Positions 1 to 64,000 of a stretch of DNA of 64,000 bases are shown here, in pieces. Below the pieces are notes generated by a model that had not been told where the DNA came from, made no database searches, and was given only the letters and a program-made list of their open reading frames with translations. Origin of the DNA: Alphaproteobacteria bacterium (GTDB lineage Bacteria; Pseudomonadota; Alphaproteobacteria; Rs-D84); contig JAFVOS010000011.1 in assembly GCA_017505705.1 (NCBI GenBank), forward strand, positions 171,449-235,448, in the 5' to 3' direction. Every line of letters begins with the position of its first letter. Positions within the stretch are counted from its first letter, which is position 1. The translations under genes were made by a program, and so were the position numbers.

Positions 1-172
1 TTATAATATTTATTCCAACCTGAAATCGATATGGTTTTGCAATTGACATTTTATTGCGCATTAATTTGAATAATTCATCAATTGACATTGCGGTTGCATG
101 CTGTGCCACAACATATCTTATAATATGTTTTGTTTCAGGATTTCTTAGTAAATAAACATATCGTATATCCAC
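1..172 (-). CDS. Partial unknown reading frame downstream of dnaG, running off the left edge
   Basis: An open minus-strand frame starts at a GTG at 170-172, just after an in-frame TGA at 185-187, and stays open for 57 codons to the window edge. The peptide begins VDIRYVYLLRNPETK and later has SIDELFKLMRNK. It lies 41 bases past the dnaG stop on the same strand, so it could be the last gene of the mreC-dnaG operon. I do not recognise it; the start faintly resembles a GIY-YIG first strand, without enough to claim that. There is no good ribosome binding site, and ATA, AGA, CGA and CTA codons are more common than in neighbouring genes, so it may be recently acquired or not a gene. Confidence 0.4.
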   Translation of the reverse strand, partial: MDIRYVYLLRNPETKHIIRYVVAQHATAMSIDELFKLMRNKMSIAKPYRFQVGINII

Positions 173-213
173 ACAAAAATTATTTCATGAAAAAATATAT
201 TATCAAGGTATTT

Positions 214-1830
214 TTATAATGATATTAGTTGTTCTAATTTTTCTTGTGTACGCATGATTTCCGAATCATTTTTCTGTATCTCTTCACGTACTGAATCATC
301 GCCAGATAATAATTTTGCGGTCAATTCTTTTTTTTGAATATTCAATCTGTCCATATATCTTTGCAACTTCAAAGAAACAATATACTTTTCTGCGTCTTTT
401 AAATCTAAATCCAAATCAGCCGCATTGCCATCAAAATCAATATTTAACGTGGCAAGGAATTGGCCATATCTTTCAACAGTTTCTGGATATTTATTAACGA
501 TATAAACCAATGTACTCTTTGTTATATTATCTATATCAGGTAACTTAATTTTTATATCATTTTTATCACGCCGCCATTTGCGCCAATTTTCAAACTTTCT
601 TTTTTCGTATTCTTTATTAATTTCATTTTTAAGATCGTTATCAGTTATTTTATCTAATTCTGCTTTCAAGAACTTTTCAGCCTGAACCCGTCCACCTGGT
701 GTTGAAACAACGAAATTAACATTTGCCATATTCCACAGAAAATCAACCAATGGTACAGCATCATCAATAATTTTCTTCATTGCATCAACACCACCGGTTT
801 TTAATATTTCATCTGGATCTTTTCCACCAGAAACAAATGCAAATTTAACATCAGAATTATCACGCAAAAATGGCATTATGATACCGCACGCACGCTCTGC
901 TGCTTTTTTACCTGCGCCATCTCCATCAAAACAAAAAGTTATATTTCTGTTTGATTTACATAAAATTGCAATATGATCTTCTGTTAACGCTGTTCCCAAT
1001 GGTGCAACTGTTTCTGGGAATCCATTTTCCTGCATTTTTATTGCATCAATTTGTCCTTCTACGATGATACTGCGATTATTACGATAGATTGCATCACGTG
1101 CAAAATTAAGGCCAAATACAGTTTTTCTTTTATGAAAAATCTCTGTATCTGATGTGTTTATATATTTTGGTTCAGAACCATCTAACGAACGTCCTGAAAA
1201 AGCAACAATTTGTCCACGTGGATTAAATATAGGAAACATTAATTTATCACGAAAGAAATCATATAAACCATAATCTCCACGACGACACAGTCCTGTTGCG
1301 ATTAAGTTTTCTTGTTTTTCATTAACAAATTTGTTTGCGATAAAATTTTTCTTTGGCGCATATCCAATACGATATTTTTTTATCATATCATCACTAAAAC
1401 CACGTCTGCGCACATATTCCAGGGCTTGCGCCCCATCGTCGGTAAATAATTTTTCATGATATGCGTTTGCAGCCATTTCGCAAATTTGAAAATAAGATTT
1501 TTCACGATTAACAACGTCTGCAGGTCTTGGATTTCGTTCTGGTATTTTTACCCCTGCCATTTTTGCAAGATCTTCCATTGCTTGCATAAAATTCATATGT
1601 TGGGTTTCCATAACAAAAGAAAATATATCGCCATGTTTACCGCATCCAAAACAATGATAGAAACCTTTGTTTTCATTAACAGAAAAACTTGGTGTTTTTT
1701 CATTATGAAACGGGCAGCATCCCCAATAATTTTCACCTTTTTTTGTAAGTGGCACAGTACGTCCAACAACATCCACCACCGACAGGCGTTCACGAATTTC
1801 ATCGGTTAAATTGCGGTTAAATTCAGCCAT
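214..1830 (-). CDS. dnaG: DNA primase DnaG
   Basis: DnaG makes RNA primers for lagging-strand replication. The N-terminal CHC2 zinc-binding domain shows ligands C39, H42, C60 and C63 (CPFH then CFGC). The central Toprim domain has the acidic motif VEGQIDAI near residue 257 and FDGDGAG near residue 303. At 538 residues it is somewhat shorter than E. coli DnaG (about 580); the lost length is in the C-terminal DnaB-binding region, which is usually variable. I chose the ATG at 1830 because it overlaps the topA stop as TGATG, a coupled arrangement; a GTG one codon upstream (1833) is possible. It follows topA in the mreC-dnaG operon. rpoD, a common neighbour, is not seen. Confidence 0.97.
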   Translation of the reverse strand: MAEFNRNLTDEIRERLSVVDVVGRTVPLTKKGENYWGCCPFHNEKTPSFSVNENKGFYHCFGCGKHGDIFSFVMETQHMNFMQAMEDLAKMAGVKIPERNPRPADVVNREKSYFQICEMAANAYHEKLFTDDGAQALEYVRRRGFSDDMIKKYRIGYAPKKNFIANKFVNEKQENLIATGLCRRGDYGLYDFFRDKLMFPIFNPRGQIVAFSGRSLDGSEPKYINTSDTEIFHKRKTVFGLNFARDAIYRNNRSIIVEGQIDAIKMQENGFPETVAPLGTALTEDHIAILCKSNRNITFCFDGDGAGKKAAERACGIIMPFLRDNSDVKFAFVSGGKDPDEILKTGGVDAMKKIIDDAVPLVDFLWNMANVNFVVSTPGGRVQAEKFLKAELDKITDNDLKNEINKEYEKRKFENWRKWRRDKNDIKIKLPDIDNITKSTLVYIVNKYPETVERYGQFLATLNIDFDGNAADLDLDLKDAEKYIVSLKLQRYMDRLNIQKKELTAKLLSGDDSVREEIQKNDSEIMRTQEKLEQLISL

Positions 1831-4070
1831 CACTTCTTTTTAGATTTATTATTAATCATCTTAATTGCAGTATCTAAATCAGGCATTTCTTTTACAGAAA
1901 CATTAACCCGATTAGAAGAAATATATGGTCCATACCGGCCAGTCGGATAAAAGAATATCATCTTTTTTGTGTCTGGGTTTTCGCCAATTTTAACAGGTTC
2001 TATTTTTTTATTTGCGTTTGTTAATAAATCACGTGCAATATCCAGGGTGATTGTTTCAGCTGTATATTGTTTTGCAGCAACATTTTTTGCACCATCTGTC
2101 ACATATGGGCCAAATTTACCAATTCTAAATTCTATGCCATCACCCAATTCAAGTGCATCTGAAATATTGCGCTGTACGCTGGATTCATTGGGTTCTGTTG
2201 ATTTGTCTGTTTTATTTAATTGCTTTGTATATTTGCATGATGGATAATTTTCGCATCCAACAAAAGGTCCAAATTTAGATAATTTTATACCTAATTTTTT
2301 ACCACATTCTGGACATGTATCACCTGTTTCGCCGAATAAATGATTGTGCATAAAATTATTAATATCATCAATAATATCAGATGTTTTTACACCACGTGCA
2401 CCCTCTATCATTTCATTTGTTGGTCGCCAGAAATTTTCCAATGCGGTTAATTTTTTTACTTTACCGTTTGAAACATCGTCCAATGTATCTTCTGTCTTAG
2501 CGGTAAAATTAACATCAACCAAATCAGTAAAATATTTGTTTAAATAAGATGCGATTACCCAACCACCACTTGTTGGATGAAAACGGCGTTGTTTATCTTG
2601 TTCTACATAATTTCTGTCAACAATGGTTGACATAATTGTCGCATACGTAGATGGACGTCCGATACCTAATTCTTCAAGTTTTTTTACCAAAGATGCTTCC
2701 GTATATCTTGGTGGCGCCTGTGTAAAATGTTGTTCTGGGACCAGTTCTGAAATCGATATAATATCTCCAACATTTAACACCGGTAATTTTGATTCTTTTT
2801 TATCTTCATCATCATCTTTATCCTCGGTGTAAACCTTCATAAATCCGTCAAAAGTTCTTGTAGACCCAGTTGCATGAAATACAGCTATCTTATTTTCTGT
2901 CTCGATATCCGCCGCCACAGAATCAAATTCAGCATTTGTCATTTGACATGCAATTGTACGTTTCCATATCAAATCATATAATTTTGCTTCATCACCAGAT
3001 AAATTTTTTGCTGGCCCATCAAAATGAGTTGGACGAATAGCTTCGTGTGCTTCTTGTGCATTTTTAGATTTTGTTGCATAAACATTTGGTGATTTTGGTA
3101 CAAATTTATCGCCATATGTATTTGCGATAAAGTTTCTTATTTCTGTCACCGCATCAGCATTCAAATTTGTTGCGTCTGTACGCATATATGTAATTAATCC
3201 TTGTTCATACAGGTGTTGTGCGGCACTCATTGTTCGTTTTGATGCAAAATATAATTTACGTGCTGCTTCCTGTTGTAATGTTGATGTGGTAAAAGGTGCC
3301 GCTGGTTTTCGTTGTGTTTTCTTTTTTTCAATATCTATTACAGACGCACGTATTTCAGGTTTGCCAATTTTTTCCAGGATATCATCAACCATTGTTTTAT
3401 TTTCAATGGTCATCTTTTCAATTTTTTGATTATTAAATTTATTCAGGTTTGCCCTAAATTCGTTTTCCCCCAGATTACATACAGATTCGACAGACCAATA
3501 TTCAACTGGCTTAAAATCTTCTATTTCTTTTTCACGATCAACCACTAATTTAACGGCAACAGACTGTACACGCCCAGCTGATTTCCCAAGGTTTCTGCGC
3601 CATAACAATGGTGAAATACCGAACCCAATTAAATAATCCAATGCACGACGTACCAGATATGCGTCAACTAAATTTGAATCAATTTCACGTGGATTTTCAA
3701 TTGCTGCTTGGACTGCTTTTTTTGTAATTTCATGGAAAGCAACACGATAAACTTTTTTATCAGCTAATAATTTTTTTGCTTTTAATATATCTAATAAATG
3801 CCATGCAATGGCCTCTCCTTCACGATCAGGGTCGCTTGCCAGATATACCGCATCTGCTTTTTTTAATTCATCTGTGATTAATTTTATTTGTTTTTCTTTG
3901 CCTGGCATAATCTGCCAACGCATTTTAAATTTATTTTCTGTATCCACACTGCCATTTTCCGGAACCAGATCACGAACGTGTCCAACAGACGCAATAACAC
4001 GCCACCCTGCCCCCAGGTATTTTTCGATTGTTTTTGCCTTTGATGGTGATTCAACGATAAGCAGATTCAT
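1830..4070 (-). CDS. topA: DNA topoisomerase I
   Basis: Type IA topoisomerase that relaxes negative supercoils by a transient single-strand break. The protein opens with the Toprim signature NLLIVESPSKAKTIEKYL, the metal-binding DPDREGEA sits at residues 80-87, and the active-site tyrosine is Y295 in GLITYMRTDA. The C-terminus keeps one clear four-Cys zinc ribbon (CPEC, then C and C about 16 and 5 residues apart) followed by further topoisomerase C-terminal repeats recognisable by FGPYV and YGPYI. Length 746 residues is usual for alphaproteobacteria, which have fewer zinc fingers than the 865-residue E. coli enzyme. It lies 3 bases after rodA and overlaps dnaG. Confidence 0.97.
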   Translation of the reverse strand: MNLLIVESPSKAKTIEKYLGAGWRVIASVGHVRDLVPENGSVDTENKFKMRWQIMPGKEKQIKLITDELKKADAVYLASDPDREGEAIAWHLLDILKAKKLLADKKVYRVAFHEITKKAVQAAIENPREIDSNLVDAYLVRRALDYLIGFGISPLLWRRNLGKSAGRVQSVAVKLVVDREKEIEDFKPVEYWSVESVCNLGENEFRANLNKFNNQKIEKMTIENKTMVDDILEKIGKPEIRASVIDIEKKKTQRKPAAPFTTSTLQQEAARKLYFASKRTMSAAQHLYEQGLITYMRTDATNLNADAVTEIRNFIANTYGDKFVPKSPNVYATKSKNAQEAHEAIRPTHFDGPAKNLSGDEAKLYDLIWKRTIACQMTNAEFDSVAADIETENKIAVFHATGSTRTFDGFMKVYTEDKDDDEDKKESKLPVLNVGDIISISELVPEQHFTQAPPRYTEASLVKKLEELGIGRPSTYATIMSTIVDRNYVEQDKQRRFHPTSGGWVIASYLNKYFTDLVDVNFTAKTEDTLDDVSNGKVKKLTALENFWRPTNEMIEGARGVKTSDIIDDINNFMHNHLFGETGDTCPECGKKLGIKLSKFGPFVGCENYPSCKYTKQLNKTDKSTEPNESSVQRNISDALELGDGIEFRIGKFGPYVTDGAKNVAAKQYTAETITLDIARDLLTNANKKIEPVKIGENPDTKKMIFFYPTGRYGPYISSNRVNVSVKEMPDLDTAIKMINNKSKKK

Positions 4071-4073
4071 ATC

Positions 4074-5219
4074 CTAACTTCCCTTTGCAGATAATTGTTG
4101 GTCTTTGTGAATATGTGCGTTTTGCGCCAGCCCAAAACCAAACATCAGTGATAACAAGCTGCTGCCACCAAAAGACATTAATGGCAACGGTACCCCCACA
4201 GTTGGCATCAGACCCAAAACCATGGCAATATTTATAAAATAATAAATGAAAAAGTTCAACATAAAACCAAAACAGATTAATTGTCCAAATCTGTTTCTGC
4301 ATGTTTTTGCGGCCCAAAACAATACGATAATAATCCAAGAATAGATTAATAATAATCCACATGCACCTATAAAACCAAACTCTTCCCCCAGCATTGTGAA
4401 TATAAAATCAGTGTGTTTTTCTGGTAAAAATGATTGTTGTGATTGTGAACCTTTCATATATCCTTTGCCGGTCATGCCACCACTGCCGAATGCTATTTTA
4501 GCCTGATTTATTTGATATCCTGCCCCCTGGACATCACTGTCTGGGTTTAAGAAAGTGACAATACGTCCACGCTGATAGTCATGTAAACCGCCATACCAAA
4601 CCGCTGGTGCCGCCATTAACCCCAGTATTGCTGCGATAATAAACCATTTTTTATTTGCGCCAACGATATAAAATACACCGACTGTAATCATACCCAAAGA
4701 CAATGCAGTCCCCAGGTCTGGTTGCGCAACAATTAAACCAAACGGAACCAGCAGCATTAATCCTGGAACCAGATAATTTTTAAATTGCCCCAGTTCTACT
4801 GAATTCATCCATGCGAAATATCGTGCCAACGCTAAAACCAATGCGATTTTAATCAGTTCAGATGGCTGTATGTGGAAAAATCCAAGATTTAACCACCGCT
4901 GTGCCCCCATCCCAGTATGCCCAACAAACGTGACCATAATAATCATAATCAAAGCAATTGCATAGATAAGGTATGCTGATTTAATCCATGTTTTTATATT
5001 TGAAAATGCAGCAACAAAAAATACAATAAATCCCATAAATATTTTAGTAAATTGTGATAATGCAAAAGGTTTCCATGCGCCACCACCGGCTGAATAAAGA
5101 ATAACAATAGATAACGCTAAAACAATACACATAGGAACGAATAACCCCCATGAAAAACGTGCCAGTTTTTCAGAAATACTCATCATAGAAGCATTTGAAA
5201 CACGTGTTTGTTTAGCCAT
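4074..5219 (-). CDS. rodA: Peptidoglycan glycosyltransferase RodA (SEDS family)
   Basis: Polytopic membrane protein of 381 residues that polymerises lipid II glycan strands for sidewall growth together with PBP2. About ten hydrophobic segments are visible. The conserved SEDS stretch KHTDFIFTMLGEEFGFIG lies in the C-terminal third, followed by GVPLPLMSFGGSS near residue 345, both diagnostic for RodA/FtsW. RodA rather than FtsW is inferred from the position directly after mrdA and the mreCD genes. Its start codon overlaps the mrdA stop by one base, so translation is probably coupled. Confidence 0.95.
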   Translation of the reverse strand: MAKQTRVSNASMMSISEKLARFSWGLFVPMCIVLALSIVILYSAGGGAWKPFALSQFTKIFMGFIVFFVAAFSNIKTWIKSAYLIYAIALIMIIMVTFVGHTGMGAQRWLNLGFFHIQPSELIKIALVLALARYFAWMNSVELGQFKNYLVPGLMLLVPFGLIVAQPDLGTALSLGMITVGVFYIVGANKKWFIIAAILGLMAAPAVWYGGLHDYQRGRIVTFLNPDSDVQGAGYQINQAKIAFGSGGMTGKGYMKGSQSQQSFLPEKHTDFIFTMLGEEFGFIGACGLLLIYSWIIIVLFWAAKTCRNRFGQLICFGFMLNFFIYYFINIAMVLGLMPTVGVPLPLMSFGGSSLLSLMFGFGLAQNAHIHKDQQLSAKGS

Positions 5220-6997
5220 TATTTTACATCTCTTTTTAGTAATTCACGCATAACTGTCGCGGCTGTTCTTGCAGCGGGCCCACTGGACCCAGAATGTTCT
5301 GTCACGACACAAACTGTATATCTGGGGTTGTCAAGTGGTGCATACCCAACAAATAAACCATGATTACGCATACTCCATTTTAATTGTTCGTTGGTTAAAA
5401 CACCACTTTCACGTTCTTTCTTAGAAATACTGCGTACCTGGGAAGTTCCGGTTTTACCACCCATTTTCATACCATTTATGTTAATTGCGCTGCCGCTGGC
5501 GGTACCCCCTCTTTGTAATACTTGTTCTAATCCTTTTAAAACATGCTTTATGTTTTTGTCACGTAATTTTAGGTTATTAAATCGTGGTGTGCGTCCATTA
5601 TTTATAATACGTGGTATAACAACCTTGTTAGATGCGACACGTGCCATCATTGTTGCCAATTGCAGACAGTTTGCCAGAATGAACCCTTGGCCAATACCAG
5701 AAATAATAGTATCGCCATGAACCCATCTGGTACCAATTTGTTTTTCTTTCCATTTTCTGTCTGGCATAACCCCGCCCATTTCACGTGCCAAAACATCATC
5801 CATGAATTTTTCTGTGAACCCCAGTTTTACAGCCATTGATTTTATTGCATCAATACCTATACGCAGTGCAATCTGGTAAAAATATATGTCACAAGAATGT
5901 TTTAATGCACCATATAAATCAACATAACCATGTCCACCATCTTCCCAGCAATGATAACGTCTGTCCCCATAATCCCAGTGCCCAGGACAGTATATTTTTT
6001 CTTTTGTTGTTATTGCCCCAGATTCTAATCCAGCCAACGCAACAATAATTTTAAATGTAGAACCAGGTGGATATAATCCTTCGATTGCCTTGTTCATAAA
6101 AGGTTTTGCATAATCGTCCAGCAAATTACTTATATATTCATCACCGTCATCTGTTCTAAAAACATTAGGATCAAAACTGGGGGTTGAAACCATAGATATA
6201 ATATTACCTGTTTTTATATCAAGAACAACCCCACATCCAGATCTGTGTTGTGTAAGTGCATCATATAATTTTCGTTGAATATCATCGTCGATGGTTGTTT
6301 TTATATTATCACCTGGTATTGATGGTATGTATTGTGATTTATCTTCACCTGTCACCCGTCCAACTGCATTTGTAATCATAACGGTTTGGCCTGGTACCCC
6401 AGATAAATCATTGTCGAATCTTTTTTCCAGCCCTGTAATACCAGTAGAGAAAAACGGTGCATTTGCCACAGGTTTGTTTGGTGCGCCGACATAACCAAAT
6501 ATTTGTGCGCCCGCCGGCCCCAGTTCGTAAACACGTCCATAGCCATTTTCAACATGTAAACCTGGTAAATTCTTGGCCTGTAATTTTGCTAGTGTCTTCC
6601 AATTTGTATTTTCGCTGACCAATACAGGTTGAAATTTGGGTTGTTTATTTATAAGTTTAAGGATTTTTTTTACTGCCTTATCTTTTAGTTTTAAATCATT
6701 TGCAACTGTATTGACTAATAAATCTATATTATCAGACTCTTCTGGAATGATATAAATTCTATAAATGGGTGTATCGTGTGATATTGGCGTACCCTTGGCG
6801 GATAAAATCTGACCACGTACCGCCATATCCAGTTGCATACGATAAGAATTATTTTCGCTTTTTTTTGTGTATTCACGATAGTTGAACAGTTGCATTTGCA
6901 ACATTCTTAATATTAATACAGATGTTAAAACCGCACCACCTGTTAAAAACAATGCGCTTCTTCTGTCAAAAAGGCGTGCAACTTCTTTATCAATCAT
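5219..6997 (-). CDS. mrdA: Penicillin-binding protein 2 (elongasome transpeptidase)
   Basis: Class B PBP that cross-links peptidoglycan during elongation, paired with RodA. Numbering from the chosen start: an N-terminal membrane anchor at about 15-35, a PBP dimerisation domain, then the transpeptidase motifs STFK at 313-316 (catalytic serine), SCD at 368-370 and KTG at 515-517. I chose the ATG at 6997 (protein starts MIDKEVARLF) because it overlaps the mreD stop as ATGA and puts the membrane anchor at the usual place; a longer frame starting at 7063 would add an unlikely hydrophilic leader inside mreD. Length 592 residues matches the family. Confidence 0.96.
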   Translation of the reverse strand: MIDKEVARLFDRRSALFLTGGAVLTSVLILRMLQMQLFNYREYTKKSENNSYRMQLDMAVRGQILSAKGTPISHDTPIYRIYIIPEESDNIDLLVNTVANDLKLKDKAVKKILKLINKQPKFQPVLVSENTNWKTLAKLQAKNLPGLHVENGYGRVYELGPAGAQIFGYVGAPNKPVANAPFFSTGITGLEKRFDNDLSGVPGQTVMITNAVGRVTGEDKSQYIPSIPGDNIKTTIDDDIQRKLYDALTQHRSGCGVVLDIKTGNIISMVSTPSFDPNVFRTDDGDEYISNLLDDYAKPFMNKAIEGLYPPGSTFKIIVALAGLESGAITTKEKIYCPGHWDYGDRRYHCWEDGGHGYVDLYGALKHSCDIYFYQIALRIGIDAIKSMAVKLGFTEKFMDDVLAREMGGVMPDRKWKEKQIGTRWVHGDTIISGIGQGFILANCLQLATMMARVASNKVVIPRIINNGRTPRFNNLKLRDKNIKHVLKGLEQVLQRGGTASGSAININGMKMGGKTGTSQVRSISKKERESGVLTNEQLKWSMRNHGLFVGYAPLDNPRYTVCVVTEHSGSSGPAARTAATVMRELLKRDVK

Positions 6998-7446
6998 TTT
7001 GCCAACCTTTTTGTTAATTCTGTTATTGGTACATACAGCGTGGATGTCCATAACAGCACCCATATTGTTTTTAACATACCGATAAAAGTAAAATTAGGTA
7101 TCAATAAACACATTAGCCCAATAAACAAAAATAAAATAAAAACATATACCGCATTTCTGTCTAATTTTGTTAAATCAAAGAAAGTCTGAAATCCATTAAT
7201 TGCATAAAATAAACAATATAAAGATGTCCAAAATACTAATGTTTCAAACTTATAATCTATTAAAAAACAAAACATAATTGCAAACGGTGTAAACCATGGA
7301 ATTGGGCGTACAAAAGAAAAATAAAATATTGGTATAATCGCCAATATCCCCCCAGGATTCCAAAAAGAAACAGATAAACGCCACAGTATTAAAACTGATA
7401 ACCATGGTGTTGATTTTTTTAAAAAATATACTAATTTTTCTTTCAT
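6994..7446 (-). CDS. mreD: Rod-shape-determining protein MreD
   Basis: A 150-residue, very hydrophobic protein with about five membrane segments. MreD sequences are poorly conserved, so the call depends on size, topology and position: it begins one base after mreC ends and overlaps mrdA by four bases (ATGA). The phrase FSFVRPIPWFTPFAIMF resembles the first conserved MreD segment. It would sit in the inner membrane as part of the elongasome with MreC, PBP2 and RodA. Confidence 0.85.
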   Translation of the reverse strand: MKEKLVYFLKKSTPWLSVLILWRLSVSFWNPGGILAIIPIFYFSFVRPIPWFTPFAIMFCFLIDYKFETLVFWTSLYCLFYAINGFQTFFDLTKLDRNAVYVFILFLFIGLMCLLIPNFTFIGMLKTIWVLLWTSTLYVPITELTKRLAK

Positions 7447-8268
7447 TTACTTGTATTCGCCCAGATTGTCAAATTCCAAGACCATAACCCGACTTAATTG
7501 TTTATAATTTAATATTTTTACATCTTCATTATCAATCATTTCGCCAACAATAATACCGTTTGGTAAAACACCGCTTATATTACTGGTTGTTAGTATAAGT
7601 CCCTTGGTTGGTTGGAATTGTGGATCACTAAAAAATCCCATTTGTGGTGTTTTTGTACCATTTCCTGTAAGAAAACCGTATACTTCTGATCCAGCAACAC
7701 GTACAGCTATATTTGTATCAGAATCATTCAGGGCACGCACACGTGCAAAATTACCCCCTGCATCAATGACAATACCCACCATTTGGTTAGTCATTGAAAC
7801 AACCACTTGCCCACGCTTTACACCGCTGTCTGTACCACGATTAATTAAAAAAGTTGCGTGATGCAGTGCATTATTATCAAACAGAACATCTGCAACGATT
7901 GTTTTTCGTGGTTGGGCTGCGACCATGTTTAATTCATTTTTAAGTTTTTTATTTTCAGAAATTGCGATATCGCATTCAAATTTATTGCTTAATGCCTGGT
8001 CCAGTCTGACACGTAACTCTTCATTTTCTTCACGCAGGTTTGATAATTCCCTGACATTATCAATTGTATTTCCAACAACCCTGATTGGCCATGTGACGAC
8101 ATTTCCAACCGCATTTGCGACAGGCAAGACAATATGTGCCAACCCATTAAGTATTGTATAATCAGGTTTTGCTACCATTATATAAATAAACAAAATAGGC
8201 AAAACAGCAGCGGTTGCGGCTGATTTTATGATTGTGTATACCCGGGAAGATAATTTATTTTGGTTCAT
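7447..8268 (-). CDS. mreC: Cell shape protein MreC
   Basis: Periplasmic scaffold that links MreB filaments to PBP2 and RodA. From the chosen start (MNQNKLSSR, ATG at 8268, 273 residues) there is one membrane segment at about 15-35, a coiled coil around NLREENEELRVRLDQ, and the two beta-barrel domains ending in a strand rich in VMVLEFDN. A longer frame begins at 8370, but its extra 34 residues look like noise and overlap the rpmI promoter region. No Shine-Dalgarno sequence is apparent, and a -10-like TATAAA ends only nine bases upstream, so the mRNA may have almost no leader. mreB is not here; it lies alone at 46316-47365. Confidence 0.93.
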   Translation of the reverse strand: MNQNKLSSRVYTIIKSAATAAVLPILFIYIMVAKPDYTILNGLAHIVLPVANAVGNVVTWPIRVVGNTIDNVRELSNLREENEELRVRLDQALSNKFECDIAISENKKLKNELNMVAAQPRKTIVADVLFDNNALHHATFLINRGTDSGVKRGQVVVSMTNQMVGIVIDAGGNFARVRALNDSDTNIAVRVAGSEVYGFLTGNGTKTPQMGFFSDPQFQPTKGLILTTSNISGVLPNGIIVGEMIDNEDVKILNYKQLSRVMVLEFDNLGEYK

Positions 8269-8283
8269 CGTGCTTACTTTATA

Positions 8284-8310
8284 CGCAAAAAGTCCGATAT
8301 TCAATAAAAA
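8284..8310 (-). promoter_or_regulatory. Candidate promoter of the mreC-dnaG operon
   Basis: On the minus strand TTGAAT is followed after 15 bases by TATAAA, with the mreC ATG nine bases further on. The spacing is short and the -35 imperfect, so this is tentative. If used, transcription would start within about three bases of the start codon. Confidence 0.35.
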
Positions 8311-8353
8311 CTTGATTTTTTTAAGAAATATGCCAGAATACCAATCAGTCAAA

Positions 8354-8370
8354 GTGGCAGGCATTGCCAC
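8354..8370 (+). promoter_or_regulatory. Hairpin in the rpmI-rplT leader
   Basis: GTGGCA and TGCCAC form a six-bp stem with a five-base loop, 37 bases before the rpmI start. Ribosomal protein L20 represses its own operon through leader structures in other bacteria, so this stem is a possible autoregulatory site; that role is inference. Confidence 0.35.
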
Positions 8371-8406
8371 CAGACGTCAAAAACCTATAAAATAAAAGGA
8401 TATAAA

Positions 8407-8610
8407 ATGCCAAAATTAAAGACAAAGTCATACTTGAAAAAGCGTGCGTCTATGACTGCAACCGGTAAGATTCGTGTTGCACGTAACGCCCACAAGAAAC
8501 TGTTGCGTAAAAAATCTGCACGTGCAAACAACGCAGGTTCTAAACCACAGTATTTGAACGATAACATGGTCGGTCAGGCTAAAATCCTGGCTCCATATGG
8601 GTTGAAATAA
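8407..8610 (+). CDS. rpmI: 50S ribosomal protein L35
   Basis: A 67-residue very basic protein starting MPKLKTKSYLKKRA and containing KIRVARNAHKKLLRKK, both characteristic of bacterial L35. An AAAGGA ribosome binding site lies seven bases ahead. It is followed after 15 bases by rplT, the usual pair. The gene that normally precedes them, infC, is not upstream but at 49950-50507. Confidence 0.98.
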   Translation: MPKLKTKSYLKKRASMTATGKIRVARNAHKKLLRKKSARANNAGSKPQYLNDNMVGQAKILAPYGLK

Positions 8611-8625
8611 TAAAGGGGTTTAGAT

Positions 8626-8994
8626 ATGGCAAGAGTTAAACGTGGAACAACCGTAAAACAAAAACATAACAAGATTTTGGCGCGTGCCAAGGGTTACTTG
8701 GGCCGTCATCATTCAACATATCGTGCCGCTCGTGAAAAAACAGAAAAAGCGGGTCAGTATGCATATCGTGATCGTCGCGTTAAAAAACGTGAATTTCGTG
8801 GTTTGTGGATTGTCCGTATTAATGCTGCGGTACGTCAAAATGGTATGACATACAGCCAGTTTATGAACGGCTTAAAGAAAGCTGGCATTGCTTTGGATCG
8901 TAAAGTGTTGGCCGAAATGGCATACGCTGGCGATGCAAACTTTGTAAAATTGGTTGATACAGCAAAACGATTTAGCGCCGGGGAATCTAAATAA
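8626..8994 (+). CDS. rplT: 50S ribosomal protein L20
   Basis: A 122-residue basic protein starting [18 protein letters not shown] with the conserved [23 protein letters not shown] and LWIVRINAA segments. L20 binds 23S rRNA early in 50S assembly and in E. coli represses translation of its own operon. It is preceded by AAAGGGG and lies 15 bases after rpmI. A palindromic hairpin separates it from pheS. Confidence 0.98.
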
Positions 8995-9025
8995 TCCCTT
9001 GTCGGCGGGGTATTTGTTTTGTAAT

Positions 9026-9053
9026 ATAAAGGTCGTCAATTGACGACCTTTAT
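9026..9053 (+). terminator. Perfect palindrome between rplT and pheS
   Basis: A 28-base perfect inverted repeat (ataaaggtcgtcaa and its complement). On the plus strand it is followed by only a weak T-tract, so it may be a partial terminator or attenuator that lowers read-through from rplT into pheST, or an mRNA-stabilising stem. Confidence 0.5.
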
Positions 9054-9084
9054 TAGTATATAAAAGTTTCATAAGGTAAAAGTT

Positions 9085-10032
9085 ATGCAAGATCAAATAA
9101 AAAATATAAATACACTGGAAGAATTACAGGCGTTGTATACCGCAACATTTGGTAAAAACGGAACAATGACAGCACGTTTAAAAGAAATGAAAAATCTGGA
9201 TAATGATGCACGTGCGGCACTTAATCGTGAAAATGTGATTTTGCGTGAATTATTCAAAGCACGCCAAACAGAAATTGAAAATGCTGTATTAATGGCGGGG
9301 CTGCAACAGCAAAAATTAGACGTATCTTTAAACGCAATGCCTGCTAATCGTGGAACATTGCATCCGATGACACAAAGTTTAATTGAAATATCTGAAATCC
9401 TAGAATCTTTTGGATATGCGCCATATACCGGCCCAGATATAGAAGATGATTGGCATAATTTTACAGCGTTAAATACACCTGATTACCATCCTGCACGTGA
9501 CATGCAAGATACATTCTTTTTGGAAAATGGCAATGTAATGCGTACCCAGACATCTGCAATTCAAATTCGTACAATGGAAAAGACTGGTGCGTCTGTAAAA
9601 ATGTTTGGAATTGGTGCAACTTATCGCAAAGAAATGGATGCAACACATGCACCCATGTTCGGCCAGATAGAAGGTCTGTATGTTAATAAAAATATAACTA
9701 TGTCGGATTTAATCGGTGATATTCGTGCATTTTTGAAACGCTTTTTTGAGATAGATGATGTTGAATTGCGTATTCGTCCATCATACTTTCCTTTTACCGA
9801 CCCTTCAATCGAGATTGATTTGAAATGGAAAAATGGTCGTTGGTTGGAAATTATGGGTGCCGGGATGGTTCATCCAAATGTTTTGCGTAATTGTGGTATT
9901 AACCCAGACGAATACCAAGGGTTCGCATTTGGTTTCGGTTGGGATAGATTGGCAATGTTAAAATATGATTTACCTGATTTGCGTGATTTTCGTGGCAACG
10001 ACGTCAGATGGTTAAAAAGTGCTGGTTTTTAA
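9085..10032 (+). CDS. pheS: Phenylalanyl-tRNA synthetase alpha subunit
   Basis: Catalytic subunit of the (alpha-beta)2 PheRS, 315 residues. The N-terminal coiled coil is followed by the class II core: HPMTQSLIEISEIL (motif 1 region), FRKEMDATH-like YRKEMDATHAPMFGQIEG (motif 2) and GFGWDRLAMLKYDLPDLRDF (motif 3). The gene is 53 bases upstream of a close partner, pheT, with only 15 bases between them. An AAGGT ribosome binding site precedes the ATG. Confidence 0.97.
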   Translation: MQDQIKNINTLEELQALYTATFGKNGTMTARLKEMKNLDNDARAALNRENVILRELFKARQTEIENAVLMAGLQQQKLDVSLNAMPANRGTLHPMTQSLIEISEILESFGYAPYTGPDIEDDWHNFTALNTPDYHPARDMQDTFFLENGNVMRTQTSAIQIRTMEKTGASVKMFGIGATYRKEMDATHAPMFGQIEGLYVNKNITMSDLIGDIRAFLKRFFEIDDVELRIRPSYFPFTDPSIEIDLKWKNGRWLEIMGAGMVHPNVLRNCGINPDEYQGFAFGFGWDRLAMLKYDLPDLRDFRGNDVRWLKSAGF

Positions 10033-10047
10033 TGTGGGGGCAAAAAA

Positions 10048-12351
10048 ATGAAATGGACATATGATTGGTTAACAGAATACTTAGATACAAAATTAACACC
10101 AGAACAAATATATGATGAATTAACCCGTATCGGGCTTGAGGTTGAAGATTTAATAACCCCAACATCGCCAATTGCGGCACGTATTGTTGAATGTATACCA
10201 CATGAAAACAGTGATCATTTGCATGTGTTAAAGGTTGATGATGGTACCCCCACCCTGCGCCAGGTTGTGTGCGGCGCACCAAATGCACGTGTGGGCTTGA
10301 TTTCTGCGCTGGCGGTACCTGGATGTATTATCGATGGTCATGAAATCACATCTGGTAAATTACGTGGTGTTGTTTCTGATGGTATGATGTGCTCTGGCAA
10401 GGAATTAGGTATCAGTGACGACCACAGTGGTATTATCGAACTGGATGAAAATACCAAGATTGGTGCGCCTGTTTTGGATGTAAAAACTGTATTTGATGCA
10501 GGTATAACTCCGAACCGTCCAGATTATTTGTCTGTACGTGGTATTGCACGTGATTTATCGGCATCTGGTGCTGGGAAATATATTGCCCCATCGGACAAAG
10601 AGTTTAAAAACATTGATGGTAATCGTCGTGTTGTTATAAATACAGATAAATGTGCGACATATAAACTGATTGAAATCAGTGGTGTAAAAATTGCGCCCAG
10701 TTCTGACAAAATTGCATCACGTCTGCGTGCGATTGGGATTAATCCTAAAAATGCAGCAATTGATGCAACGAATTATATCTGTTATGATATGGCACAGCCA
10801 ATGCATTGCTTTGACGCTGATGAAATCAAGGGTGATATTGTTGTTCGTATGGCAACATCTGGTGAAAAATTCACAGATTTATTTGGAAATGAACACGAAT
10901 TAACCGACCAAGATATGGTTATTGCCGACGATAATGGAATATTAGCATTGGCTGGTGTAATTGGTGGTGCACGTGGTTCCACGACAGAAAATACAAAAAA
11001 TATTATCTTGGAATCTGCGTATTTTGACCCTGTATCTGTTCGAAAATCTGCGAAAAGAATTGGTGTGTCAACAGATGCGTCATATCGATATGAACGTGGT
11101 ATTGATCCAACAATAACAGGCACAGCAGCGATAAAGGCAGCTGAAATAATAATTGATGCATGTGGTGGAAAAATTACAACCGCATACAGTGCAGGTAAAG
11201 ATAAAACACCAGATATAAAAATAAAATACACACCAGATATATTTGCTAAAAAAACTGGTGTTGAAATGAATAAAAATACCCAACATGATATTCTGGAAAA
11301 ACTGGGGTATACGCTGGAAATTAGGGGTATGGATTGGTTAATAACCCCACCAACACGTCGTGTTGATGTTCAAATTCCAGAAACCATAGTCGCAGATTTA
11401 CTGCGTATATATGGCTATGAAAAACTGGCGCAATCTGCAACACATACAGTTGGTGATGTTGAAAAAAAATACAATCACGAATTGTATCTAAAACGTCATA
11501 TGGCGTCTTGTGGGTTGAATGAATGTTGTTCATATGCATTTGGAAATTCAGAAATAGAAGGGTTATTATCAGATAAACCAATTATAAAAATAACAAATCC
11601 AATTACAACGGATATGGATACTGCCCGTAATGGATTGTTGGGTGGATTATTACAAACAGTATCTAATAATGAAAAGCGTGGTTACAGTGATTTGAATTTA
11701 TTTGAACTGGGGGTTGTGTTTGATGATGACATCCCTGGGGCCCAACATACATCATTGTGCATTGTGCGCACCGGGCGCACTGGCCCAAAACATTGGCAAT
11801 CACGCACACGTGATGTTGATATATATGATGTAAAATCAGATATTGTATCAATGCTAAATGGGCAAAAATTTACAGTATCTTCAGATAATGCACCACGTTG
11901 GGCACATCCATACAGATATGGTAAAATTGTCCAAGGAAAACGAATATTGGCTGAATTTGGACAATTGCATCCGTCTGTTGCGAAACAGTTGCGTATAAAA
12001 ACAAATGTTGTTATCGCAATTGTTGATGATATAAACAACATGCCAAATAAACGTGTTGGAAAAAATATAACACCATCAGAATTTCAACCAATCACACGTG
12101 ATTTTGCATTTATAGTAGATGCAGATACGCCTGCTGAAAAATTAACAGGTGCCGCAATGTCCAGTGATTCACATATCACAGATGTTGTTGTGTTTGATGC
12201 ATTTGATTTAGGAAACGGCAAAAAATCAATTGCATTTACAATTACAATTGTTCCAACAGAAAATATGACAGATGCAGAATTGTTAAAAATTCAAGATTCT
12301 GTAATAAAATCTGTTGAAAAAAAATGCGATGCACAAATACGTGATAAATAA
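10048..12351 (+). CDS. pheT: Phenylalanyl-tRNA synthetase beta subunit
   Basis: Non-catalytic partner of PheS, 767 residues against about 795 in E. coli. Domains in order: an OB-fold tRNA-binding domain near residues 40-150 (VCGAPNARVG), the B3/B4 editing domain (AIDATNYICYDMAQPMHCFD), the B5 domain near 400-470, and a C-terminal ferredoxin-like anticodon-binding domain (PITRDFAFIVD). It follows pheS by 15 bases and ends at a strong palindromic terminator shared with nth. Confidence 0.97.
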   Translation: MKWTYDWLTEYLDTKLTPEQIYDELTRIGLEVEDLITPTSPIAARIVECIPHENSDHLHVLKVDDGTPTLRQVVCGAPNARVGLISALAVPGCIIDGHEITSGKLRGVVSDGMMCSGKELGISDDHSGIIELDENTKIGAPVLDVKTVFDAGITPNRPDYLSVRGIARDLSASGAGKYIAPSDKEFKNIDGNRRVVINTDKCATYKLIEISGVKIAPSSDKIASRLRAIGINPKNAAIDATNYICYDMAQPMHCFDADEIKGDIVVRMATSGEKFTDLFGNEHELTDQDMVIADDNGILALAGVIGGARGSTTENTKNIILESAYFDPVSVRKSAKRIGVSTDASYRYERGIDPTITGTAAIKAAEIIIDACGGKITTAYSAGKDKTPDIKIKYTPDIFAKKTGVEMNKNTQHDILEKLGYTLEIRGMDWLITPPTRRVDVQIPETIVADLLRIYGYEKLAQSATHTVGDVEKKYNHELYLKRHMASCGLNECCSYAFGNSEIEGLLSDKPIIKITNPITTDMDTARNGLLGGLLQTVSNNEKRGYSDLNLFELGVVFDDDIPGAQHTSLCIVRTGRTGPKHWQSRTRDVDIYDVKSDIVSMLNGQKFTVSSDNAPRWAHPYRYGKIVQGKRILAEFGQLHPSVAKQLRIKTNVVIAIVDDINNMPNKRVGKNITPSEFQPITRDFAFIVDADTPAEKLTGAAMSSDSHITDVVVFDAFDLGNGKKSIAFTITIVPTENMTDAELLKIQDSVIKSVEKKCDAQIRDK

Positions 12352-12380
12352 AAAATACCGGCATTTGCCGGTGTTTTTTA
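12352..12380. terminator. Bidirectional terminator between pheT and nth
   Basis: ACCGGCA-TT-TGCCGGT stem at 12357-12372 flanked by an A-run and a T-run, so it can act on both strands. It is a copy of the CCGGCATTTGCCGG palindrome that recurs through the window. The nth stop codon lies inside its T-run. Confidence 0.85.
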
Positions 12381-13019
12381 TTGTTTTGCTGGGCACCATT
12401 TTGCAACCGCACATTTTTCACATTCCGGGCGCAGTGCTTTGCACACATATCGACCATGTAAAACCATCACATGATTTACAATCGGGTGATATTTTTTTGG
12501 GATTTTTTTTATCAGTTTTTCTTCGACTTTTTCTGGTGTATTATCGGATGTGTCCACCCAACCATATCTATGTGCATTGCGGAAAACATGCGTATCGACA
12601 CCAATATTTGGCGCACCCCATAAAACATTGCAAACAACATTTGCAGTTTTCTGCCCAATTCCAGGCAATTTCATCAATTCGTCACGATTGTGATATTTGT
12701 CTGGAAATTTATCCACCATATTTTCAGCAACTAATTTTTCGGCCAACGCAATTATATTCTTTGCTTTGTTATTAAAGAAAGAAATAACCTTGATATGATT
12801 TTTTAACCCATCAATCCCCAGGTCTAACATCTTTTGTGGTGTTGGTGCAATACGGAATAATTCGGGTGTGACTTCATTCACTTTTTTATCAGTTGCCTGG
12901 GCGGATAAAATCACCGCCACCGCAAAGTTAAATTCATTGGTGTGATACAGTTCTGACCGTATTGTCATATCAACTGTGTTTGGTACTAATTCAAAATATC
13001 TTTGCGGGGTCAGTTTCAT
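12378..13019 (-). CDS. nth: Endonuclease III
   Basis: Bifunctional DNA glycosylase/AP lyase for oxidised pyrimidines, 213 residues. The helix-hairpin-helix LPGIGQKTA is at 118-126 with the catalytic lysine K124, the catalytic aspartate is D142 in VDTHV, and the 4Fe-4S cluster ligands C193, C200, C203 and C209 have the family spacing C-x6-C-x2-C-x5-C. It is the last gene of the ileS group, starting directly after the 76-residue Cys-rich gene, and converges on pheT. Confidence 0.97.
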   Translation of the reverse strand: MKLTPQRYFELVPNTVDMTIRSELYHTNEFNFAVAVILSAQATDKKVNEVTPELFRIAPTPQKMLDLGIDGLKNHIKVISFFNNKAKNIIALAEKLVAENMVDKFPDKYHNRDELMKLPGIGQKTANVVCNVLWGAPNIGVDTHVFRNAHRYGWVDTSDNTPEKVEEKLIKKIPKKYHPIVNHVMVLHGRYVCKALRPECEKCAVAKWCPAKQ

Positions 13020-13250
13020 TTATTTCTGTTTTTGCAATAGTTCCAGAATTTTCGCATTTTGTGCTTTAACAATTCGCAGGCTTTGCATAATTCTTGCTTC
13101 TGTCGGGGTCAGTTTTAATTCATCAAAACACATATAACCCTTGATTTGATTACAGTACCCTGTTCTTGGGTTTAGTTTATCGCATTTCATTTCTTCTGGA
13201 TATGCCTCAGGATTAAAATGTCTGTTGCAATAAGTATATTTTTTTGCCAT
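13020..13250 (-). CDS. Small Cys-containing protein of unknown function
   Basis: A 76-residue protein that I do not recognise. It starts MAKKYTYCNRHFNPEAYPEE; four cysteines at 8, 23, 33 and 41 suggest one metal site or two disulfides, and the C-terminal half is a predicted basic amphipathic helix. It has no signal peptide. The Tyr-Cys start and the four-Cys pattern recall the repeated unit in its upstream neighbour at 13262-13675, so the two may be related. It lies 11 bases after that gene and one base before nth. An AAAGGGA ribosome binding site supports translation. Confidence 0.75.
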   Translation of the reverse strand: MAKKYTYCNRHFNPEAYPEEMKCDKLNPRTGYCNQIKGYMCFDELKLTPTEARIMQSLRIVKAQNAKILELLQKQK

Positions 13251-13261
13251 ATCTTTCCCTT

Positions 13262-13675
13262 TTATTTTTGTTTATCCAAATCACGATGAATAAATTGCAG
13301 CAAACGTGTGGCTAATTCCATTTCTTCTGTCAGGTATATTTCGTGTTTACACCCACCCTCGCCTGGTATATTTTCATGTAATTTGCATTTTCCACCCGGT
13401 GTCTGATGTGGACAGTGTTTTTCAATCTGTGTGCAATACAAATTATTTGGATATGTTTGCATTGGTTGTGTGGTTGTTGAAATAACACGTGGGGCACCAT
13501 TGCGGATATAATACAGATATTTAATAAGAAATCCCATATCTGGATTTTCAACCAGAACAGAATCCGGACATTGTCCCGCTTCATCCAAACGTTCTGTTAA
13601 TTTACAACGTCCATCCACCATTTTTTCCGGACATTTAGTTGTGATGTTTCCACAATACAGGTATGGGAATTTCAT
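13262..13675 (-). CDS. Cys-rich protein with a duplicated four-Cys module
   Basis: A 137-residue protein of unknown function made of two copies of one unit: YCGNITTKCPEKMVDGRCK... at about 7-37 and YCTQIEKHCPHQTPGGKCK... at about 80-109. Each has the order Y-C, C-P, G-x-C-K-L and a final C after an acidic/Gly linker, which suggests a small metal-binding or disulfide knuckle. There is no signal peptide, so a cytoplasmic zinc or iron site is more likely than disulfides. It lies between ileS (10 bases upstream) and the related 76-residue gene, all on the minus strand. Confidence 0.75.
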   Translation of the reverse strand: MKFPYLYCGNITTKCPEKMVDGRCKLTERLDEAGQCPDSVLVENPDMGFLIKYLYYIRNGAPRVISTTTQPMQTYPNNLYCTQIEKHCPHQTPGGKCKLHENIPGEGGCKHEIYLTEEMELATRLLQFIHRDLDKQK

Positions 13676-13685
13676 TATTTACCCC

Positions 13686-16600
13686 TTATGCTTTTTTTAC
13701 AGATATATTCAGGTTGTATCCTTCTATATCTTCGTTGTATTCGCCGTCGCCCATAATCATTTGTGTGATTAACGCTTCGTGCATAATACGTTTTTTATGT
13801 TGTTCAATTGCGTTAACAATTGCAGGATCACCAGAATATGTCAGGATAATTCTGTCAGAAACATCTAATCCAGACGTTTTACGTGTATCTTGGATGAAAC
13901 GCAATGCGTCGTTTGCCAATCCTTCTGCGACCAGGTCTGCGGTCACATTTGTATCCAGAACAACAACAGCGGTATTGTCTGGTAATGCCGCCCCGGTAAC
14001 ACCATCTTTGACGGTCAAACGATTTTCAAATTCATCTGCATTTAATTCAAACCCAGCCACCGCCAGTTTATCACCAATAATTTCATAATCGCCACGTTTT
14101 ACAGATGGGATTATATCTTTCAATGCACCGCCCAGGCGTGCACCAATTTTTGGTGTAATTAAATAAACAAAAGAATCAGCAACATTATCAATATTTTCTA
14201 CAAATTCAATTGTTTTAACATTTAATTCATCTCGGATAATATCTGCATACGCACTTAAATCGGTTCCTGCCACCATTAAGCCGGCCAATGGTAAACGGTT
14301 GCGCAGTTTGTATTGTTCACGCAACTGTTTTCCAGTTGATACAACCGATTGAACACGACGCATATCGGCAACGATTTTTGCATCAAATATCTCAGTGGTT
14401 GGGAAATCTGTTAAATGAACAGATTCTGCCCCTGTCAGACTGCGATAAATATATTCAGATACAAATGGTGCAAACGGTGCCAGTACCCGGCACAGTTTTG
14501 TCAGCACAGTATACAATGTATCAAATGCCGCCTGTTCTTCGTCCCAGAAACGTGCACGCCCACGACGGATGTACCAGTTATTCAAGATATCCAAGAAACG
14601 AACAAATTCTTTGACGGCTGCGTCTGGTTTGTATTCATCCAGTGATTTGCGTACAGTATCAATCAACACATTTAATTCAGCCAGAATATATTTATCCAGC
14701 GCATTTGTTGGATTATTGATTTCTTGGGCAACAATGTTTCCTGCGTTTGCATACAATGTAAAGAAATGGTATGCGTTCCACAGTGGTGTCAGAATTGTTT
14801 TTGTTGATTCTGCAAAAACTTTGCCTTCTTTATCAACAGGCACTGGTTCTGCCTTCATAAAATTAGACCCCAGTACAAACAAACGTATTGCATCTGCACC
14901 GTATTGTTCGATTTGTTGTTCTGGGTTAACAAAATTCTTTAATGATTTAGAGAATTTCTTTTTATTTTCATCAACAATCATTCCATTTGCAGATACATTT
15001 TTGAAAGCAGGTTTGTCGAACAATGCTGTTGCCAATACCATCAACGCATAGAACCACCCACGTGTCTGATCTTGCCCTTCGATAATATAATCTGCTGGGA
15101 ATGTTGCATTGAATCTATCTTTGTTTTCAAAAGGATAATGCAACGACGCCCATGGCATAGAACCTGATTCAACCCAGCAATCTAAAACATCTGGGATACG
15201 TGTCCAACCATCTTTGGTCAAATTATCTAATGTTGGACGATGTAAATCATCGATTTCTACACCAAAAAATTCTTCTAATTCTGCGATTGAACCGAATACT
15301 TTGAATTCACCGTCTTTTTCCCAGATTGGCAATGGCATTCCCCAGAAACGATTTCTGGATATTGACCATGGACGTGCGCCTTCTATCCACATACGGAAAC
15401 GTTCGCCGGCGCTGGTCCAATTAACCTGGGCATTATTTGCCAGCAATTTATCTTTGATTTTTGGCACGTCGATATACCAAGAATTTGTTGCACGCTGAAT
15501 TAATTTTTGTTTGCTGCGGTCACCAAATGGATAGCTGTGTTTATATTGTTCTTTTTTTACCAGTTTACCATTTTGTTTTAACCAATCTAAAATCTTTGGT
15601 GTTGCATCAAATATATTTTCGCCTGCAAAATCCGTGACTGTTTCATCAAAGTTGCCATAATCATCAACGTTTAACAAAACTGGGAAATGTGGGTCAATTG
15701 CTTTTGCTGCCCAAAAGTCTTCGGCACCATACGCAGGTGCAATGTGCACAATGCCTGTACCATCGCTGTCAGAAACATAATCTGCCGGGATTACTTGGAA
15801 CAACAAATCAGATTGACCAGCGTAATATGGAAACAGTGGTGTATAGTGTAATCCCACCAAATCTGTACCCTTAATACGCCCAATTTCTGTTGCATTTGCA
15901 AATTGTTTTTCATATGCCTTTAACCGGCTTTCTGCGACAACATAAACTGCGCCATCGCTGTCCTGCATGCGCAGATATGTCATGTTTGGGTTGACTGCTA
16001 ATGCACTGTTTGCGGGCAGTGTCCATGGTGTTGTTGTCCATGCTATAACACGGTCTTTGTTTCCCAGTTCAAACCATACTGTCACTGCATCATCAATAAT
16101 TTCACGATAGTCACTGGACGCTTCGGAATTTGAAATCACAGTACCATTTACCCAGTCATATGGATTAACGCTGTAATCTTTATATAACAGGCCTTTTTCA
16201 TACAGCGATTTCAATGTCCACAACATGGATTCCATGTAATTTTTGTTCATGGTTTTATAACCATAGTTATCACCAATATCAACCCAACGACCCATGCGGG
16301 TGATAAAGTGATTCCATTCATTTGTATATGTCATAACATCTGTCTTGCACATATCACAGAATGCTGCTATGCCGTCATTTGCAACAATATCTTTGGCAGA
16401 TTTTCCAACTTTTTTTTCTACCGAGTTTTCAGCCGGCAAACCATGACAGTCCCACCCCAGTTCACGACGTACAAATCGTCCATTCATTGTTTGATAGCGT
16501 GAAACCATATCTTTTACCACAGATACACCCAAATGTCCCCAGTGTGGCAAACCATTTGCAAAAGGTGGTCCATCATAAAAAGAAAAAGGATGACCTAATT

Positions 16601-16709
16601 TTGTTCTTTCTAAACTTTTATGAAAAACATCATTTTCACGCCAGTATGATAATAAATCATGTTCTATGGCTGTAAAGTCTGCACGTGGGTCGGTTTTTGG
16701 ATATGACAT
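13686..16709 (-). CDS. ileS: Isoleucyl-tRNA synthetase, eukaryote-like (IleS2) type
   Basis: Class I synthetase that charges tRNA-Ile and edits valine, 1007 residues. The HIGH motif is HWGH at 56-59 in ANGLPHWGHLG and the KMSKS motif is FSKS near residue 585. The segments GWDCHGLPAE and the PWTLPANSALAVNP editing site are clear. Length over 1000, the HWGH variant and the absence of the C-terminal four-Cys zinc finger found in E. coli-type enzymes all point to the eukaryote-like clade, which also occurs in Rickettsia and is typically insensitive to mupirocin. A GGGAG ribosome binding site precedes the ATG. Confidence 0.96.
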   Translation of the reverse strand: MSYPKTDPRADFTAIEHDLLSYWRENDVFHKSLERTKLGHPFSFYDGPPFANGLPHWGHLGVSVVKDMVSRYQTMNGRFVRRELGWDCHGLPAENSVEKKVGKSAKDIVANDGIAAFCDMCKTDVMTYTNEWNHFITRMGRWVDIGDNYGYKTMNKNYMESMLWTLKSLYEKGLLYKDYSVNPYDWVNGTVISNSEASSDYREIIDDAVTVWFELGNKDRVIAWTTTPWTLPANSALAVNPNMTYLRMQDSDGAVYVVAESRLKAYEKQFANATEIGRIKGTDLVGLHYTPLFPYYAGQSDLLFQVIPADYVSDSDGTGIVHIAPAYGAEDFWAAKAIDPHFPVLLNVDDYGNFDETVTDFAGENIFDATPKILDWLKQNGKLVKKEQYKHSYPFGDRSKQKLIQRATNSWYIDVPKIKDKLLANNAQVNWTSAGERFRMWIEGARPWSISRNRFWGMPLPIWEKDGEFKVFGSIAELEEFFGVEIDDLHRPTLDNLTKDGWTRIPDVLDCWVESGSMPWASLHYPFENKDRFNATFPADYIIEGQDQTRGWFYALMVLATALFDKPAFKNVSANGMIVDENKKKFSKSLKNFVNPEQQIEQYGADAIRLFVLGSNFMKAEPVPVDKEGKVFAESTKTILTPLWNAYHFFTLYANAGNIVAQEINNPTNALDKYILAELNVLIDTVRKSLDEYKPDAAVKEFVRFLDILNNWYIRRGRARFWDEEQAAFDTLYTVLTKLCRVLAPFAPFVSEYIYRSLTGAESVHLTDFPTTEIFDAKIVADMRRVQSVVSTGKQLREQYKLRNRLPLAGLMVAGTDLSAYADIIRDELNVKTIEFVENIDNVADSFVYLITPKIGARLGGALKDIIPSVKRGDYEIIGDKLAVAGFELNADEFENRLTVKDGVTGAALPDNTAVVVLDTNVTADLVAEGLANDALRFIQDTRKTSGLDVSDRIILTYSGDPAIVNAIEQHKKRIMHEALITQMIMGDGEYNEDIEGYNLNISVKKA

Positions 16710-16733
16710 AACTATACTCCCGTATTTTTATTA

Positions 16734-16757
16734 TTAAAAAAAGGCGCCTGTGCGCCC
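16734..16757 (-). terminator. Terminator of tRNA-Thr
   Basis: On the minus strand GGCGC-acag-GCGCC is followed by seven T residues. It lies about 80 bases past the tRNA-Thr 3' end and ahead of ileS. Confidence 0.65.
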
Positions 16758-16837
16758 CAGCCACCGCCAAAGCGCAGTTGCCAGTTATTTAATAATAATT
16801 ATTGTTGCCTGTTTCATGTTTTTTTTATTTAAACTTC

Positions 16838-16913
16838 TGGTGCCGGTGACAGGACTTGAACCTACGACCCCCTCATTACGAATGAGATGCTCTACCAGCT
16901 GAGCTACACCGGC
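16838..16913 (-). tRNA. tRNA-Thr(CGT)
   Basis: The minus strand folds as a full cloverleaf: acceptor GCCGGTG/CACCGGC, D-arm GCTC/GAGC, anticodon stem-loop with TTCGTAA (anticodon CGT, codon ACG), T-arm with TTCAAGT, discriminator A and an encoded CCA at 16838-16840. Confidence 0.97.
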
Positions 16914-16982
16914 ACGACGCCCACGACTATAAAACAAATTTGTGCTAATTTCCAGTATATTTTTATTTGTTTTTATCAAATA

Positions 16983-17531
16983 TTAAAAACTATAGTTTAT
17001 TGCCAGCCCTAAAAAATTAAACCCACGATTTACCTCTGTAAAATCCCCATTGGAAAAATGTTGTGTAAACAATTCTGCGTGTATATTTTTGCTGATGTTT
17101 TTTCCGATAAAAAATCGTTCTCCAAAAACCAAGCGGCTTTCAACATAGTTGTCACCACTGTCACGCAGGTATGGCCCAATGCCGATTCCAAAATACCATC
17201 CGTTCCAGTTTATTAACGATACGTCCCATGAAATCCCAATTGCGCCAAAAGATTTGCCTTTGTCAGTGTTGTATGCAAAATTTTGCATTAATCCAATGTT
17301 TATGCGCCCAGGTAATCTAAAAACATTTATTGGTTGGCTGTATTGTGCAATAATGATTGTCATCGGATTTATTTTCCAATCCCATGGAAAAATCAGATGT
17401 CCTAAATCTCCATGTCCGGTGCTTTGTGCGATATATATTCCGATGTTATTTTGTGTGTTGTCTGCAAACATTGGGTTTGCATATGCTGAAAATGAAAGAA
17501 CTGTCATTAAAATTGTTGGATAAAATTTCAT
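16983..17531 (-). CDS. PagL-like acyloxyacyl hydrolase / lipid A deacylase family protein
   Basis: A 182-residue outer-membrane beta-barrel candidate with a signal peptide (MKFYPTILMTVLSFSAYA) and alternating hydrophobic strands ending in aromatic YSF. The C-terminal segment QHFSNGDFTEVNRGFNFLGLAINYSF-like pattern matches the lipid A 3-O-deacylase PagL signature, with the catalytic His and Ser of HFSNG present. In PagL a glutamate 12 residues after the serine completes the triad; here that position is asparagine, so the activity is uncertain, though a nearby Glu follows the motif. It would act on lipopolysaccharide. It stands alone downstream of a divergent secreted protein gene. Confidence 0.7.
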   Translation of the reverse strand: MKFYPTILMTVLSFSAYANPMFADNTQNNIGIYIAQSTGHGDLGHLIFPWDWKINPMTIIIAQYSQPINVFRLPGRINIGLMQNFAYNTDKGKSFGAIGISWDVSLINWNGWYFGIGIGPYLRDSGDNYVESRLVFGERFFIGKNISKNIHAELFTQHFSNGDFTEVNRGFNFLGLAINYSF

Positions 17532-17612
17532 AATACGACATTATATTTTTTATTCCGAATTTATCCATTTGATGTAATTCCCAAAATATGAAAAAGCACG
17601 TTCACTAAAGTG

Positions 17613-17641
17613 TTTACAGACCCAGACAAAAATGTTATAAT
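17613..17641 (+). promoter_or_regulatory. Strong promoter of the 707-residue secreted protein gene
   Basis: TTTACA at 17613-17618 and a perfect TATAAT at 17636-17641 with the ideal 17-base spacer. The expected start near 17648 leaves an untranslated leader of about 80 bases before the ATG at 17731. Confidence 0.75.
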
Positions 17642-17730
17642 CAATATAAAGTATACGTGCGTTATGCGCGTTGCTGGTGCACAAAATATGCGAAATTCTG
17701 GGTAAAACCAGTCGCAGGGGGAGTATAAAT

Positions 17731-19854
17731 ATGAAAAGTCATAATTTTACAAATTGTTGTAAAAATGCCGTTGGCACAATATTTTTGCTGGGTGGTGCGT
17801 TTTTGACATGCTCTACGATTATGTCTATGCGTGCTGCGTTTGCAGATCCAATTGCGCTGGTTGCATCGAATGGTGTATATGGTCCCCAGGCGACACGTGC
17901 TGGGAATACGGCTCGTTCTGGTCGTGCCAGTCCACGCACAGATTCAAACACTTCAACTGTTTCACGTGGTCGTGGTGATTCTGCAAATGGTTCGGTTGCA
18001 TCTTCGTCACGTGGGGTTGCGTCACGTGGTGTAAATACCCGTACAACCCGTACGGTTCAATCTGTTCCATCGATTTCACGTGGTGTCACAAGTCGTAATG
18101 TAGTATCACGTGTGGCGACAAATACGGCGGCCCGTATGCCGGGTGCAACATCTGGTCGTGTGGTTCGTGCACGTGCAACGGATACGTCACGTGTTTCCCT
18201 TCAGGGCAGTGCAATACGTGGATCCAAGGGTTCGACCAGCAACAATTATTCATATTTATCAAATTCACTATATACAGGGAATTATTCAAATATCATAGAT
18301 TCAACAACTGGGTTAATTTCCGCAGAAGCGTTCAGCAACTGTATGGAATCTTACTATACATGCATGGACGAAATTTGTACTGCACGTAATGCGGCCCAGC
18401 GTCGTTGTGCGTGCGCTGGTCGTGTCAAAGCATTCGCAGAGGCAGAAGCGCAACTGGAAACAGCAAACGAAGAATTGATTAAGGTTTCTGGTGAATTGGC
18501 GTTGTTAATTGCAAACAAGGGCAAAGATGTTTCTGATGCGTTTAAATTAACAGATGCAGAAAAAGTTATGAATTGTGTTTCCTGGCAAGAGGTGACAAAT
18601 AAATACGGTACAAATTCGACCCAGGCCGTAGAATGGTGTAATAACCATGGTATCTATGCCAGTAATTCATCATGCTCAGCACCAGCATATTGTTCAGATA
18701 ATGAATTTGGATTTGATATTGCAAACATAGATGGCAGTGGCTCTGATATATTGGCATCTTTGCAGGCATGGGCCGACGCCAAGGATAAAACGGTCACTAT
18801 CTTAAAAGATGATACAGATGATTTGTTATCTGCATTCGAAGGGATTTCCAGTGTTGTTGGCGATTTGTCTGGCATCAGCGGATCAATGGCCGACAGGGAT
18901 AATTTAAAAGATTCATTGGCAGAAACATGGGGATACGAACTGTTTGAATATGCACATAACAATGTGTGTTCACGTGTCTTAGATTCCTGTTTTAATGGTA
19001 TTTATGAAGCGTGTGGTATGCCACCATCTGGTGGGCGCAAATGCGGTAACGGCCAGGCGCAGTGTCCATATAACTATAACAGTCAAATAAGTGTAAATAA
19101 CACAGGTTCGTATGAATTGAATTTTGTCACCGCAAACAGTGGTTATACATCATCGAATTCTGCAACATGCTTTGGTTATACATCGGCGTCTGGTGATCCA
19201 TATGCCAGCCTGCGTGGTCCGGTTGCAGACGCACGTCGCAGCATTATGCAAAAATATGCATTGGATGCGAATGCGGATTGTGATTCTTATGGTGAACAAT
19301 TGCGTGTGACGGCACAAAATATTGGCTATCAAAAGGCTGCAGCTAAACAGGCGTTGCAACAAAAACGCTTGGAATTTGCCCAAGAAGAAGCTGATTCTAT
19401 TTTGTCGGCTGCGATTGCTGCCCAGACAAACTTTAACGAATGTCTAAGCGAAATACATGATTGTTATGAAACCCAGCGTGATTCAGAAGATAACTGGTCA
19501 GATGCACGTATTAAAACATACTGCGCCCAGGTTTCAAATGTACCACACTGTTATGAAGAAATGGTATGTAATCCATCAATGTCCCAGTTCAAGGCTGTTA
19601 TCGACGAAGCGGACAGCAATCAGTGTAAAAATACCCAGGATTATACGACAAATAAATGTCGCAATATCGTGACATTGAATGAAATCTTGAATGGTACCGG
19701 TGCATCAGAAGATGCGATTGCTAAGATAAAAGAATCAATAAGCAAGGGTACGTTGTATGGTGATAATGCAACGGCTGATTCTGCGGCATTGCGTGAACAC
19801 TGTCTGCAAGAAGCGTGGGTTCAAGAAATACGTGATTGGACACGCAAAGAATAA
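17731..19854 (+). CDS. Secreted Arg/Ser/Thr- and Cys-rich protein of unknown function
   Basis: A 707-residue protein with no family that I recognise. It starts at ATG 17731 behind a GGGGGAG ribosome binding site (a longer frame at 17671 adds residues that do not look like protein). A signal peptide covers about 1-38 with likely cleavage after AFA. Residues about 45-160 are low-complexity, with repeated SRGV, TSR and TRTT units rich in Arg, Ser and Thr. From about 190 the protein becomes ordered and Cys-rich (for example NCMESYYTCMDEICTARNAAQRRCAC), with helical segments such as AEAEAQLETANEELIKV and QALQQKRLEFAQEEADS. Many cysteines with a signal peptide suggest periplasmic or surface disulfides. 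The strong promoter and own terminator mark a well-expressed single gene. Function unknown; a surface or envelope structural role is a guess. Confidence 0.85.
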   Translation: MKSHNFTNCCKNAVGTIFLLGGAFLTCSTIMSMRAAFADPIALVASNGVYGPQATRAGNTARSGRASPRTDSNTSTVSRGRGDSANGSVASSSRGVASRGVNTRTTRTVQSVPSISRGVTSRNVVSRVATNTAARMPGATSGRVVRARATDTSRVSLQGSAIRGSKGSTSNNYSYLSNSLYTGNYSNIIDSTTGLISAEAFSNCMESYYTCMDEICTARNAAQRRCACAGRVKAFAEAEAQLETANEELIKVSGELALLIANKGKDVSDAFKLTDAEKVMNCVSWQEVTNKYGTNSTQAVEWCNNHGIYASNSSCSAPAYCSDNEFGFDIANIDGSGSDILASLQAWADAKDKTVTILKDDTDDLLSAFEGISSVVGDLSGISGSMADRDNLKDSLAETWGYELFEYAHNNVCSRVLDSCFNGIYEACGMPPSGGRKCGNGQAQCPYNYNSQISVNNTGSYELNFVTANSGYTSSNSATCFGYTSASGDPYASLRGPVADARRSIMQKYALDANADCDSYGEQLRVTAQNIGYQKAAAKQALQQKRLEFAQEEADSILSAAIAAQTNFNECLSEIHDCYETQRDSEDNWSDARIKTYCAQVSNVPHCYEEMVCNPSMSQFKAVIDEADSNQCKNTQDYTTNKCRNIVTLNEILNGTGASEDAIAKIKESISKGTLYGDNATADSAALREHCLQEAWVQEIRDWTRKE

Positions 19855-19884
19855 AATAAAAACCGCCAATTGGCGGTTTTTTAT
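19855..19884. terminator. Bidirectional terminator
   Basis: AAAACCGCC-AATT-GGCGGTTTT stem with A-run and T-run on either side, between two converging genes. The stop codon of the minus-strand gene overlaps the T-run. Confidence 0.85.
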
Positions 19885-21086
19885 TTTGTTTTACTTTTTT
19901 GTTCTTTTGCTGTGACAAGCAACCAAAATTGTTTTAATGTATGCATTTTGTCTGAAAACACACGTTCCTTTTTTTGTATGACTGTTGTGCCGTTTTGTTT
20001 TACTTTTTGTTTTGTGTAAAACGTATCACGCAACATATCACGTGCTGGTTTTTGTGTTATTTCATAATCTGCGCCCAGTATAGATTTTAATTTGCTGATT
20101 TCAGATTGTGTTTTTGCAACCAACTGCGGATTTTTGTCTTCTGCTGCCTTGGCTAAAACATCATATTGCAGATGTTCCAGGTGTGCACGCAACGCAGTAC
20201 GATTTTTCAAATCAATATCATCACGCCACATTGTAAAACCAGAACGTGTGCCCGGTACAACGTTTATTCGGTTCATTGTCTTTTTATAGCTGTTTTTATA
20301 TTTGACCAGTTTTGATGCCTTAACCTGGCGCATTGCACGACGGAAAGTCCACCAAACAATACTGTTTACATCTTTGTGTAATCTGTCGTTCAAAAACTTT
20401 GGTGCAGCTTTTCCAGAATCCATAATTCCTTGAACGATAATTGCGTTCTTTCTGAACCAAGGTGTACTTGGTTTAGATTGCAAGAAATCAATATAAGGAA
20501 TTGTTTGTCTTGAAATACCTTCCAATGTCTTTACATATTGTTCGTGTTTTTCTTTTGTTGTGCGATATGGTTTATCTGGAATAAATCCACGCATACGCCA
20601 ATAAATGGTGTCGCTTGTAAATGCTTCTTTGTCATTTTTAAACAGGCTGCCGTACACTCCTTCAATCATATCAAAAGAGATATCTGAAATAAATGCGCCA
20701 CGTGGTTTTTGGTTTCCCATAATTTCGGCTGATTCAATTGCGATACGTCTGTCGCTGCCAGTTAATACAAAACGATAACCTTTTGGGGCGTATCTGTTCA
20801 TTATATTCATGATAAAACGCTGATTAAAATTATCCATCTTAATAGATTGTTCGTTTTTTTCAGCAGCAGCCTGGGCACGTTTTTTATGAATTTTGTATTT
20901 TTCATTGCGTTGTGATTTGTACAAATCGCCCAAATATTGCTTTTGTATTGGGGTTAATTTATCCCATTGGGCAACCAAATCTGTTTTTGACATAGCGTCA
21001 CGATACAGTTGTATATTCTGTTCGCGCAATTTTGGTGTCATTTCAGACCATTGTGTAATAATATTTGTTGCGTTAAATTCAGTCAT
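19881..21086 (-). CDS. Hypothetical basic protein, 401 residues
   Basis: I do not recognise this protein. It is basic, has no signal peptide or membrane segment, and is predicted mostly helical. It opens with two related helical segments, IITQWSEMTPKLREQNIQLYRD and LVAQWDKLTPIQKQYLGDLYKS, which look like an internal duplication (QW-x2-LTP). Residues about 90-125 (YRFVLTGSDRRIAIESAEIM) could be a small alpha/beta element. Lys- and Arg-rich segments suggest nucleic-acid binding, but no known motif is present. It stands alone between a terminator and its own promoter, and has an AAAGG ribosome binding site. Confidence 0.8.
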   Translation of the reverse strand: MTEFNATNIITQWSEMTPKLREQNIQLYRDAMSKTDLVAQWDKLTPIQKQYLGDLYKSQRNEKYKIHKKRAQAAAEKNEQSIKMDNFNQRFIMNIMNRYAPKGYRFVLTGSDRRIAIESAEIMGNQKPRGAFISDISFDMIEGVYGSLFKNDKEAFTSDTIYWRMRGFIPDKPYRTTKEKHEQYVKTLEGISRQTIPYIDFLQSKPSTPWFRKNAIIVQGIMDSGKAAPKFLNDRLHKDVNSIVWWTFRRAMRQVKASKLVKYKNSYKKTMNRINVVPGTRSGFTMWRDDIDLKNRTALRAHLEHLQYDVLAKAAEDKNPQLVAKTQSEISKLKSILGADYEITQKPARDMLRDTFYTKQKVKQNGTTVIQKKERVFSDKMHTLKQFWLLVTAKEQKSKTK

Positions 21087-21096
21087 ATCTCAGGCC

Positions 21097-21125
21097 TTTA
21101 TATATACTTTTCTGTTTTTTGTCTA
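21097..21125 (-). promoter_or_regulatory. Promoter of the 401-residue hypothetical gene
   Basis: Minus strand TAGACA, 17-base spacer, TATAAA, ending about ten bases before the start codon at 21086. Confidence 0.5.
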
Positions 21126-21137
21126 TTAACCCTTAGA

Positions 21138-21162
21138 CTAAAAAATCCGCTGCTTGCGGATT
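21138..21162 (-). terminator. Terminator of tRNA-Val(TAC)
   Basis: On the minus strand AATCCGC-aagca-GCGGATT is followed by TTTT, six bases beyond the encoded CCA of the tRNA. Confidence 0.75.
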
Positions 21163-21167
21163 GATCT

Positions 21168-21244
21168 TGGTGGGTGTTGAGGGACTCAAACCCCCGACCC
21201 TCTCGGTGTAAACGAGATGCTCTAATCAACTGAGCTAAACACCC
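21168..21244 (-). tRNA. tRNA-Val(TAC)
   Basis: Minus-strand cloverleaf: acceptor GGGTGTT/AACACCC, anticodon loop TTTACAC (anticodon TAC, codons GTA and others by wobble), T-arm GGGGG-TTTGAGT-CCCTC, discriminator A, CCA encoded at 21168-21170. Confidence 0.97.
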
Positions 21245-21255
21245 AAAGCCCAGCC

Positions 21256-21284
21256 ATATTAAACTAAAAAAAATGATTTGTCCA
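21256..21284 (-). promoter_or_regulatory. Promoter of tRNA-Val(TAC)
   Basis: Minus strand TGGACA, 17-base spacer, TAATAT, with the expected transcription start a few bases before the tRNA 5' end at 21244. Confidence 0.55.
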
Positions 21285-21326
21285 GTATTTTTTAAAGTTT
21301 TGGAAAAAACAGGTAAATATTATTAT

Positions 21327-21354
21327 TTGCAAACGCCTAAATATGCTTTATAAT
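21327..21354 (+). promoter_or_regulatory. pnp promoter
   Basis: TTGCAA at 21327-21332, 16-base spacer, perfect TATAAT at 21349-21354. Predicted transcription start about 21361, immediately before the leader hairpin. Confidence 0.65.
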
Positions 21355-21362
21355 CAGCCCAA

Positions 21363-21426
21363 GCGAAGATGAAATTGTTCCTTTTTATGCTTTGCGGAAG
21401 TATAAAAACGAATGATTTTTCTTCGC
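21363..21426 (+). promoter_or_regulatory. pnp: Long 5'-terminal hairpin in the pnp leader
   Basis: Arms GCGAAGATGAAAT...TTTTTAT (21363-21388) and ATAAAAACGAATGAT...CTTCGC (about 21402-21426) pair almost throughout, giving a stem of about 26 bp with few mismatches and a 13-base loop. In E. coli the pnp leader hairpin is cut by RNase III and PNPase then destabilises its own mRNA. The same autoregulation is likely here, although rpsO, which normally precedes pnp, is absent. Confidence 0.65.
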
Positions 21427-21463
21427 ACTCAAAAGAAGAAACAAAATATAAATGGAGTAAAAA

Positions 21464-23626
21464 ATGGTATTTGGATTATTTAAAAAAGATGCCAAATTAA
21501 ATAACCCTGTTGCGGTAGAAATCCAATACGGTGATGAAACACTGCGTTTGGAAACGGGACGTATGGCAAAACAGGCAAATGGTTCTGTGTTGGCAACAAT
21601 GGGTGAAACAATGGTGTTGGCAACAGTTTGTGCAGAAAAATCTGCCGTAGAAGGTCAGGATTTCTTTCCTTTAACTGTTGATTATCAAGAAAAGTTTGCG
21701 TCAGCTGGTCGTATCCCTGGCTCTCGTGATCGTCGTGAAGGCAAAGCATCAACAGCAGAAACATTGACTGCACGTTTGATTGACCGCCCTATTCGTCCAT
21801 TGTTCCCAGAAACATTCAAGAACAAGGTCCAAGTTATTGCCCAGGTGTTTTCTTATGATAAAAAGAATCAGCCTGATATCTTGGCGATGATTGCATCATC
21901 TGCAGCGTTGGCAATATCTGGTGTTCCATTCCAGGGCCCAATTGGTGCCGCACGTGTTGGATATGCAGACGGTAAATATATTTTAAATCCATCTAAAAAA
22001 ATGGTCGAAGAATCCGAAATGGATTTGGTTGTTGCTGCAACCAAGGACGGTGTTTTGATGGTTGAATCTGAAATTGGTGAATTAGACGAAGCGACCACAC
22101 TGGGTGCGGTAAAATTCGGTTTTGATGCACAACAATCGGTTATTAATGCAATTAATGAATTGGTTGACAAGGCTGGTAAAGAACGCTGGGAAACACCAGA
22201 AAAAACAGAAGAACAGATTGCAATGGAATCTGATTTTGAACAGTTTGCACCTGCAATTGAAGAAGCGTTGCAGATTAAAGAAAAATTGGTTCGTCTGGAA
22301 ACATTGGCAGATATTCATGCCCAGGCAAAATCACGTATTCCTGAATTGTTCCCAGAATCAGTTCGTGCGACATCAACATTAGAATCATGGGCAGACGAAG
22401 TTATTGAAAATCTGACTGCACGTATTATGCGTGGCAATATCTTGGCTGGCAAACCACGTATTGATGGTCGTGATAACAAGACTGTTCGTCCAATTGAAAT
22501 TGAACTGGGGGTTCTGCCACGTGCACATGGTTCTGCGTTGTTCACACGTGGTGAAACACAGGCTTTGGTTTCATTGACATTGGGTGGCGGCAAAGATGCA
22601 TTGCCAATCGAATCTTTGGATGGTGCCGAAGAACGTGATTTTATCTTGAACTATAACTTCCCTGGCTATTCTGTTGGTGAAGCCAAAGGTATCAAGGCCC
22701 CAGGTCGTCGTGAAATTGGTCATGGTAATCTGGCATGGCGTGCGGTTCATCCAATGGTACCAAGTCGCAGCGAATTTGATTATGTAATTCGTATTGTATC
22801 AGATATCTTGGAATCAAACGGTTCATCATCAATGGCAACGACATGTGGTGCGACATTGGCAATGATGGACGGTGGTGTACCAATGAAACGCCCAGTTGCC
22901 GGTATCGCAATGGGTCTGATTAAAGAAGGCGATGATTACGCTATTTTGACAGACATTCTGGGTGACGAAGACCATTTGGGTGACATGGACTTTAAGGTGA
23001 CTGGTACCGACCAGGGTATCACAGCCCTGCAGATGGATATTAAAATTACATCCATCACATTTGAAATCATGGAACGTGCGCTGGCCCAGGCAAAAGATGG
23101 CCGTATGCACATCTTGGGCAAGATTGAAAAAGCAATCAAGAAACCACGTGCAAATGTTTCTGAATATGCCCCCCAGGCTTACACCATGAAAATCAATCCA
23201 GACAAAGTTCGTGAAGTTATCGGCAAAGGTGGTTCTGTAATCCAGGCACTGGTTCGTGAAACAAACACGATTATTGATTTGGAAGATGATGGTACTGTTA
23301 AAATCATGGCAACATCAAAAGAAGATGCAGACAATGCAATTGCACGTATCAAAGATATCGTTGCTGAACCAGAAGTTGGCCAGATTTACAAAGGTACTGT
23401 ATCTGGTATGAAAGAATTCGGTTTGTTTGTAAAAATCATGAACGGATTCGAAGCAATGGTTCATATTTCTGAAATCACCGGTGAACGTATCGCAAAAATC
23501 GAAGATACAAAAATCAAAGAAGGCGATACAGTTTATGTTCGATTCTTGGGTGCTGACAAACGTGGTAAAACCCGTATGTCAATGGTTGGAATCGATCAGA
23601 AAACAGGCGAAGAGATTAAGAAATAA
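21464..23626 (+). CDS. pnp: Polynucleotide phosphorylase
   Basis: 3'-5' phosphorolytic exoribonuclease of the RNA degradosome, 720 residues. Two RNase PH-like domains are separated by a helical domain; FPLTVDYQEKFASAGRIPGS is the first-core signature, and PGRREIGHGNLAWRA and DILGDEDHLGDMDFKVTGT mark the second, active core. A KH domain (IREVIGKGG-type VREVIGKGGSVIQAL) and an S1 domain (GTVSGMKEFGLFVKI) follow at the C-terminus. A GGAGT ribosome binding site precedes the ATG. The leader hairpin suggests self-control. ybaB follows after a 21-base hairpin. Confidence 0.98.
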   Translation: MVFGLFKKDAKLNNPVAVEIQYGDETLRLETGRMAKQANGSVLATMGETMVLATVCAEKSAVEGQDFFPLTVDYQEKFASAGRIPGSRDRREGKASTAETLTARLIDRPIRPLFPETFKNKVQVIAQVFSYDKKNQPDILAMIASSAALAISGVPFQGPIGAARVGYADGKYILNPSKKMVEESEMDLVVAATKDGVLMVESEIGELDEATTLGAVKFGFDAQQSVINAINELVDKAGKERWETPEKTEEQIAMESDFEQFAPAIEEALQIKEKLVRLETLADIHAQAKSRIPELFPESVRATSTLESWADEVIENLTARIMRGNILAGKPRIDGRDNKTVRPIEIELGVLPRAHGSALFTRGETQALVSLTLGGGKDALPIESLDGAEERDFILNYNFPGYSVGEAKGIKAPGRREIGHGNLAWRAVHPMVPSRSEFDYVIRIVSDILESNGSSSMATTCGATLAMMDGGVPMKRPVAGIAMGLIKEGDDYAILTDILGDEDHLGDMDFKVTGTDQGITALQMDIKITSITFEIMERALAQAKDGRMHILGKIEKAIKKPRANVSEYAPQAYTMKINPDKVREVIGKGGSVIQALVRETNTIIDLEDDGTVKIMATSKEDADNAIARIKDIVAEPEVGQIYKGTVSGMKEFGLFVKIMNGFEAMVHISEITGERIAKIEDTKIKEGDTVYVRFLGADKRGKTRMSMVGIDQKTGEEIKK

Positions 23627-23630
23627 TCAT

Positions 23631-23651
23631 AACGCCCCATCATGGGGCGTT
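23631..23651 (+). terminator. Hairpin between pnp and ybaB
   Basis: AACGCCCC-atcat-GGGGCGTT perfect 8-bp stem directly after the pnp stop. There is no T-tract, so it probably protects the pnp mRNA end or attenuates rather than terminates. Confidence 0.5.
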
Positions 23652-23676
23652 AATATTCAACACAGGGAGAGATAAC

Positions 23677-23976
23677 ATGGATATGGAAAGCTTAATGGCC
23701 CAGGCTGCGGAATTACAAAATAAAGTAGCGTTGGCCCAAGAAAATTTATCAAAAACAGTGGTCAAGGGAATTGCATCTGGTGGTGCATGTATTGTTGATA
23801 TGACCGGGAAATATGATTTGGTTAATATTACAATTCGTCCAGATGTTTTGTCCCAGGGCGCAGACGCTGTTGCAAAAATCGTTGCTGATGCATACAAAGA
23901 CGCCAAACAAAAAGCCGATGATTTAATTGACAGGGTTATGGGCGATGCAACAAACGGTGTGCAATTACCAATGTAA
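23677..23976 (+). CDS. YbaB/EbfC family nucleoid-associated protein
   Basis: A 99-residue DNA-binding protein family with a helix-strand-helix fold. It begins MDMESLMAQAAELQNKVALAQENL, followed by the family's small, polar core with GKYDLVNITIRPDVL and a C-terminal helix AYKDAKQKADDLIDRVM. In most genomes it follows dnaX and precedes recR; here it follows pnp instead. GGGAGA precedes the start. Confidence 0.92.
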   Translation: MDMESLMAQAAELQNKVALAQENLSKTVVKGIASGGACIVDMTGKYDLVNITIRPDVLSQGADAVAKIVADAYKDAKQKADDLIDRVMGDATNGVQLPM

Positions 23977-24001
23977 AAAAACCGGCATTGCCGGTTTTTT
24001 A
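23977..24001. terminator. Bidirectional terminator between ybaB and der
   Basis: AAACCGGC-att-GCCGGTTT, a slightly shortened copy of the recurring palindrome, with A- and T-runs on the two sides. The der stop codon lies at its edge. Confidence 0.85.
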
Positions 24002-25336
24002 ATCAAACGGATTTTCTGATTTTTCGTATTCAATAACAATTGGCAGATGTTCCCATTTTAATGCTGTTGCAATTCCACGACGTAAATATCTGGTATATGA
24101 TTCTGGTATGTCCGATGCGCCCCCAACATTAATTGTTATTCGCATTGGGTGACGTCCAGTCTGTCGTGCAAATTTAATTTTCATTGGTCGCTTTAATCGT
24201 GACATTGGTGGCTGACGTTCAGCGACTAATTTTTCAATGATTCTGTTAATCAAACTGGTCGGTGCTGTTGATGAAGATATATCCCATTGTTCATAAACAC
24301 GTTTGAACAGGTTTTGTACCCCCATACCAGTTTCTGCCGATATTGCCAAAATCAACGGTTTTATAATCTGATGAAAAGAATTTGAAAATTGATGTTTTAA
24401 TTTTAATAATTTTTCATCACGTTCTGATGGGTCGACCAGATCCCATTTGTTCAGTGCAACGCATAATATTTTTCCGGCATCATAAACACGTCCTGCAATC
24501 CCCAGTGCTTGATTTTCAATATTTTTTGTTGCGTCCACTACTAATATAACAACATCAGATTTCCCAATTGCGTCCAGTGATTTCAGTGCAGACAATGTTT
24601 CAACATCATCTGTGACCCCTGCCTTGCGGCGCAGCCCTGCTGTGTCCATTAAGACAATATCACGCCCATAGAACTTTGTTGGGATTTTAACAGTATCACG
24701 TGTAATCCCAGGTGCATCCATAACGATTTGTCGTTGTGTGCCCAGAACACGATTTACCAGTGTTGATTTTCCGACATTTGGTTGTCCCATGATGGCGATT
24801 TTTACACGTGTATCAACAGTTTTTTGTGTGTTATCTGTTGTTGTGATTTCGTCACCTGCGATTTTATCCAAGAAATCATATATTGCATCAAAACCACGTT
24901 TGTGTTCCGCAGAAATTAATTGTGGTTCACCAAATCCCAGTTTATAAAAATCATGAACATCAGCCATACGTTTACCAGATTCAGATTTATTCACTAATAA
25001 TAAAACAGGTGCTTTTGTTTTTCTGCGTACCAATCGTGCCCAGTCTAAATCTTCGTTGGTTAATCCCACACGTCCATCAACAACAAATAATACAGCGTCT
25101 GCCTGAACAATTGCGTCGATTGCCATGTTGGTAGAATCTAATGCGATACCGCTTTTTGCATTTTCCAGACCGGCTGTGTCCATAACAGAATATGGGCGGT
25201 TGCTGAAATGTCCACCAATTGTATCACGTGTGACCCCAGGGCGATCATGAACCAGTGCATCACGTGTCCCCGTCAGGGCATTAAATAATGTAGACTTACC
25301 TGTATTTGGGCGTCCGGCTATTGTTATTTTTAACAT
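23999..25336 (-). CDS. der: Ribosome-assembly GTPase Der (EngA)
   Basis: GTPase with two G-domains that assists 50S maturation, 445 residues. The first domain has P-loop GRPNTGKST at 7-15 and DTAG, the second GQPNVGKST near residue 183 and DTAGLRRK. NKWD and NKSE-type G4 motifs are present. The KH-like C-terminal domain ends with RPMKIKFARQTGRHP and YTRYLRRGI. Single gene between converging ybaB and diverging membrane protein. Confidence 0.97.
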   Translation of the reverse strand: MLKITIAGRPNTGKSTLFNALTGTRDALVHDRPGVTRDTIGGHFSNRPYSVMDTAGLENAKSGIALDSTNMAIDAIVQADAVLFVVDGRVGLTNEDLDWARLVRRKTKAPVLLLVNKSESGKRMADVHDFYKLGFGEPQLISAEHKRGFDAIYDFLDKIAGDEITTTDNTQKTVDTRVKIAIMGQPNVGKSTLVNRVLGTQRQIVMDAPGITRDTVKIPTKFYGRDIVLMDTAGLRRKAGVTDDVETLSALKSLDAIGKSDVVILVVDATKNIENQALGIAGRVYDAGKILCVALNKWDLVDPSERDEKLLKLKHQFSNSFHQIIKPLILAISAETGMGVQNLFKRVYEQWDISSSTAPTSLINRIIEKLVAERQPPMSRLKRPMKIKFARQTGRHPMRITINVGGASDIPESYTRYLRRGIATALKWEHLPIVIEYEKSENPFD

Positions 25337-25405
25337 TACTTTTTTCCATTGATTTTTTGTAATTATAAAGCAAAAATATTAATAATCAAATTCTGGGGGT
25401 AAAAA

Positions 25406-25999
25406 ATGATTAAAAAGTTAAAACGAGCATTTGGCCATATCCGCAGCATAATTGTAAACCCACGTCGCTATTTTACAAAAATTGTTGCCGACGGAAATAT
25501 GGAAGAAGCCATGTTCAAGGCTTTTTTATACGGTCTGGCGGGTGGTGTATTGGTTTTTGTGATTAATTTACTAACAGGGGCATCTTTTACAATCGGTTCT
25601 TTGTTCAGCGCACTTATTATTACACCCGTTATTGCAGTTGGTGTTTTGTTCATCATGGGTGGTCTGATGATGTTGGTATCTGAAATTACAGGTGGTGAAC
25701 GTGATTGGGAAATTGCAATTAAGGGATTGGCATCTGTGTTTTTTATGTATCCTGTAATACTTGGGTTAAATGCATTGGCGTTTAATTGTGTATCTATGTG
25801 GGTAATCAGTATCCTTGTTGATGCATATGTGTTGTTTTTATTTTATAACATTGCGCTGTACTGCATGCGTGGCAAGCGTGGAAATGTTTTATTGGTCATA
25901 GGTATCATTGCCTTGTTTTTGTTAACTGTATACGCAACAGATTATCGAATGGGGTGGTTTGTTATAAAAAATAACAGTGCAGCATTTGCATGTTTATAA
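25406..25999 (+). CDS. Yip1-domain-like integral membrane protein
   Basis: A 197-residue inner-membrane protein with about five hydrophobic segments after a basic N-terminus (MIKKLKRAFGHIRSIIVNPRRYF). The N-terminal phrase, followed by an amphipathic stretch and a Gly-rich first membrane span, resembles Yip1-family proteins of unknown function in alphaproteobacteria. GGGGGT before the start is a good ribosome binding site. It is transcribed alone and ends at a strong terminator. Confidence 0.65.
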   Translation: MIKKLKRAFGHIRSIIVNPRRYFTKIVADGNMEEAMFKAFLYGLAGGVLVFVINLLTGASFTIGSLFSALIITPVIAVGVLFIMGGLMMLVSEITGGERDWEIAIKGLASVFFMYPVILGLNALAFNCVSMWVISILVDAYVLFLFYNIALYCMRGKRGNVLLVIGIIALFLLTVYATDYRMGWFVIKNNSAAFACL

Positions 26000-26004
26000 A
26001 AAAA

Positions 26005-26041
26005 TAAAACAAAAAACGTCCGAAAATCGGACGTTTTTTTA
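26005..26041. terminator. Bidirectional terminator serving the Yip1-like gene and tRNA-Cys
   Basis: AACGTCCGA-aaa-TCGGACGTT nine-bp stem at 26015-26035 with A-run before and seven T after. On the minus strand it lies six bases past the tRNA-Cys CCA end. Confidence 0.88.
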
Positions 26042-26046
26042 TTATC

Positions 26047-26120
26047 TGGAGGCTTGGGTCGGAATCGAACCGGCATCCAAGGATTTGCAGTCCTCTGCAT
26101 AACCACTCTGCCACCAAGCC
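26047..26120 (-). tRNA. tRNA-Cys(GCA)
   Basis: Minus-strand cloverleaf: acceptor GGCTTGG/CCAAGCC, anticodon loop CTGCAAA (anticodon GCA), T-arm CCGG-TTCGATT-CCGA, discriminator T and encoded CCA at 26047-26049. Confidence 0.97.
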
Positions 26121-26153
26121 TTAACTGCGTATGTCATATTAAGCAAAAAAAAA

Positions 26154-26182
26154 TTGTAATTCAACATAAAAATATATAAAAT
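26154..26182 (+). promoter_or_regulatory. Candidate promoter of the tolC-macA genes
   Basis: TTGTAA at 26154-26159 with TATAAA (15-base spacer) or TAAAAT (17-base spacer) downstream, about 35 bases before the tolC-like start. The region is so A/T-rich that the exact -10 is uncertain. Confidence 0.4.
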
Positions 26183-26214
26183 ATAAAAAGTATTGTACCA
26201 GAGAGAGAATTTAT

Positions 26215-27558
26215 ATGAGAAAACTGTCATTTATACTGTTTTGTCTTGCGCCACTTTATGCGTTTGGTGTGACCGAAGGCTGTGCAACACGCACAACTGT
26301 GCCATCTGAACGCCTTAATCTGCCCCAGGTTATTGATTTAGGTTTATGTCGCAATCCACAAACTGCATCGGCATATTTATCGTACGAATCGGCACGTTTT
26401 TCAAAAAATGCTGGCTATGCAAATTATTTGCCAAATGTAAGCTTGGGTGCAAATGCTTCTTTGCCATACAGAAACCAGGAATGGGGTGATTGGTCATATG
26501 GTGCATCTTTATCTGCATCTTATTTGATATTTGATTTTGGTAAACGTTTATCAGATCAGAATCAGTTGATTGATACGTGGCGCGCGGCTGGTTTTGACTA
26601 TGATGAAACCGTTCAAGATTATGTTTATGGTCTGATTGGTGCATATTATTCGCTGCTAAATGCGGATGCGGACGTGAAATCGGCCCAAATGTTATTGTCT
26701 GTTGCAAAAACAGCACATGAAACAGCATCAAAAAAATTTAAGGCTGGTTCCGTTGCCAAGGCTGATGTTTTAAGGGCTGACACAACATTGGCCAGTCGTG
26801 AACTGGATTTAGAACGTGCAAAAAACAATCGTGAAATAGCTAAGGGGAAATTACTGGCGCAATTATCTTTCTCGGCTGACCAGGCATTGGAAATCGCAGA
26901 TTTACCATCAGAAATTGGTACGCCCGGTGATACCAAATCGCTGGATGAATTATTAGAAATTGCCAAACAGAAGCGGCCTGATTTATTGCGTGCATCTGCG
27001 AACAAGGATGCGGCATGGCATCGCCGCAACAGCGCATTTTTGAAAAATCTGCCATCGATATCTGCGTCTGGGTCTGTTTCATGGAATAATCGTCCATCTG
27101 AAACATACGGTGCCGGTATGGATGAAATCAGTGGCAGCATCGGCATACGTGCATCAATGCCAATATTTGCAGGTTTTGCAAACATGTACGGTGTTCGCAG
27201 TGCCCAGGCAAACTATGAACGTGCCATTGAACAGGAACGCAGTACATCTGACAATGCGTCTCTTGACGTATTTACGGCATATCAAAACTATAAAACCGCA
27301 CAAAAGGTTTTATCCCAAACACAGACATTGTTAACATCGGCCACAGAATCAGAACGTGTGACCGCTGGGATGTATCGTGTTGGTCGTGCAACAATGCTGG
27401 ATTGGCAAACGGCACAATCAGAACTGGTTGATGCGCAAAAGCAACATAATGCAGCACGCTATGATTTATTTACCAAGCGTGCAGCGGTTGCATTATCGGT
27501 TGGTGAAATCCAGGCAGAAGTAGAAAAGGAACAAAATAATGAAAAAGAAAGTGAATAA
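26215..27558 (+). CDS. TolC-family outer-membrane efflux protein
   Basis: A 447-residue protein with a signal peptide (RKLSFILFCLAPLYAFG) and the duplicated TolC architecture: each half has beta-barrel strands (LGANASLPYRNQEWGDWSYGASLSASYLIFDFG; second half ASGSVSWNN...IGIRASMPIFAGF) and long alpha-hairpins rich in Ala, Glu and Lys. It would form the trimeric exit duct of a tripartite exporter. It overlaps the adaptor gene by 20 bases, so the two act together. The matching ABC transporter is probably the split MacB-like pair at 39247-41205. Confidence 0.92.
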   Translation: MRKLSFILFCLAPLYAFGVTEGCATRTTVPSERLNLPQVIDLGLCRNPQTASAYLSYESARFSKNAGYANYLPNVSLGANASLPYRNQEWGDWSYGASLSASYLIFDFGKRLSDQNQLIDTWRAAGFDYDETVQDYVYGLIGAYYSLLNADADVKSAQMLLSVAKTAHETASKKFKAGSVAKADVLRADTTLASRELDLERAKNNREIAKGKLLAQLSFSADQALEIADLPSEIGTPGDTKSLDELLEIAKQKRPDLLRASANKDAAWHRRNSAFLKNLPSISASGSVSWNNRPSETYGAGMDEISGSIGIRASMPIFAGFANMYGVRSAQANYERAIEQERSTSDNASLDVFTAYQNYKTAQKVLSQTQTLLTSATESERVTAGMYRVGRATMLDWQTAQSELVDAQKQHNAARYDLFTKRAAVALSVGEIQAEVEKEQNNEKESE

Positions 27559-28771
27559 AAAAACACTTGTTGAACCGGTTGCAAAAAAGCGTCCATGGTA
27601 CCGTCGTCTAGGGTCGTGGATTTGGGGAAAACGCTGGTGGGTTATGATTTTAATTGTGGCTGTACTGGGCGGAATATTTATTTTTGGTGGTGATGAAAAC
27701 AAGCGTGCTGAATATTCGCTGGTAAATATATCTCGTGGTGATCTGCGCCAGGTTGTGACCGCCACCGGTGAGATTCAACCTGTTAACACTGTCAATGTTG
27801 GGTCCCAGGTTTCTGGCACGATTGATAATTTGTATGTAGACTTTAATTCAACTGTAAAAAAGGGTGATATTTTATTAACGATTGAACCATCTGTTTTACA
27901 GGCAACTGTTGATGAAGCAAATGCATCTTTAATCAGTGCAAAATCACAACGTGATTATGCAAAAAATGAATATGAACGCAATAAAATGTTGTACGCAGAT
28001 GGTTTTATTTCACGTGCTGAAATGGAACAATCAGAAACCACATATCAACAGGCTGAACAGTCCGTAAAGCGTATGCAATCACAATACGAACGTGCAGTGA
28101 CGAATCTGGGGTATGCGACAATTACATCCCCTGTTGATGGTACTGTTATATCACGCAAGGTTGATGTTGGTCAAACTGTTGCTGCATCATTCCAGACGCC
28201 AGACTTGTTTGAAATTGCCGAAGATTTAACAAAAATGCAAATCGAAACATCTGTGTCTGAAGCTGATATTGGTGTAATCAAAGATGGCCAACCTGTGACA
28301 TTTACAGTTGATGCGTATCCAACAGAAACATTCGAAGGTGTTGTTCGTCAAATACGTTTATCTCCAACTATCACATCAAACGTTGTTGTTTACACTGTTG
28401 TAATTGATGTTGATAATACAGATCTGCGTTTGAAACCTGGTATGACGGCATTTGTGACGATTATAATTTCTGAAAAAGAAAATGTGTGGAAAGCCCCAAA
28501 TGCAGCGTTCTTGGTACGTACATTCAACGGTGTCGCAGATGAAAGTGTTATCAATGGCGCCACCCCAAAAACACATTTAATGTTAATGCGTGATGAAAAT
28601 ATTGTTGTTGTTCCGTATCAAAAAGGTTTAAGTACCGCCACAGAAACAGAAATTGTTTCTGATGAAATTCAAATCGGGGACAAGATAATAACAGGACGTG
28701 TTGGTGCAAAAACAATGTCATCTGGAAACCAGATGCGAATGGGAAATCCGATGGGGGGTCCACGTCGATAA
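27539..28771 (+). CDS. MacA-like periplasmic adaptor (membrane fusion protein)
   Basis: A 410-residue adaptor linking an inner-membrane transporter to TolC. After a basic tail, one membrane anchor lies at about 34-52 (WWVMILIVAVLGGIFIF). Then the lipoyl half (TGEIQPVNTVNVGSQVSGTIDNLYV), the alpha-hairpin at about 110-190, the second lipoyl half (ATITSPVDGTVISRKVDVGQ) and beta-barrel and membrane-proximal domains follow. The VGSQVSG and ITSPVDGTVISR phrases are typical of MacA. The start lies inside the tolC-like gene behind AAGGAA. No macB follows it. Confidence 0.88.
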   Translation: MKKKVNKKTLVEPVAKKRPWYRRLGSWIWGKRWWVMILIVAVLGGIFIFGGDENKRAEYSLVNISRGDLRQVVTATGEIQPVNTVNVGSQVSGTIDNLYVDFNSTVKKGDILLTIEPSVLQATVDEANASLISAKSQRDYAKNEYERNKMLYADGFISRAEMEQSETTYQQAEQSVKRMQSQYERAVTNLGYATITSPVDGTVISRKVDVGQTVAASFQTPDLFEIAEDLTKMQIETSVSEADIGVIKDGQPVTFTVDAYPTETFEGVVRQIRLSPTITSNVVVYTVVIDVDNTDLRLKPGMTAFVTIIISEKENVWKAPNAAFLVRTFNGVADESVINGATPKTHLMLMRDENIVVVPYQKGLSTATETEIVSDEIQIGDKIITGRVGAKTMSSGNQMRMGNPMGGPRR

Positions 28772-28808
28772 AAAATAAAAAAACACCGGCATTTGCCGGT
28801 GTTTTTTA
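28772..28808. terminator. Bidirectional terminator between macA-like gene and mnmG
   Basis: AACACCGGCA-tt-TGCCGGTGTT with A-run and T-run; a copy of the recurring palindrome with a longer stem. The mnmG stop is within the T-run. Confidence 0.88.
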
Positions 28809-30449
28809 TGATTTTATTTTTCTTAATACGACCATAATACCTGCTGGGGTCATGCCTGGAATTCTTGATAAATCAGCGATGTTTTCTGGACGGGTTGCGT
28901 TCAGTTTTTCAACCAGCTCATTCGTCAGACCCGGTAAACCGTCATATTTAAAATCATTTGGGATTTTTAAATTTGCATCACGTTTATATGCTGCAATTTC
29001 ACGTTCGTTGCGTGCAATGTATCCAGCATAGAATTTATCATTTTCTGTAAAAGTATCTTTTTTCAGATTATATATTGTATTAAATCTTTCTTCGGATATT
29101 AATCCTAAACTAACACCAATTTGTCCCAATCGTGCAATTGCATTGTCCGCTCGTAAATTCAATCTGTATTCTGCACGTGATGTAAACATACGATATGGTT
29201 CATCAACCCCCAGTGTTGTTATATCATCAATTAATACACCAATCATCGCACTTGTTCGGTCCAGTTCCAGATAGTTTTTTCCCAATGCGAATGCAGCCGC
29301 ATTTGCCCCCGCAACCAAACCTTGGGCGGCGGCTTCTTCGTATCCAGAAGTGCCATTGATTTGTCCGGCAAAAAACATATGTGGAATATCTTTGCTTTGC
29401 AATTTGTCATTCAGTGCACGTGCATCAATCGCATCGTATTCTATTGCATAACCATAACGTGCAATGCGTGCATTTTCCAATCCTGGTATTGTACGAATCC
29501 AGGTATCCTGAATATCGCTGCCAAAGCTGGTTGAAATACCATTGGGGTAAATAATATCACTGTCCCAACCTTCGGGTTCCAAGAAAACATGGTGTGATTT
29601 ATGTTCTGGAAAACGCATAACTTTATCTTCCAAACTGGGGCAATAACGTGGTCCAGTACCCACAATATCACCATTATACATAGGTGCATTTTTTATATTT
29701 TCACGAATGACATCATGTGTTTTTTCGTTTGTATGTGTGATATAACATGCGCAGTGATAACTATTATTTTCATCACCCAAATCAAACCAGTCATGTGGTG
29801 TGTCTGGTTCCTGGATTTCACATACCCCCCAGTTGATTGAATCACGATAAATGCGTGCAGGTGTCCCTGTCTTTAACCGCAGAATTTTGAATCCTGCCCC
29901 ACGCAGAATGTCAGAAATATTTTTATCTGCCGCCTGGTATGTGCCATCATCCTGCAGTCGCCCGGATAAGATTTTTTCGTCACCACGTGTCACGACACCA
30001 TGTAAAAAAGTACCAGTGGTTAAAACGATTGATTTTGCTGTATATGCATTATTTACAGTCTTTTTTTGAATATCTAAATCAATAACAGGCTCATACTTTA
30101 TATCCAGATTTTTATATTCAGATAAAATATCGACAATTGCCTTGTGGTATAAATTGCGATCAATTTGCGCACGCAGCGCCTGGGTCGCTGCCCCATGTGT
30201 CGCATTCAGTGTACGCCAATGGATGCCGGATTTATCCGCCGCACGTCCCATAACGCCGCCCAGTGCTGACATTTCTGCGACCATTTGTGATTTACCGGGG
30301 CCCCCAATACTTGGGTTGCATGACAATGCCCCTAAATCACTTTCCGCCATTGTCATCAGGCATGTTTTTGCCCCACGACGTGCAGATGCCGCCGCCGCTT
30401 CTACCCCGGCGTGTCCACCACCAATAACAATTACATCGTATTTTTGCAT
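28806..30449 (-). CDS. mnmG: tRNA uridine modification enzyme MnmG, compact form
   Basis: FAD protein that, with MnmE, makes (carboxymethyl)aminomethyl-uridine at wobble position 34. The dinucleotide-binding GGGHAGVEAA is at 10-19, followed by GALSCNPSIGGPGKSQMV and the conserved CPSLEDKVMRFPE. At 547 residues it is about 75 shorter than E. coli MnmG. The C-terminal helical end is present (SRIPGMTPAGI), so the missing part is internal: after ERFNTIYNLKKD the sequence jumps to KFYAGYIARNEREI, omitting the usual long segment with the RPE motif. It is third in the fabD-fabG-mnmG operon, not beside rsmG as in many genomes. Confidence 0.95.
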   Translation of the reverse strand: MQKYDVIVIGGGHAGVEAAAASARRGAKTCLMTMAESDLGALSCNPSIGGPGKSQMVAEMSALGGVMGRAADKSGIHWRTLNATHGAATQALRAQIDRNLYHKAIVDILSEYKNLDIKYEPVIDLDIQKKTVNNAYTAKSIVLTTGTFLHGVVTRGDEKILSGRLQDDGTYQAADKNISDILRGAGFKILRLKTGTPARIYRDSINWGVCEIQEPDTPHDWFDLGDENNSYHCACYITHTNEKTHDVIRENIKNAPMYNGDIVGTGPRYCPSLEDKVMRFPEHKSHHVFLEPEGWDSDIIYPNGISTSFGSDIQDTWIRTIPGLENARIARYGYAIEYDAIDARALNDKLQSKDIPHMFFAGQINGTSGYEEAAAQGLVAGANAAAFALGKNYLELDRTSAMIGVLIDDITTLGVDEPYRMFTSRAEYRLNLRADNAIARLGQIGVSLGLISEERFNTIYNLKKDTFTENDKFYAGYIARNEREIAAYKRDANLKIPNDFKYDGLPGLTNELVEKLNATRPENIADLSRIPGMTPAGIMVVLRKIKS

Positions 30450-30452
30450 TGC

Positions 30453-31181
30453 CTAGAAACGCCCCATACCACCGTTTATATGTAATGTTTGGCCATTAAT
30501 ATAAGATGCCTCGTCCGACGCTAAAAATACGCATGCATTTGCGATATCTTCTGGTTCACCAAATCGACCTGCTGGAATCTGGGTCAGATATGTTTTCTTT
30601 AATTCTTCTGGCAATACATCTGTCATTGGTGTTTTGATAAATCCTGGTGCAATAGCATTTGCAGTGATACCACGTGATGCCACTTCGGCAGCGATGGATT
30701 TAGTCATTGCAATCATGCCGCCTTTACTTGCTGCATAGTTTGCCTGACCTGGTCCCCCGATTGCGCCAATAATAGATGCCATATTTATAATGCGACCAAA
30801 GCGATTTTTCATCATCGGCATGATTGTTGCACGACACATTTTAAAGCAAGAACGCAGATTAGTATTAATAACATCGTCGAATTGTTCATCACTCATACGC
30901 ATCAACAAAGTATCACGTGTAATACCTGCGTTATTAATTAAAATATCAATTTTTCCGCATTTATCAATTGTGTTCATAACCAATTCAACTGCGCCACCAT
31001 CCGCTGCCAGGTCGCATGGAATTTTAATATATTCATCACCGAATTCTGCGTCCATTTTTGCAGTGTTTCTGCCTGATACAACAACTGTTGCGCCCGCTTC
31101 TTTCATTTTACGTGCGATTGCGCCACCAATACCACCGGTGGCGCCTGTTATTAATGCAACACGACCTGATAAATCAAACAT
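30453..31181 (-). CDS. fabG: 3-oxoacyl-ACP reductase
   Basis: NADPH-dependent short-chain dehydrogenase of fatty-acid elongation, 242 residues. The cofactor motif TGATGGIGGAIA is at about 12-23, NNAG near 85, and the catalytic Ser, Tyr and Lys occur in NMASIIGAIGGPGQANYAASKGG (S about 137, Y150, K154). The C-terminal YINGQTLHINGGMG is typical of FabG. It lies two bases after fabD and three before mnmG. Confidence 0.95.
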   Translation of the reverse strand: MFDLSGRVALITGATGGIGGAIARKMKEAGATVVVSGRNTAKMDAEFGDEYIKIPCDLAADGGAVELVMNTIDKCGKIDILINNAGITRDTLLMRMSDEQFDDVINTNLRSCFKMCRATIMPMMKNRFGRIINMASIIGAIGGPGQANYAASKGGMIAMTKSIAAEVASRGITANAIAPGFIKTPMTDVLPEELKKTYLTQIPAGRFGEPEDIANACVFLASDEASYINGQTLHINGGMGRF

Positions 31182-31183
31182 AA

Positions 31184-32059
31184 TTATATCTCCAATTTTT
31201 TTGCGGTTATTTTATCTGTTATGCGGGAACACAGACCTGTTAAAACATTACCAGGCCCAACCTCAATCTGTTCTGTAATTCCCAGCTTTTCCATTTCTAA
31301 AACACTTTCACGCCAACGAACACCATGTGTCATTTGATATACCAACGCATCTTTGATTTCATCGACATTTTGGGTTGGTATACATGTTTTGTTTAATATA
31401 ATTGGCACAATTGGTTTTTTAAATTCAACTGTTTCCAGTGCATCACGCATTACGTCTGCTGCAGACGCCTGGGCCCGACAGTGAACCGGCACTGATAATG
31501 CCAATGGCATTGCACGTTTTGCACCCTGCTCTTTTGCGATTTGTATTGTTTTTTCAACCACGCCCCGCAATCCAGAAATAACCACCTGGCCTGGACAGTT
31601 ATCATTTGCAACATCACATTCTGTTTCTGCGCAAATTTTACGTACTGCATCAATATCTAATCCTAATATTACAGCGGTTAACCCATCGCCAACAGGCACA
31701 GCGTTTTGCATTGCATTACCACGTATGCGCAACAACTTTGCCGCATCACCAACAGACAATGCGCCCGCTGCACACAGTGCAGTATATTCACCCAAGCTGT
31801 GTCCTGCGACAAAATCTGGTAATTTTGTGTCTGATGCACGCAACATTGCAATAGACGTGGCCATAATTGCCGGCTGAACATTTGCCGTCAGTGTCAGTGT
31901 TTCCGCCGGTCCGTTAAATATGACATCGGTCAGTTTTTCCCCCAACGCCACATCCACTGCGTCAAATACAGCACGTGCGTCTGCATTGTTTTCGTACAGT
32001 TCTTTGCCCATACCAACACTTTGTGCGCCCTGGCCTGGAAAAACAAAAATAGAAGACAT
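31184..32059 (-). CDS. fabD: Malonyl-CoA:ACP transacylase
   Basis: Transfers malonyl from CoA to acyl carrier protein, the first step of fatty-acid elongation. The 291-residue protein starts MSSIFVFPGQGAQSVGMGKEL, has the nucleophile elbow GHSLGEY with Ser near residue 91, and the catalytic His in VPVHCRA near 199. First gene of fabD-fabG-mnmG with its own promoter. No acpP or fabH is adjacent. Confidence 0.96.
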   Translation of the reverse strand: MSSIFVFPGQGAQSVGMGKELYENNADARAVFDAVDVALGEKLTDVIFNGPAETLTLTANVQPAIMATSIAMLRASDTKLPDFVAGHSLGEYTALCAAGALSVGDAAKLLRIRGNAMQNAVPVGDGLTAVILGLDIDAVRKICAETECDVANDNCPGQVVISGLRGVVEKTIQIAKEQGAKRAMPLALSVPVHCRAQASAADVMRDALETVEFKKPIVPIILNKTCIPTQNVDEIKDALVYQMTHGVRWRESVLEMEKLGITEQIEVGPGNVLTGLCSRITDKITAKKLEI

Positions 32060-32089
32060 AATGTGCCTTTTTTTATGTTTAATATACCC

Positions 32090-32118
32090 ATTATAGACTG
32101 GATTTTGTCAAATCGCAA
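32090..32118 (-). promoter_or_regulatory. Promoter of fabD-fabG-mnmG
   Basis: Minus strand TTGCGA at 32113-32118, 17-base spacer, perfect TATAAT at 32090-32095. Predicted start about 32083, leaving a 23-base leader before fabD. Confidence 0.65.
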
Positions 32119-32219
32119 ATATAATGATTTGTTGACTGTTTCCCGATTCGTTGTGTACTTTTTGTTGCGTAGGGGAAAATCAAACAACCGTACAGGGTCG
32201 TTTATGCCAGAACCGAATG

Positions 32220-32246
32220 TTTTTACAAAAAATGAAAATGTAAAAA
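32220..32246 (+). repeat. Inverted repeat upstream of the 139-residue Cys-rich gene
   Basis: TTTTTACA and TGTAAAAA form a perfect 8-bp inverted repeat separated by 11 bases, 72 bases before the start codon. It could be an operator for a dimeric regulator or a weak stem in the leader. Confidence 0.35.
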
Positions 32247-32318
32247 ATTCTGGGGGCATTTTACAAAAATTTTTCTTCCTGCAAATCTCCCAACCAAACA
32301 ATAACAAAAGGATAAATT

Positions 32319-32738
32319 ATGACTGATAAACCAATCGGTGTGTGTTTTAATATGCTGGATAAAAATGGCAATACAATTAATGGTCTGCATACAGAAATGT
32401 CACACATTACCCTGTCCCAGGCGAATCAAATTATCAAAAATTTGTCGCAATCACCATATCCGATGCGAAAATTTGGTTTGTGTAAAATGACTGCGACATT
32501 ATCATCGGACGGCAAAACATTAAATATAAATCGCACATTTGATTCAGAAACACTTGATGACGAAGGACATATATTTATGCATTGTGCTGGCACATGGTGC
32601 AGCTGCTCAGAAATAATACATAAAAAATGTATCAAGAATTTATGTAATGGAAAATGTAAAAACCAGTATATGTGTGAAAATATTGGTGCAATATTATTTC
32701 CAAAATATTACAACCAACAGAATCAAAAACAAAAATAA
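32319..32738 (+). CDS. Cys-rich cytoplasmic protein of unknown function
   Basis: A 139-residue protein that I do not recognise. The N-terminal half (MTDKPIGVCFNMLDKNGNTINGL..., then EMSHITLSQANQIIKNLSQ) looks like an alpha/beta domain; the C-terminal third is Cys-rich, CAGTWCSCSEIIHKKC and NLCNGKCKNQYMC, with eight cysteines in about 40 residues suggesting two metal sites. There is no signal peptide. AAAGGA is an adequate ribosome binding site. It lies alone among genes for small Cys-rich proteins and the Fe-S enzyme QueH, and ends in a double terminator. Confidence 0.75.
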   Translation: MTDKPIGVCFNMLDKNGNTINGLHTEMSHITLSQANQIIKNLSQSPYPMRKFGLCKMTATLSSDGKTLNINRTFDSETLDDEGHIFMHCAGTWCSCSEIIHKKCIKNLCNGKCKNQYMCENIGAILFPKYYNQQNQKQK

Positions 32739-32739
32739 A

Positions 32740-32800
32740 AAGCACCAGATTTTAATAAAAACTGGTGTTTTTTTATCCCGGCATTTGCCGGGTTTTTTAT
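32740..32800 (+). terminator. Double terminator after the Cys-rich gene
   Basis: The first hairpin CACCAG-A-TTTT-aat-AAAA-A-CTGGTG at 32743-32767 is followed by seven T. The second, CCCGGCA-tt-TGCCGGG at 32777-32792, is a copy of the recurring palindrome followed by six T. Two terminators in a row block read-through into the converging queH operon. Confidence 0.85.
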
Positions 32801-33342
32801 ATCTTTCTGATGCTAAATTCGCACCCGCAATAATTTTGGCGATAAAAATCAGAATTGCGGTTTATCTGTATGCGTAAATTTTCATCCCATTTTATGGGTA
32901 AATATTCAATATCATCGCATGTGTTTGTGGCGGCGGTATCCACCTGGGCTTGGTCTTTGTGACGGGAAACACCCAACACGCTTGCAATTGCGTTGTATCC
33001 ATTTTCACGTGCAAAACGCACCGCACGACGGAAACGATATTCGAAACACAGCGAGCATCGTGCACCACGTTCAGGTGCATCTTCGAACCCACGCACAGCA
33101 TTGCGCCACGCATCATGATCGTATTCCAGAACAGCATATTTCGCACCAATGGATTCACAGTATTTTATCTGTTCGGCCATGCGTTTTGTGTATTCGGATT
33201 CTGGAAAAATATTTGGATTAAAAAACAGAACAATAAAATTATCAACGCCGTCAATTGCGCCATCCTTTAATTGCTGTATTGCGCCCGCAGAACATGGCGC
33301 ACAGCAAGACAATAATACAACACGTAATTTATCGTTATTCAT
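32797..33342 (-). CDS. queH: Epoxyqueuosine reductase QueH
   Basis: Last step of queuosine synthesis in tRNA, replacing QueG in some bacteria, 181 residues. The N-terminus carries CCAPC (C13, C14, C17), the middle RCSLCFEYR (C96, C99), and the C-terminus YCGCEFS (C172, C174); these are the cluster- and metal-binding cysteines of the QueH (DUF208) family. FNPNIFPESEYTKR is also typical. It follows directly after the tandem Cys-rich genes and metG, on one strand. Confidence 0.93.
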   Translation of the reverse strand: MNNDKLRVVLLSCCAPCSAGAIQQLKDGAIDGVDNFIVLFFNPNIFPESEYTKRMAEQIKYCESIGAKYAVLEYDHDAWRNAVRGFEDAPERGARCSLCFEYRFRRAVRFARENGYNAIASVLGVSRHKDQAQVDTAATNTCDDIEYLPIKWDENLRIQINRNSDFYRQNYCGCEFSIRKI

Positions 33343-33654
33343 TTATTTAGTTTTCTGTTTTGGCTTGCAGCAACAAAATTTCATTGCCTGGTCTGCCATT
33401 TTATAGGCCCGCCCCAATTCTTTTATATTTTTTACAATAATTGTCGCTGTGCGATTATCCGATGAAATTGGATTGTATTCCACATTTAGATTATATTTTC
33501 GCAAGGCATCAATAACATTGCATCTGTCACAGTTTTTACACTTTTTACATCCTGGCAAAATATAGTCCCCACAATAACATTTAACATCCGCCATATGAAA
33601 ATATTCATTGGATGTTGTGGACGATTTAACATAGATTGTCATTTTTTTGCCCAT
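33343..33654 (-). CDS. Cys-rich small protein, tandem paralogue B
   Basis: A 103-residue protein of unknown function. It is a paralogue of the adjacent gene at 33665-33976: both start with a strand (MTIYVKSS vs VNVYIKTT), contain a Cys cluster at about 25-45 (here CYCG, then CKKCKNCDRC), and end with a helix (ELGRAYKMADQAMK vs EIERAYTIANRAIR) after a TIIVKNI/TILTQNI strand. The C-terminus adds FCCCKPKQK. The fold could be a small alpha/beta domain with an inserted zinc knuckle. AAGGA precedes the ATG. It lies in the metG-queH group, one base before queH. Confidence 0.75.
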   Translation of the reverse strand: MGKKMTIYVKSSTTSNEYFHMADVKCYCGDYILPGCKKCKNCDRCNVIDALRKYNLNVEYNPISSDNRTATIIVKNIKELGRAYKMADQAMKFCCCKPKQKTK

Positions 33655-33664
33655 TTATGCATCC

Positions 33665-33976
33665 TTATCTGTACAATTGATGTCTGGCCAATCGTATCGC
33701 ACGATTTGCGATTGTGTACGCACGCTCTATTTCATTGATATTCTGTGTTAAAATTGTAATCTCTGGCATAGATTTATTGGCTATTTTGTAATCCACATTT
33801 GGCAGTCGTTTAGAAATATACTCGGCCACCCGGCATTTTCCACCATTTTGACACACAGGTACATATTTATCTTCTTTCAGTGTTATTTCACGACATTTCC
33901 AACATGGCAGACTTATCTTGGTCAAATATCCCATCGAAGACGGTGTTGTTTTAATATAAACATTTACTTTCCACAT
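33665..33976 (-). CDS. Cys-rich small protein, tandem paralogue A
   Basis: A 103-residue protein of unknown function, the upstream member of a tandem pair with 33343-33654. It has four cysteines at about 25-50 (CWKC, then C and C in VCQNGGKCRV) suitable for one zinc ion, a basic helix RVAEYISKRLPNVDY, and a C-terminal helix EIERAYTIANRAIRLA. Identity to the partner is moderate, so the duplication is old or the pair has diverged in role. It follows metG by 12 bases behind AAAGGG. Confidence 0.75.
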   Translation of the reverse strand: MWKVNVYIKTTPSSMGYLTKISLPCWKCREITLKEDKYVPVCQNGGKCRVAEYISKRLPNVDYKIANKSMPEITILTQNINEIERAYTIANRAIRLARHQLYR

Positions 33977-33988
33977 ATTTTACCCTTT

Positions 33989-35980
33989 TTATTTTATAAA
34001 TATATTACCGACAACTGCGTCGTCACCTAATTCGATGATATTTTTATCATCATCACCAACCCCCAATTCAGCCGCACCACACATCATGCCAAATGATTCA
34101 ACACCGGCCACAGTGCGCTGGGCGATTGGTTTTTTGATTGTTGGCAATTGCGCCCCAACCGGTGCCAGTACGCTTACCATCCCAGCACGTACATTTGGTG
34201 CGGCACACACGATTTGTACCGGCGCATCCGCCCCATAATCCACCGACAAAATATGCAAGTCATCACGTGACGGATGATTTTCGACAGATACTATCTTCGC
34301 AACAACCGGTTTGGGTGTGTTGTCTTCTTTTTTTGGTGTGTATTTTTCGGTTAATTGTGTAATTTTTTCATCATCAATACGATTAAACAGATTTTCTGGC
34401 ACAACAAATTCCGCCCCATTTTCAACCCGTATCTCAAATTTTTCTGGCCAAGATAAATCTTTTGTTGTTGTAAATATGTTCTGCATCTTGGTTGCGGCTG
34501 TCGGGATAAATGGTGCCGACACACGTGCATATAAATCAATTAACTGGAAACATTGGTTCAATACCGCACCAGCCGTATCCATGTCGCCATTTTTTACCAA
34601 TGCCCATGGTTCCATTTTTGTCATATATTCATTTCCAATCGCATACAGTCCACGCAACGCTGCAATCGATGCACGAAATTCACATGCATCCAAAGCTGCG
34701 GTTAATTCAGCCAGTTTTTCATTAATCTGTGATTCTAAATCTGAATCCGTTGCGCCTGCGCTTGGTACATAATTACCAAAGTTTTTCGCAGTTAATTTGC
34801 ATACACGTGATACAAAGTTCCCCAGCATCCCATTCAAGTCTTTGTTCACAATATCAGCAAAACGTGCGATTGTGAAATCTGTATCATCTGTTTCTGGCGC
34901 AGATGCGATTATTGCATACCGCCAATAATCCGCAGGCAATTCACGAATTGCATCGTTCAAGAATATCCCGTTACCGGTTGATTTAGAAATTTTGGCACCA
35001 TTAAAGTTCAAGAAATTCATGCCTTTTAAAACATCAACTGTTTTCCAGTTGTCGTTCATGGCTAATTCTTGGGCTGGGAAAAATATAGAGTGGAAAGAAA
35101 CATTGTCTTTACCCATAAATTGAGTGTAGTGAACATCATCGCCACCATGCCACCAGTCCGCCCAATTTTCATTTGCCGCCTGGGATATTGAAACGTACCC
35201 CCATGGTGCATCGAACCATACATAGAAAACCTTGTTTTCATATCCTGGTTTGTTAACCGGAATCCCCCACTTTAAATCACGTGTGATTGGACTGTCTTGT
35301 AATCCTTCGTCCAGCCATTTGTTCGCAATTGCCAACGCTGTCTTGGACCATCCTTTGCGTGAATCAATCCATGTACGCAATTTGTCTTGCATTGCGCTGG
35401 TGCGAAAATAGAGGTGTTTGGTTTCCCGCATTTCAACCGGTGACGACGCATCAACTGCACTGTGCGGGTTAATCAGTTGTTCTGGTTCCAGTGTTGCCCC
35501 ACATTTACCACATTCGTTTCCATATGCCCCGTCATATCCGCATTTTGGACATGTGCCAATAACAAATCTGTCGGCCAAGAACATCTGTTCGTTAACAGAA
35601 TAAGGCTGCATAGAAGACTTTTCTACAATCATATTTTCTTGTTCCAGACGCAAAAATAATGATTGAATCAAATCATGGTGTTTTTTTGTATGTGTTCGCC
35701 CATAAATATCAAAAGACAAATTAAAATCACGCACAGATTGTTCGTGTGCCGCACGATACTTATCAACGTATTCTTCGATTGGCATATTTTCTTTTCTGGC
35801 GCCGACTTCGCTGGTTGTGCCATGTTCATCTGATCCGCAAACAAACAAAACATCACGCCCACATGCACGACAAAAACGTGCATAAACATCACTGGGTAAC
35901 CAACATCCCACCAAATGCCCGATGTGCAGATTGTTGTTAACATACGGTAATGCAGACGTAATCAAATATTTTTTTGCCAT
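33989..35980 (-). CDS. metG: Methionyl-tRNA synthetase with C-terminal tRNA-binding domain
   Basis: Class I synthetase, 663 residues. HIGH motif is HIGH at 19-22 (NNLHIGHLVG), the zinc-binding knuckle CPKC...CGKC lies near 140-160, and KISKS (KMSKS motif) is near residue 330. A C-terminal EMAP/OB-fold domain (about 555-663, IVSVENHPSRDDLHILSVDYG, VCAAPNVRAGM) adds tRNA affinity and dimerisation. It heads the minus-strand group metG, two Cys-rich genes and queH. Confidence 0.97.
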   Translation of the reverse strand: MAKKYLITSALPYVNNNLHIGHLVGCWLPSDVYARFCRACGRDVLFVCGSDEHGTTSEVGARKENMPIEEYVDKYRAAHEQSVRDFNLSFDIYGRTHTKKHHDLIQSLFLRLEQENMIVEKSSMQPYSVNEQMFLADRFVIGTCPKCGYDGAYGNECGKCGATLEPEQLINPHSAVDASSPVEMRETKHLYFRTSAMQDKLRTWIDSRKGWSKTALAIANKWLDEGLQDSPITRDLKWGIPVNKPGYENKVFYVWFDAPWGYVSISQAANENWADWWHGGDDVHYTQFMGKDNVSFHSIFFPAQELAMNDNWKTVDVLKGMNFLNFNGAKISKSTGNGIFLNDAIRELPADYWRYAIIASAPETDDTDFTIARFADIVNKDLNGMLGNFVSRVCKLTAKNFGNYVPSAGATDSDLESQINEKLAELTAALDACEFRASIAALRGLYAIGNEYMTKMEPWALVKNGDMDTAGAVLNQCFQLIDLYARVSAPFIPTAATKMQNIFTTTKDLSWPEKFEIRVENGAEFVVPENLFNRIDDEKITQLTEKYTPKKEDNTPKPVVAKIVSVENHPSRDDLHILSVDYGADAPVQIVCAAPNVRAGMVSVLAPVGAQLPTIKKPIAQRTVAGVESFGMMCGAAELGVGDDDKNIIELGDDAVVGNIFIK

Positions 35981-35994
35981 TTTTATTTGCCTTT

Positions 35995-36028
35995 TGTTAA
36001 AAAAAAACAGACACCAACGGGGCGTCTG
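35995..36028 (-). terminator. Terminator of tRNA-Val(GAC)
   Basis: On the minus strand CAGACGCC and GGTGTCTG form an imperfect stem followed by eight T, about 70 bases beyond the tRNA 3' end and just ahead of metG. Some read-through into metG is possible. Confidence 0.6.
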
Positions 36029-36096
36029 AAAGATTCCCGTTGAATATTTATCTAAGATTAATTGTACATTCGCATATTCATGTGTCCCAAGAATAA

Positions 36097-36173
36097 TGGT
36101 GGGTGGTATTGGACTCGAACCAACGACCTTTACGATGTCAACGTAACGCTCTAACCAACTGAGCTAACCACCC
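36097..36173 (-). tRNA. tRNA-Val(GAC)
   Basis: Minus-strand cloverleaf: acceptor GGGTGGT/ACTACCC-like ACCACCC pairing, anticodon stem TTACG/CGTAA with loop TTGACAT (anticodon GAC), T-arm with TTCGAGT, discriminator A and encoded CCA at 36097-36099. A minus-strand promoter TTGCAA, 16 bases, TATAAT lies just upstream. Confidence 0.97.
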
Positions 36174-36207
36174 GATTGCCACCCGATTATATCAGACATT
36201 TTTCTAA

Positions 36208-36237
36208 TTGCAAACAATAAATAGTATGGGATATAAT
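36208..36237 (+). promoter_or_regulatory. Promoter of the structured leader and HTH gene
   Basis: TTGCAA at 36208-36213 and perfect TATAAT at 36232-36237 with an 18-base spacer. The predicted start is about 36244, so the transcript begins right at the structured element. The opposite strand carries the tRNA-Val promoter, so the region is a divergent control region. Confidence 0.6.
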
Positions 36238-36243
36238 ACCGAT

Positions 36244-36430
36244 TGTAATGGGTAACCCGTTATGCGAGGCTAGAAATCTCGCGACACACTTGCCTGCGCA
36301 GGCGTTAAATGCTCCAACATGGTTGGAGGTCGGTTAATATATCGAATACCCGAGCCACGAAGTGTCGTGATTTCTACCTCCAACCACCCATTTATTGTGG
36401 TGGTTTTATTATTATAAAATGGGGGTATGA
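36244..36430 (+). ncRNA. Structured leader with alternative terminator/antiterminator folds, or a free small RNA
   Basis: No known RNA family was recognised. Helix A:B is CTCCAAC (36312-36318) with GTTGGAG (36322-36328). Helix B:C is GGTTGGAGGT (36321-36330) with ACCTCCAACC (36376-36385), ten perfect pairs. Helix C:D is AACCACC (36382-36388) with GGTGGTT (36399-36405) followed by TTATTATT, an intrinsic terminator. A:B leaves C free to form the terminator; B:C removes it. Further pairings include TAGAAATC/GATTTCTA (36271-36278 with 36369-36376), AATGGGT/ACCCATT (36247-36253 with 36386-36392), GCGAG/CTCGC and CACGA/TCGTG. The small HTH gene starts 23 bases past the terminator. Either an attenuator or riboswitch, or a roughly 150-nt small RNA. 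Confidence 0.55.
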
Positions 36431-36640
36431 ATGACTTTTGGTCAAGAAATAGAATATATGCGCAGAAAACGTAATTACTCGATTGTTGATATGTGCAATA
36501 CACTGGGGATATCAGATTCGGACTATATGCGTCTAATCAACGGGTCGTATAAATTGGATATTCAGCAAAAAATTCTATTGGTCTCTGCAATGCGACATCC
36601 GTTTGAATCAATGCCAAAAAATAATAAAAAAGACCGGTAA
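36431..36640 (+). CDS. Small Cro/XRE-like helix-turn-helix protein
   Basis: A 69-residue protein whose pattern FGQEIEYMRRKRNYSIVDMCNTLGISDSDYMRLINGSY fits a five-helix Cro/C1-type DNA-binding domain and leaves almost no other sequence. GGGGGT ends four bases ahead of the ATG. The last codons, Asp-Arg-stop, lie inside a palindromic terminator, so the C-terminus has been shaped by that element. The structured leader upstream suggests the gene is controlled by conditional termination. Target unknown. Confidence 0.7.
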   Translation: MTFGQEIEYMRRKRNYSIVDMCNTLGISDSDYMRLINGSYKLDIQQKILLVSAMRHPFESMPKNNKKDR

Positions 36641-36660
36641 ATGCCGGTCTTTTATTTTTA
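36622..36660. terminator. Bidirectional terminator between the HTH gene and typA
   Basis: GACCGG-taaatg-CCGGTC at 36632-36649 with AAAAAA before and TTTT after; a variant of the recurring palindrome. It contains the HTH gene stop codon and touches the typA stop. Confidence 0.85.
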
Positions 36661-38490
36661 TTCTTCAATATGTTTTTTTAATTTTTTACGGGTATTGCTG
36701 TCTAATTCTTTTTTGCGCAGACGAATTGTATCTGGTGTCACTTCAACCAGTTCGTCGTCCAAGATATAAGACAACGCTTCTTCTAATGAAATTCTGCGTG
36801 GCGGTGCCAAGAACAGTTTTTCATCTGCTGTTACCGAACGCATATTAGTTAGTTCTTTACCCTTGATTGGATTGACTTCCAGGTCATTTTCTTTGCTGTG
36901 TTCACCGATAATCATACCCGAATAAACTTCGGTTTGTGGATCAATAAACAGTGTGCCACGTGGCTGTAGGTTAAACAGCGCATATGTTGCGGCACTGCCC
37001 TTTTCCATGGATACCAGCACGCCCGGGCGATATTGTTGAATTGCACCACGATACGTGTCGTATTTATCAAATACACGATTCATGATACCTGTTCCACGTG
37101 TATCTGTTCTAAACTCAGACAAATATCCAATCAAACCACGTGATGGTGCAGAAAATACGATACGTGTTTTACCACCACCAGATGCTTTCATTTCTGTAAT
37201 CGTCGCTTTGCGTTTTGTCATTTTTTCAATAACGACGCCACTGAATTCATCATCTACGTCGATAACAACGTCTTCGATTGGTTCCAGTTTTTCGCCATTT
37301 TTACCTTCTGTCATGACAACACGTGGACGTGACACAGATAATTCAAAGCCTTCGCGGCGCATTGTTTCGATTAATATCCCCAATTGTAATTCACCACGAC
37401 CAGAAACTTCAAAGGCTTCGTTATTTTCACTTTGTTCAACTTTCAGTGCAATATTTGTTTCTGCTTCTTTGAACAGGCGTTCGCCAATCATACGAGATGT
37501 TAATTTTTTACCAGATTTCCCAGCCAATGGTGATGTGTTAACAAAGAATGTCATTGTCAGCGTTGGTGGGTCAATTGGCATTGCAGGAATTGGTTCTGTG
37601 ACTTCTGGTGCGCACAGTGTATCGGCCACTGTTGCCTTGGAAAATCCAGCTACAACAACAATGTCCCCAGCCGACGCCGTATCTCTGGATATTTTTTCCA
37701 CCCCACGATGTTCAATTATTTTTGTGATTTTTGCATTTTCAATAAATTCGCCACGCATATTGATTGCCTTAACAGCCTGTCCAACCCGAACTGTACCAGA
37801 TTCAATTTTACCTGTCAGAATACGCCCAACATATGGGTCGGCTTCCAGTGTGGTTGCCAGCATTGTAAATGGTGCATCCAGTTTACATCTGTCGCCATTA
37901 CAATCAGGTGCCGGTACGTGATCAACGATTAATTGAAACAGTGGTGTTAAATCTTTGTGTTCATCGTTTAAATCACGCACAGCCCATCCATCACGTCCAA
38001 CTGAATACAGATATGGGAAATCCAGCTGTGAATCAGTTGCCCCTAATTTATCAAATAAATCGAATGTTTCTGTTAAAACTTCGTCTGGTCGTGCGTCACT
38101 GCGGTCAACCTTATTAATGCAAACGATTGGGCGCAGTCCCAACTTCAATGCTTTTGATAATACAAATTTTGTCTGTGGTAATGGTCCTTCTGCGCTGTCG
38201 ACCAACAAAACAACCCCATCAACCATTGACAGAATACGTTCAACTTCGCCGCCAAAATCAGCGTGTCCAGGGGTGTCAACAATATTAATTTTATATTCTC
38301 CCCACTGAATAGACGTAGGTTTTGCAGAAATTGTGATACCACGTTCACGTTCGATATCACCACTGTCCATAACACGATCATCAACCCGTTCGTTGTCTCG
38401 GAAAGTTCCAGCTTGTTTCAACATGTTATCAACCAGTGTTGTTTTGCCATGGTCAACGTGTGCAATGATTGCAATATTGCGAATTTTCAT
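36658..38490 (-). CDS. typA: Ribosome-associated GTPase TypA/BipA
   Basis: Translational GTPase related to EF-G and EF-Tu that assists 50S assembly and stress adaptation, 610 residues. G1 motif HVDHGKTTL at 11-19, [12 protein letters not shown] as G3 near 75, [10 protein letters not shown] as G4 near 128. The TypA-specific C-terminal domain has [20 protein letters not shown] and the TRKKLKKH end. A long complementary-strand frame over the gene is a shadow. Minus-strand promoter candidate TTGAAA, 17 bases, TACCCT at 38526-38554. Confidence 0.97.
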
Positions 38491-38572
38491 TTGTATTATC
38501 CCTATTTTTTACGACTATCGGGCCCAGGGTACACCCAAAATAAGTGTATTTCAACTTTTTTGTGTAAAAAAA

Positions 38573-38600
38573 TTGACATTTGAATTTATTTGTCTACAAT
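38573..38600 (+). promoter_or_regulatory. Promoter of the 195-residue hypothetical gene
   Basis: Consensus TTGACA at 38573-38578, 16-base spacer, TACAAT at 38595-38600, 36 bases before the start codon. Confidence 0.7.
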
Positions 38601-38635
38601 AAGACATGAATTAAACTCAAAAAAGAGATTTATAG

Positions 38636-39223
38636 ATGAAAAAAAGTTTGTTAATGCGTCGTCCTGCGTTAAATGGTCGTGGCGAAGATGGAATTGATTT
38701 TATTTACGCTCAGATAAAAATTACATTGTTTAATTTTTATTATTTAATTCGTGCAGATTTAAAAAAACGCTGGAAAACAATGCCGCATACATACCGTCGT
38801 GAATCAATTACTGCATTGCGATTTTTAGAAGATGCATTTAAAAATCCTGCTAAATATTTTTCACGTGCTGAAACAGATTGTGCATGGCGTACACGTGCAA
38901 TTAATTATGCAAATAATCATGGGTTGGAAAACATAGTTGATGCATTTTATATCGTTGAATCCCCCAAGGATATATTTATGAAATCTGTCAAGGATGCAAT
39001 TTTATCTCATGATATATATTCTGATTTGTATGCGTTTGTGACAACTGTTCAGCATTGGGAATATGATCGCACATCAAAACAAGAACAATATCTATCTCAG
39101 TCTAAGTATTGCGCAGAAACAATTATAAAAACAGCGCAAAAAATGCAAAAGATTGTTAATATCCAGGACAGCAACCCATTGGTGCGTCCGTTTAAAGAAT
39201 TTTCATATGGATTTCAGCGATAA
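38636..39223 (+). CDS. Hypothetical protein, 195 residues
   Basis: I do not recognise this basic, helical, Tyr- and Phe-rich protein. It starts MKKSLLMRRPALNGRGEDG, has a possible amphipathic segment IKITLFNFYYLIRADLKKRW at about 27-46, and a Lys/Arg-rich middle. There is no clear signal peptide or transmembrane helix and no known motif. AAAGAGA precedes the ATG. A consensus promoter and own terminator indicate a separately transcribed gene. Confidence 0.75.
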   Translation: MKKSLLMRRPALNGRGEDGIDFIYAQIKITLFNFYYLIRADLKKRWKTMPHTYRRESITALRFLEDAFKNPAKYFSRAETDCAWRTRAINYANNHGLENIVDAFYIVESPKDIFMKSVKDAILSHDIYSDLYAFVTTVQHWEYDRTSKQEQYLSQSKYCAETIIKTAQKMQKIVNIQDSNPLVRPFKEFSYGFQR

Positions 39224-39249
39224 AAAACCGGCATTTGCCGGCTTTTTTA
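39222..39249. terminator. Bidirectional terminator before the ABC permease gene end
   Basis: CCGGCATTTGCCGG at 39228-39241 with an A-run before and TTTTTT after; exact copy of the recurring palindrome. The stop codon of the convergent permease gene overlaps its T-run. Confidence 0.88.
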
Positions 39250-40464
39250 TTCATATCTTAAACTGTCGATGGGGTTAAGTTTTGCTGCCTTCATCGCTGG
39301 CATAACCCCAGATGCCAATCCGACAACAACAGCAACCGATACCGACAGTACAACGGGCCAAATACTGAATGGAACATTATATCCTAATATTCCACGCCCT
39401 ACCCCCTGGGACAGACCGACCCCAATAATTAAACCAATCATAGACCCCAGGAAAGAAATCATAATAGATTCAGCCAGGAACTGAATAATGATATGTATTT
39501 CACGTGCCCCAATTGCTTTGCGAATACCGATTTCACGTGTTCGCTCTGCAACCGATACCAGCATCATATTCATAATACCAATTGCACCAACCAGCAATGA
39601 AACAGCTGCAATTGCAATCAATAATAACTTCATGTATCCTGTGACAGTATTCATTGTTTCCATAATTTGTTTCATATCCATAATCTGAAAGTCATCAACT
39701 GCATCGTCTTTCAGCCTGTGCCGCTGACGCAACAGTGTTGTTATTTGTTCAATTGCCAGTACATTATCGGAATCAGGATACAGTTTCAGTGCAATCATTT
39801 GTACTGCATTTGGGAATCGTGAACCTTGTAATCTTTTTTTCAGTGTTGTTATTGGGACGATAACCATGTCATCTTGACTTCCCATGGCAGAATCTCCCTT
39901 GGCCTTGGTCACACCAATAACAGTGACAGGTGAATTCATAATACGGATAACAGAACCAATCGGATTTTCTGGCAACCCTAATTCCTCGGCGGTTTCTGGT
40001 CCAATAACAGCGTATGTTGATGCATTTCGTACCGCAGACATATCAAAAAAGGTGCCCTTCTCTATTTCTATGTTTTGCACGATTGTATAGTCTGGATAAA
40101 CACCCATCATTGACGTGCCCCAGTTTTTGTTTCCATATATAATCTGTGCGGACCCAGGTTGAATTGGTGTCACTGCCATAACATCGGGCAATTTTGCAAT
40201 AAATTGTGCGTCATCAATGGTAAGCGTCTGTCGGCTGCCTGTTCGCACCCCTGCACTTTGTGCGGCACCTGCACGTATCATAATTGTGTTCGTTCCCAGT
40301 GAAGAAAACTGGTCGGTAATTTCCTTTTGTACAGTTTCGCCAACTGCAACCATAATAACCACCGCCATAACACCAATAATAATTCCCAGCACTGTCAAAA
40401 ACGAACGTATTTTATTGCCACTGATTGACAACCATGATTCTTTTAAAATGTCATTAATGCTCAT
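39247..40464 (-). CDS. MacB-like ABC transporter permease (FtsX domain)
   Basis: A 405-residue inner-membrane protein of the MacB/FtsX type VII transporter family: SWLSISGNKIRSFLTVLGIIIGV first membrane helix, a large periplasmic MacB core domain (about 50-280), then three helices including LLIAIAAVSLLVGAIGIMNMMLV and the conserved VAERTREIGIRKAIGA cytoplasmic loop. MacB usually carries the ATPase on the same chain; here it is a separate gene 18 bases upstream. Probably works with the TolC and MacA-like proteins at 26215-28771 to export a peptide, toxin or envelope lipid, but the substrate is unknown. Confidence 0.9.
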   Translation of the reverse strand: MSINDILKESWLSISGNKIRSFLTVLGIIIGVMAVVIMVAVGETVQKEITDQFSSLGTNTIMIRAGAAQSAGVRTGSRQTLTIDDAQFIAKLPDVMAVTPIQPGSAQIIYGNKNWGTSMMGVYPDYTIVQNIEIEKGTFFDMSAVRNASTYAVIGPETAEELGLPENPIGSVIRIMNSPVTVIGVTKAKGDSAMGSQDDMVIVPITTLKKRLQGSRFPNAVQMIALKLYPDSDNVLAIEQITTLLRQRHRLKDDAVDDFQIMDMKQIMETMNTVTGYMKLLLIAIAAVSLLVGAIGIMNMMLVSVAERTREIGIRKAIGAREIHIIIQFLAESIMISFLGSMIGLIIGVGLSQGVGRGILGYNVPFSIWPVVLSVSVAVVVGLASGVMPAMKAAKLNPIDSLRYE

Positions 40465-40482
40465 ATATATGCCCTGCCCTTG

Positions 40483-41205
40483 TTAAAGATTGTTGTCGTT
40501 CTTTGGAATTTTTCCGTCATAATTTATTTTACCGTCACGAATGTGTATTAATCGTTCTGCATATTTTGCGATATCAAATTCATGTGTGATCATAACGATT
40601 GTTATCCCCAGGTCTTTATTCAGTTCCCTAAAGAATTTTAATATTTCATTTCCCATTTTGCTGTCCAGTGCCCCTGTTGGCTCGTCGGCCAGTATTAATT
40701 TAGGTTCGCCCGCCAACGCACGTGCAATTGCAACACGCTGCTTCATTCCACCAGACAGCTGTGTTGGCAGATATGATTCAAAATTTTCCAACCCTACACG
40801 TCTCAGCATTTCTCGTGCGCGTCTTTGTCGTTCATCCATTGTCATGCCACGATACATCAGTGGTAACATGACATTGTCCAGCACGCTGCGTTTTGGTAAC
40901 AGGTTAAACTGTTGAAACACAAAGCCAATATATTCGTTTCTTACCAGTGCTAATTCATCGGCGGTCAATCCTGTCACATCATTTCCATACAATTCATAAA
41001 CGCCACTGGTCGGTGTATCCAGTGCCCCAATAATATTCATGCACGTAGATTTACCAGAACCAGATGGTCCCATAATTGCGACAAATTCACCGGTCTTTAC
41101 CGTAAAATTTATATCAAACAACACTTGTTGGGTTCCGCCCAACTCCATCGGAAAGCTTTTATTTATATTTTTCAACGAAATAATAATTTCAGATGATTTT
41201 TTCAT
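40483..41205 (-). CDS. ABC transporter ATPase of the MacB/LolD type
   Basis: A 240-residue ATPase. Walker A GPSGSGKST near residue 45, Q-loop VFQQFNLLP, signature LSGGMKQRVAIARAL, Walker B LILADEPTGALD and H-loop ITHE are all present, and the NLLP plus EPTGALD pattern is typical of MacB/LolD ATPases. I chose the ATG at 41205 because GGGGA lies five bases ahead; a GTG at 41220 would add five residues. The gene precedes the permease by 18 bases, so they form one exporter. Confidence 0.93.
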   Translation of the reverse strand: MKKSSEIIISLKNINKSFPMELGGTQQVLFDINFTVKTGEFVAIMGPSGSGKSTCMNIIGALDTPTSGVYELYGNDVTGLTADELALVRNEYIGFVFQQFNLLPKRSVLDNVMLPLMYRGMTMDERQRRAREMLRRVGLENFESYLPTQLSGGMKQRVAIARALAGEPKLILADEPTGALDSKMGNEILKFFRELNKDLGITIVMITHEFDIAKYAERLIHIRDGKINYDGKIPKNDNNL

Positions 41206-41310
41206 AATTTGTCCCCGCACTACATTATTGTATATTATAACACAAAAAAGCAGAAACTTATAATTGGAATTAAATACTGATAAAAGAAATTTTTATGATT
41301 GTAAAAATAA

Positions 41311-41340
41311 AAAAAAGACCGGCATTTGCCGGCCTTTTTA
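41311..41340 (-). terminator. Terminator of rsmG-parA-parB
   Basis: On the minus strand the palindrome CCGGCAAATGCCGG (41319-41332) is followed by TC and eight T. It begins a few bases after the parB stop. Its first 22 bases are identical to a segment inside parB at 41505-41526. Confidence 0.88.
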
Positions 41341-42216
41341 TGATAATTTTGACAGTAATTCTTCTAATTGAATTCGTGTTTTAAACGAGATTACAATCTG
41401 TCCTGCCCCGCCCCGCCGTTCAATGATTTTTACCGGTGCGTTTACAGATTTTTCAATGCATTTTTCCATTTCTTTTAATTGTTTTTGGTCGATTGTTTTT
41501 GTGGAAAAAGACCGGCATTTGCCGGCACGAACGCCGGACTTAACAGCGGTTTGTGTGTCCGCTACAGACATTTTTTCGCTAATGATTTTATGTGCCAATT
41601 CTTCTGGGTTTTCTGCAACGGCAATTGTTCGTGCGTGTGATGCAGAAATTTCACCTTGCTTTACCAGGTTTTGTACAGATTCTGGCAGTGTTGTCAGGCG
41701 CAAAAGATTTCTGATATAGCTTTCTGATTTACCGATTAATCGTGCGACATCTGGTAATTCGTAATCACATTGTTCCATCAGATTTTTGTATGCATTCGCT
41801 TCTTCAATTGGGTTCAGGTTTTCACGTTGAACATTTTCAATCAGTGCGATTTCCATTGCGTTTTCATTGCTGATTGTCTTTACCAGTGCCGGGATTTCAT
41901 TTAATCCAGCCAGTTTACTGGCACGATATCTGCGTTCGCCAGCGACGATTTCGTACATGTATGGCCGTCCAGTCACTGTTCTTAATAATATCGGCTGCAA
42001 CACACCTTTTTCACGAATGGAATCAGCCAGTTCGTTCAATTCATTTTCTGTAAATGTTTTTCGTGGCTGATCTGGGTTGGTGCCAATTTGTACCAATGGA
42101 ATAGATTTAACAACGACACGTTCTGTGCCGGCCAAAACAGATATATTTGGAATTGTTCCTTTGGCGTGGTTTAAATCTGCTAATCCACGTCCCAGACCAA
42201 ATTTATTCACTGACAT
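41338..42216 (-). CDS. parB: Chromosome partition protein ParB
   Basis: CTP-dependent sliding clamp that loads at parS, 292 residues. The ParB/Srx domain shows NPDQPRK at 47-53 and the CTP-binding GERRYRAS at 93-100; the helix-turn-helix domain follows (VARLIGKSESYIRNLLRL). The C-terminal dimerisation domain is preceded by a linker at about 225-245 whose residues AGKCRSF are encoded by a copy of the recurring palindrome. I chose ATG 42216 (AAGGA seven bases ahead) over the start at 42240. It overlaps parA by 14 bases. Two parS-like sites lie 5' of parA. Confidence 0.96.
   Translation of the reverse strand: MSVNKFGLGRGLADLNHAKGTIPNISVLAGTERVVVKSIPLVQIGTNPDQPRKTFTENELNELADSIREKGVLQPILLRTVTGRPYMYEIVAGERRYRASKLAGLNEIPALVKTISNENAMEIALIENVQRENLNPIEEANAYKNLMEQCDYELPDVARLIGKSESYIRNLLRLTTLPESVQNLVKQGEISASHARTIAVAENPEELAHKIISEKMSVADTQTAVKSGVRAGKCRSFSTKTIDQKQLKEMEKCIEKSVNAPVKIIERRGGAGQIVISFKTRIQLEELLSKLS
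41505..41526 (-). repeat. Terminator-like palindrome inside parB
   Basis: CCGGCATTTGCCGG at 41512-41525 preceded by AAAAAGA on the plus strand. The 22-base segment is identical to 41312-41333, the terminator downstream of parB. It encodes A-G-K-C-R-S in the linker between the DNA-binding and dimerisation domains. Confidence 0.85.
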
Positions 42217-42988
42217 TTTGTAATCCTTCGGTTCTTTCAATTATTTCTGTTGCGACACGCAAATAAGCCTGGGCGCCCGGTGATTTGAAATCATAAAACA
42301 GGGCAGGTTTACCATGACTTGGTGCCTCTGATACACGTACGTTGCGTGGGATAACTGTTTTAAATACGGTATCGCCAAAAGCGTTCCTGACATCGTCTTC
42401 GACGGCACGTGTCAGTCCGTATTGTTTATTATACATTGTTAAAACAATTCCCAGTATTTCCAGACTTGGATTCCATTTTTCACGTACAGCAGAAATGGTG
42501 TCTATTAATTGTGTTAATCCTTCCAGGGCATAGAATTCGCATTGTAATGGTATTACCAACGAATTTGCAGCGGTCAGTGCATTGACAGTTAAATATCCCA
42601 AAGCAGGCGGACAATCCAGCAGTATATAATCATAATGTTCAGATATTGTTGCCAATGCATCTCGTAATCTAAATTCTGGATTTTCCATCCCCAGTAAATC
42701 AATCTCCAGCCCGGCCAATGCCTGGGAAGAGGGCAACAGGTGCAATCCCGGCACCGCCGTTGATAAAATATTGTCAGCTATATTGGCTGTGCCCATTATC
42801 ACGCCATATGCACTTTGCTGATGGTTTGCACGAACGAACCCCAGGCCGGTTCCTGCGTTTCCTTGGGAATCTAAATCGACCAACAGAACACGTTTTTTTA
42901 TCGCTGCTAACGATGCGCCAATATTTATTGCGGTGGTTGTTTTTCCAACGCCACCTTTTTGATTTGCAAAAGCTATTATTTTTACCAT
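42203..42988 (-). CDS. parA: Chromosome partition ATPase ParA
   Basis: Walker-type ATPase that separates ParB-parS complexes, 261 residues. The deviant Walker A KGGVGKTT is at 11-18, LLVDLDSQGNAGTGLG near 35-50, and the later DCPPALGYL near 126 completes the nucleotide-binding site. It starts MVKIIAFANQKGGVG. Gene order rsmG-parA-parB is the classic chromosomal par locus of proteobacteria, without mnmG here. Confidence 0.97.
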   Translation of the reverse strand: MVKIIAFANQKGGVGKTTTAINIGASLAAIKKRVLLVDLDSQGNAGTGLGFVRANHQQSAYGVIMGTANIADNILSTAVPGLHLLPSSQALAGLEIDLLGMENPEFRLRDALATISEHYDYILLDCPPALGYLTVNALTAANSLVIPLQCEFYALEGLTQLIDTISAVREKWNPSLEILGIVLTMYNKQYGLTRAVEDDVRNAFGDTVFKTVIPRNVRVSEAPSHGKPALFYDFKSPGAQAYLRVATEIIERTEGLQNVSE

Positions 42989-43098
42989 ATTCCCTTTCCT
43001 GATAATTTAATTCAATAAAACTTTATAAAAAACGTCCGATTCAGTCAAGGTGTTAAAAATAAATAGTAAAAATACACTGAAAACAAAAGGTTGTTTGT

Positions 43099-43114
43099 AA
43101 TTTCATGTGAAATT
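43099..43114. promoter_or_regulatory. parS-like ParB-binding site 1
   Basis: AATTTCATGTGAAATT differs from the usual core TTTCACGTGAAA by one base (C to T), 110 bases upstream of parA. ParB bound here would nucleate partition and may repress parAB. Confidence 0.55.
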
Positions 43115-43152
43115 GTTTTGTTGGTGTGTGTTTGTAAAAATGTTAAAAAAAG

Positions 43153-43166
43153 CCGGCAAATGCCGG
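43153..43166. repeat. Copy of the recurring palindrome in the parA-rsmG gap
   Basis: CCGGCAAATGCCGG with an A-run on the left, between the two parS-like sites. On the minus strand it is followed by TTTTTTT, so it would terminate transcription from rsmG before parA, in which case parA needs its own promoter in the 160 bases that follow. Confidence 0.7.
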
Positions 43167-43206
43167 TAAAAGATATAAAAACAACTAAAAACAATAAAAT
43201 GTTAAT

Positions 43207-43222
43207 AATTTCATGTGAAATT
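43207..43222. promoter_or_regulatory. parS-like ParB-binding site 2
   Basis: The same 16 bases as site 1, overlapping the rsmG stop codon. The repeated, identical one-base variant supports a functional site. Confidence 0.55.
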
Positions 43223-43781
43223 ACCGGTCAAAATGCACATAAATGACAAAACCGTCGCCTGTTTTTGAGGGTGTTAATTCATATTTAAATTTATATTTGC
43301 GTTTTGCGTCACTGATTTCGGATTCTATTTCCCGGCCTTTTAATAAAAAAAGCCGGCATTTTTTGTGTGCGACATAATCCATAATCTTGGTTAAAGATGC
43401 AAATGCACGTGCTGTAAAGACTAAATTGTCGTTTTTTGCCGGTAAATGCCGGACAAAATCTTCCAGGCGACCATGAAAAATAGTTAAGTTTTCCAGGCCT
43501 AATTCTTCTTTGACGGCTTGTAAAAAAGACACTTTTTTGCCAATGGATTCTATGCATGTCACATCCCAACCCATTATTGCCAGAACTACCGCTGGAAATC
43601 CAGCCCCGCTGCCCATGTCTGCTATTTTTACATTTTTTGGTAATATATCTGCCAGTTGTGCAGAATCGGCGATATGACGTGTCTGAATGTCATTAAGGGT
43701 GCTGGGGGCAACCAGGTTCATCCGTTGGGACCACTGGCGTAACAATTTCTCGTATTGTTCAAACTTGATTTTATTGCTCAT
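43221..43781 (-). CDS. rsmG: 16S rRNA (guanine527-N7)-methyltransferase
   Basis: S-adenosylmethionine-dependent methyltransferase, 186 residues, acting on 16S rRNA. The cofactor motif IADMGSGAGFPAVVLA is at 53-68, the conserved RQWSQRMNLV at 15-24 and RHIADS at 35-40. Two segments, R111-P114 and KKCRLF at about 140-145, are encoded by pieces of the recurring palindrome. It is the first gene of rsmG-parA-parB and shares a 21-base divergent gap with the TPR gene at 43803. Confidence 0.95.
   Translation of the reverse strand: MSNKIKFEQYEKLLRQWSQRMNLVAPSTLNDIQTRHIADSAQLADILPKNVKIADMGSGAGFPAVVLAIMGWDVTCIESIGKKVSFLQAVKEELGLENLTIFHGRLEDFVRHLPAKNDNLVFTARAFASLTKIMDYVAHKKCRLFLLKGREIESEISDAKRKYKFKYELTPSKTGDGFVIYVHFDR
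43344..43360 (-). repeat. Half palindrome with T-run inside rsmG
   Basis: On the minus strand ATGCCGGCTTTTTTTA is the right arm plus T-run of the recurring terminator. It encodes K-C-R-L-F-L near residues 141-146. Confidence 0.55.
43439..43452 (-). repeat. Full palindrome inside rsmG
   Basis: CCGGTAAATGCCGG, one base different from the most common version, with a T-run to its left on the plus strand. It encodes R-H-L-P at residues 111-114. Confidence 0.75.
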
Positions 43782-43793
43782 AAACGGTATTCT
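43765..43793 (+). promoter_or_regulatory. Promoter of the TPR-gpsA operon
   Basis: TTGATT, 17-base spacer, TATTCT at 43788-43793. The expected transcription start is about 43800, three bases before the ATG, so the mRNA would have almost no leader. Confidence 0.45.
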
Positions 43794-43802
43794 AACATAA
43801 TC

Positions 43803-45419
43803 ATGAGAAAAATAGAAAGTTTATTTATCGGTGGTGCGCTGTTTTTGGTGGTTATATTCGCTGGTGGCGCAATGTATTCACACATGTATGCTGTGCGCAA
43901 AACGACATCTGTGGGGTTCCCAGATACGCAATTTGGGGCGTTTTTAGCGGCCCAGCATGCAATATATGTAAACGATTTTGAAAACGCTGCTCGATTTGCG
44001 GATGTGTTAACAGACAAAGAAATTGTCTTGGTTCAGAATACAAAATATTTATCAGATTTTTTGAATGGCAAAATGCCGTCGGATGTAGATTTTTTGAAAA
44101 AAGAGCAGGGTGCCGCCGCAAAAATTATTTATGATGCCCACTTGGTTCAAACCGACCAGTGGAAGGCTTTTCACAATCGTCATAAAAAAGATACTGGGGC
44201 ATTGTCGGCGCCGTTCCGTATATGGTCTGCAATTGCTAATGATTGGCGCACAAATACGTTTAAGTTTATTGATAGCTTGTCGACCAGTTCGTCTTGGAAA
44301 TCTTTTGTTCGTGGACAAATATATGTGGAATTGGGTGATATAGATAAAGCAAATATAGAATTTGCAAATGTTCATCCAGACTTTATGAATATAAACGATT
44401 ATCTGTATTTGATGTCGTTCTATAATAATTTTGGTTTGTATGAAGATGCGCGTATTTTACACGATGATTTTGTTGCGCGTCCTGGTGGTATGTTTATGGC
44501 TGGGTTTGATGCGTATCCAGCGTGGGAAACGTTTTCTGGATATAAAAATCAGTTGGCTTTCAGTTTGGTTCAAACTGTGTCACATACGCAAATACTGATG
44601 TATTCAGATTTGGCAATGCTGTTTTTGCGTTTTGCACAAATAACAGCACCTGAATTTGCACAAAATAATGATGCTGTAAATTATTATTTGGGTCAGTATT
44701 TTTATACAAATCGTGGTGATTATCAGAAATATTTTGATAAAATCCCATCTGATTCACCGTTTAAATTATTTGCTGATTTGCGTGATGCTGAACGCAGTGG
44801 GGACATTGAAAAATTATCAACGGTTTTGGATACCAATCCATTATTTGTTCCGGCTATAAATACTGTTGTTGCAAATAATATTAAACTGGGGAATCGTCGT
44901 GCGGCATTACGTGTGGTGAATCGTGCATTGTCTGTGCCTGAATTGCCAGACCATGGTCGTGCATTTTTATTAAAGAGCAGGGCGCACATTAATTATATGT
45001 TTGGCAATATGGATGCAGCCCAATCGGATTTGCATGAAGCGTCTAATATATTAACGGCAGATGCAGATATTTTGTCGCTTCAGGCAAAGATATGGGCGGC
45101 TCAAAATCGTGAAATAGAAAATGCATATGATTATGCGATGTCGCTGGTAAAAATGAATCCATCTGATGTGTTTGCATGGGATACCTTGGCGTGCGTTGTT
45201 AATGTACGTGAAGGCGAAGCAGCCGCATTAGAAATTTTGGAACGTGTTGGCGAAGTATCGACAACCTGTTCGTCCTTGTTTGAAAGAATAGGGGACTTGT
45301 ACCATCGAATTGGTGACAAAGAACGTGCACGCCAATCATATAAACGGGCAATTGAATTATCTGATGATGGTTTTGTTGTTGTGCCCAATATAGAAAAAAA
45401 ACTAAGGAAAATAAAATGA
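43803..45419 (+). CDS. TPR-containing membrane-anchored protein
   Basis: A 538-residue protein beginning MRKIESLFIGGALFLVVIFAGGAM, an N-terminal membrane anchor or uncleaved signal, followed by helical tetratricopeptide-like repeats, clearest at the C-terminus (LFERIGDLYHRIGDKERARQSYKRAIELSDD). The start at 43803 is preferred to 43755, whose extra residues lie inside rsmG. No Shine-Dalgarno sequence is visible. TPR arrays bind partner proteins, often in the envelope. It overlaps gpsA as ATGA. Confidence 0.85.
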   Translation: MRKIESLFIGGALFLVVIFAGGAMYSHMYAVRKTTSVGFPDTQFGAFLAAQHAIYVNDFENAARFADVLTDKEIVLVQNTKYLSDFLNGKMPSDVDFLKKEQGAAAKIIYDAHLVQTDQWKAFHNRHKKDTGALSAPFRIWSAIANDWRTNTFKFIDSLSTSSSWKSFVRGQIYVELGDIDKANIEFANVHPDFMNINDYLYLMSFYNNFGLYEDARILHDDFVARPGGMFMAGFDAYPAWETFSGYKNQLAFSLVQTVSHTQILMYSDLAMLFLRFAQITAPEFAQNNDAVNYYLGQYFYTNRGDYQKYFDKIPSDSPFKLFADLRDAERSGDIEKLSTVLDTNPLFVPAINTVVANNIKLGNRRAALRVVNRALSVPELPDHGRAFLLKSRAHINYMFGNMDAAQSDLHEASNILTADADILSLQAKIWAAQNREIENAYDYAMSLVKMNPSDVFAWDTLACVVNVREGEAAALEILERVGEVSTTCSSLFERIGDLYHRIGDKERARQSYKRAIELSDDGFVVVPNIEKKLRKIK

Positions 45420-46279
45420 AAGTATCTGTAATCGGGGCAGGCGCATGGGGGACTGCATTGGCTGTTGTGTCTGCACGTGGTGGTTCAAATGTTATACTGT
45501 GGTCGTATGATGGTGAATATAAACACTTTGATGGTGTTGAAATGCCAGAAAACATAACTGTCACCAAAGACATGTCTGATATGCGTGACAGTGATGCGTG
45601 GTTGATTGTGACACCTGCATCATTCTTTCGTGAAACGGTGCGCAAAGCTCACGATTTCTATAACGGCCAGCCAATAATAATCTGTACCAAGGGTGCAGAA
45701 AGTTCAACTGGTGCGTTTACATCTGAAATGCTGCACGATGAATTGCCAGAGTGTAAAAATTTTGGTGTATTATCTGGGCCACAATTCGCAGCCGAGGTTG
45801 CGTCTGGTATCCCCACTGGTTCAACGCTGGCCGGAAACGAATCAGCGGTAAGTGTTGGTAAAAAGGTGCTAAATCAACTGTATATCGAAGAAAGTGATGA
45901 CGTCATTGGTGCAGAAATTTGTGGTATGGGTAAAAATGCAGTTGCATTGATTTGCGGATATAATTCGATTGCGTGTCGTGGTGAAAATGATCGTGCATTG
46001 TTATTTACACGTGCCTGGAACGAAGTTGTAGATTTGGGATTGGCATCTGGTGCCAAGACGCGAACGTTTCTGCAGTTGTGTGGCATAGGTGACTTATTCT
46101 TGTCTGCCACATCTGCAACCAGTCGTAATTATTCTGGTGGTGCCGCAATTGCCCAGGGAAATCCGCCAGCGGGCACAGTCGAGGGATTATTTGCCATTGC
46201 TGGATTAATTTCACGTGCACGTGCATTAAGTGTACCGACACCTGTTTTATGTGAAATGCGTGATAAAATGGGGTTGTAA
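45416..46279 (+). CDS. gpsA: Glycerol-3-phosphate dehydrogenase [NAD(P)+], compact
   Basis: Makes sn-glycerol-3-phosphate for phospholipid synthesis, 287 residues against about 335 in the family. NAD motif VIGAGAWGTALA at 5-16; catalytic lysine in GMGKNAVAL near 183; GIGDLFLSATSATSRN near 227 matches the conserved GLGDLxxTCTSxxSRN. The shortening is spread between the Rossmann domain and the C-terminus. It overlaps the upstream TPR gene by four bases and ends at a shared terminator with mreB. Confidence 0.94.
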   Translation: MKVSVIGAGAWGTALAVVSARGGSNVILWSYDGEYKHFDGVEMPENITVTKDMSDMRDSDAWLIVTPASFFRETVRKAHDFYNGQPIIICTKGAESSTGAFTSEMLHDELPECKNFGVLSGPQFAAEVASGIPTGSTLAGNESAVSVGKKVLNQLYIEESDDVIGAEICGMGKNAVALICGYNSIACRGENDRALLFTRAWNEVVDLGLASGAKTRTFLQLCGIGDLFLSATSATSRNYSGGAAIAQGNPPAGTVEGLFAIAGLISRARALSVPTPVLCEMRDKMGL

Positions 46280-46283
46280 AAAA

Positions 46284-46315
46284 CGAAAAAAATACCGGCA
46301 TTTGCCGGTGTTTTT

Positions 46316-46318
<3 letters not shown>
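46284..46318. terminator. Bidirectional terminator between gpsA and mreB
   Basis: ACCGGCA-tt-TGCCGGT at 46294-46309 with an A-run and seven T; a copy of the recurring palindrome. The mreB stop lies in its T-run. Confidence 0.88.
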
Positions 46319-47374
<1,056 letters not shown>

Positions 47375-47407
47375 CTAAGAATATTAAATCATAAATACGT
47401 TCACACC

Positions 47408-47436
47408 ACTATAAAACGGGGTTTGGCAAAAATCAA
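47408..47436 (-). promoter_or_regulatory. mreB promoter
   Basis: Minus strand TTGATT at 47431-47436, 17-base spacer, TATAGT at 47408-47413, leader about 35 bases with AGGGG before the start. Confidence 0.6.
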
Positions 47437-47455
47437 GACGACACATAAAAAAAGT

Positions 47456-47485
47456 TTGACTATTTGTTTTATGTGCTATTATAGA
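47456..47485 (+). promoter_or_regulatory. rnpA promoter
   Basis: TTGACT at 47456-47461 with TATTAT at 47477-47482 (15 bases) or TATAGA at 47480-47485 (18 bases). Either places the transcription start at or within a few bases of the rnpA ATG at 47490. Confidence 0.5.
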
Positions 47486-47489
47486 CCAC

Positions 47490-47852
47490 ATGCGTAACAC
47501 AATAAAAAATCATGCTGATTTTGCGATGACGCCTGACGATTTGTCGGGCATGTCTGCATACTTTATTGTTCGGGCCAAACCTGCAAAATATCAAAACGAT
47601 GCAAGATATGGTCTGGTTGTCACCAAAAGAACATTTAAGCACGCTGTTGATCGCAATCGTGCCAAGCGTTTGCTGCGTGAATGGATAAGACATCATGAAA
47701 ATATGTTAATACCTGAATTTGACTATATATTTGTTGCGCGTCATAAAATATTAAACGTTGCCTATGACCGGGGTGCAGAATCCATGGGCAAAGCGTTGCA
47801 TTGGATAAAAAAATCATATAAAAATGCCCAATCAAAATCAGAAAATATCTAG
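47490..47852 (+). CDS. rnpA: Ribonuclease P protein component
   Basis: Basic protein of RNase P, 120 residues, needed for tRNA 5' processing. The signature R-N-R-x-K-R-L is present as VDRNRAKRLLREW near residues 55-67, and YGLVVTKRTFKHA precedes it. MRNTIKNHADF matches the usual N-terminus, supporting the ATG at 47490. There is no ribosome binding site; the promoter suggests a leaderless mRNA. rpmH, the usual upstream gene, is absent from the 120-base gap. It overlaps yidD by 29 bases. Confidence 0.93.
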   Translation: MRNTIKNHADFAMTPDDLSGMSAYFIVRAKPAKYQNDARYGLVVTKRTFKHAVDRNRAKRLLREWIRHHENMLIPEFDYIFVARHKILNVAYDRGAESMGKALHWIKKSYKNAQSKSENI

Positions 47853-48063
47853 TCGTATTGCAATTGCGCTTATACGCATGTATCAATTATGTATATCACC
47901 ATTTACAGGTGGTCGTGCAGTGTGCAGATTTACCCCAACGTGCAGTGAATATACCCGCATTGCGATTGAAAAATATGGCTTTTTTCGTGGGGCAGTTATG
48001 GGTATAAAACGAATATCAAAGTGCCGCCCAGGCGGTGGTTTTGGTTATGATCCAGTGCCCTGA
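47824..48063 (+). CDS. yidD: Membrane protein insertion efficiency factor YidD
   Basis: A 79-residue protein of the YidD family that helps YidC insert membrane proteins. The signature SPFTGGRAVCRFTPTCSEYTRIAIEKYG and KRISKCRPGGGFGYDPVP identifies it. It overlaps the end of rnpA by 29 bases, a common arrangement; the yidC gene itself is not next to it. Confidence 0.95.
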   Translation: MPNQNQKISSRIAIALIRMYQLCISPFTGGRAVCRFTPTCSEYTRIAIEKYGFFRGAVMGIKRISKCRPGGGFGYDPVP

Positions 48064-48136
48064 TATACTTGACAACCAATTACATTGTGATAAAATTTAG
48101 AGATACGATAAGAAAATTATAAAAAGGATTTATAAA

Positions 48137-48580
48137 ATGTCATTTCGTGCAACCGTAGAATCTATGTCAAAAATCATGGATGATATGGGGATTACAGAAT
48201 TAAACCTGGAACGTCAGTTTTTGTTTGGGGTATATCGTAAACATATTCATTTATCAAAACAGCAGGCTGCTGCGGTTGCTGTATCTGCGGCTGCTCCAAC
48301 AATATCAGAATTGGGAAATACCGCAAAGTGTGAGAAGCAAATTTCTGGTTATGCGTTAAAATCACCAATGGTTGGTGTTGTATATTTAGCCCCAGAACCA
48401 GGTGCAAAAGCATTTACATCTGTTGGCGCATCGGTTAAGGCCGGTGATACAGTTGCATTGGTCGAAGCCATGAAAACATTTAATCCAATCAAATCCGATA
48501 AAGATGGCGTTGTCAAAGAAATCTTGGTATCAGATGGCCAGGCCGTTGAATTTGATCAACCACTTGTTGTTATTGAATAA
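48137..48580 (+). CDS. accB: Biotin carboxyl carrier protein of acetyl-CoA carboxylase
   Basis: Carries CO2-biotin between AccC and AccDA in the first step of fatty-acid synthesis, 147 residues. The biotinylated lysine is K113 in VEAMKTFN; the usual sequence is AMKMMN, so the residues after it are unusual. An Ala-rich linker at 43-55 separates the N-terminal part from the lipoyl domain. AAAAGGA precedes the start; accC follows two bases after the stop. Confidence 0.93.
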
Positions 48581-48582
48581 AT

Positions 48583-49926
48583 ATGTCACAAATAAAGAAA
48601 GTTTTAATTGCAAATCGTGGTGAAATTGCACTGCGTATTATACGTGCGTGTCGTGACATGGGGATTCGTACTGTGGCGGTTTATTCAACTGCTGACAGGG
48701 ATGCCATGCATGTTCAGTTGGCTGACGAATCGGTTTGTATTGGGCCGGCTGCTGCACGTGATTCATATTTGAATGAATCTGCGATTTTGACGGCTGCATT
48801 GCTGACAAACGCAGATGCAATCCATCCTGGATACGGTTTTTTATCTGAACGTGCAGATTTCGCACGCAAGGTTGAACAGCACAAGATGATATGGATTGGC
48901 CCATCCCCAGAAATGATTGAAAAAATGGGGGACAAGGTTAACGCCAAACGTACCGCCATTGAATGTGGATTACCTGTGGTGCCGGGGTCTGATGGTGCGG
49001 TTGAAACACTGGAAGATGCGCTTGAATGGGCGGAAAAAATTGGCTATCCCGTTATGTTAAAGGCTGCATCTGGTGGTGGTGGACGTGGTATGCGTGCGGT
49101 TATGTGCGCCGATGATATGCGTGAAGCGTTCCAGATTACAAAGCAAGAATCCATGACTGGTTTTGGTGATGATACCTTATACATGGAAAAACTGTTGTTG
49201 CATCCTCGCCACATAGAATTTCAGGTTTTGGGTGACACACATGGCAATGTTGTGATATTTGGTGAACGTGATTGTTCATTGCAACGCCGCAACCAAAAGA
49301 TAATGGAAGAATGTCCTGCTGCAATTCTGACCCAGAAACAGCGTGATGATATGATTGAAATCTGTAAAACTGCCGCTAAAAAGATGGGGTATGTGAATGC
49401 AGGGACATTTGAATTTATGTTTGAAGACGGCAAATTCTATTTTCTGGAAATGAATACCAGATTACAGGTTGAACACCCTGTGACAGAAATGGTTTATGGC
49501 GTTGATTTAGTTCGTGAACAAATCCGAATTGCGGCTGGTGAAAAATTGGGATATAACCAATCTAATGTTATTCCAAATGGTCATGCAATTGAATTTCGTA
49601 TAAACGCCGAAGATCCAGAAACATTCATTCCAAACCCTGGCAAAATCACAATGTATGCACCGGCTGGTGGCATGGGTGTTCGTGTAGACAGTGCGATATA
49701 TACCGGCTATACGATACCAGCAACATATGATTCGATGATTGCAAAATTGATTGTGCATGCACCAAACAGACCGGCGTGTATAATGCGTGCAACACGTGCG
49801 CTGGACGAATTTGTTATCGAAGGTGTAAACACAACAATTCCTTTACAGAAAAAACTGTTAAAGAACAAGGATGTGAAACAGTTAAATTTTGATAATCATT
49901 GGCTGGAAAGCTTTTTAAATAAATAA
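48583..49926 (+). CDS. accC: Biotin carboxylase subunit of acetyl-CoA carboxylase
   Basis: ATP-grasp enzyme, 447 residues, that carboxylates the biotin on AccB. The Gly-rich loop SGGGGRGMR near residue 165, HIEFQVLGDTHGNV near 209, ERDCSLQRRNQK near 232 and EMNTRLQVEHPVTEM near 288 form the active site. Ends with a good terminator before infC. Confidence 0.97.
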   Translation: MSQIKKVLIANRGEIALRIIRACRDMGIRTVAVYSTADRDAMHVQLADESVCIGPAAARDSYLNESAILTAALLTNADAIHPGYGFLSERADFARKVEQHKMIWIGPSPEMIEKMGDKVNAKRTAIECGLPVVPGSDGAVETLEDALEWAEKIGYPVMLKAASGGGGRGMRAVMCADDMREAFQITKQESMTGFGDDTLYMEKLLLHPRHIEFQVLGDTHGNVVIFGERDCSLQRRNQKIMEECPAAILTQKQRDDMIEICKTAAKKMGYVNAGTFEFMFEDGKFYFLEMNTRLQVEHPVTEMVYGVDLVREQIRIAAGEKLGYNQSNVIPNGHAIEFRINAEDPETFIPNPGKITMYAPAGGMGVRVDSAIYTGYTIPATYDSMIAKLIVHAPNRPACIMRATRALDEFVIEGVNTTIPLQKKLLKNKDVKQLNFDNHWLESFLNK

Positions 49927-49952
49927 AAAATCCCCAAATGGGGATTTTTTTA
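49925..49952. terminator. Bidirectional terminator between accC and infC
   Basis: AATCCCC-aaat-GGGGATT at 49929-49946 flanked by A- and T-runs. The infC stop codon lies in the T-run. Confidence 0.88.
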
Positions 49953-50507
49953 TTTTGCTGCCTTAACAGGCGCAACAATAATAGATTTTGTTCTTTCGTC
50001 TGGCTTAGATTTAGATTCCAATGCCCCACGATCACCAATAACATCCATAATACGTGCAAACAATTCTGGTACTGCATCTTTACCACGTGCCAAAACTTTT
50101 TTAGACCCCTTGGTCATAACAGCAATTTTCACCTTGTTCCCATCACCCAAGAATTCCAAAACCTTTTTCATTTTGATGTTCAGGTCGTTTTCTTCGATAA
50201 AAGGCTTAACCCACACTTCTTTCATTTCTGTGGTTTTTTGGTGTTTTTTTGCCTCTGATGCGCGTTTTTTCTGTTCGTATTTGAACTTGCCATAATCCAT
50301 TATTTTTGTAATAGAGGTAGGGCCATTTGCATTCATTTCGACCAAATCCAGTCCCATATCCTGGGCCATTGCGATTGCATTTGCGGTTGGCATAATTCCC
50401 AGATTTTGGCCATCTGCACTGATTACCTGAACGGATTTAGCGAAAATCCGATTATTCATACGTGGGCCGGTGTCGCGGCGATTATCACGATTTAATGTTG
50501 GTTTAAT
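49950..50507 (-). CDS. infC: Translation initiation factor IF-3 with AUU start codon
   Basis: IF3 keeps subunits apart and rejects non-standard start codons. I place the start at ATT (50505-50507), not the ATG at 50459. AAGGAG (minus strand, 50514-50519) lies six bases ahead of the ATT, and the 16 residues gained, IKPTLNRDNRRDTGPR, fit the conserved arginine-rich N-terminus (MNNRI follows). The protein is then 185 residues; the C-terminal domain has VKPFIEENDLNIKMKKVLEFL. An AUU start makes the gene sensitive to IF3 itself, a known autoregulation. It is separated from rpmI-rplT by 41 kb. Confidence 0.93.
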   Translation of the reverse strand: MKPTLNRDNRRDTGPRMNNRIFAKSVQVISADGQNLGIMPTANAIAMAQDMGLDLVEMNANGPTSITKIMDYGKFKYEQKKRASEAKKHQKTTEMKEVWVKPFIEENDLNIKMKKVLEFLGDGNKVKIAVMTKGSKKVLARGKDAVPELFARIMDVIGDRGALESKSKPDERTKSIIVAPVKAAK

Positions 50508-50513
50508 AGTAAA

Positions 50514-50519
50514 CTCCTT
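50514..50519 (-). promoter_or_regulatory. infC: Ribosome binding site that decides the infC AUU start
   Basis: AAGGAG on the minus strand, six bases from ATT 50507. The next ATG, at 50459, has no Shine-Dalgarno sequence. Confidence 0.8.
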
Positions 50520-50550
50520 TTATAAGCTATGGCGAAATTATTAACTATAT

Positions 50551-51321
50551 TTAAGCACTTTTCAAGATATTTTCAATGTTTTGCAATGCGTTCCATACAT
50601 CACGTTTGGCTGCTGGTTTTAAAATCAGATAATTTGGATGGAAAATAGGCATCACAACAGTTCCACTTTCCAGTGTCACAGGTACCCCATGACTGCGTCC
50701 CAGATTAATGTTAGCCAACGCTGCTGCTGGCATGGTCCCCAGCGTCAGAATTGCACGTGGCTTCAATAATTCTAATGCTCGATTAAAGAAAGGACGCGCC
50801 AATTCCAATTCTTGTTCAGATGGTGTTCGGCCGCCTGGGGTTCGCCAAAACAGCATTGGAATAATTGAAACACAATCACGTGACATATTTATTGCGGCCA
50901 GCATCTTATCCATCAATTCGCCATTTGCCCCGGTTAAGATTTGTCCGCATGCATCATCGTCTGCACTGGGGATGTCTGTGACAATAACCAAACCATTTGG
51001 ATTTTGTGCGATATGCATTGATACGACGTTCGTTGCCACCGATCTTAGCGGGTGATTAAATTCTGCAATCATACGATTCAGCGCATATATGTCATTTGGT
51101 CGAACCGCCATTGCATTTGCTGTTTCGACAGACATTGGACTGACAGGGGCAATTGGTGGCACAACACATGTAGATGTTCGTACATTATCACCGTTATTTG
51201 TTGTTGTTTGTGCTTGGGGTGCGATCTGCTTGTTTGTGACGCCACTGCGAACCAGTGGGGTGTCGGACAATTCCCATTTTACACCGGCCATAATTAAATC
51301 TCGCAATGCGCTGTATCCCAT
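50551..51321 (-). CDS. Uracil-DNA-glycosylase-superfamily protein (divergent family 4 type)
   Basis: A 256-residue protein resembling the type 4 uracil-DNA glycosylases of alphaproteobacteria. RTPSEQELELARPFFNRALELLKPRAILTLGTMPA and the C-terminal PIFHPNYLILKPAAKRDVWNALQ are strong matches. The N-terminal active-site motif, normally GE-x-PG, is replaced by TDIPS (VTDIPSADDDACGQIL), and the CxxC pair that binds the Fe-S cluster in thermophilic members is absent, so catalysis is uncertain. I chose ATG 51321 with AAGGA nine bases ahead; a longer frame from 51375 is less likely. It precedes infC by 43 bases. Confidence 0.78.
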   Translation of the reverse strand: MGYSALRDLIMAGVKWELSDTPLVRSGVTNKQIAPQAQTTTNNGDNVRTSTCVVPPIAPVSPMSVETANAMAVRPNDIYALNRMIAEFNHPLRSVATNVVSMHIAQNPNGLVIVTDIPSADDDACGQILTGANGELMDKMLAAINMSRDCVSIIPMLFWRTPGGRTPSEQELELARPFFNRALELLKPRAILTLGTMPAAALANINLGRSHGVPVTLESGTVVMPIFHPNYLILKPAAKRDVWNALQNIENILKSA

Positions 51322-51398
51322 ATTTGTTTTTCCTTGATTTTTCATAACTTTGTTTGTAGAATAGAACACGAGCAACAGAAACTCAAGGGAGTATTTTC

Positions 51399-51815
51399 AT
51401 GAAAATCAAAAACTTTGCTATCTTGGCTGGTGTTGCAGGCTTGTTGGCCGCATGTGGCGGTTCCAGCATCGTTGAACCAGCTGATTTAAACGAACAACGT
51501 GTATTTTTTGCGTTCAATTCTTCTGAAATTTCCGAAGATGCGAAAAACAACCTGTTGGGCCAGGCGTTGTATATGAAAAACCACGAAGATGTTAAAATCC
51601 AGATTGCTGGTAATTGCGACGAACGTGGTTCCACAGAATACAACTTGGCACTGGGTGCAAAACGTGCAAACGCAGCCAAAGAAGTTATCGTAAATGACGG
51701 TGTATGTGCAAAACGTATTTCCACTATTTCTTATGGTAAAGAACGCCCATTGGTTCAGGGTACCGGCGAAGAAGCATGGAAATGGAATCGTAACGCAACA
51801 ACAACAGTTAAATAA
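51399..51815 (+). CDS. pal: Pal-like OmpA-family lipoprotein
   Basis: A 138-residue peptidoglycan-associated lipoprotein. The signal ends with lipobox LLAAC (Cys19) and is followed by a short linker. The OmpA domain has FFAFNSSEISEDAKNNL, IAGNCDERGSTEYNLALGAKRA and ISYGKERP, the peptidoglycan-binding residues being Asp and Arg of DERGSTEYN. In other genomes it belongs to tolQRAB-pal; none of those genes is adjacent. GGGAG precedes the start. Confidence 0.9.
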   Translation: MKIKNFAILAGVAGLLAACGGSSIVEPADLNEQRVFFAFNSSEISEDAKNNLLGQALYMKNHEDVKIQIAGNCDERGSTEYNLALGAKRANAAKEVIVNDGVCAKRISTISYGKERPLVQGTGEEAWKWNRNATTTVK

Positions 51816-51830
51816 TTTAATTGTTATTGA

Positions 51831-51863
51831 AAAAAAAACCGCCGATTGGCGGTTTTTTTATTA
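51831..51863. terminator. Bidirectional terminator between pal and rpsO
   Basis: AACCGCC-gatt-GGCGGTT at 51837-51854 with an A-run of eight and T-run of seven. The rpsO stop overlaps its edge. Confidence 0.88.
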
Positions 51864-52133
51864 TTTACGCAGACCTAATTTTTTAATCAGTTCTTCGTAT
51901 TCAGCAACATCATGTTTCTTGATGTATGCCAACAATTTTTTACGACGGTTAACCATCAACAACAAACCACGTTTAGAATGATTGTCTTTGTGATTAGCCT
52001 TCATGTGTTCTGTTAAATTGCGAATGCGCAATGTTAAACCAGCAACCTGGGCTGCTGCAGAACCACCATTGTCTTTTTCTGTTGTTTTAAAATTTGCCAC
52101 AACTTCGGCAATTTGTTCTTTTGTTACGGACAT
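51861..52133 (-). CDS. rpsO: 30S ribosomal protein S15
   Basis: A 90-residue protein starting MSVTKEQIAEVVANF and containing HSKRGLLLMVNRRKKLLAYIKK, the S15 signature. ATG 52133 is chosen because AAGGAAA lies ahead and the family begins here; the frame upstream is an artefact. It is the last gene of xseB-mutS-truB-rpsO; pnp, its usual partner, lies 30 kb away. Confidence 0.97.
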   Translation of the reverse strand: MSVTKEQIAEVVANFKTTEKDNGGSAAAQVAGLTLRIRNLTEHMKANHKDNHSKRGLLLMVNRRKKLLAYIKKHDVAEYEELIKKLGLRK

Positions 52134-52149
52134 TGTATTTTTCCTTTGT

Positions 52150-53022
52150 TTATATTGTTCGTTTTGGGCACAATTTTCCATCTATGACCATGCCAATTCC
52201 AATGAAAGTATCACCAGAATAAACACGTCGCAGACCATCTGCACCCGTTGTCACGACAAACCCGCCGTTTTTATAGAATTGGGCCGCTTTGCCGTCCAGA
52301 TTCACAACCGGAATGTCCCCCAGTCCTGAATCAATTGGTTCCAAGTATTTCTTGAAATCGCCACCATTATTAACCAGATTTTCCAAAAAATCAAGTTTTA
52401 CCGCATTTTTTATTGTAAAACCATTGGTTTGTGTCCGACGAATCATATCAACAGTTGCCAATGTGTCACACATTTTTGCGATATCACGTGCGATGCTGCG
52501 CACATATGTACCCCGGCTGCACAGTACACGAAAATCCCATGAATCATTGCGTACACCCAGAAATTCCAGTTCAAAAATCTCGACAGGGCGGGGCGGAATA
52601 TCAATACTTTTCCCATGTCGTGCGGCATCATATGCCCGAACACCATCAACGTGTACCGCCGAATAAATAGGTGGTGTCTGCATTGTTTTGCCAACCAGCT
52701 TTGGTATCACCGATTTTACCATTTCAACTGTTGGCACAATGTTATTACGTGTAATTTCACGTCCTGTTATATCCAGTGTATCCGTTTCAAACCCAAATTG
52801 ACACGAAAAGAAATATTCTTTTTTATTAGAATTCACTTCTTCGATAAACGGTATCATTTTAGTTGCGCCACCAATTGCAATTGGCAAAACGCCAGATGCC
52901 ATTGGGTCCAGCGTACCGATGTGCCCAAATTTTTTAGTTTCGAACATGCGTGCCACGCGGCCACCCGCAGTTCTGGAAAAAATACCGCTGTCTTTATCTA
53001 AGATAATAAATCCATCTGCCAT
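52150..53022 (-). CDS. truB: tRNA pseudouridine55 synthase
   Basis: Makes pseudouridine 55 in the T-loop of tRNAs, 290 residues. The catalytic aspartate is in HIGTLDPMASGVLPIAIG near residue 37, with YFFSCQFGFETDTLDITG and CSRGTYVRSIARD further on. The start ATG 53022 lies two bases after the mutS stop, and GRVARMFETKKFGHIG follows as in the family. A longer frame at 53076 lies within mutS. Confidence 0.95.
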   Translation of the reverse strand: MADGFIILDKDSGIFSRTAGGRVARMFETKKFGHIGTLDPMASGVLPIAIGGATKMIPFIEEVNSNKKEYFFSCQFGFETDTLDITGREITRNNIVPTVEMVKSVIPKLVGKTMQTPPIYSAVHVDGVRAYDAARHGKSIDIPPRPVEIFELEFLGVRNDSWDFRVLCSRGTYVRSIARDIAKMCDTLATVDMIRRTQTNGFTIKNAVKLDFLENLVNNGGDFKKYLEPIDSGLGDIPVVNLDGKAAQFYKNGGFVVTTGADGLRRVYSGDTFIGIGMVIDGKLCPKRTI

Positions 53023-53024
53023 AC

Positions 53025-55544
53025 TTATTCCCCGAATAAATTTAACTGTGATCGTCCTGGTGCTGACACAATGCAATGTTTTTTGTTTTCATCAGATACT
53101 TTTGGTTTTGTTTGATTTGTTGTTTCATGTGATTCCAGTGACTGTAAAACACTTTCCGCACGTGCAACCACAGATTGTGGCATCCCTGCCATACGTGCAA
53201 CATGTATCCCATATGAACGATTTGCGACCCCTGGGACAATTTTATGCATAAATATAATTTCATCGTTATGTTCACGCACATCGATTGTCAGACAAGAAAC
53301 ATTTGCCAGTTTTCCATCGGATACCAGCTGTGTCAACTCGTGATAATGTGTTGCGAACAGTGTTCGTGGTTGTAAATCATTAAGAAATTCCAGAACAGCT
53401 TGGGCGATTGCCATACCGTCATATGTTGCTGTGCCACGACCAATTTCATCAAAAATTATAAATGATTTAGATGTTGCACGATTAAGAATATTCGCCGTTT
53501 CTGCCATTTCGACCATAAAAGTAGATTGTCCCGCCGCCAGGTTGTCTGATGCGCCCACACGACTGAACAACTGGTCGCATATACCAATTGTTGCACGTGT
53601 CGCAGGCACAAAAGATCCCAAATGTGCCAGCACAACAATAATTGCATTTTGGCGCAAATATGTTGATTTACCAGCCATGTTTGGCCCCGTCAGCAGCGCA
53701 ATTGCACGTGCATTCAAATTACAGTCATTTTTTACAAAATTATCACCATGTGAACGCAAAACAGATTCAATTACTGGGTGCCGTCCACCAACAACATCAA
53801 AAGCACAATCTTGTGTAATTAATGGGCATGTCCATTCGTACATTGATGCGCAATCAGACAAAGAACACCAAACGTCTGCATCGGCCAACAAATCAGCGGT
53901 TGCCAGCAAATCATCTGCACAACAACGAATGTCTGAAATTAATGAATTTATAATTTCAGATTCCAATCCTGCGGCTTTTTCTGCTGCGCTGCGCACATCG
54001 TTATCAAGATCAATTAATCGTGCCGTTGTAAATCGCATGTTTCCAGCCATTGTCTGTCGATGTATAAACCCAGAATCTGGTTTCAGCATAATATCTGACT
54101 TTGAACTGGGTACTTCTATGAAATAACCCAGAATATTATTATATTTGATTTTTAAAGTATTAATCCCAGTTGCACTCACGTATTCTGATTGCAGTGCCGC
54201 AATTGTTTCCTTGGCGCCTGTTGCCAAGCGTCGCATTGCATCCAGTCCACCATCAAATCCATCACGAATTACATTCCCATCACGAAAGAATGTTGGCAAT
54301 TGGTCGGCCAGTGCATTGCGCAATCTTATCCCCAGTTCATCATGTGTTTTAATTTCTGCAAACCTTGCACCCATTCTGTCATCCAGTCGGCCAGCCATCA
54401 TTTTTGCATTTGGTAATGAATCAATAAATTCTGAAATGTTGCGCATATCACGTGGCGTGCCACGACCAGATAACAATCTGGACAGGCAACGTCCAACATC
54501 TGGAACCGCTGACAAAATTCGTTGCAAAGAAGACAGGATATCTGGGTTTGACACCAGATGTGCCACATGTAATTGTCGGGTACGAATCTCGTCAATGTCA
54601 GCAGACAAAGAACGTAAATACCCACGCAGTTTTCGTGCACCCGCCGCTGTTTTTGTCATGTCAAGTACATCAATCAGGGACATTCCGCCATCGTTTATTG
54701 GTGCGTCAATTTCAAGACTTTTCCATGTTGCAGAATCAATCAACAACTGTGCACCAGATTTAAACATATGTGGTGTACGAAATGTTATTGATGCGTCACG
54801 TTGTGTATTAAATAAATATCCGGCCAACAGGCATATTGCGTTGTCTATATTGGTTGATATTGCATCCATTTTTACAACGCCACCAAAAACACGTGAAACA
54901 ATCTGGTCGATATCTGTTCTGTGGTACAGTTTTTCAAAAACAGCTGTTGTTTTAAATATATCTCGTATTTGTGCGACTTTGTTGTGTTCTGCAAAACGTG
55001 CAGGATAAATAATCTCAGCTGGATTCAACCTGACCATATCATCGATAATATCTGATGTTTTTCCAATAAAAAACTCACCAGTCGATATATCGCATCCAGC
55101 AATATCAAATTCGTCATTGTCCATCGGTATAACAGATACCAAGAAATTAGAATTTTTGGGTGTTAACAAATTTTCATCGGTCAGTGTTCCTGGTGTTAAA
55201 ACACGTACAACTTTGCGTTCTATAAATTTGTGTCCACGTGCTTTTGCTTCTGCTGGGGTTTCCATTTGTTCGACCAGTGCAACAGAAAAACCACTGCGCA
55301 CCAAACGTCCGAAATAGTTGTCTGCGGCATGCCATGGTATCCCGCACATAGGAATTGAATCACCATCACCGTCTGTGCCACGTGCTGTTAATACCAATCC
55401 CAGATTAGAACTGATTGTCTTTGCATCTTCAAAGAAAGATTCATAAAAATCCCCCAAACGAAACATCAACAGTGCGTCTGGGTTTTCCGCCTTGATATCA
55501 ACATACTGTTGCATAACCGGCGTCAGTTTGCTTTTTTCTGCCAC
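53025..55544 (-). CDS. mutS: DNA mismatch repair protein MutS
   Basis: Mismatch-recognition ATPase, 839 residues. The N-terminal mismatch-binding domain has FRLGDFYESFFEDA (the Phe-x-Glu motif F34-Y-E36 in the usual place), and the C-terminal ATPase has GPNMAGKSTYLRQ near residue 615 and TLFATHYHELTQL near 725. It overlaps nothing but lies two bases from truB and 17 bases after xseB. A 287-residue frame on the opposite strand is a shadow. Confidence 0.97.
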   Translation of the reverse strand: MAEKSKLTPVMQQYVDIKAENPDALLMFRLGDFYESFFEDAKTISSNLGLVLTARGTDGDGDSIPMCGIPWHAADNYFGRLVRSGFSVALVEQMETPAEAKARGHKFIERKVVRVLTPGTLTDENLLTPKNSNFLVSVIPMDNDEFDIAGCDISTGEFFIGKTSDIIDDMVRLNPAEIIYPARFAEHNKVAQIRDIFKTTAVFEKLYHRTDIDQIVSRVFGGVVKMDAISTNIDNAICLLAGYLFNTQRDASITFRTPHMFKSGAQLLIDSATWKSLEIDAPINDGGMSLIDVLDMTKTAAGARKLRGYLRSLSADIDEIRTRQLHVAHLVSNPDILSSLQRILSAVPDVGRCLSRLLSGRGTPRDMRNISEFIDSLPNAKMMAGRLDDRMGARFAEIKTHDELGIRLRNALADQLPTFFRDGNVIRDGFDGGLDAMRRLATGAKETIAALQSEYVSATGINTLKIKYNNILGYFIEVPSSKSDIMLKPDSGFIHRQTMAGNMRFTTARLIDLDNDVRSAAEKAAGLESEIINSLISDIRCCADDLLATADLLADADVWCSLSDCASMYEWTCPLITQDCAFDVVGGRHPVIESVLRSHGDNFVKNDCNLNARAIALLTGPNMAGKSTYLRQNAIIVVLAHLGSFVPATRATIGICDQLFSRVGASDNLAAGQSTFMVEMAETANILNRATSKSFIIFDEIGRGTATYDGMAIAQAVLEFLNDLQPRTLFATHYHELTQLVSDGKLANVSCLTIDVREHNDEIIFMHKIVPGVANRSYGIHVARMAGMPQSVVARAESVLQSLESHETTNQTKPKVSDENKKHCIVSAPGRSQLNLFGE

Positions 55545-55561
55545 AACAAAACCTGTTTTAC

Positions 55562-55759
55562 TTATTGATTGCTAACTTTTAATGTTTCGATTTTTAATTC
55601 TGCTTCTTTCAACAGTTGTTCACAATACGCTTTTAATTTTACGCCTTGTTCATATGCCGCAACAGAATCTGCCAGTGGTAATTCACCAGATTCCATTTTT
55701 TTTACCAGATCCATTAATTGCTTATAAGCTTCTTCGAATGATAATTTATTTTCTTCCAT
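55562..55759 (-). CDS. xseB: Exonuclease VII small subunit
   Basis: A 65-residue helical protein, MEENKLSFEEAYKQLMDLVKKMESGELPLADSV with EQGVKLKAYCEQLLKEAELKIE, typical of XseB. It pairs with XseA to degrade single-stranded DNA; xseA is not in this window. ATG 55759 is chosen with AGGGG ahead; the frame extends to 55795 without protein-like sequence. It starts the xseB-mutS-truB-rpsO group. Confidence 0.92.
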   Translation of the reverse strand: MEENKLSFEEAYKQLMDLVKKMESGELPLADSVAAYEQGVKLKAYCEQLLKEAELKIETLKVSNQ

Positions 55760-55815
55760 AAGGTACCCCTGTTGTATACAAGAAATACCATACAAAAACC
55801 TGTATGAATTTGCAA

Positions 55816-55845
55816 ATAAAAATCCGGCATAAAAGCCGGAATTTT
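55816..55845 (-). terminator. Terminator of the TPR protein gene
   Basis: On the minus strand TTCCGGC-ttttat-GCCGGATTTTT, a seven-bp stem followed by T-run, 25 bases past the stop of the TPR gene. Confidence 0.7.
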
Positions 55846-55864
55846 AATTTTTTTCTTAATGTAA

Positions 55865-56860
55865 TTACATCAAGTTTGTATTCAAATCTGCCAACAGTGT
55901 ATCCAAACGTTCAACTGTTTCTGCATCGCCCAATGCCGCCCCAATTGTACGGGCAGATTCCAAATCAGCACGTGCCTTGTCCATGTGGCCCAAACTTACA
56001 TTCAATGCAGCAGACTTTTCAAAGTAAGTCATTGCACGTGTAGACAGGCTTTCACGTTCTGCCATCGACGTTGCACCTTGGATTTGTTCAGAAATTACAC
56101 GAACTGCAGAAGAATAGTCATTAATTGCTTCTGCGTAATTTCCCAGGGCTGTATACGCTTCTGCACGTTCTGCATAAACGGTTGGGTTTACAATTCCTTC
56201 TGGTCTGGCCAAAGAATTTGTATAGTCTGCAATTGCGCCTTCCCAATTCTTTAACCACAGATTCAGCTGACCACGCTTTGCATACAAATCACGCAGTTGC
56301 AGAATAGGTGTTGGTTTTTGTGCATTCGATGCCATAGAATTGTTAATGTCATTTAACGCAGCGTTATAATCTTCTAATCTTGTGTTCAACAGTGCACGAT
56401 CATAATACGCAACAGCGTTTTGTGAATCTTGTTCCAAAGCGGTATTGAAATCATCCATTGCTTTGCGATAATCGCCGGCCTGCATATATGCTTCGCCACG
56501 CAGAATGTATGTATCAACAGATGCATTTTCGCTGTCGATTGCAGTTGTTAAATCAACAATTGCGTCATCAATATTACCGGCCAACAATTTTGTTTTGCCA
56601 TTTTCATAATAATCAGATGCTTGCAATAACGCTTCTTCTGTCACATCTGTGTTGGTTGGTGTGTAAATAGCATTATGGCTGCGGCCTAAGATATAAAAAG
56701 TTGCAGCGATAAAGAACAAAATTATAAACCAATACACATAAATCGACAAAGACCATGGATTGACACATGGTTTAGATTTTGTGACCTTAACCGCAGGTTT
56801 AGCCTTAACAACCGGGGCTTTTTTTAAATTTTTTGTCTTTTTAACAGGTGCTTTTTTCAT
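55865..56860 (-). CDS. TPR repeat membrane protein
   Basis: A 331-residue protein with a Lys-rich cytoplasmic tail (MKKAPVKKTKNLKKAPVVKAKP), one membrane helix at about 42-62 and a periplasmic tetratricopeptide array beginning near residue 80 (LLAGNIDDAIVDLTTAID, YRKAMDDFNTALEQDSQNAVAYYDRALL, and more). The role is unknown; a partner-binding scaffold is likely. It follows rluB by 27 bases on the same strand. GGGAGA precedes the ATG. Confidence 0.85.
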   Translation of the reverse strand: MKKAPVKKTKNLKKAPVVKAKPAVKVTKSKPCVNPWSLSIYVYWFIILFFIAATFYILGRSHNAIYTPTNTDVTEEALLQASDYYENGKTKLLAGNIDDAIVDLTTAIDSENASVDTYILRGEAYMQAGDYRKAMDDFNTALEQDSQNAVAYYDRALLNTRLEDYNAALNDINNSMASNAQKPTPILQLRDLYAKRGQLNLWLKNWEGAIADYTNSLARPEGIVNPTVYAERAEAYTALGNYAEAINDYSSAVRVISEQIQGATSMAERESLSTRAMTYFEKSAALNVSLGHMDKARADLESARTIGAALGDAETVERLDTLLADLNTNLM

Positions 56861-56887
56861 ATAAATCTCCCTTCCGTTAATTGAATA

Positions 56888-57583
56888 TTAGAGAGTTTTT
56901 AACATTTCGTCAATTGTTTTCTGTGAAATTTTCATAATTTGTCCGGGGGTTAAATTTCCCAGGGATATCTTGCCATAATTTATTCTGTGCAATTTTTTTA
57001 CGGGGCACCCACATGCACGCATCACAATGCGGATTTCATTCTTTTTTCCCTCTGTAATTTCGATGCGTAAAACCCCATGTTCTTGTTCGGTTATTTTCAT
57101 TGGTGCATATTTTATTCCATCAACGACCATTCCCCGACGTGCTAAATCCAGTTTGTCGCATTTTCCGCCAACATGGGCGACATAAACACGTGGTATATGC
57201 GACGATGGCAATGTCAGTTTTCGTGCCAAATCCCCATCGTTTGTTAATAATAATAACCCAGTTGTCTTAAAATCCAGTCTGCCCACATATTTCAAATGGT
57301 GGTATTTTTTTGGCAACACATCATAAATCGTTTTTCGACCATTGGGATCAGATTTGGTTGTCATTGTGTTAATCGGTTTGTAAAACGCATACAGTTCTGT
57401 TTTATCAGACAATGAAATTTGTTTTCCATTAACCGTCACAACATCTGCGTCGGATACAAAGTTAACAGGACTATCAATTATATTTCCATTAATTGCAACC
57501 GCACCATCTGCAATTAATTTTTCAGCCCCCCGGCGTGACGCCACCCCACAATCAGATAAAAATTTAGCAATACGTACCGACAT
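56888..57583 (-). CDS. rRNA pseudouridine synthase (RluB/RsuA family)
   Basis: A 231-residue protein with an N-terminal S4 RNA-binding domain (RIAKFLSDCGVASRRGAEKLIADGAV) and a pseudouridine synthase domain with the catalytic aspartate in VGRLDFKTTGLLLLTNDG near residue 104. The short linker and the RIV-MRACGCPVKKLHRINYG phrase fit RluB or RsuA of 23S or 16S rRNA; which is uncertain. It follows rsmE by four bases. Confidence 0.92.
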   Translation of the reverse strand: MSVRIAKFLSDCGVASRRGAEKLIADGAVAINGNIIDSPVNFVSDADVVTVNGKQISLSDKTELYAFYKPINTMTTKSDPNGRKTIYDVLPKKYHHLKYVGRLDFKTTGLLLLTNDGDLARKLTLPSSHIPRVYVAHVGGKCDKLDLARRGMVVDGIKYAPMKITEQEHGVLRIEITEGKKNEIRIVMRACGCPVKKLHRINYGKISLGNLTPGQIMKISQKTIDEMLKTL

Positions 57584-57587
57584 GTTT

Positions 57588-58241
57588 TTATTTTATTATT
57601 TTGCTTAATGCCACGATTGCGGCTGTTTCTGCCCGTAATATAGTTTTTCCCAGTCCGATTCCACGTGCCCCAGCCTTGTCCAGTGCAGAAAATTCTTCGT
57701 CGGAAAAACCGCCTTCTGGACCAATCAGTACTGCGCTGGTATCAAAGTTATCAGATGTATCTGCGCCATACGCTGCCCGTTCATCTGCGAACACAATATT
57801 TGATAAATCCAGTTCATTAATTTTAACAGGTTTTAAAATTTCTGGTACAGAATTGCGATTTGATTGTTCGGCTGCTTCAACGGCAATTTTTTGCATACGA
57901 TCCCAGTTTATATGGTGTGCAACTGTACGTGCTGTTATAACAGGAATCAATCGTGCAACCCCCATTTGTGTTGCCATATTTATTAAATCATCTGTGTGTT
58001 TAATTGGTGCAAACATCAGTGTTATGTTATTCGAAGGGTCGTTGTGTGACGTCTGGTCGCCGATAATTAAGTTTTTATTGTCGTCATCCAGGGTTGCGTT
58101 GTATTCAACACCGCCCCCAAACACCAAACATTTGTCTGTGCGCATAACACGTGTCAAATAGTGCACCATTTCACGTTCCAATGGTATTTTAATACCTGGT
58201 GCGATATTTTTATCTATAAAAATTCTTGGAATATTTTTCAT
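57588..58241 (-). CDS. rsmE: 16S rRNA (uracil1498-N3)-methyltransferase
   Basis: SPOUT-fold methyltransferase, 217 residues, acting on U1498 in 16S rRNA. The knot motif LIGPEGGFSDEEF near residue 173 and LGKTILRAETAAI near 200 are diagnostic. It starts MKNIPRIFIDKNIAPG. It is the first gene of rsmE-rluB-TPR protein and diverges from virD4 with a 55-base gap. Confidence 0.95.
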   Translation of the reverse strand: MKNIPRIFIDKNIAPGIKIPLEREMVHYLTRVMRTDKCLVFGGGVEYNATLDDDNKNLIIGDQTSHNDPSNNITLMFAPIKHTDDLINMATQMGVARLIPVITARTVAHHINWDRMQKIAVEAAEQSNRNSVPEILKPVKINELDLSNIVFADERAAYGADTSDNFDTSAVLIGPEGGFSDEEFSALDKAGARGIGLGKTILRAETAAIVALSKIIK

Positions 58242-58281
58242 AAAATTATATTTCCTGATTTATCCGAATGTATTTTTCTGA

Positions 58282-58287
58282 TATAAT
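58282..58287 (+). promoter_or_regulatory. -10 element of virD4
   Basis: Perfect TATAAT nine bases before the ATG. A recognisable -35 is weak (TTTATC at about 58259). The transcription start would be within about three bases of the ATG. Confidence 0.45.
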
Positions 58288-58296
58288 CATATCACA

Positions 58297-60498
58297 ATGG
58301 CAAAGAAGTTCAACATCTTATCCGCAACCGGCAAGGGCAAAGGACTGGGGATATTCAAATCGGGTTCATACAAAGAACACGAAAAGACCCCAATGGCGCA
58401 AATATTTTGGCGTATTCGCTGGGGGTGTGCCATATGGATTGTGTGTGCACTGGCATTTGGCGCATCGTTTATAATTGAACATATTTGGCGATATGGGTGG
58501 AGCCCGGCCAGCTCTGTCTGGACGAAAACATATCTGATGAACCTGGTCACCAGTGGTGGTTTATCTGCGATTGCGGAATTACCGGCCTGGGTATGGCGTT
58601 GTGTTTTTCGCACTGATTTGGCGTGTATGGTGCCCCTGTTGCCAATAATTGCATACTATTTTTTATCGGACGGAACGTTTACAGACGAATTTAACCCACA
58701 TGGCAAAGACAAGTTTGATGAAAAATCATCTAACAAGGCTAGTGAAGCAGACATAAAAAAAATGGGTTTGTTGAATGGGTTTATGATGGTCTTGGGATAT
58801 TTTAAGAAAAAGCCATTGATGATGGACGAGTGTCTGTCTGCGCTATGTGTTGCGCCCCCGGGAACCGGTAAAACCCAAGGGGTTGTTGTTCCAACAATTT
58901 TGGATTGTAATGATGTGTCTATGATTATCAATGACCCGAAACCAGAATTAAAACAAACAACCAGTGCGTATCGTGCATCAATTGGGCCGGTGTTTATTAT
59001 GAACTGGGCGGGTCAAGACGACCCTGCACGTGGTATTTATTACCCATCATGGAATCCATTGTCGCCTGAACACGTACCGTTTAATACTGAACAACGTGAT
59101 TTATATATTGATTCAATTTGTAATACACTTATCCCAGATCGAACTGGATCTTCTGCCGACCCACACTGGACAATAACTGGGCGTGCGGCACTGACCGGGT
59201 TTGTGCAATACATCGTGTCCAAGGTTGAACGTGCCAAGGCAGATGACTATTTCTATGCTCGTATGGCCAATGGTACATTTAACGCCGAAGATGCAGCGGT
59301 GCTATCTGATTATTACCTGTCCATGATGACAGATCCCAATGCATATGCCGCACATGCAATGTTGCAACGTGGCGAATTAAACGCAATGAACTATGTTCAT
59401 GTTGGAACGTGGGCAAATATTCCAGACGCATGGCGTGGCAAAGAAGCGTCTTTGCCGATGATTCTGGATTGGTTAACGTCCAGTCAAATTGCCATTGCCC
59501 AACAAATGGAAGAACGTCGACGCAGTGGCGACCAAATGGTTATGATGGCCGATCCTATGAAGGATTTGCTGCTAAACGCTGTTGACGAAGCACGCCAATA
59601 CGCATATTCACATCGTGCGATTCAGGAATTAACACAATTGGCAAATACCCCGGACAAAGAACGTGGATCAATCATGTCAACAGCGTTGTCTGGGTTAACG
59701 ATATTCCGTAATGCGGCGGTACGCAATCGTACATCACATTCGGATTTCCATTTTTCCGACCTGCGTGGAATTGTTGACCCACGTGATGGAAAAATGAAGC
59801 CGGTCACAGTCTATTTATCAATTAACATGGTTGATGCCCAGGCATTAAATCCAATTACTGCAATATTTATTGAATTAATGTCAAACTTTCTGTTGGCAAA
59901 CCCACCAGGGGCCGAACACCATGGTCAAAAATTAGGGGAATATCCAGTATTGTTTGTATTGGACGAAATGCCCAAGATGCAAAAAATGCAGGCCGTTATC
60001 CAGGGACCTGACCTGGGGCGTGGTCAAAAGATTTCATATCTTTTAATCGGCCAGGATTTGAACCAGATTGCCGAAAAATATGGACATGAAGCATCTAATA
60101 CAATCATATCAACAACAGCTGCGAAAATTGTATTGCGCCAAAATGACCCTGGTACCGCAGAACGCTTTTCCAGCATGATGGGTATGAAGATGAAAAAAGA
60201 AAAGGGCGCTGATGGTAAAGAGGTTACTAAAGAATCATTGCTATATACCCCAATGGATATTATGAGATTGTCAAACGATAAACAATTAGTTATATTCCAA
60301 GGCTGGTATCATCGCCCAATTGAAGCAGATAAACAAATGGCTTACAAAGACCCACGTCTATCAAAACTTATGGCTATGGGCGAGGCACCACCACTGCCTG
60401 AATTCTTGGTGCCGTCGCATCATCGTGCGCTGGGGTTCAGTGGAACGCCCCGGATATATTATCCTGCAACCAAGGAAATTAAAATTTTATCTGAATAA
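58297..60498 (+). CDS. VirD4/TraG-type type IV secretion coupling ATPase
   Basis: A 733-residue inner-membrane ATPase that recruits substrates to type IV secretion systems. N-terminal membrane segments lie at about 44-62 and 107-124. The P-loop APPGTGKT is at 186-193, followed by NDPKPELKQTT, and the Walker B LFVLDEMPKM is near residue 555. GQDLNQIAEKYG and IIVxxxAAKIVLRQND-like sequences are typical of TraG/VirD4. No other type IV secretion gene is in the window, so its apparatus must be elsewhere. There is no ribosome binding site ahead of the ATG. Confidence 0.94.
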   Translation: MAKKFNILSATGKGKGLGIFKSGSYKEHEKTPMAQIFWRIRWGCAIWIVCALAFGASFIIEHIWRYGWSPASSVWTKTYLMNLVTSGGLSAIAELPAWVWRCVFRTDLACMVPLLPIIAYYFLSDGTFTDEFNPHGKDKFDEKSSNKASEADIKKMGLLNGFMMVLGYFKKKPLMMDECLSALCVAPPGTGKTQGVVVPTILDCNDVSMIINDPKPELKQTTSAYRASIGPVFIMNWAGQDDPARGIYYPSWNPLSPEHVPFNTEQRDLYIDSICNTLIPDRTGSSADPHWTITGRAALTGFVQYIVSKVERAKADDYFYARMANGTFNAEDAAVLSDYYLSMMTDPNAYAAHAMLQRGELNAMNYVHVGTWANIPDAWRGKEASLPMILDWLTSSQIAIAQQMEERRRSGDQMVMMADPMKDLLLNAVDEARQYAYSHRAIQELTQLANTPDKERGSIMSTALSGLTIFRNAAVRNRTSHSDFHFSDLRGIVDPRDGKMKPVTVYLSINMVDAQALNPITAIFIELMSNFLLANPPGAEHHGQKLGEYPVLFVLDEMPKMQKMQAVIQGPDLGRGQKISYLLIGQDLNQIAEKYGHEASNTIISTTAAKIVLRQNDPGTAERFSSMMGMKMKKEKGADGKEVTKESLLYTPMDIMRLSNDKQLVIFQGWYHRPIEADKQMAYKDPRLSKLMAMGEAPPLPEFLVPSHHRALGFSGTPRIYYPATKEIKILSE

Positions 60499-60526
60499 AA
60501 ATACCGGCGTTTACCGGTGTTTTTTA
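60497..60526. terminator. Bidirectional terminator between virD4 and sspB
   Basis: ACCGG-cgttta-CCGGT at 60503-60518 with A-run and T-run; a diverged copy of the recurring palindrome. The sspB stop lies in its T-run. Confidence 0.82.
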
Positions 60527-60985
60527 TTTTTTATTCTTTCTAAATTCGTCCAGTGAAACGACACGCCCATTATCTGGAACTGTTCCTGGTTTTTCATCCA
60601 ATGGCAATTCCATGTCATTATCTGGTGATGTTTGGTTTTTTGGATGGAAAGACAACATGAAATCCACAGACGGGTCTTTGAATTCAACCAATGCAGAAAA
60701 TGGTACACGAATAAAGAACGGACGCCCATCAAACGTTAATTGCACCCCAAATTCTTTGTCAGAAACATTCAGATTATTATAAGAATACTGCAAGACGATT
60801 GTCATAATATCTGGGTATCGCATACGTAAAAAATCTGGTAAAACAACCCCTGCATCACGTGTTTTAAATGTGATAAAAAAGTGTGTCCCATCCCCCAGTC
60901 CATTTACCTGGGCGTGAATCAGTGCGTCTTTGACAACGGATTTTAATGCATTGTCTAACAGTGTTTGATAATCAATACGTGCCAT
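60524..60985 (-). CDS. sspB: ClpXP adaptor SspB (alphaproteobacterial type)
   Basis: A 153-residue adaptor that delivers ssrA-tagged proteins to ClpXP. The beta-barrel domain FFITFKTRDAGVVLPDFLRMRYPDIMTIVLQY and FDGRPFFIRVPFSALVEFKDPS match SspB of alphaproteobacteria. The acidic C-terminal tail ends with VVSLDEFRKNKK, the ClpX-binding tip. ATG 60985 is chosen with a GGAG ribosome binding site and lies one base after recF. Confidence 0.9.
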   Translation of the reverse strand: MARIDYQTLLDNALKSVVKDALIHAQVNGLGDGTHFFITFKTRDAGVVLPDFLRMRYPDIMTIVLQYSYNNLNVSDKEFGVQLTFDGRPFFIRVPFSALVEFKDPSVDFMLSFHPKNQTSPDNDMELPLDEKPGTVPDNGRVVSLDEFRKNKK

Positions 60986-60986
60986 T

Positions 60987-62069
60987 TTATTTCTCCGCCC
61001 CCAGTATATTATTAATTTGCCCATCCATGCAAGTGACAAATGTTGCATCTGGAACATCTTTAAACACATTTATATCCAGGCCTGTTGCCCACACCTGGGC
61101 GTGTGCCGCCCCCAGTTCTTCGAATAATTTATTGCGTGCATTACTGTCCAGATGTGCGGCTGCTTCGTCTAATAAAATCAGTGGTCTGGCACCTGTTTTT
61201 ACATGAATTAATTTTGCGTGCGCTAATATCAGATCCAGCAGAATTGTCTTTTGTTGACCGGTACTGGTTAAGTGCACAGGTAATTTTAATTCGTTGTTAA
61301 ACACGCCAAAGTCAGATTTGTGTGGTCCATCCAGTACCATTTTATCCCCGACCAATTCACGTGTATTATACAAATATTCCATATATGCACGCTCTGCATC
61401 CCCAGGGGTCATGCCATCTATCAGCATTTGTTCGATTTTCCCAGATACAGAAACCGCACATCGTGTCAGAAAATAGTTTAAATTCCCGGCATATTGAATC
61501 CTGGCCACAGCCACCGCAACAGCGCACCCAGCAATCTGATTGTCCAGTGCGTCCAGCCAATGTTTATTTGCCCCAGACCGCAGTGCAAACGCACGCTCTG
61601 ATAATAGTTTTGCCAGCTTTGCATTGCGCCCCGTATGTGATGTATCAAATGCCCCCGCCAGTCTGTCAAAAAACGCCCGTCGTTCTGATGCGCCATCAAC
61701 AAACAGTCTGTCTTCACGTGGTGTTAGCCATACCATTCGCAGGTATTTTCCTAAATCTGTCAGTGTTGCATTATCACCATCGATTTTTGCACGCCTGTTG
61801 GTATCCCCAGAATTGAAATATACAGATAAATCTGTTTCGTCATCCAGTGTTGCGAACACAGAAAAACCGCCACCACCATCAAAACGTACAATTTCTGTCA
61901 TTGGTGCCCCACGCATGCCACGATCCCCAGACAGCATTGATACCGCTTCCAGTATTGCGGTTTTACCTGCACCATTTGGGCCAGTGATAATAACATTACG
62001 TCGATTATTTGTAATAATCCGACATGCGTCATGATTGCGAAAATCTGTTAGACTTAGTGTACTTATCAT
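60987..62069 (-). CDS. recF: DNA replication and repair protein RecF
   Basis: SMC-like ATPase that loads RecA with RecO and RecR, 360 residues. Walker A GPNGAGKTA at 30-38, a preceding SLTDFRNHD, signature LTSTGQQKTILLDLILAHA near residue 270, and Walker B LILLDEAAAHLD near 303. It lies next to rlmN and sspB, not in the usual dnaA-dnaN-recF cluster. Confidence 0.95.
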   Translation of the reverse strand: MISTLSLTDFRNHDACRIITNNRRNVIITGPNGAGKTAILEAVSMLSGDRGMRGAPMTEIVRFDGGGGFSVFATLDDETDLSVYFNSGDTNRRAKIDGDNATLTDLGKYLRMVWLTPREDRLFVDGASERRAFFDRLAGAFDTSHTGRNAKLAKLLSERAFALRSGANKHWLDALDNQIAGCAVAVAVARIQYAGNLNYFLTRCAVSVSGKIEQMLIDGMTPGDAERAYMEYLYNTRELVGDKMVLDGPHKSDFGVFNNELKLPVHLTSTGQQKTILLDLILAHAKLIHVKTGARPLILLDEAAAHLDSNARNKLFEELGAAHAQVWATGLDINVFKDVPDATFVTCMDGQINNILGAEK

Positions 62070-63179
62070 TTAATTTTGCTTTTTGGCATTGTTTAAACGC
62101 AATTGCCCACATGCAGAACCAATATCCGTACCACGTTCACGACGAATACGTGTATGTATTCCATTTTTTATTAATATATCTTGAAATCTGTGTACTGCAT
62201 TTCCAGATGGTGACGCAAAATCACGTTCATCAACCGCATTCCATGGAATCAGATTCACCATACAGTTTTTGCCATCTAATAATTCGGACAATTTTTCTGC
62301 ATATTCTGGTGTTGCGTTATATAAAACCGTTTCACCATTTTCGTCTTTTTTCCCCAGCAAAATATATTCAATCATCAATTGACGATTATGCAGGTCTGTA
62401 AATCGCCATGCTGCATCCATTACTTCTGACAATTTATATTTATTATTTATCGGCATGATTTTTGACCGCAGCTCATCTGTTGGCGCATGTAAAGAAATTG
62501 CCAAATTAATTGGTCGCCCCCATTCGATTAAGCGGTCAATTCCTGGGACAATTCCGCATGTAGACACTGTGATACGACGCCATCCGATACCCATATCTTG
62601 ATTTGCACGTTCTATAAAATCAATAACGTTTTCTGTATTTTGTAATGGTTCCCCAGTGCCCATAATAACAATATGTGAAACGTCGTTATTATTTGCATCA
62701 CCGTTTGGTCGAATTGGCTTGTCACTAAACTTATCGCTTCTCAGTTCCCATTGTGCCACCAAGATTTGCGCAAATATTTCATTCGCAGTTAAATTTCGTT
62801 TCAATCCCAACAGGGTACTGGCACAAAATTTACACCCCATTGCGCACCCGGCCTGAGAACTGACACAAACGCTGTTTCCATATGTTGTGCGCATCAAAAC
62901 ACACTCAATTTGTTCGCCATCAAATAATTCCAGCAAAAACTTAGTTGTTTCACCATCTGCAGATTGTAATTTTTTTACAATTTTCACAGGCAATGTTTGT
63001 GCCGATTTGTCTAAATCATTTCGTAGTATTTCTGGTAAATTTTTCATCGATGCAAAATCCGGTGCCCCCCGCATCAGCCATTCTCGAATCTGTTTTGCAC
63101 GAAATTTTGGTTGACCAGATTGAATAACAAAATCGGTTAATTCAGCGTCTGTAAAATTAAATAAAATTGGCTTTGTCAT
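62070..63179 (-). CDS. rlmN: 23S rRNA/tRNA adenine C2-methyltransferase
   Basis: Radical SAM dual-specificity methyltransferase, 369 residues, that makes 2-methyladenosine at A2503 and tRNA A37. The Fe-S motif CAMGCKFC is at 112-119 in QAGCAMGCKFCAST. The C-terminal methyl-carrying cysteine is in GSACGQLRL near residue 358. It lies two bases from the SurA-like gene and directly ahead of recF. Confidence 0.97.
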   Translation of the reverse strand: MTKPILFNFTDAELTDFVIQSGQPKFRAKQIREWLMRGAPDFASMKNLPEILRNDLDKSAQTLPVKIVKKLQSADGETTKFLLELFDGEQIECVLMRTTYGNSVCVSSQAGCAMGCKFCASTLLGLKRNLTANEIFAQILVAQWELRSDKFSDKPIRPNGDANNNDVSHIVIMGTGEPLQNTENVIDFIERANQDMGIGWRRITVSTCGIVPGIDRLIEWGRPINLAISLHAPTDELRSKIMPINNKYKLSEVMDAAWRFTDLHNRQLMIEYILLGKKDENGETVLYNATPEYAEKLSELLDGKNCMVNLIPWNAVDERDFASPSGNAVHRFQDILIKNGIHTRIRRERGTDIGSACGQLRLNNAKKQN

Positions 63180-63181
63180 GA

Positions 63182-64000
63182 TTATAATTTATACCTGTTG
63201 TCGTTAATAACAATAACTGCCTTGCGTCGCAGTTGTTTTAATTGTTGGTCAGCCTGGAACATTGCAGATTTAAATATTGCATTTTGCTTTATTATATTAT
63301 CTAAATCACCATATTCTTTTGTCTTTTTTGTATCACACACCAGCAGGACATTTCCATCTTGACGTGTCGACCATGTAAGTTTTGGCAATTCAACAATACG
63401 TTCACGAATATCCTGGGCCAGTTCATATTGCATTGCCGTCAGTTTTTGTGGCGCCCCACCCAGGTTTTCTGCCATTTTTATTGCATCATCACATGATTTT
63501 GGCTTGGCAAGTTTTTTTGCCTCAGCGTCTGGTATATCAATCAGTCGCACTATTGTCATTTCGATTGGCAGTCCATGTTCCGTCGCCAAGGAATTTTTTT
63601 CTGCTTTTATTTCTTCGTCACTAACGTCAATTGTGGGCACAATTGTACGGGCAACCAAAACCTGCCATGCGATTTCAGATTTCAGTGCACTGTGCGCCAT
63701 ATCACGTTCTGCATCTGTTAAATCCCCCAGTTTCATTTTTTTTAATTCTTTATCAACGTCTTCATCACTTGGGACAACACCAAAGTTTGCAGCATGTGCC
63801 AGTTTTACTGCATCATCAATAATTGCATTCAGTGCCACACGACGATTATCAGACGATGTTTTGCCTTGTTTTGCCATCAATGTTGTGCGTGATGTGACGT
63901 CTGTATCGGTGATTGGTTTTCCGTTAATTGTTGCGACCACCGATGCCGCATACCCAGGAGCAGTCAAAACAAATGATAAAATCATCAATAATTTTTTCAT
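63182..64000 (-). CDS. SurA/PpiD-like periplasmic chaperone N-terminal domain protein
   Basis: A 272-residue secreted protein with signal peptide MKKLLMILSFVLTAPGYAASV. The helical region with VVATINGKPITDTDVTSR and RRVALNAIIDDAVKLAHA matches the SurA N-terminal chaperone domain, but I see no clear parvulin peptidyl-prolyl isomerase signature after it, so it may be chaperone only. The start codon is the last three bases of the window, and the signal peptide shows this is the true start, so the gene is complete. It heads the rlmN-recF-sspB operon. Confidence 0.75.
   Translation of the reverse strand: MKKLLMILSFVLTAPGYAASVVATINGKPITDTDVTSRTTLMAKQGKTSSDNRRVALNAIIDDAVKLAHAANFGVVPSDEDVDKELKKMKLGDLTDAERDMAHSALKSEIAWQVLVARTIVPTIDVSDEEIKAEKNSLATEHGLPIEMTIVRLIDIPDAEAKKLAKPKSCDDAIKMAENLGGAPQKLTAMQYELAQDIRERIVELPKLTWSTRQDGNVLLVCDTKKTKEYGDLDNIIKQNAIFKSAMFQADQQLKQLRRKAVIVINDNRYKL

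Follow-up and report, generated by a model that had tools for sequence, protein, structure and literature searches.

A small four-cysteine protein family encoded directly upstream of queH in Enterousia-like alphaproteobacteria

What are two small, cysteine-rich genes doing between metG and queH, and are they linked to queuosine modification? We examined this locus in a stretch of 64,000 nucleotides (the window) from contig JAFVOS010000011.1 of assembly GCA_017505705.1. The source genome is 0.96 Mb and 97% complete. In named records, the relatives of its QueH are mostly from gut or rumen alphaproteobacteria, including one Candidatus Enterousia. Enterousia is described as a member of the order Rs-D84, with genomes of about 1 Mb (PMC12306168). 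The host of the window is a Ca. Enterousia-like alphaproteobacterium. A first-pass annotation had described the two genes as tandem paralogs from no known family, and it suggested that they might be linked to metal supply, Fe-S loading, or tRNA metabolism. It proposed checking whether their homologs conserve the cysteines and the queH neighborhood.

The basic description holds. The translated open reading frames are 103 amino acids each at the expected coordinates, and the translations contain four cysteines in P0002 (C25, C28, C42, and C48) and nine in P0001 (C26, C28, C36, C39, C42, and C45, plus C94-C96). The two proteins are indeed paralogous (BLASTP E = 7e-12, with 27/95 residues or 28% identical), and the flanking genes are metG and queH, as originally read; the assignment of queH is confirmed by Pfam (see the table). 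Compared to the nearest relative, G135, the dN/dS of the two genes is 0.15 and 0.35. Judging from these ratios and from relatives in other species, P0002 and P0001 are real genes. We will call their family A. The source genome contains only these two copies, both in the window.

Table. Features of the metG-queH region, in window coordinates
Feature	Position	Strand	Description and basis
P0002, first family A gene	33665..33976	-	103 aa, four Cys; ORF, BLASTP, profile alignment, AF2 model
P0002 Cys-cluster region, codons C25 to C48	33833..33904	-	near-invariant columns of the family
P0001, second family A gene	33343..33654	-	103 aa, nine Cys (six in cluster, three in tail); AF2 model
P0001 Cys-cluster region, codons C26 to C45	33520..33579	-	sequence
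CCC in P0001 tail	33367..33375	-	not conserved across family A
metG, methionyl-tRNA synthetase, first gene in the run	33989..35980	-	ORF; name read from the sequence, without a family search
queH, epoxyqueuosine reductase	32797..33342	-	PF02677, E = 1.1e-44; start abuts the P0001 stop
Likely terminator, inverted repeat CACCAG..CTGGTG with a T-rich flank on each strand	32743..32767	.	sequence reading; between queH and convergent P0003
Neighboring terminator-like site	32777-32792	+	terminator scan
Terminator-like hairpin in the tRNA-Val/metG gap, likely upstream limit of the transcription unit	36008..36028	-	terminator scan, weak

Because the gaps between metG, P0002, P0001, and queH are just 12, 10, and 0 nt, these genes form one tight four-gene run, with likely terminators on both flanks. 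Immediately before metG is a tRNA-Val (gac) gene. The scan found 8 terminator-like sites in the region, versus 4.3 (sd 2.0) in shuffled sequences, so the support for the hairpin upstream of metG is weak. Convergent to queH is another cysteine-rich gene, P0003 (32319-32738 on the + strand, 139 amino acids). Its matches, best conserved in the C-terminal cysteine-rich part, occur in 62 of the 183 genomes; a genome often has several of them, at scattered places. We rejected P0003 as a part of the same system because it is convergent and likely separated from queH by a terminator, and because its relatives occur in multiple copies at dispersed sites.

To delineate family A, we used a profile, A1, built from an alignment of 37 rows. 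Searching with P0002 as a single sequence had given matches in 18/142 genomes. The profile matched 52 of the 183 genomes in the host's family, from 4 of 13 genera (g1, g3, g7, and g8), and searching 201 genomes of the order returned the identical set of 52, with no member outside the host's family. Samples of 289 genomes from the class and 398 from the phylum yielded no member outside the host's genus. In 50 of the 52 matching genomes, the gene lies directly upstream of queH. The other two are G094, where the contig ends just after metG, and G121, where the frame is broken (E = 0.004) and the match is not a credible member. Adding G060, which was found at a looser cut-off, gives 51 confirmed genomes (and loci) with 53 open reading frames, from four genera of one family.

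Neither of the outcomes that the first-pass annotation named as refuting its idea, homologs lacking conserved cysteines or any conserved queH neighborhood, was seen. The cysteines are conserved across these homologs. The four cysteine columns are filled in 53, 53, 52, and 53 of the 53 proteins, and the sole exception, from G002, has a cysteine at another spacing. Besides these four, only one column is conserved above 60% (an isoleucine in 37/53). The proteins are basic: 52 of the 53 carry a positive net charge, and the median is +7. Across 13 same-slot pairs, the dN/dS of family A genes is 0.12-0.40, as compared to 0.08-0.11 for queH and 0.135-0.147 for metG (four pairs each). Family A genes are under purifying selection, yet they evolve faster than queH or metG.

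That neither protein belongs to a known family was also borne out in Pfam, NCBIfam, and PHROGs. Among 37 members, the best Pfam hit had E = 0.00066 in a single member, and no Pfam family hit more than two members; NCBIfam families were matched in one member each; and PHROGs gave matches in at most two members (best E = 0.0019). A scan with the family consensus reached E = 0.061 in Pfam, and the best hit among PDB sequences had E = 0.33. There was no credible match in phage records by tblastn (best E = 0.8) and none in viral contigs. We found no copy of family A outside its slot before queH, so a mobile-element origin is unsupported. Among open-licence papers in PMC, we found no pointer to such a gene.

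The cysteine motif does not fit two familiar Fe-S motifs. Bacterial ferredoxins use CX2CX2CX3C; in alignment A1, the second-to-third and third-to-fourth cysteine distances vary widely, unlike the fixed spacing of this motif. The SPASM/twitch motif is CX2CX5CX3C with an upstream cysteine pair. It does not fit either: in family A, the third and fourth cysteines are mostly separated by at least 5 residues, and there is no conserved upstream pair.

The predicted structures come close to the layout proposed in the first-pass annotation (strand, Cys cluster, helix, strand, helix) but have more strands. AlphaFold2 with the family alignment gave strand-strand-Cys-helix-strand-strand-helix for both proteins. 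The P0002 model (pLDDT 82, pTM 0.71) has a small additional hairpin in its Cys region, where the P0001 model (pLDDT 71, pTM 0.62) has a short additional helix. Fold searches found no clear relative, with best Z scores of 4.4 and 4.8, both weak, and a best Foldseek E of 0.19. Weak alignments, obtained with both models, included the split beta-alpha-beta protein YML108W (PDB 1n6z; Z = 3.9 with rmsd 3.6 over 77 residues and Z = 4.6 with rmsd 3.4 over 76) and the beta-grasp of protein L (PDB 1mhh; Z = 4.2 with rmsd 3.1 and Z = 4.8 with rmsd 2.7, each over 58 residues). Unrelated small proteins often reach Z scores in this range, and these alignments are silent on the Cys cluster. A viral fold search was headed by small uncharacterized proteins; the hit from Erwinia phage Ea35-70 (probability 0.92, E = 0.065) is too weak to interpret.

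What ties family A to queH is its position. In all 51 confirmed genomes, queH is immediately preceded by a family A gene in the same orientation, which is the co-localization to look for in an accessory protein of QueH. Among the profile matches in the 183 genomes of the family, whose loci we inspected, there was no credible member away from queH. The distance from the family A stop codon to the queH start codon is between -20 and +16 nt in all 44 loci where it could be measured (in the other 7 of 51, the script could not set the queH start). This anatomy shows translational coupling of family A to QueH; the function of family A is inferred. metG precedes family A in 48 of 51 loci. In one of the others (G095), the contig end cuts the locus; in G169 (L157) and G134 (L163), the order is tRNA-Val(gac) - A - queH, as if metG had been removed, so the link is to queH and not to metG. 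Distances within family A correlate with those between the QueH proteins (Mantel r = 0.55, 0/2000 permutations, n = 49), so family A is inherited with its neighbor, as vertical descent would predict; this is evidence of shared inheritance and not of shared function. Of the 183 genomes, 168 encode Tgt (PF01702), the source genome among them, so there is a pathway in which QueH can act.

QueH does not need family A, as queH is retained without it in many relatives. We classified 137 queH loci by their content between metG and queH: 50 have A, one has A and another family that we will call B, 47 have nothing at all, 19 have family B, two have another open reading frame, six have a gap without a long open reading frame, and 12 have no match to metG upstream. 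The 47 empty loci are not what an obligate partner of QueH would give. In several other genera, metG abuts queH. On a quick tree of QueH (136 rows, with many forks open), there were at least 18 changes between having and lacking A and at least 14 changes for family B. The simplest story is that family A was gained at the base of its group and then lost many times, although re-gain by recombination is not excluded. One loss has left a direct trace: in G057, the last codons of the family A gene remain between metG and queH as a deletion scar, while the sister genome G060 has the gene. We dropped an apparent joint loss of queH and A in four genomes of the same genus (G073, G077, G085, and G105) because metG was not found in them either; the search returned only open reading frames of 772-778 amino acids in two of them, which are probably pheT. 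The metG-queH region is probably missing from these assemblies.

Other features of the region also vary. Family B proteins have 139-226 amino acids, many end near "DIVLNKxLxQIYPxxTG", and they have no usable match in Pfam. Family B is found in 53 of 183 genomes, with up to several copies, both inside the slot (such as L033, L044-L047, and L074) and outside it. Two further groups of unannotated open reading frames (235-261 amino acids) lie directly before queH in L082, L087, L090, L102, and L105, where metG was not matched within the upstream stretch that was fetched. Like family A, family B and the P0003-like genes are small, variable, lineage-specific, and located around queH, and P0003 is cysteine-rich as well; unlike family A, they occur at many places in the genome, and they do not match the family A profile significantly. 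The C-terminal domain of the methionyl-tRNA synthetase is present at 47 of 47 loci with A versus 36 of 47 empty loci, a comparison that is not controlled for relatedness. At some loci (L043, L045-L047, L051, L053, L079, L104, and others), the synthetase match ends near residue 536-550, and the C-terminal tRNA-binding domain seems to be absent. QueH itself has an in-frame insert at one spot in G084, G052, G024, G038, and G125 (L133-L136 and L138). In G052, the insert includes a complete DUF559 endonuclease-like domain (PF04480, E = 1.6e-35), and QueH from G080 (L137) has only a short flanking element, without that domain. From the sequences, this looks like a mobile element that landed in frame, with or without its nuclease.

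Our preferred explanation, to which we assign a probability of roughly 0.4, is that family A is a dispensable, lineage-specific metal-site protein that is made with QueH and acts as its non-essential helper. Near-invariant cysteines on a fast-changing basic scaffold suggest a structural metal, and because the cysteine spacing is loose, the metal is most likely zinc. The four cysteines would bind one zinc, which would pin the loop that connects the first hairpin to the first helix. The basic charge suggests RNA binding, and the closeness of the stop and start codons suggests QueH or its tRNA as the partner. The basic body and the C-terminal helix might thus contact either QueH or an RNA, which would most likely be tRNA. 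The amount of the family A protein would be tied to that of QueH by translational coupling. The protein could then help with substrate delivery, stability, or tuning, in epoxyqueuosine reduction or in the handling of the tRNA; its frequent absences imply that this role is helpful and not essential. P0001 would be a diverged duplicate whose cluster has two further cysteines, perhaps for a second metal or for another cluster. A more elaborate version seems doubtful: a zinc-stapled RNA-binding domain, coupled in translation to QueH, would tune epoxyqueuosine reduction, and P0001, a duplicate that acquired additional cysteines, would use them as a metal sensor or carrier. In these gut bacteria with reduced genomes, tRNA modification would then respond to metal through a control whose loss leaves the pathway intact.

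The original suggestion of a link to metal or tRNA metabolism thus stays a conjecture. Counting against it are the many queH genes without family A and the unrelated small genes in the same slot, and counting against a helper of QueH are a dN/dS above that of queH and the weakness of the fold matches. Adjacency to queH could also be vertical inertia. Nearly as likely as a helper is a passenger of the operon: family A would occupy a variable slot between metG and queH, its job (for example in stress, interaction, or conflict) would be unrelated to queuosine, and the neighborhood would be merely inherited. The slot does host family B at 20 of 137 loci, and other open reading frames or gaps at more; family B and the P0003-like genes are multi-copy elsewhere; and A is often missing while queH is intact, as the remnant in G057 illustrates. 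But A itself, unlike B, was not found apart from queH in the genomes searched, it still precedes queH in the two genomes that lack metG at this spot, and the close stop and start codons are kept at every locus where they were measured.

QueH is reported to be an Fe-S enzyme, and the cysteines of family A might instead hold an Fe-S cluster, so that the protein donates electrons or clusters to QueH. Four near-invariant cysteines, six in the cluster of P0001, and queH as the partner gene would all fit, but the loose spacing would not, the C-x-C that forms the first cysteine pair of P0001 is unusual for a ferredoxin, and relatives without A keep queH. We consider this improbable. It is also conceivable that the protein matters less than its reading frame, with A as a device for translational coupling or attenuation that sets the level of QueH. 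The narrow range of stop-to-start distances is what such a device would show. However, dN/dS values well below 1, near-invariant cysteines, and a predicted fold indicate selection on the protein, and metG directly abuts queH where A is absent. This is the least probable account.

If family A does help QueH, then it has a counterpart in Trm112-type proteins, which are small zinc-binding activators of tRNA methyltransferases. Both would be small proteins with cysteine ligands, and family A is suspected of helping a tRNA-modifying enzyme. Unlike Trm112-type proteins, family A has no Pfam match, its putative partner is QueH, and it is dispensable in close relatives. The predicted strand and helix order of family A would also set it apart.

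Reduced genomes keep little idle content, so a fast-changing four-cysteine protein that keeps pace with QueH in four genera offers a testable lead on what assists or tunes queuosine modification. The presence or absence of family A among close relatives provides a natural comparison. More broadly, the junction between metG and queH is a place where several unannotated families of small proteins come and go.
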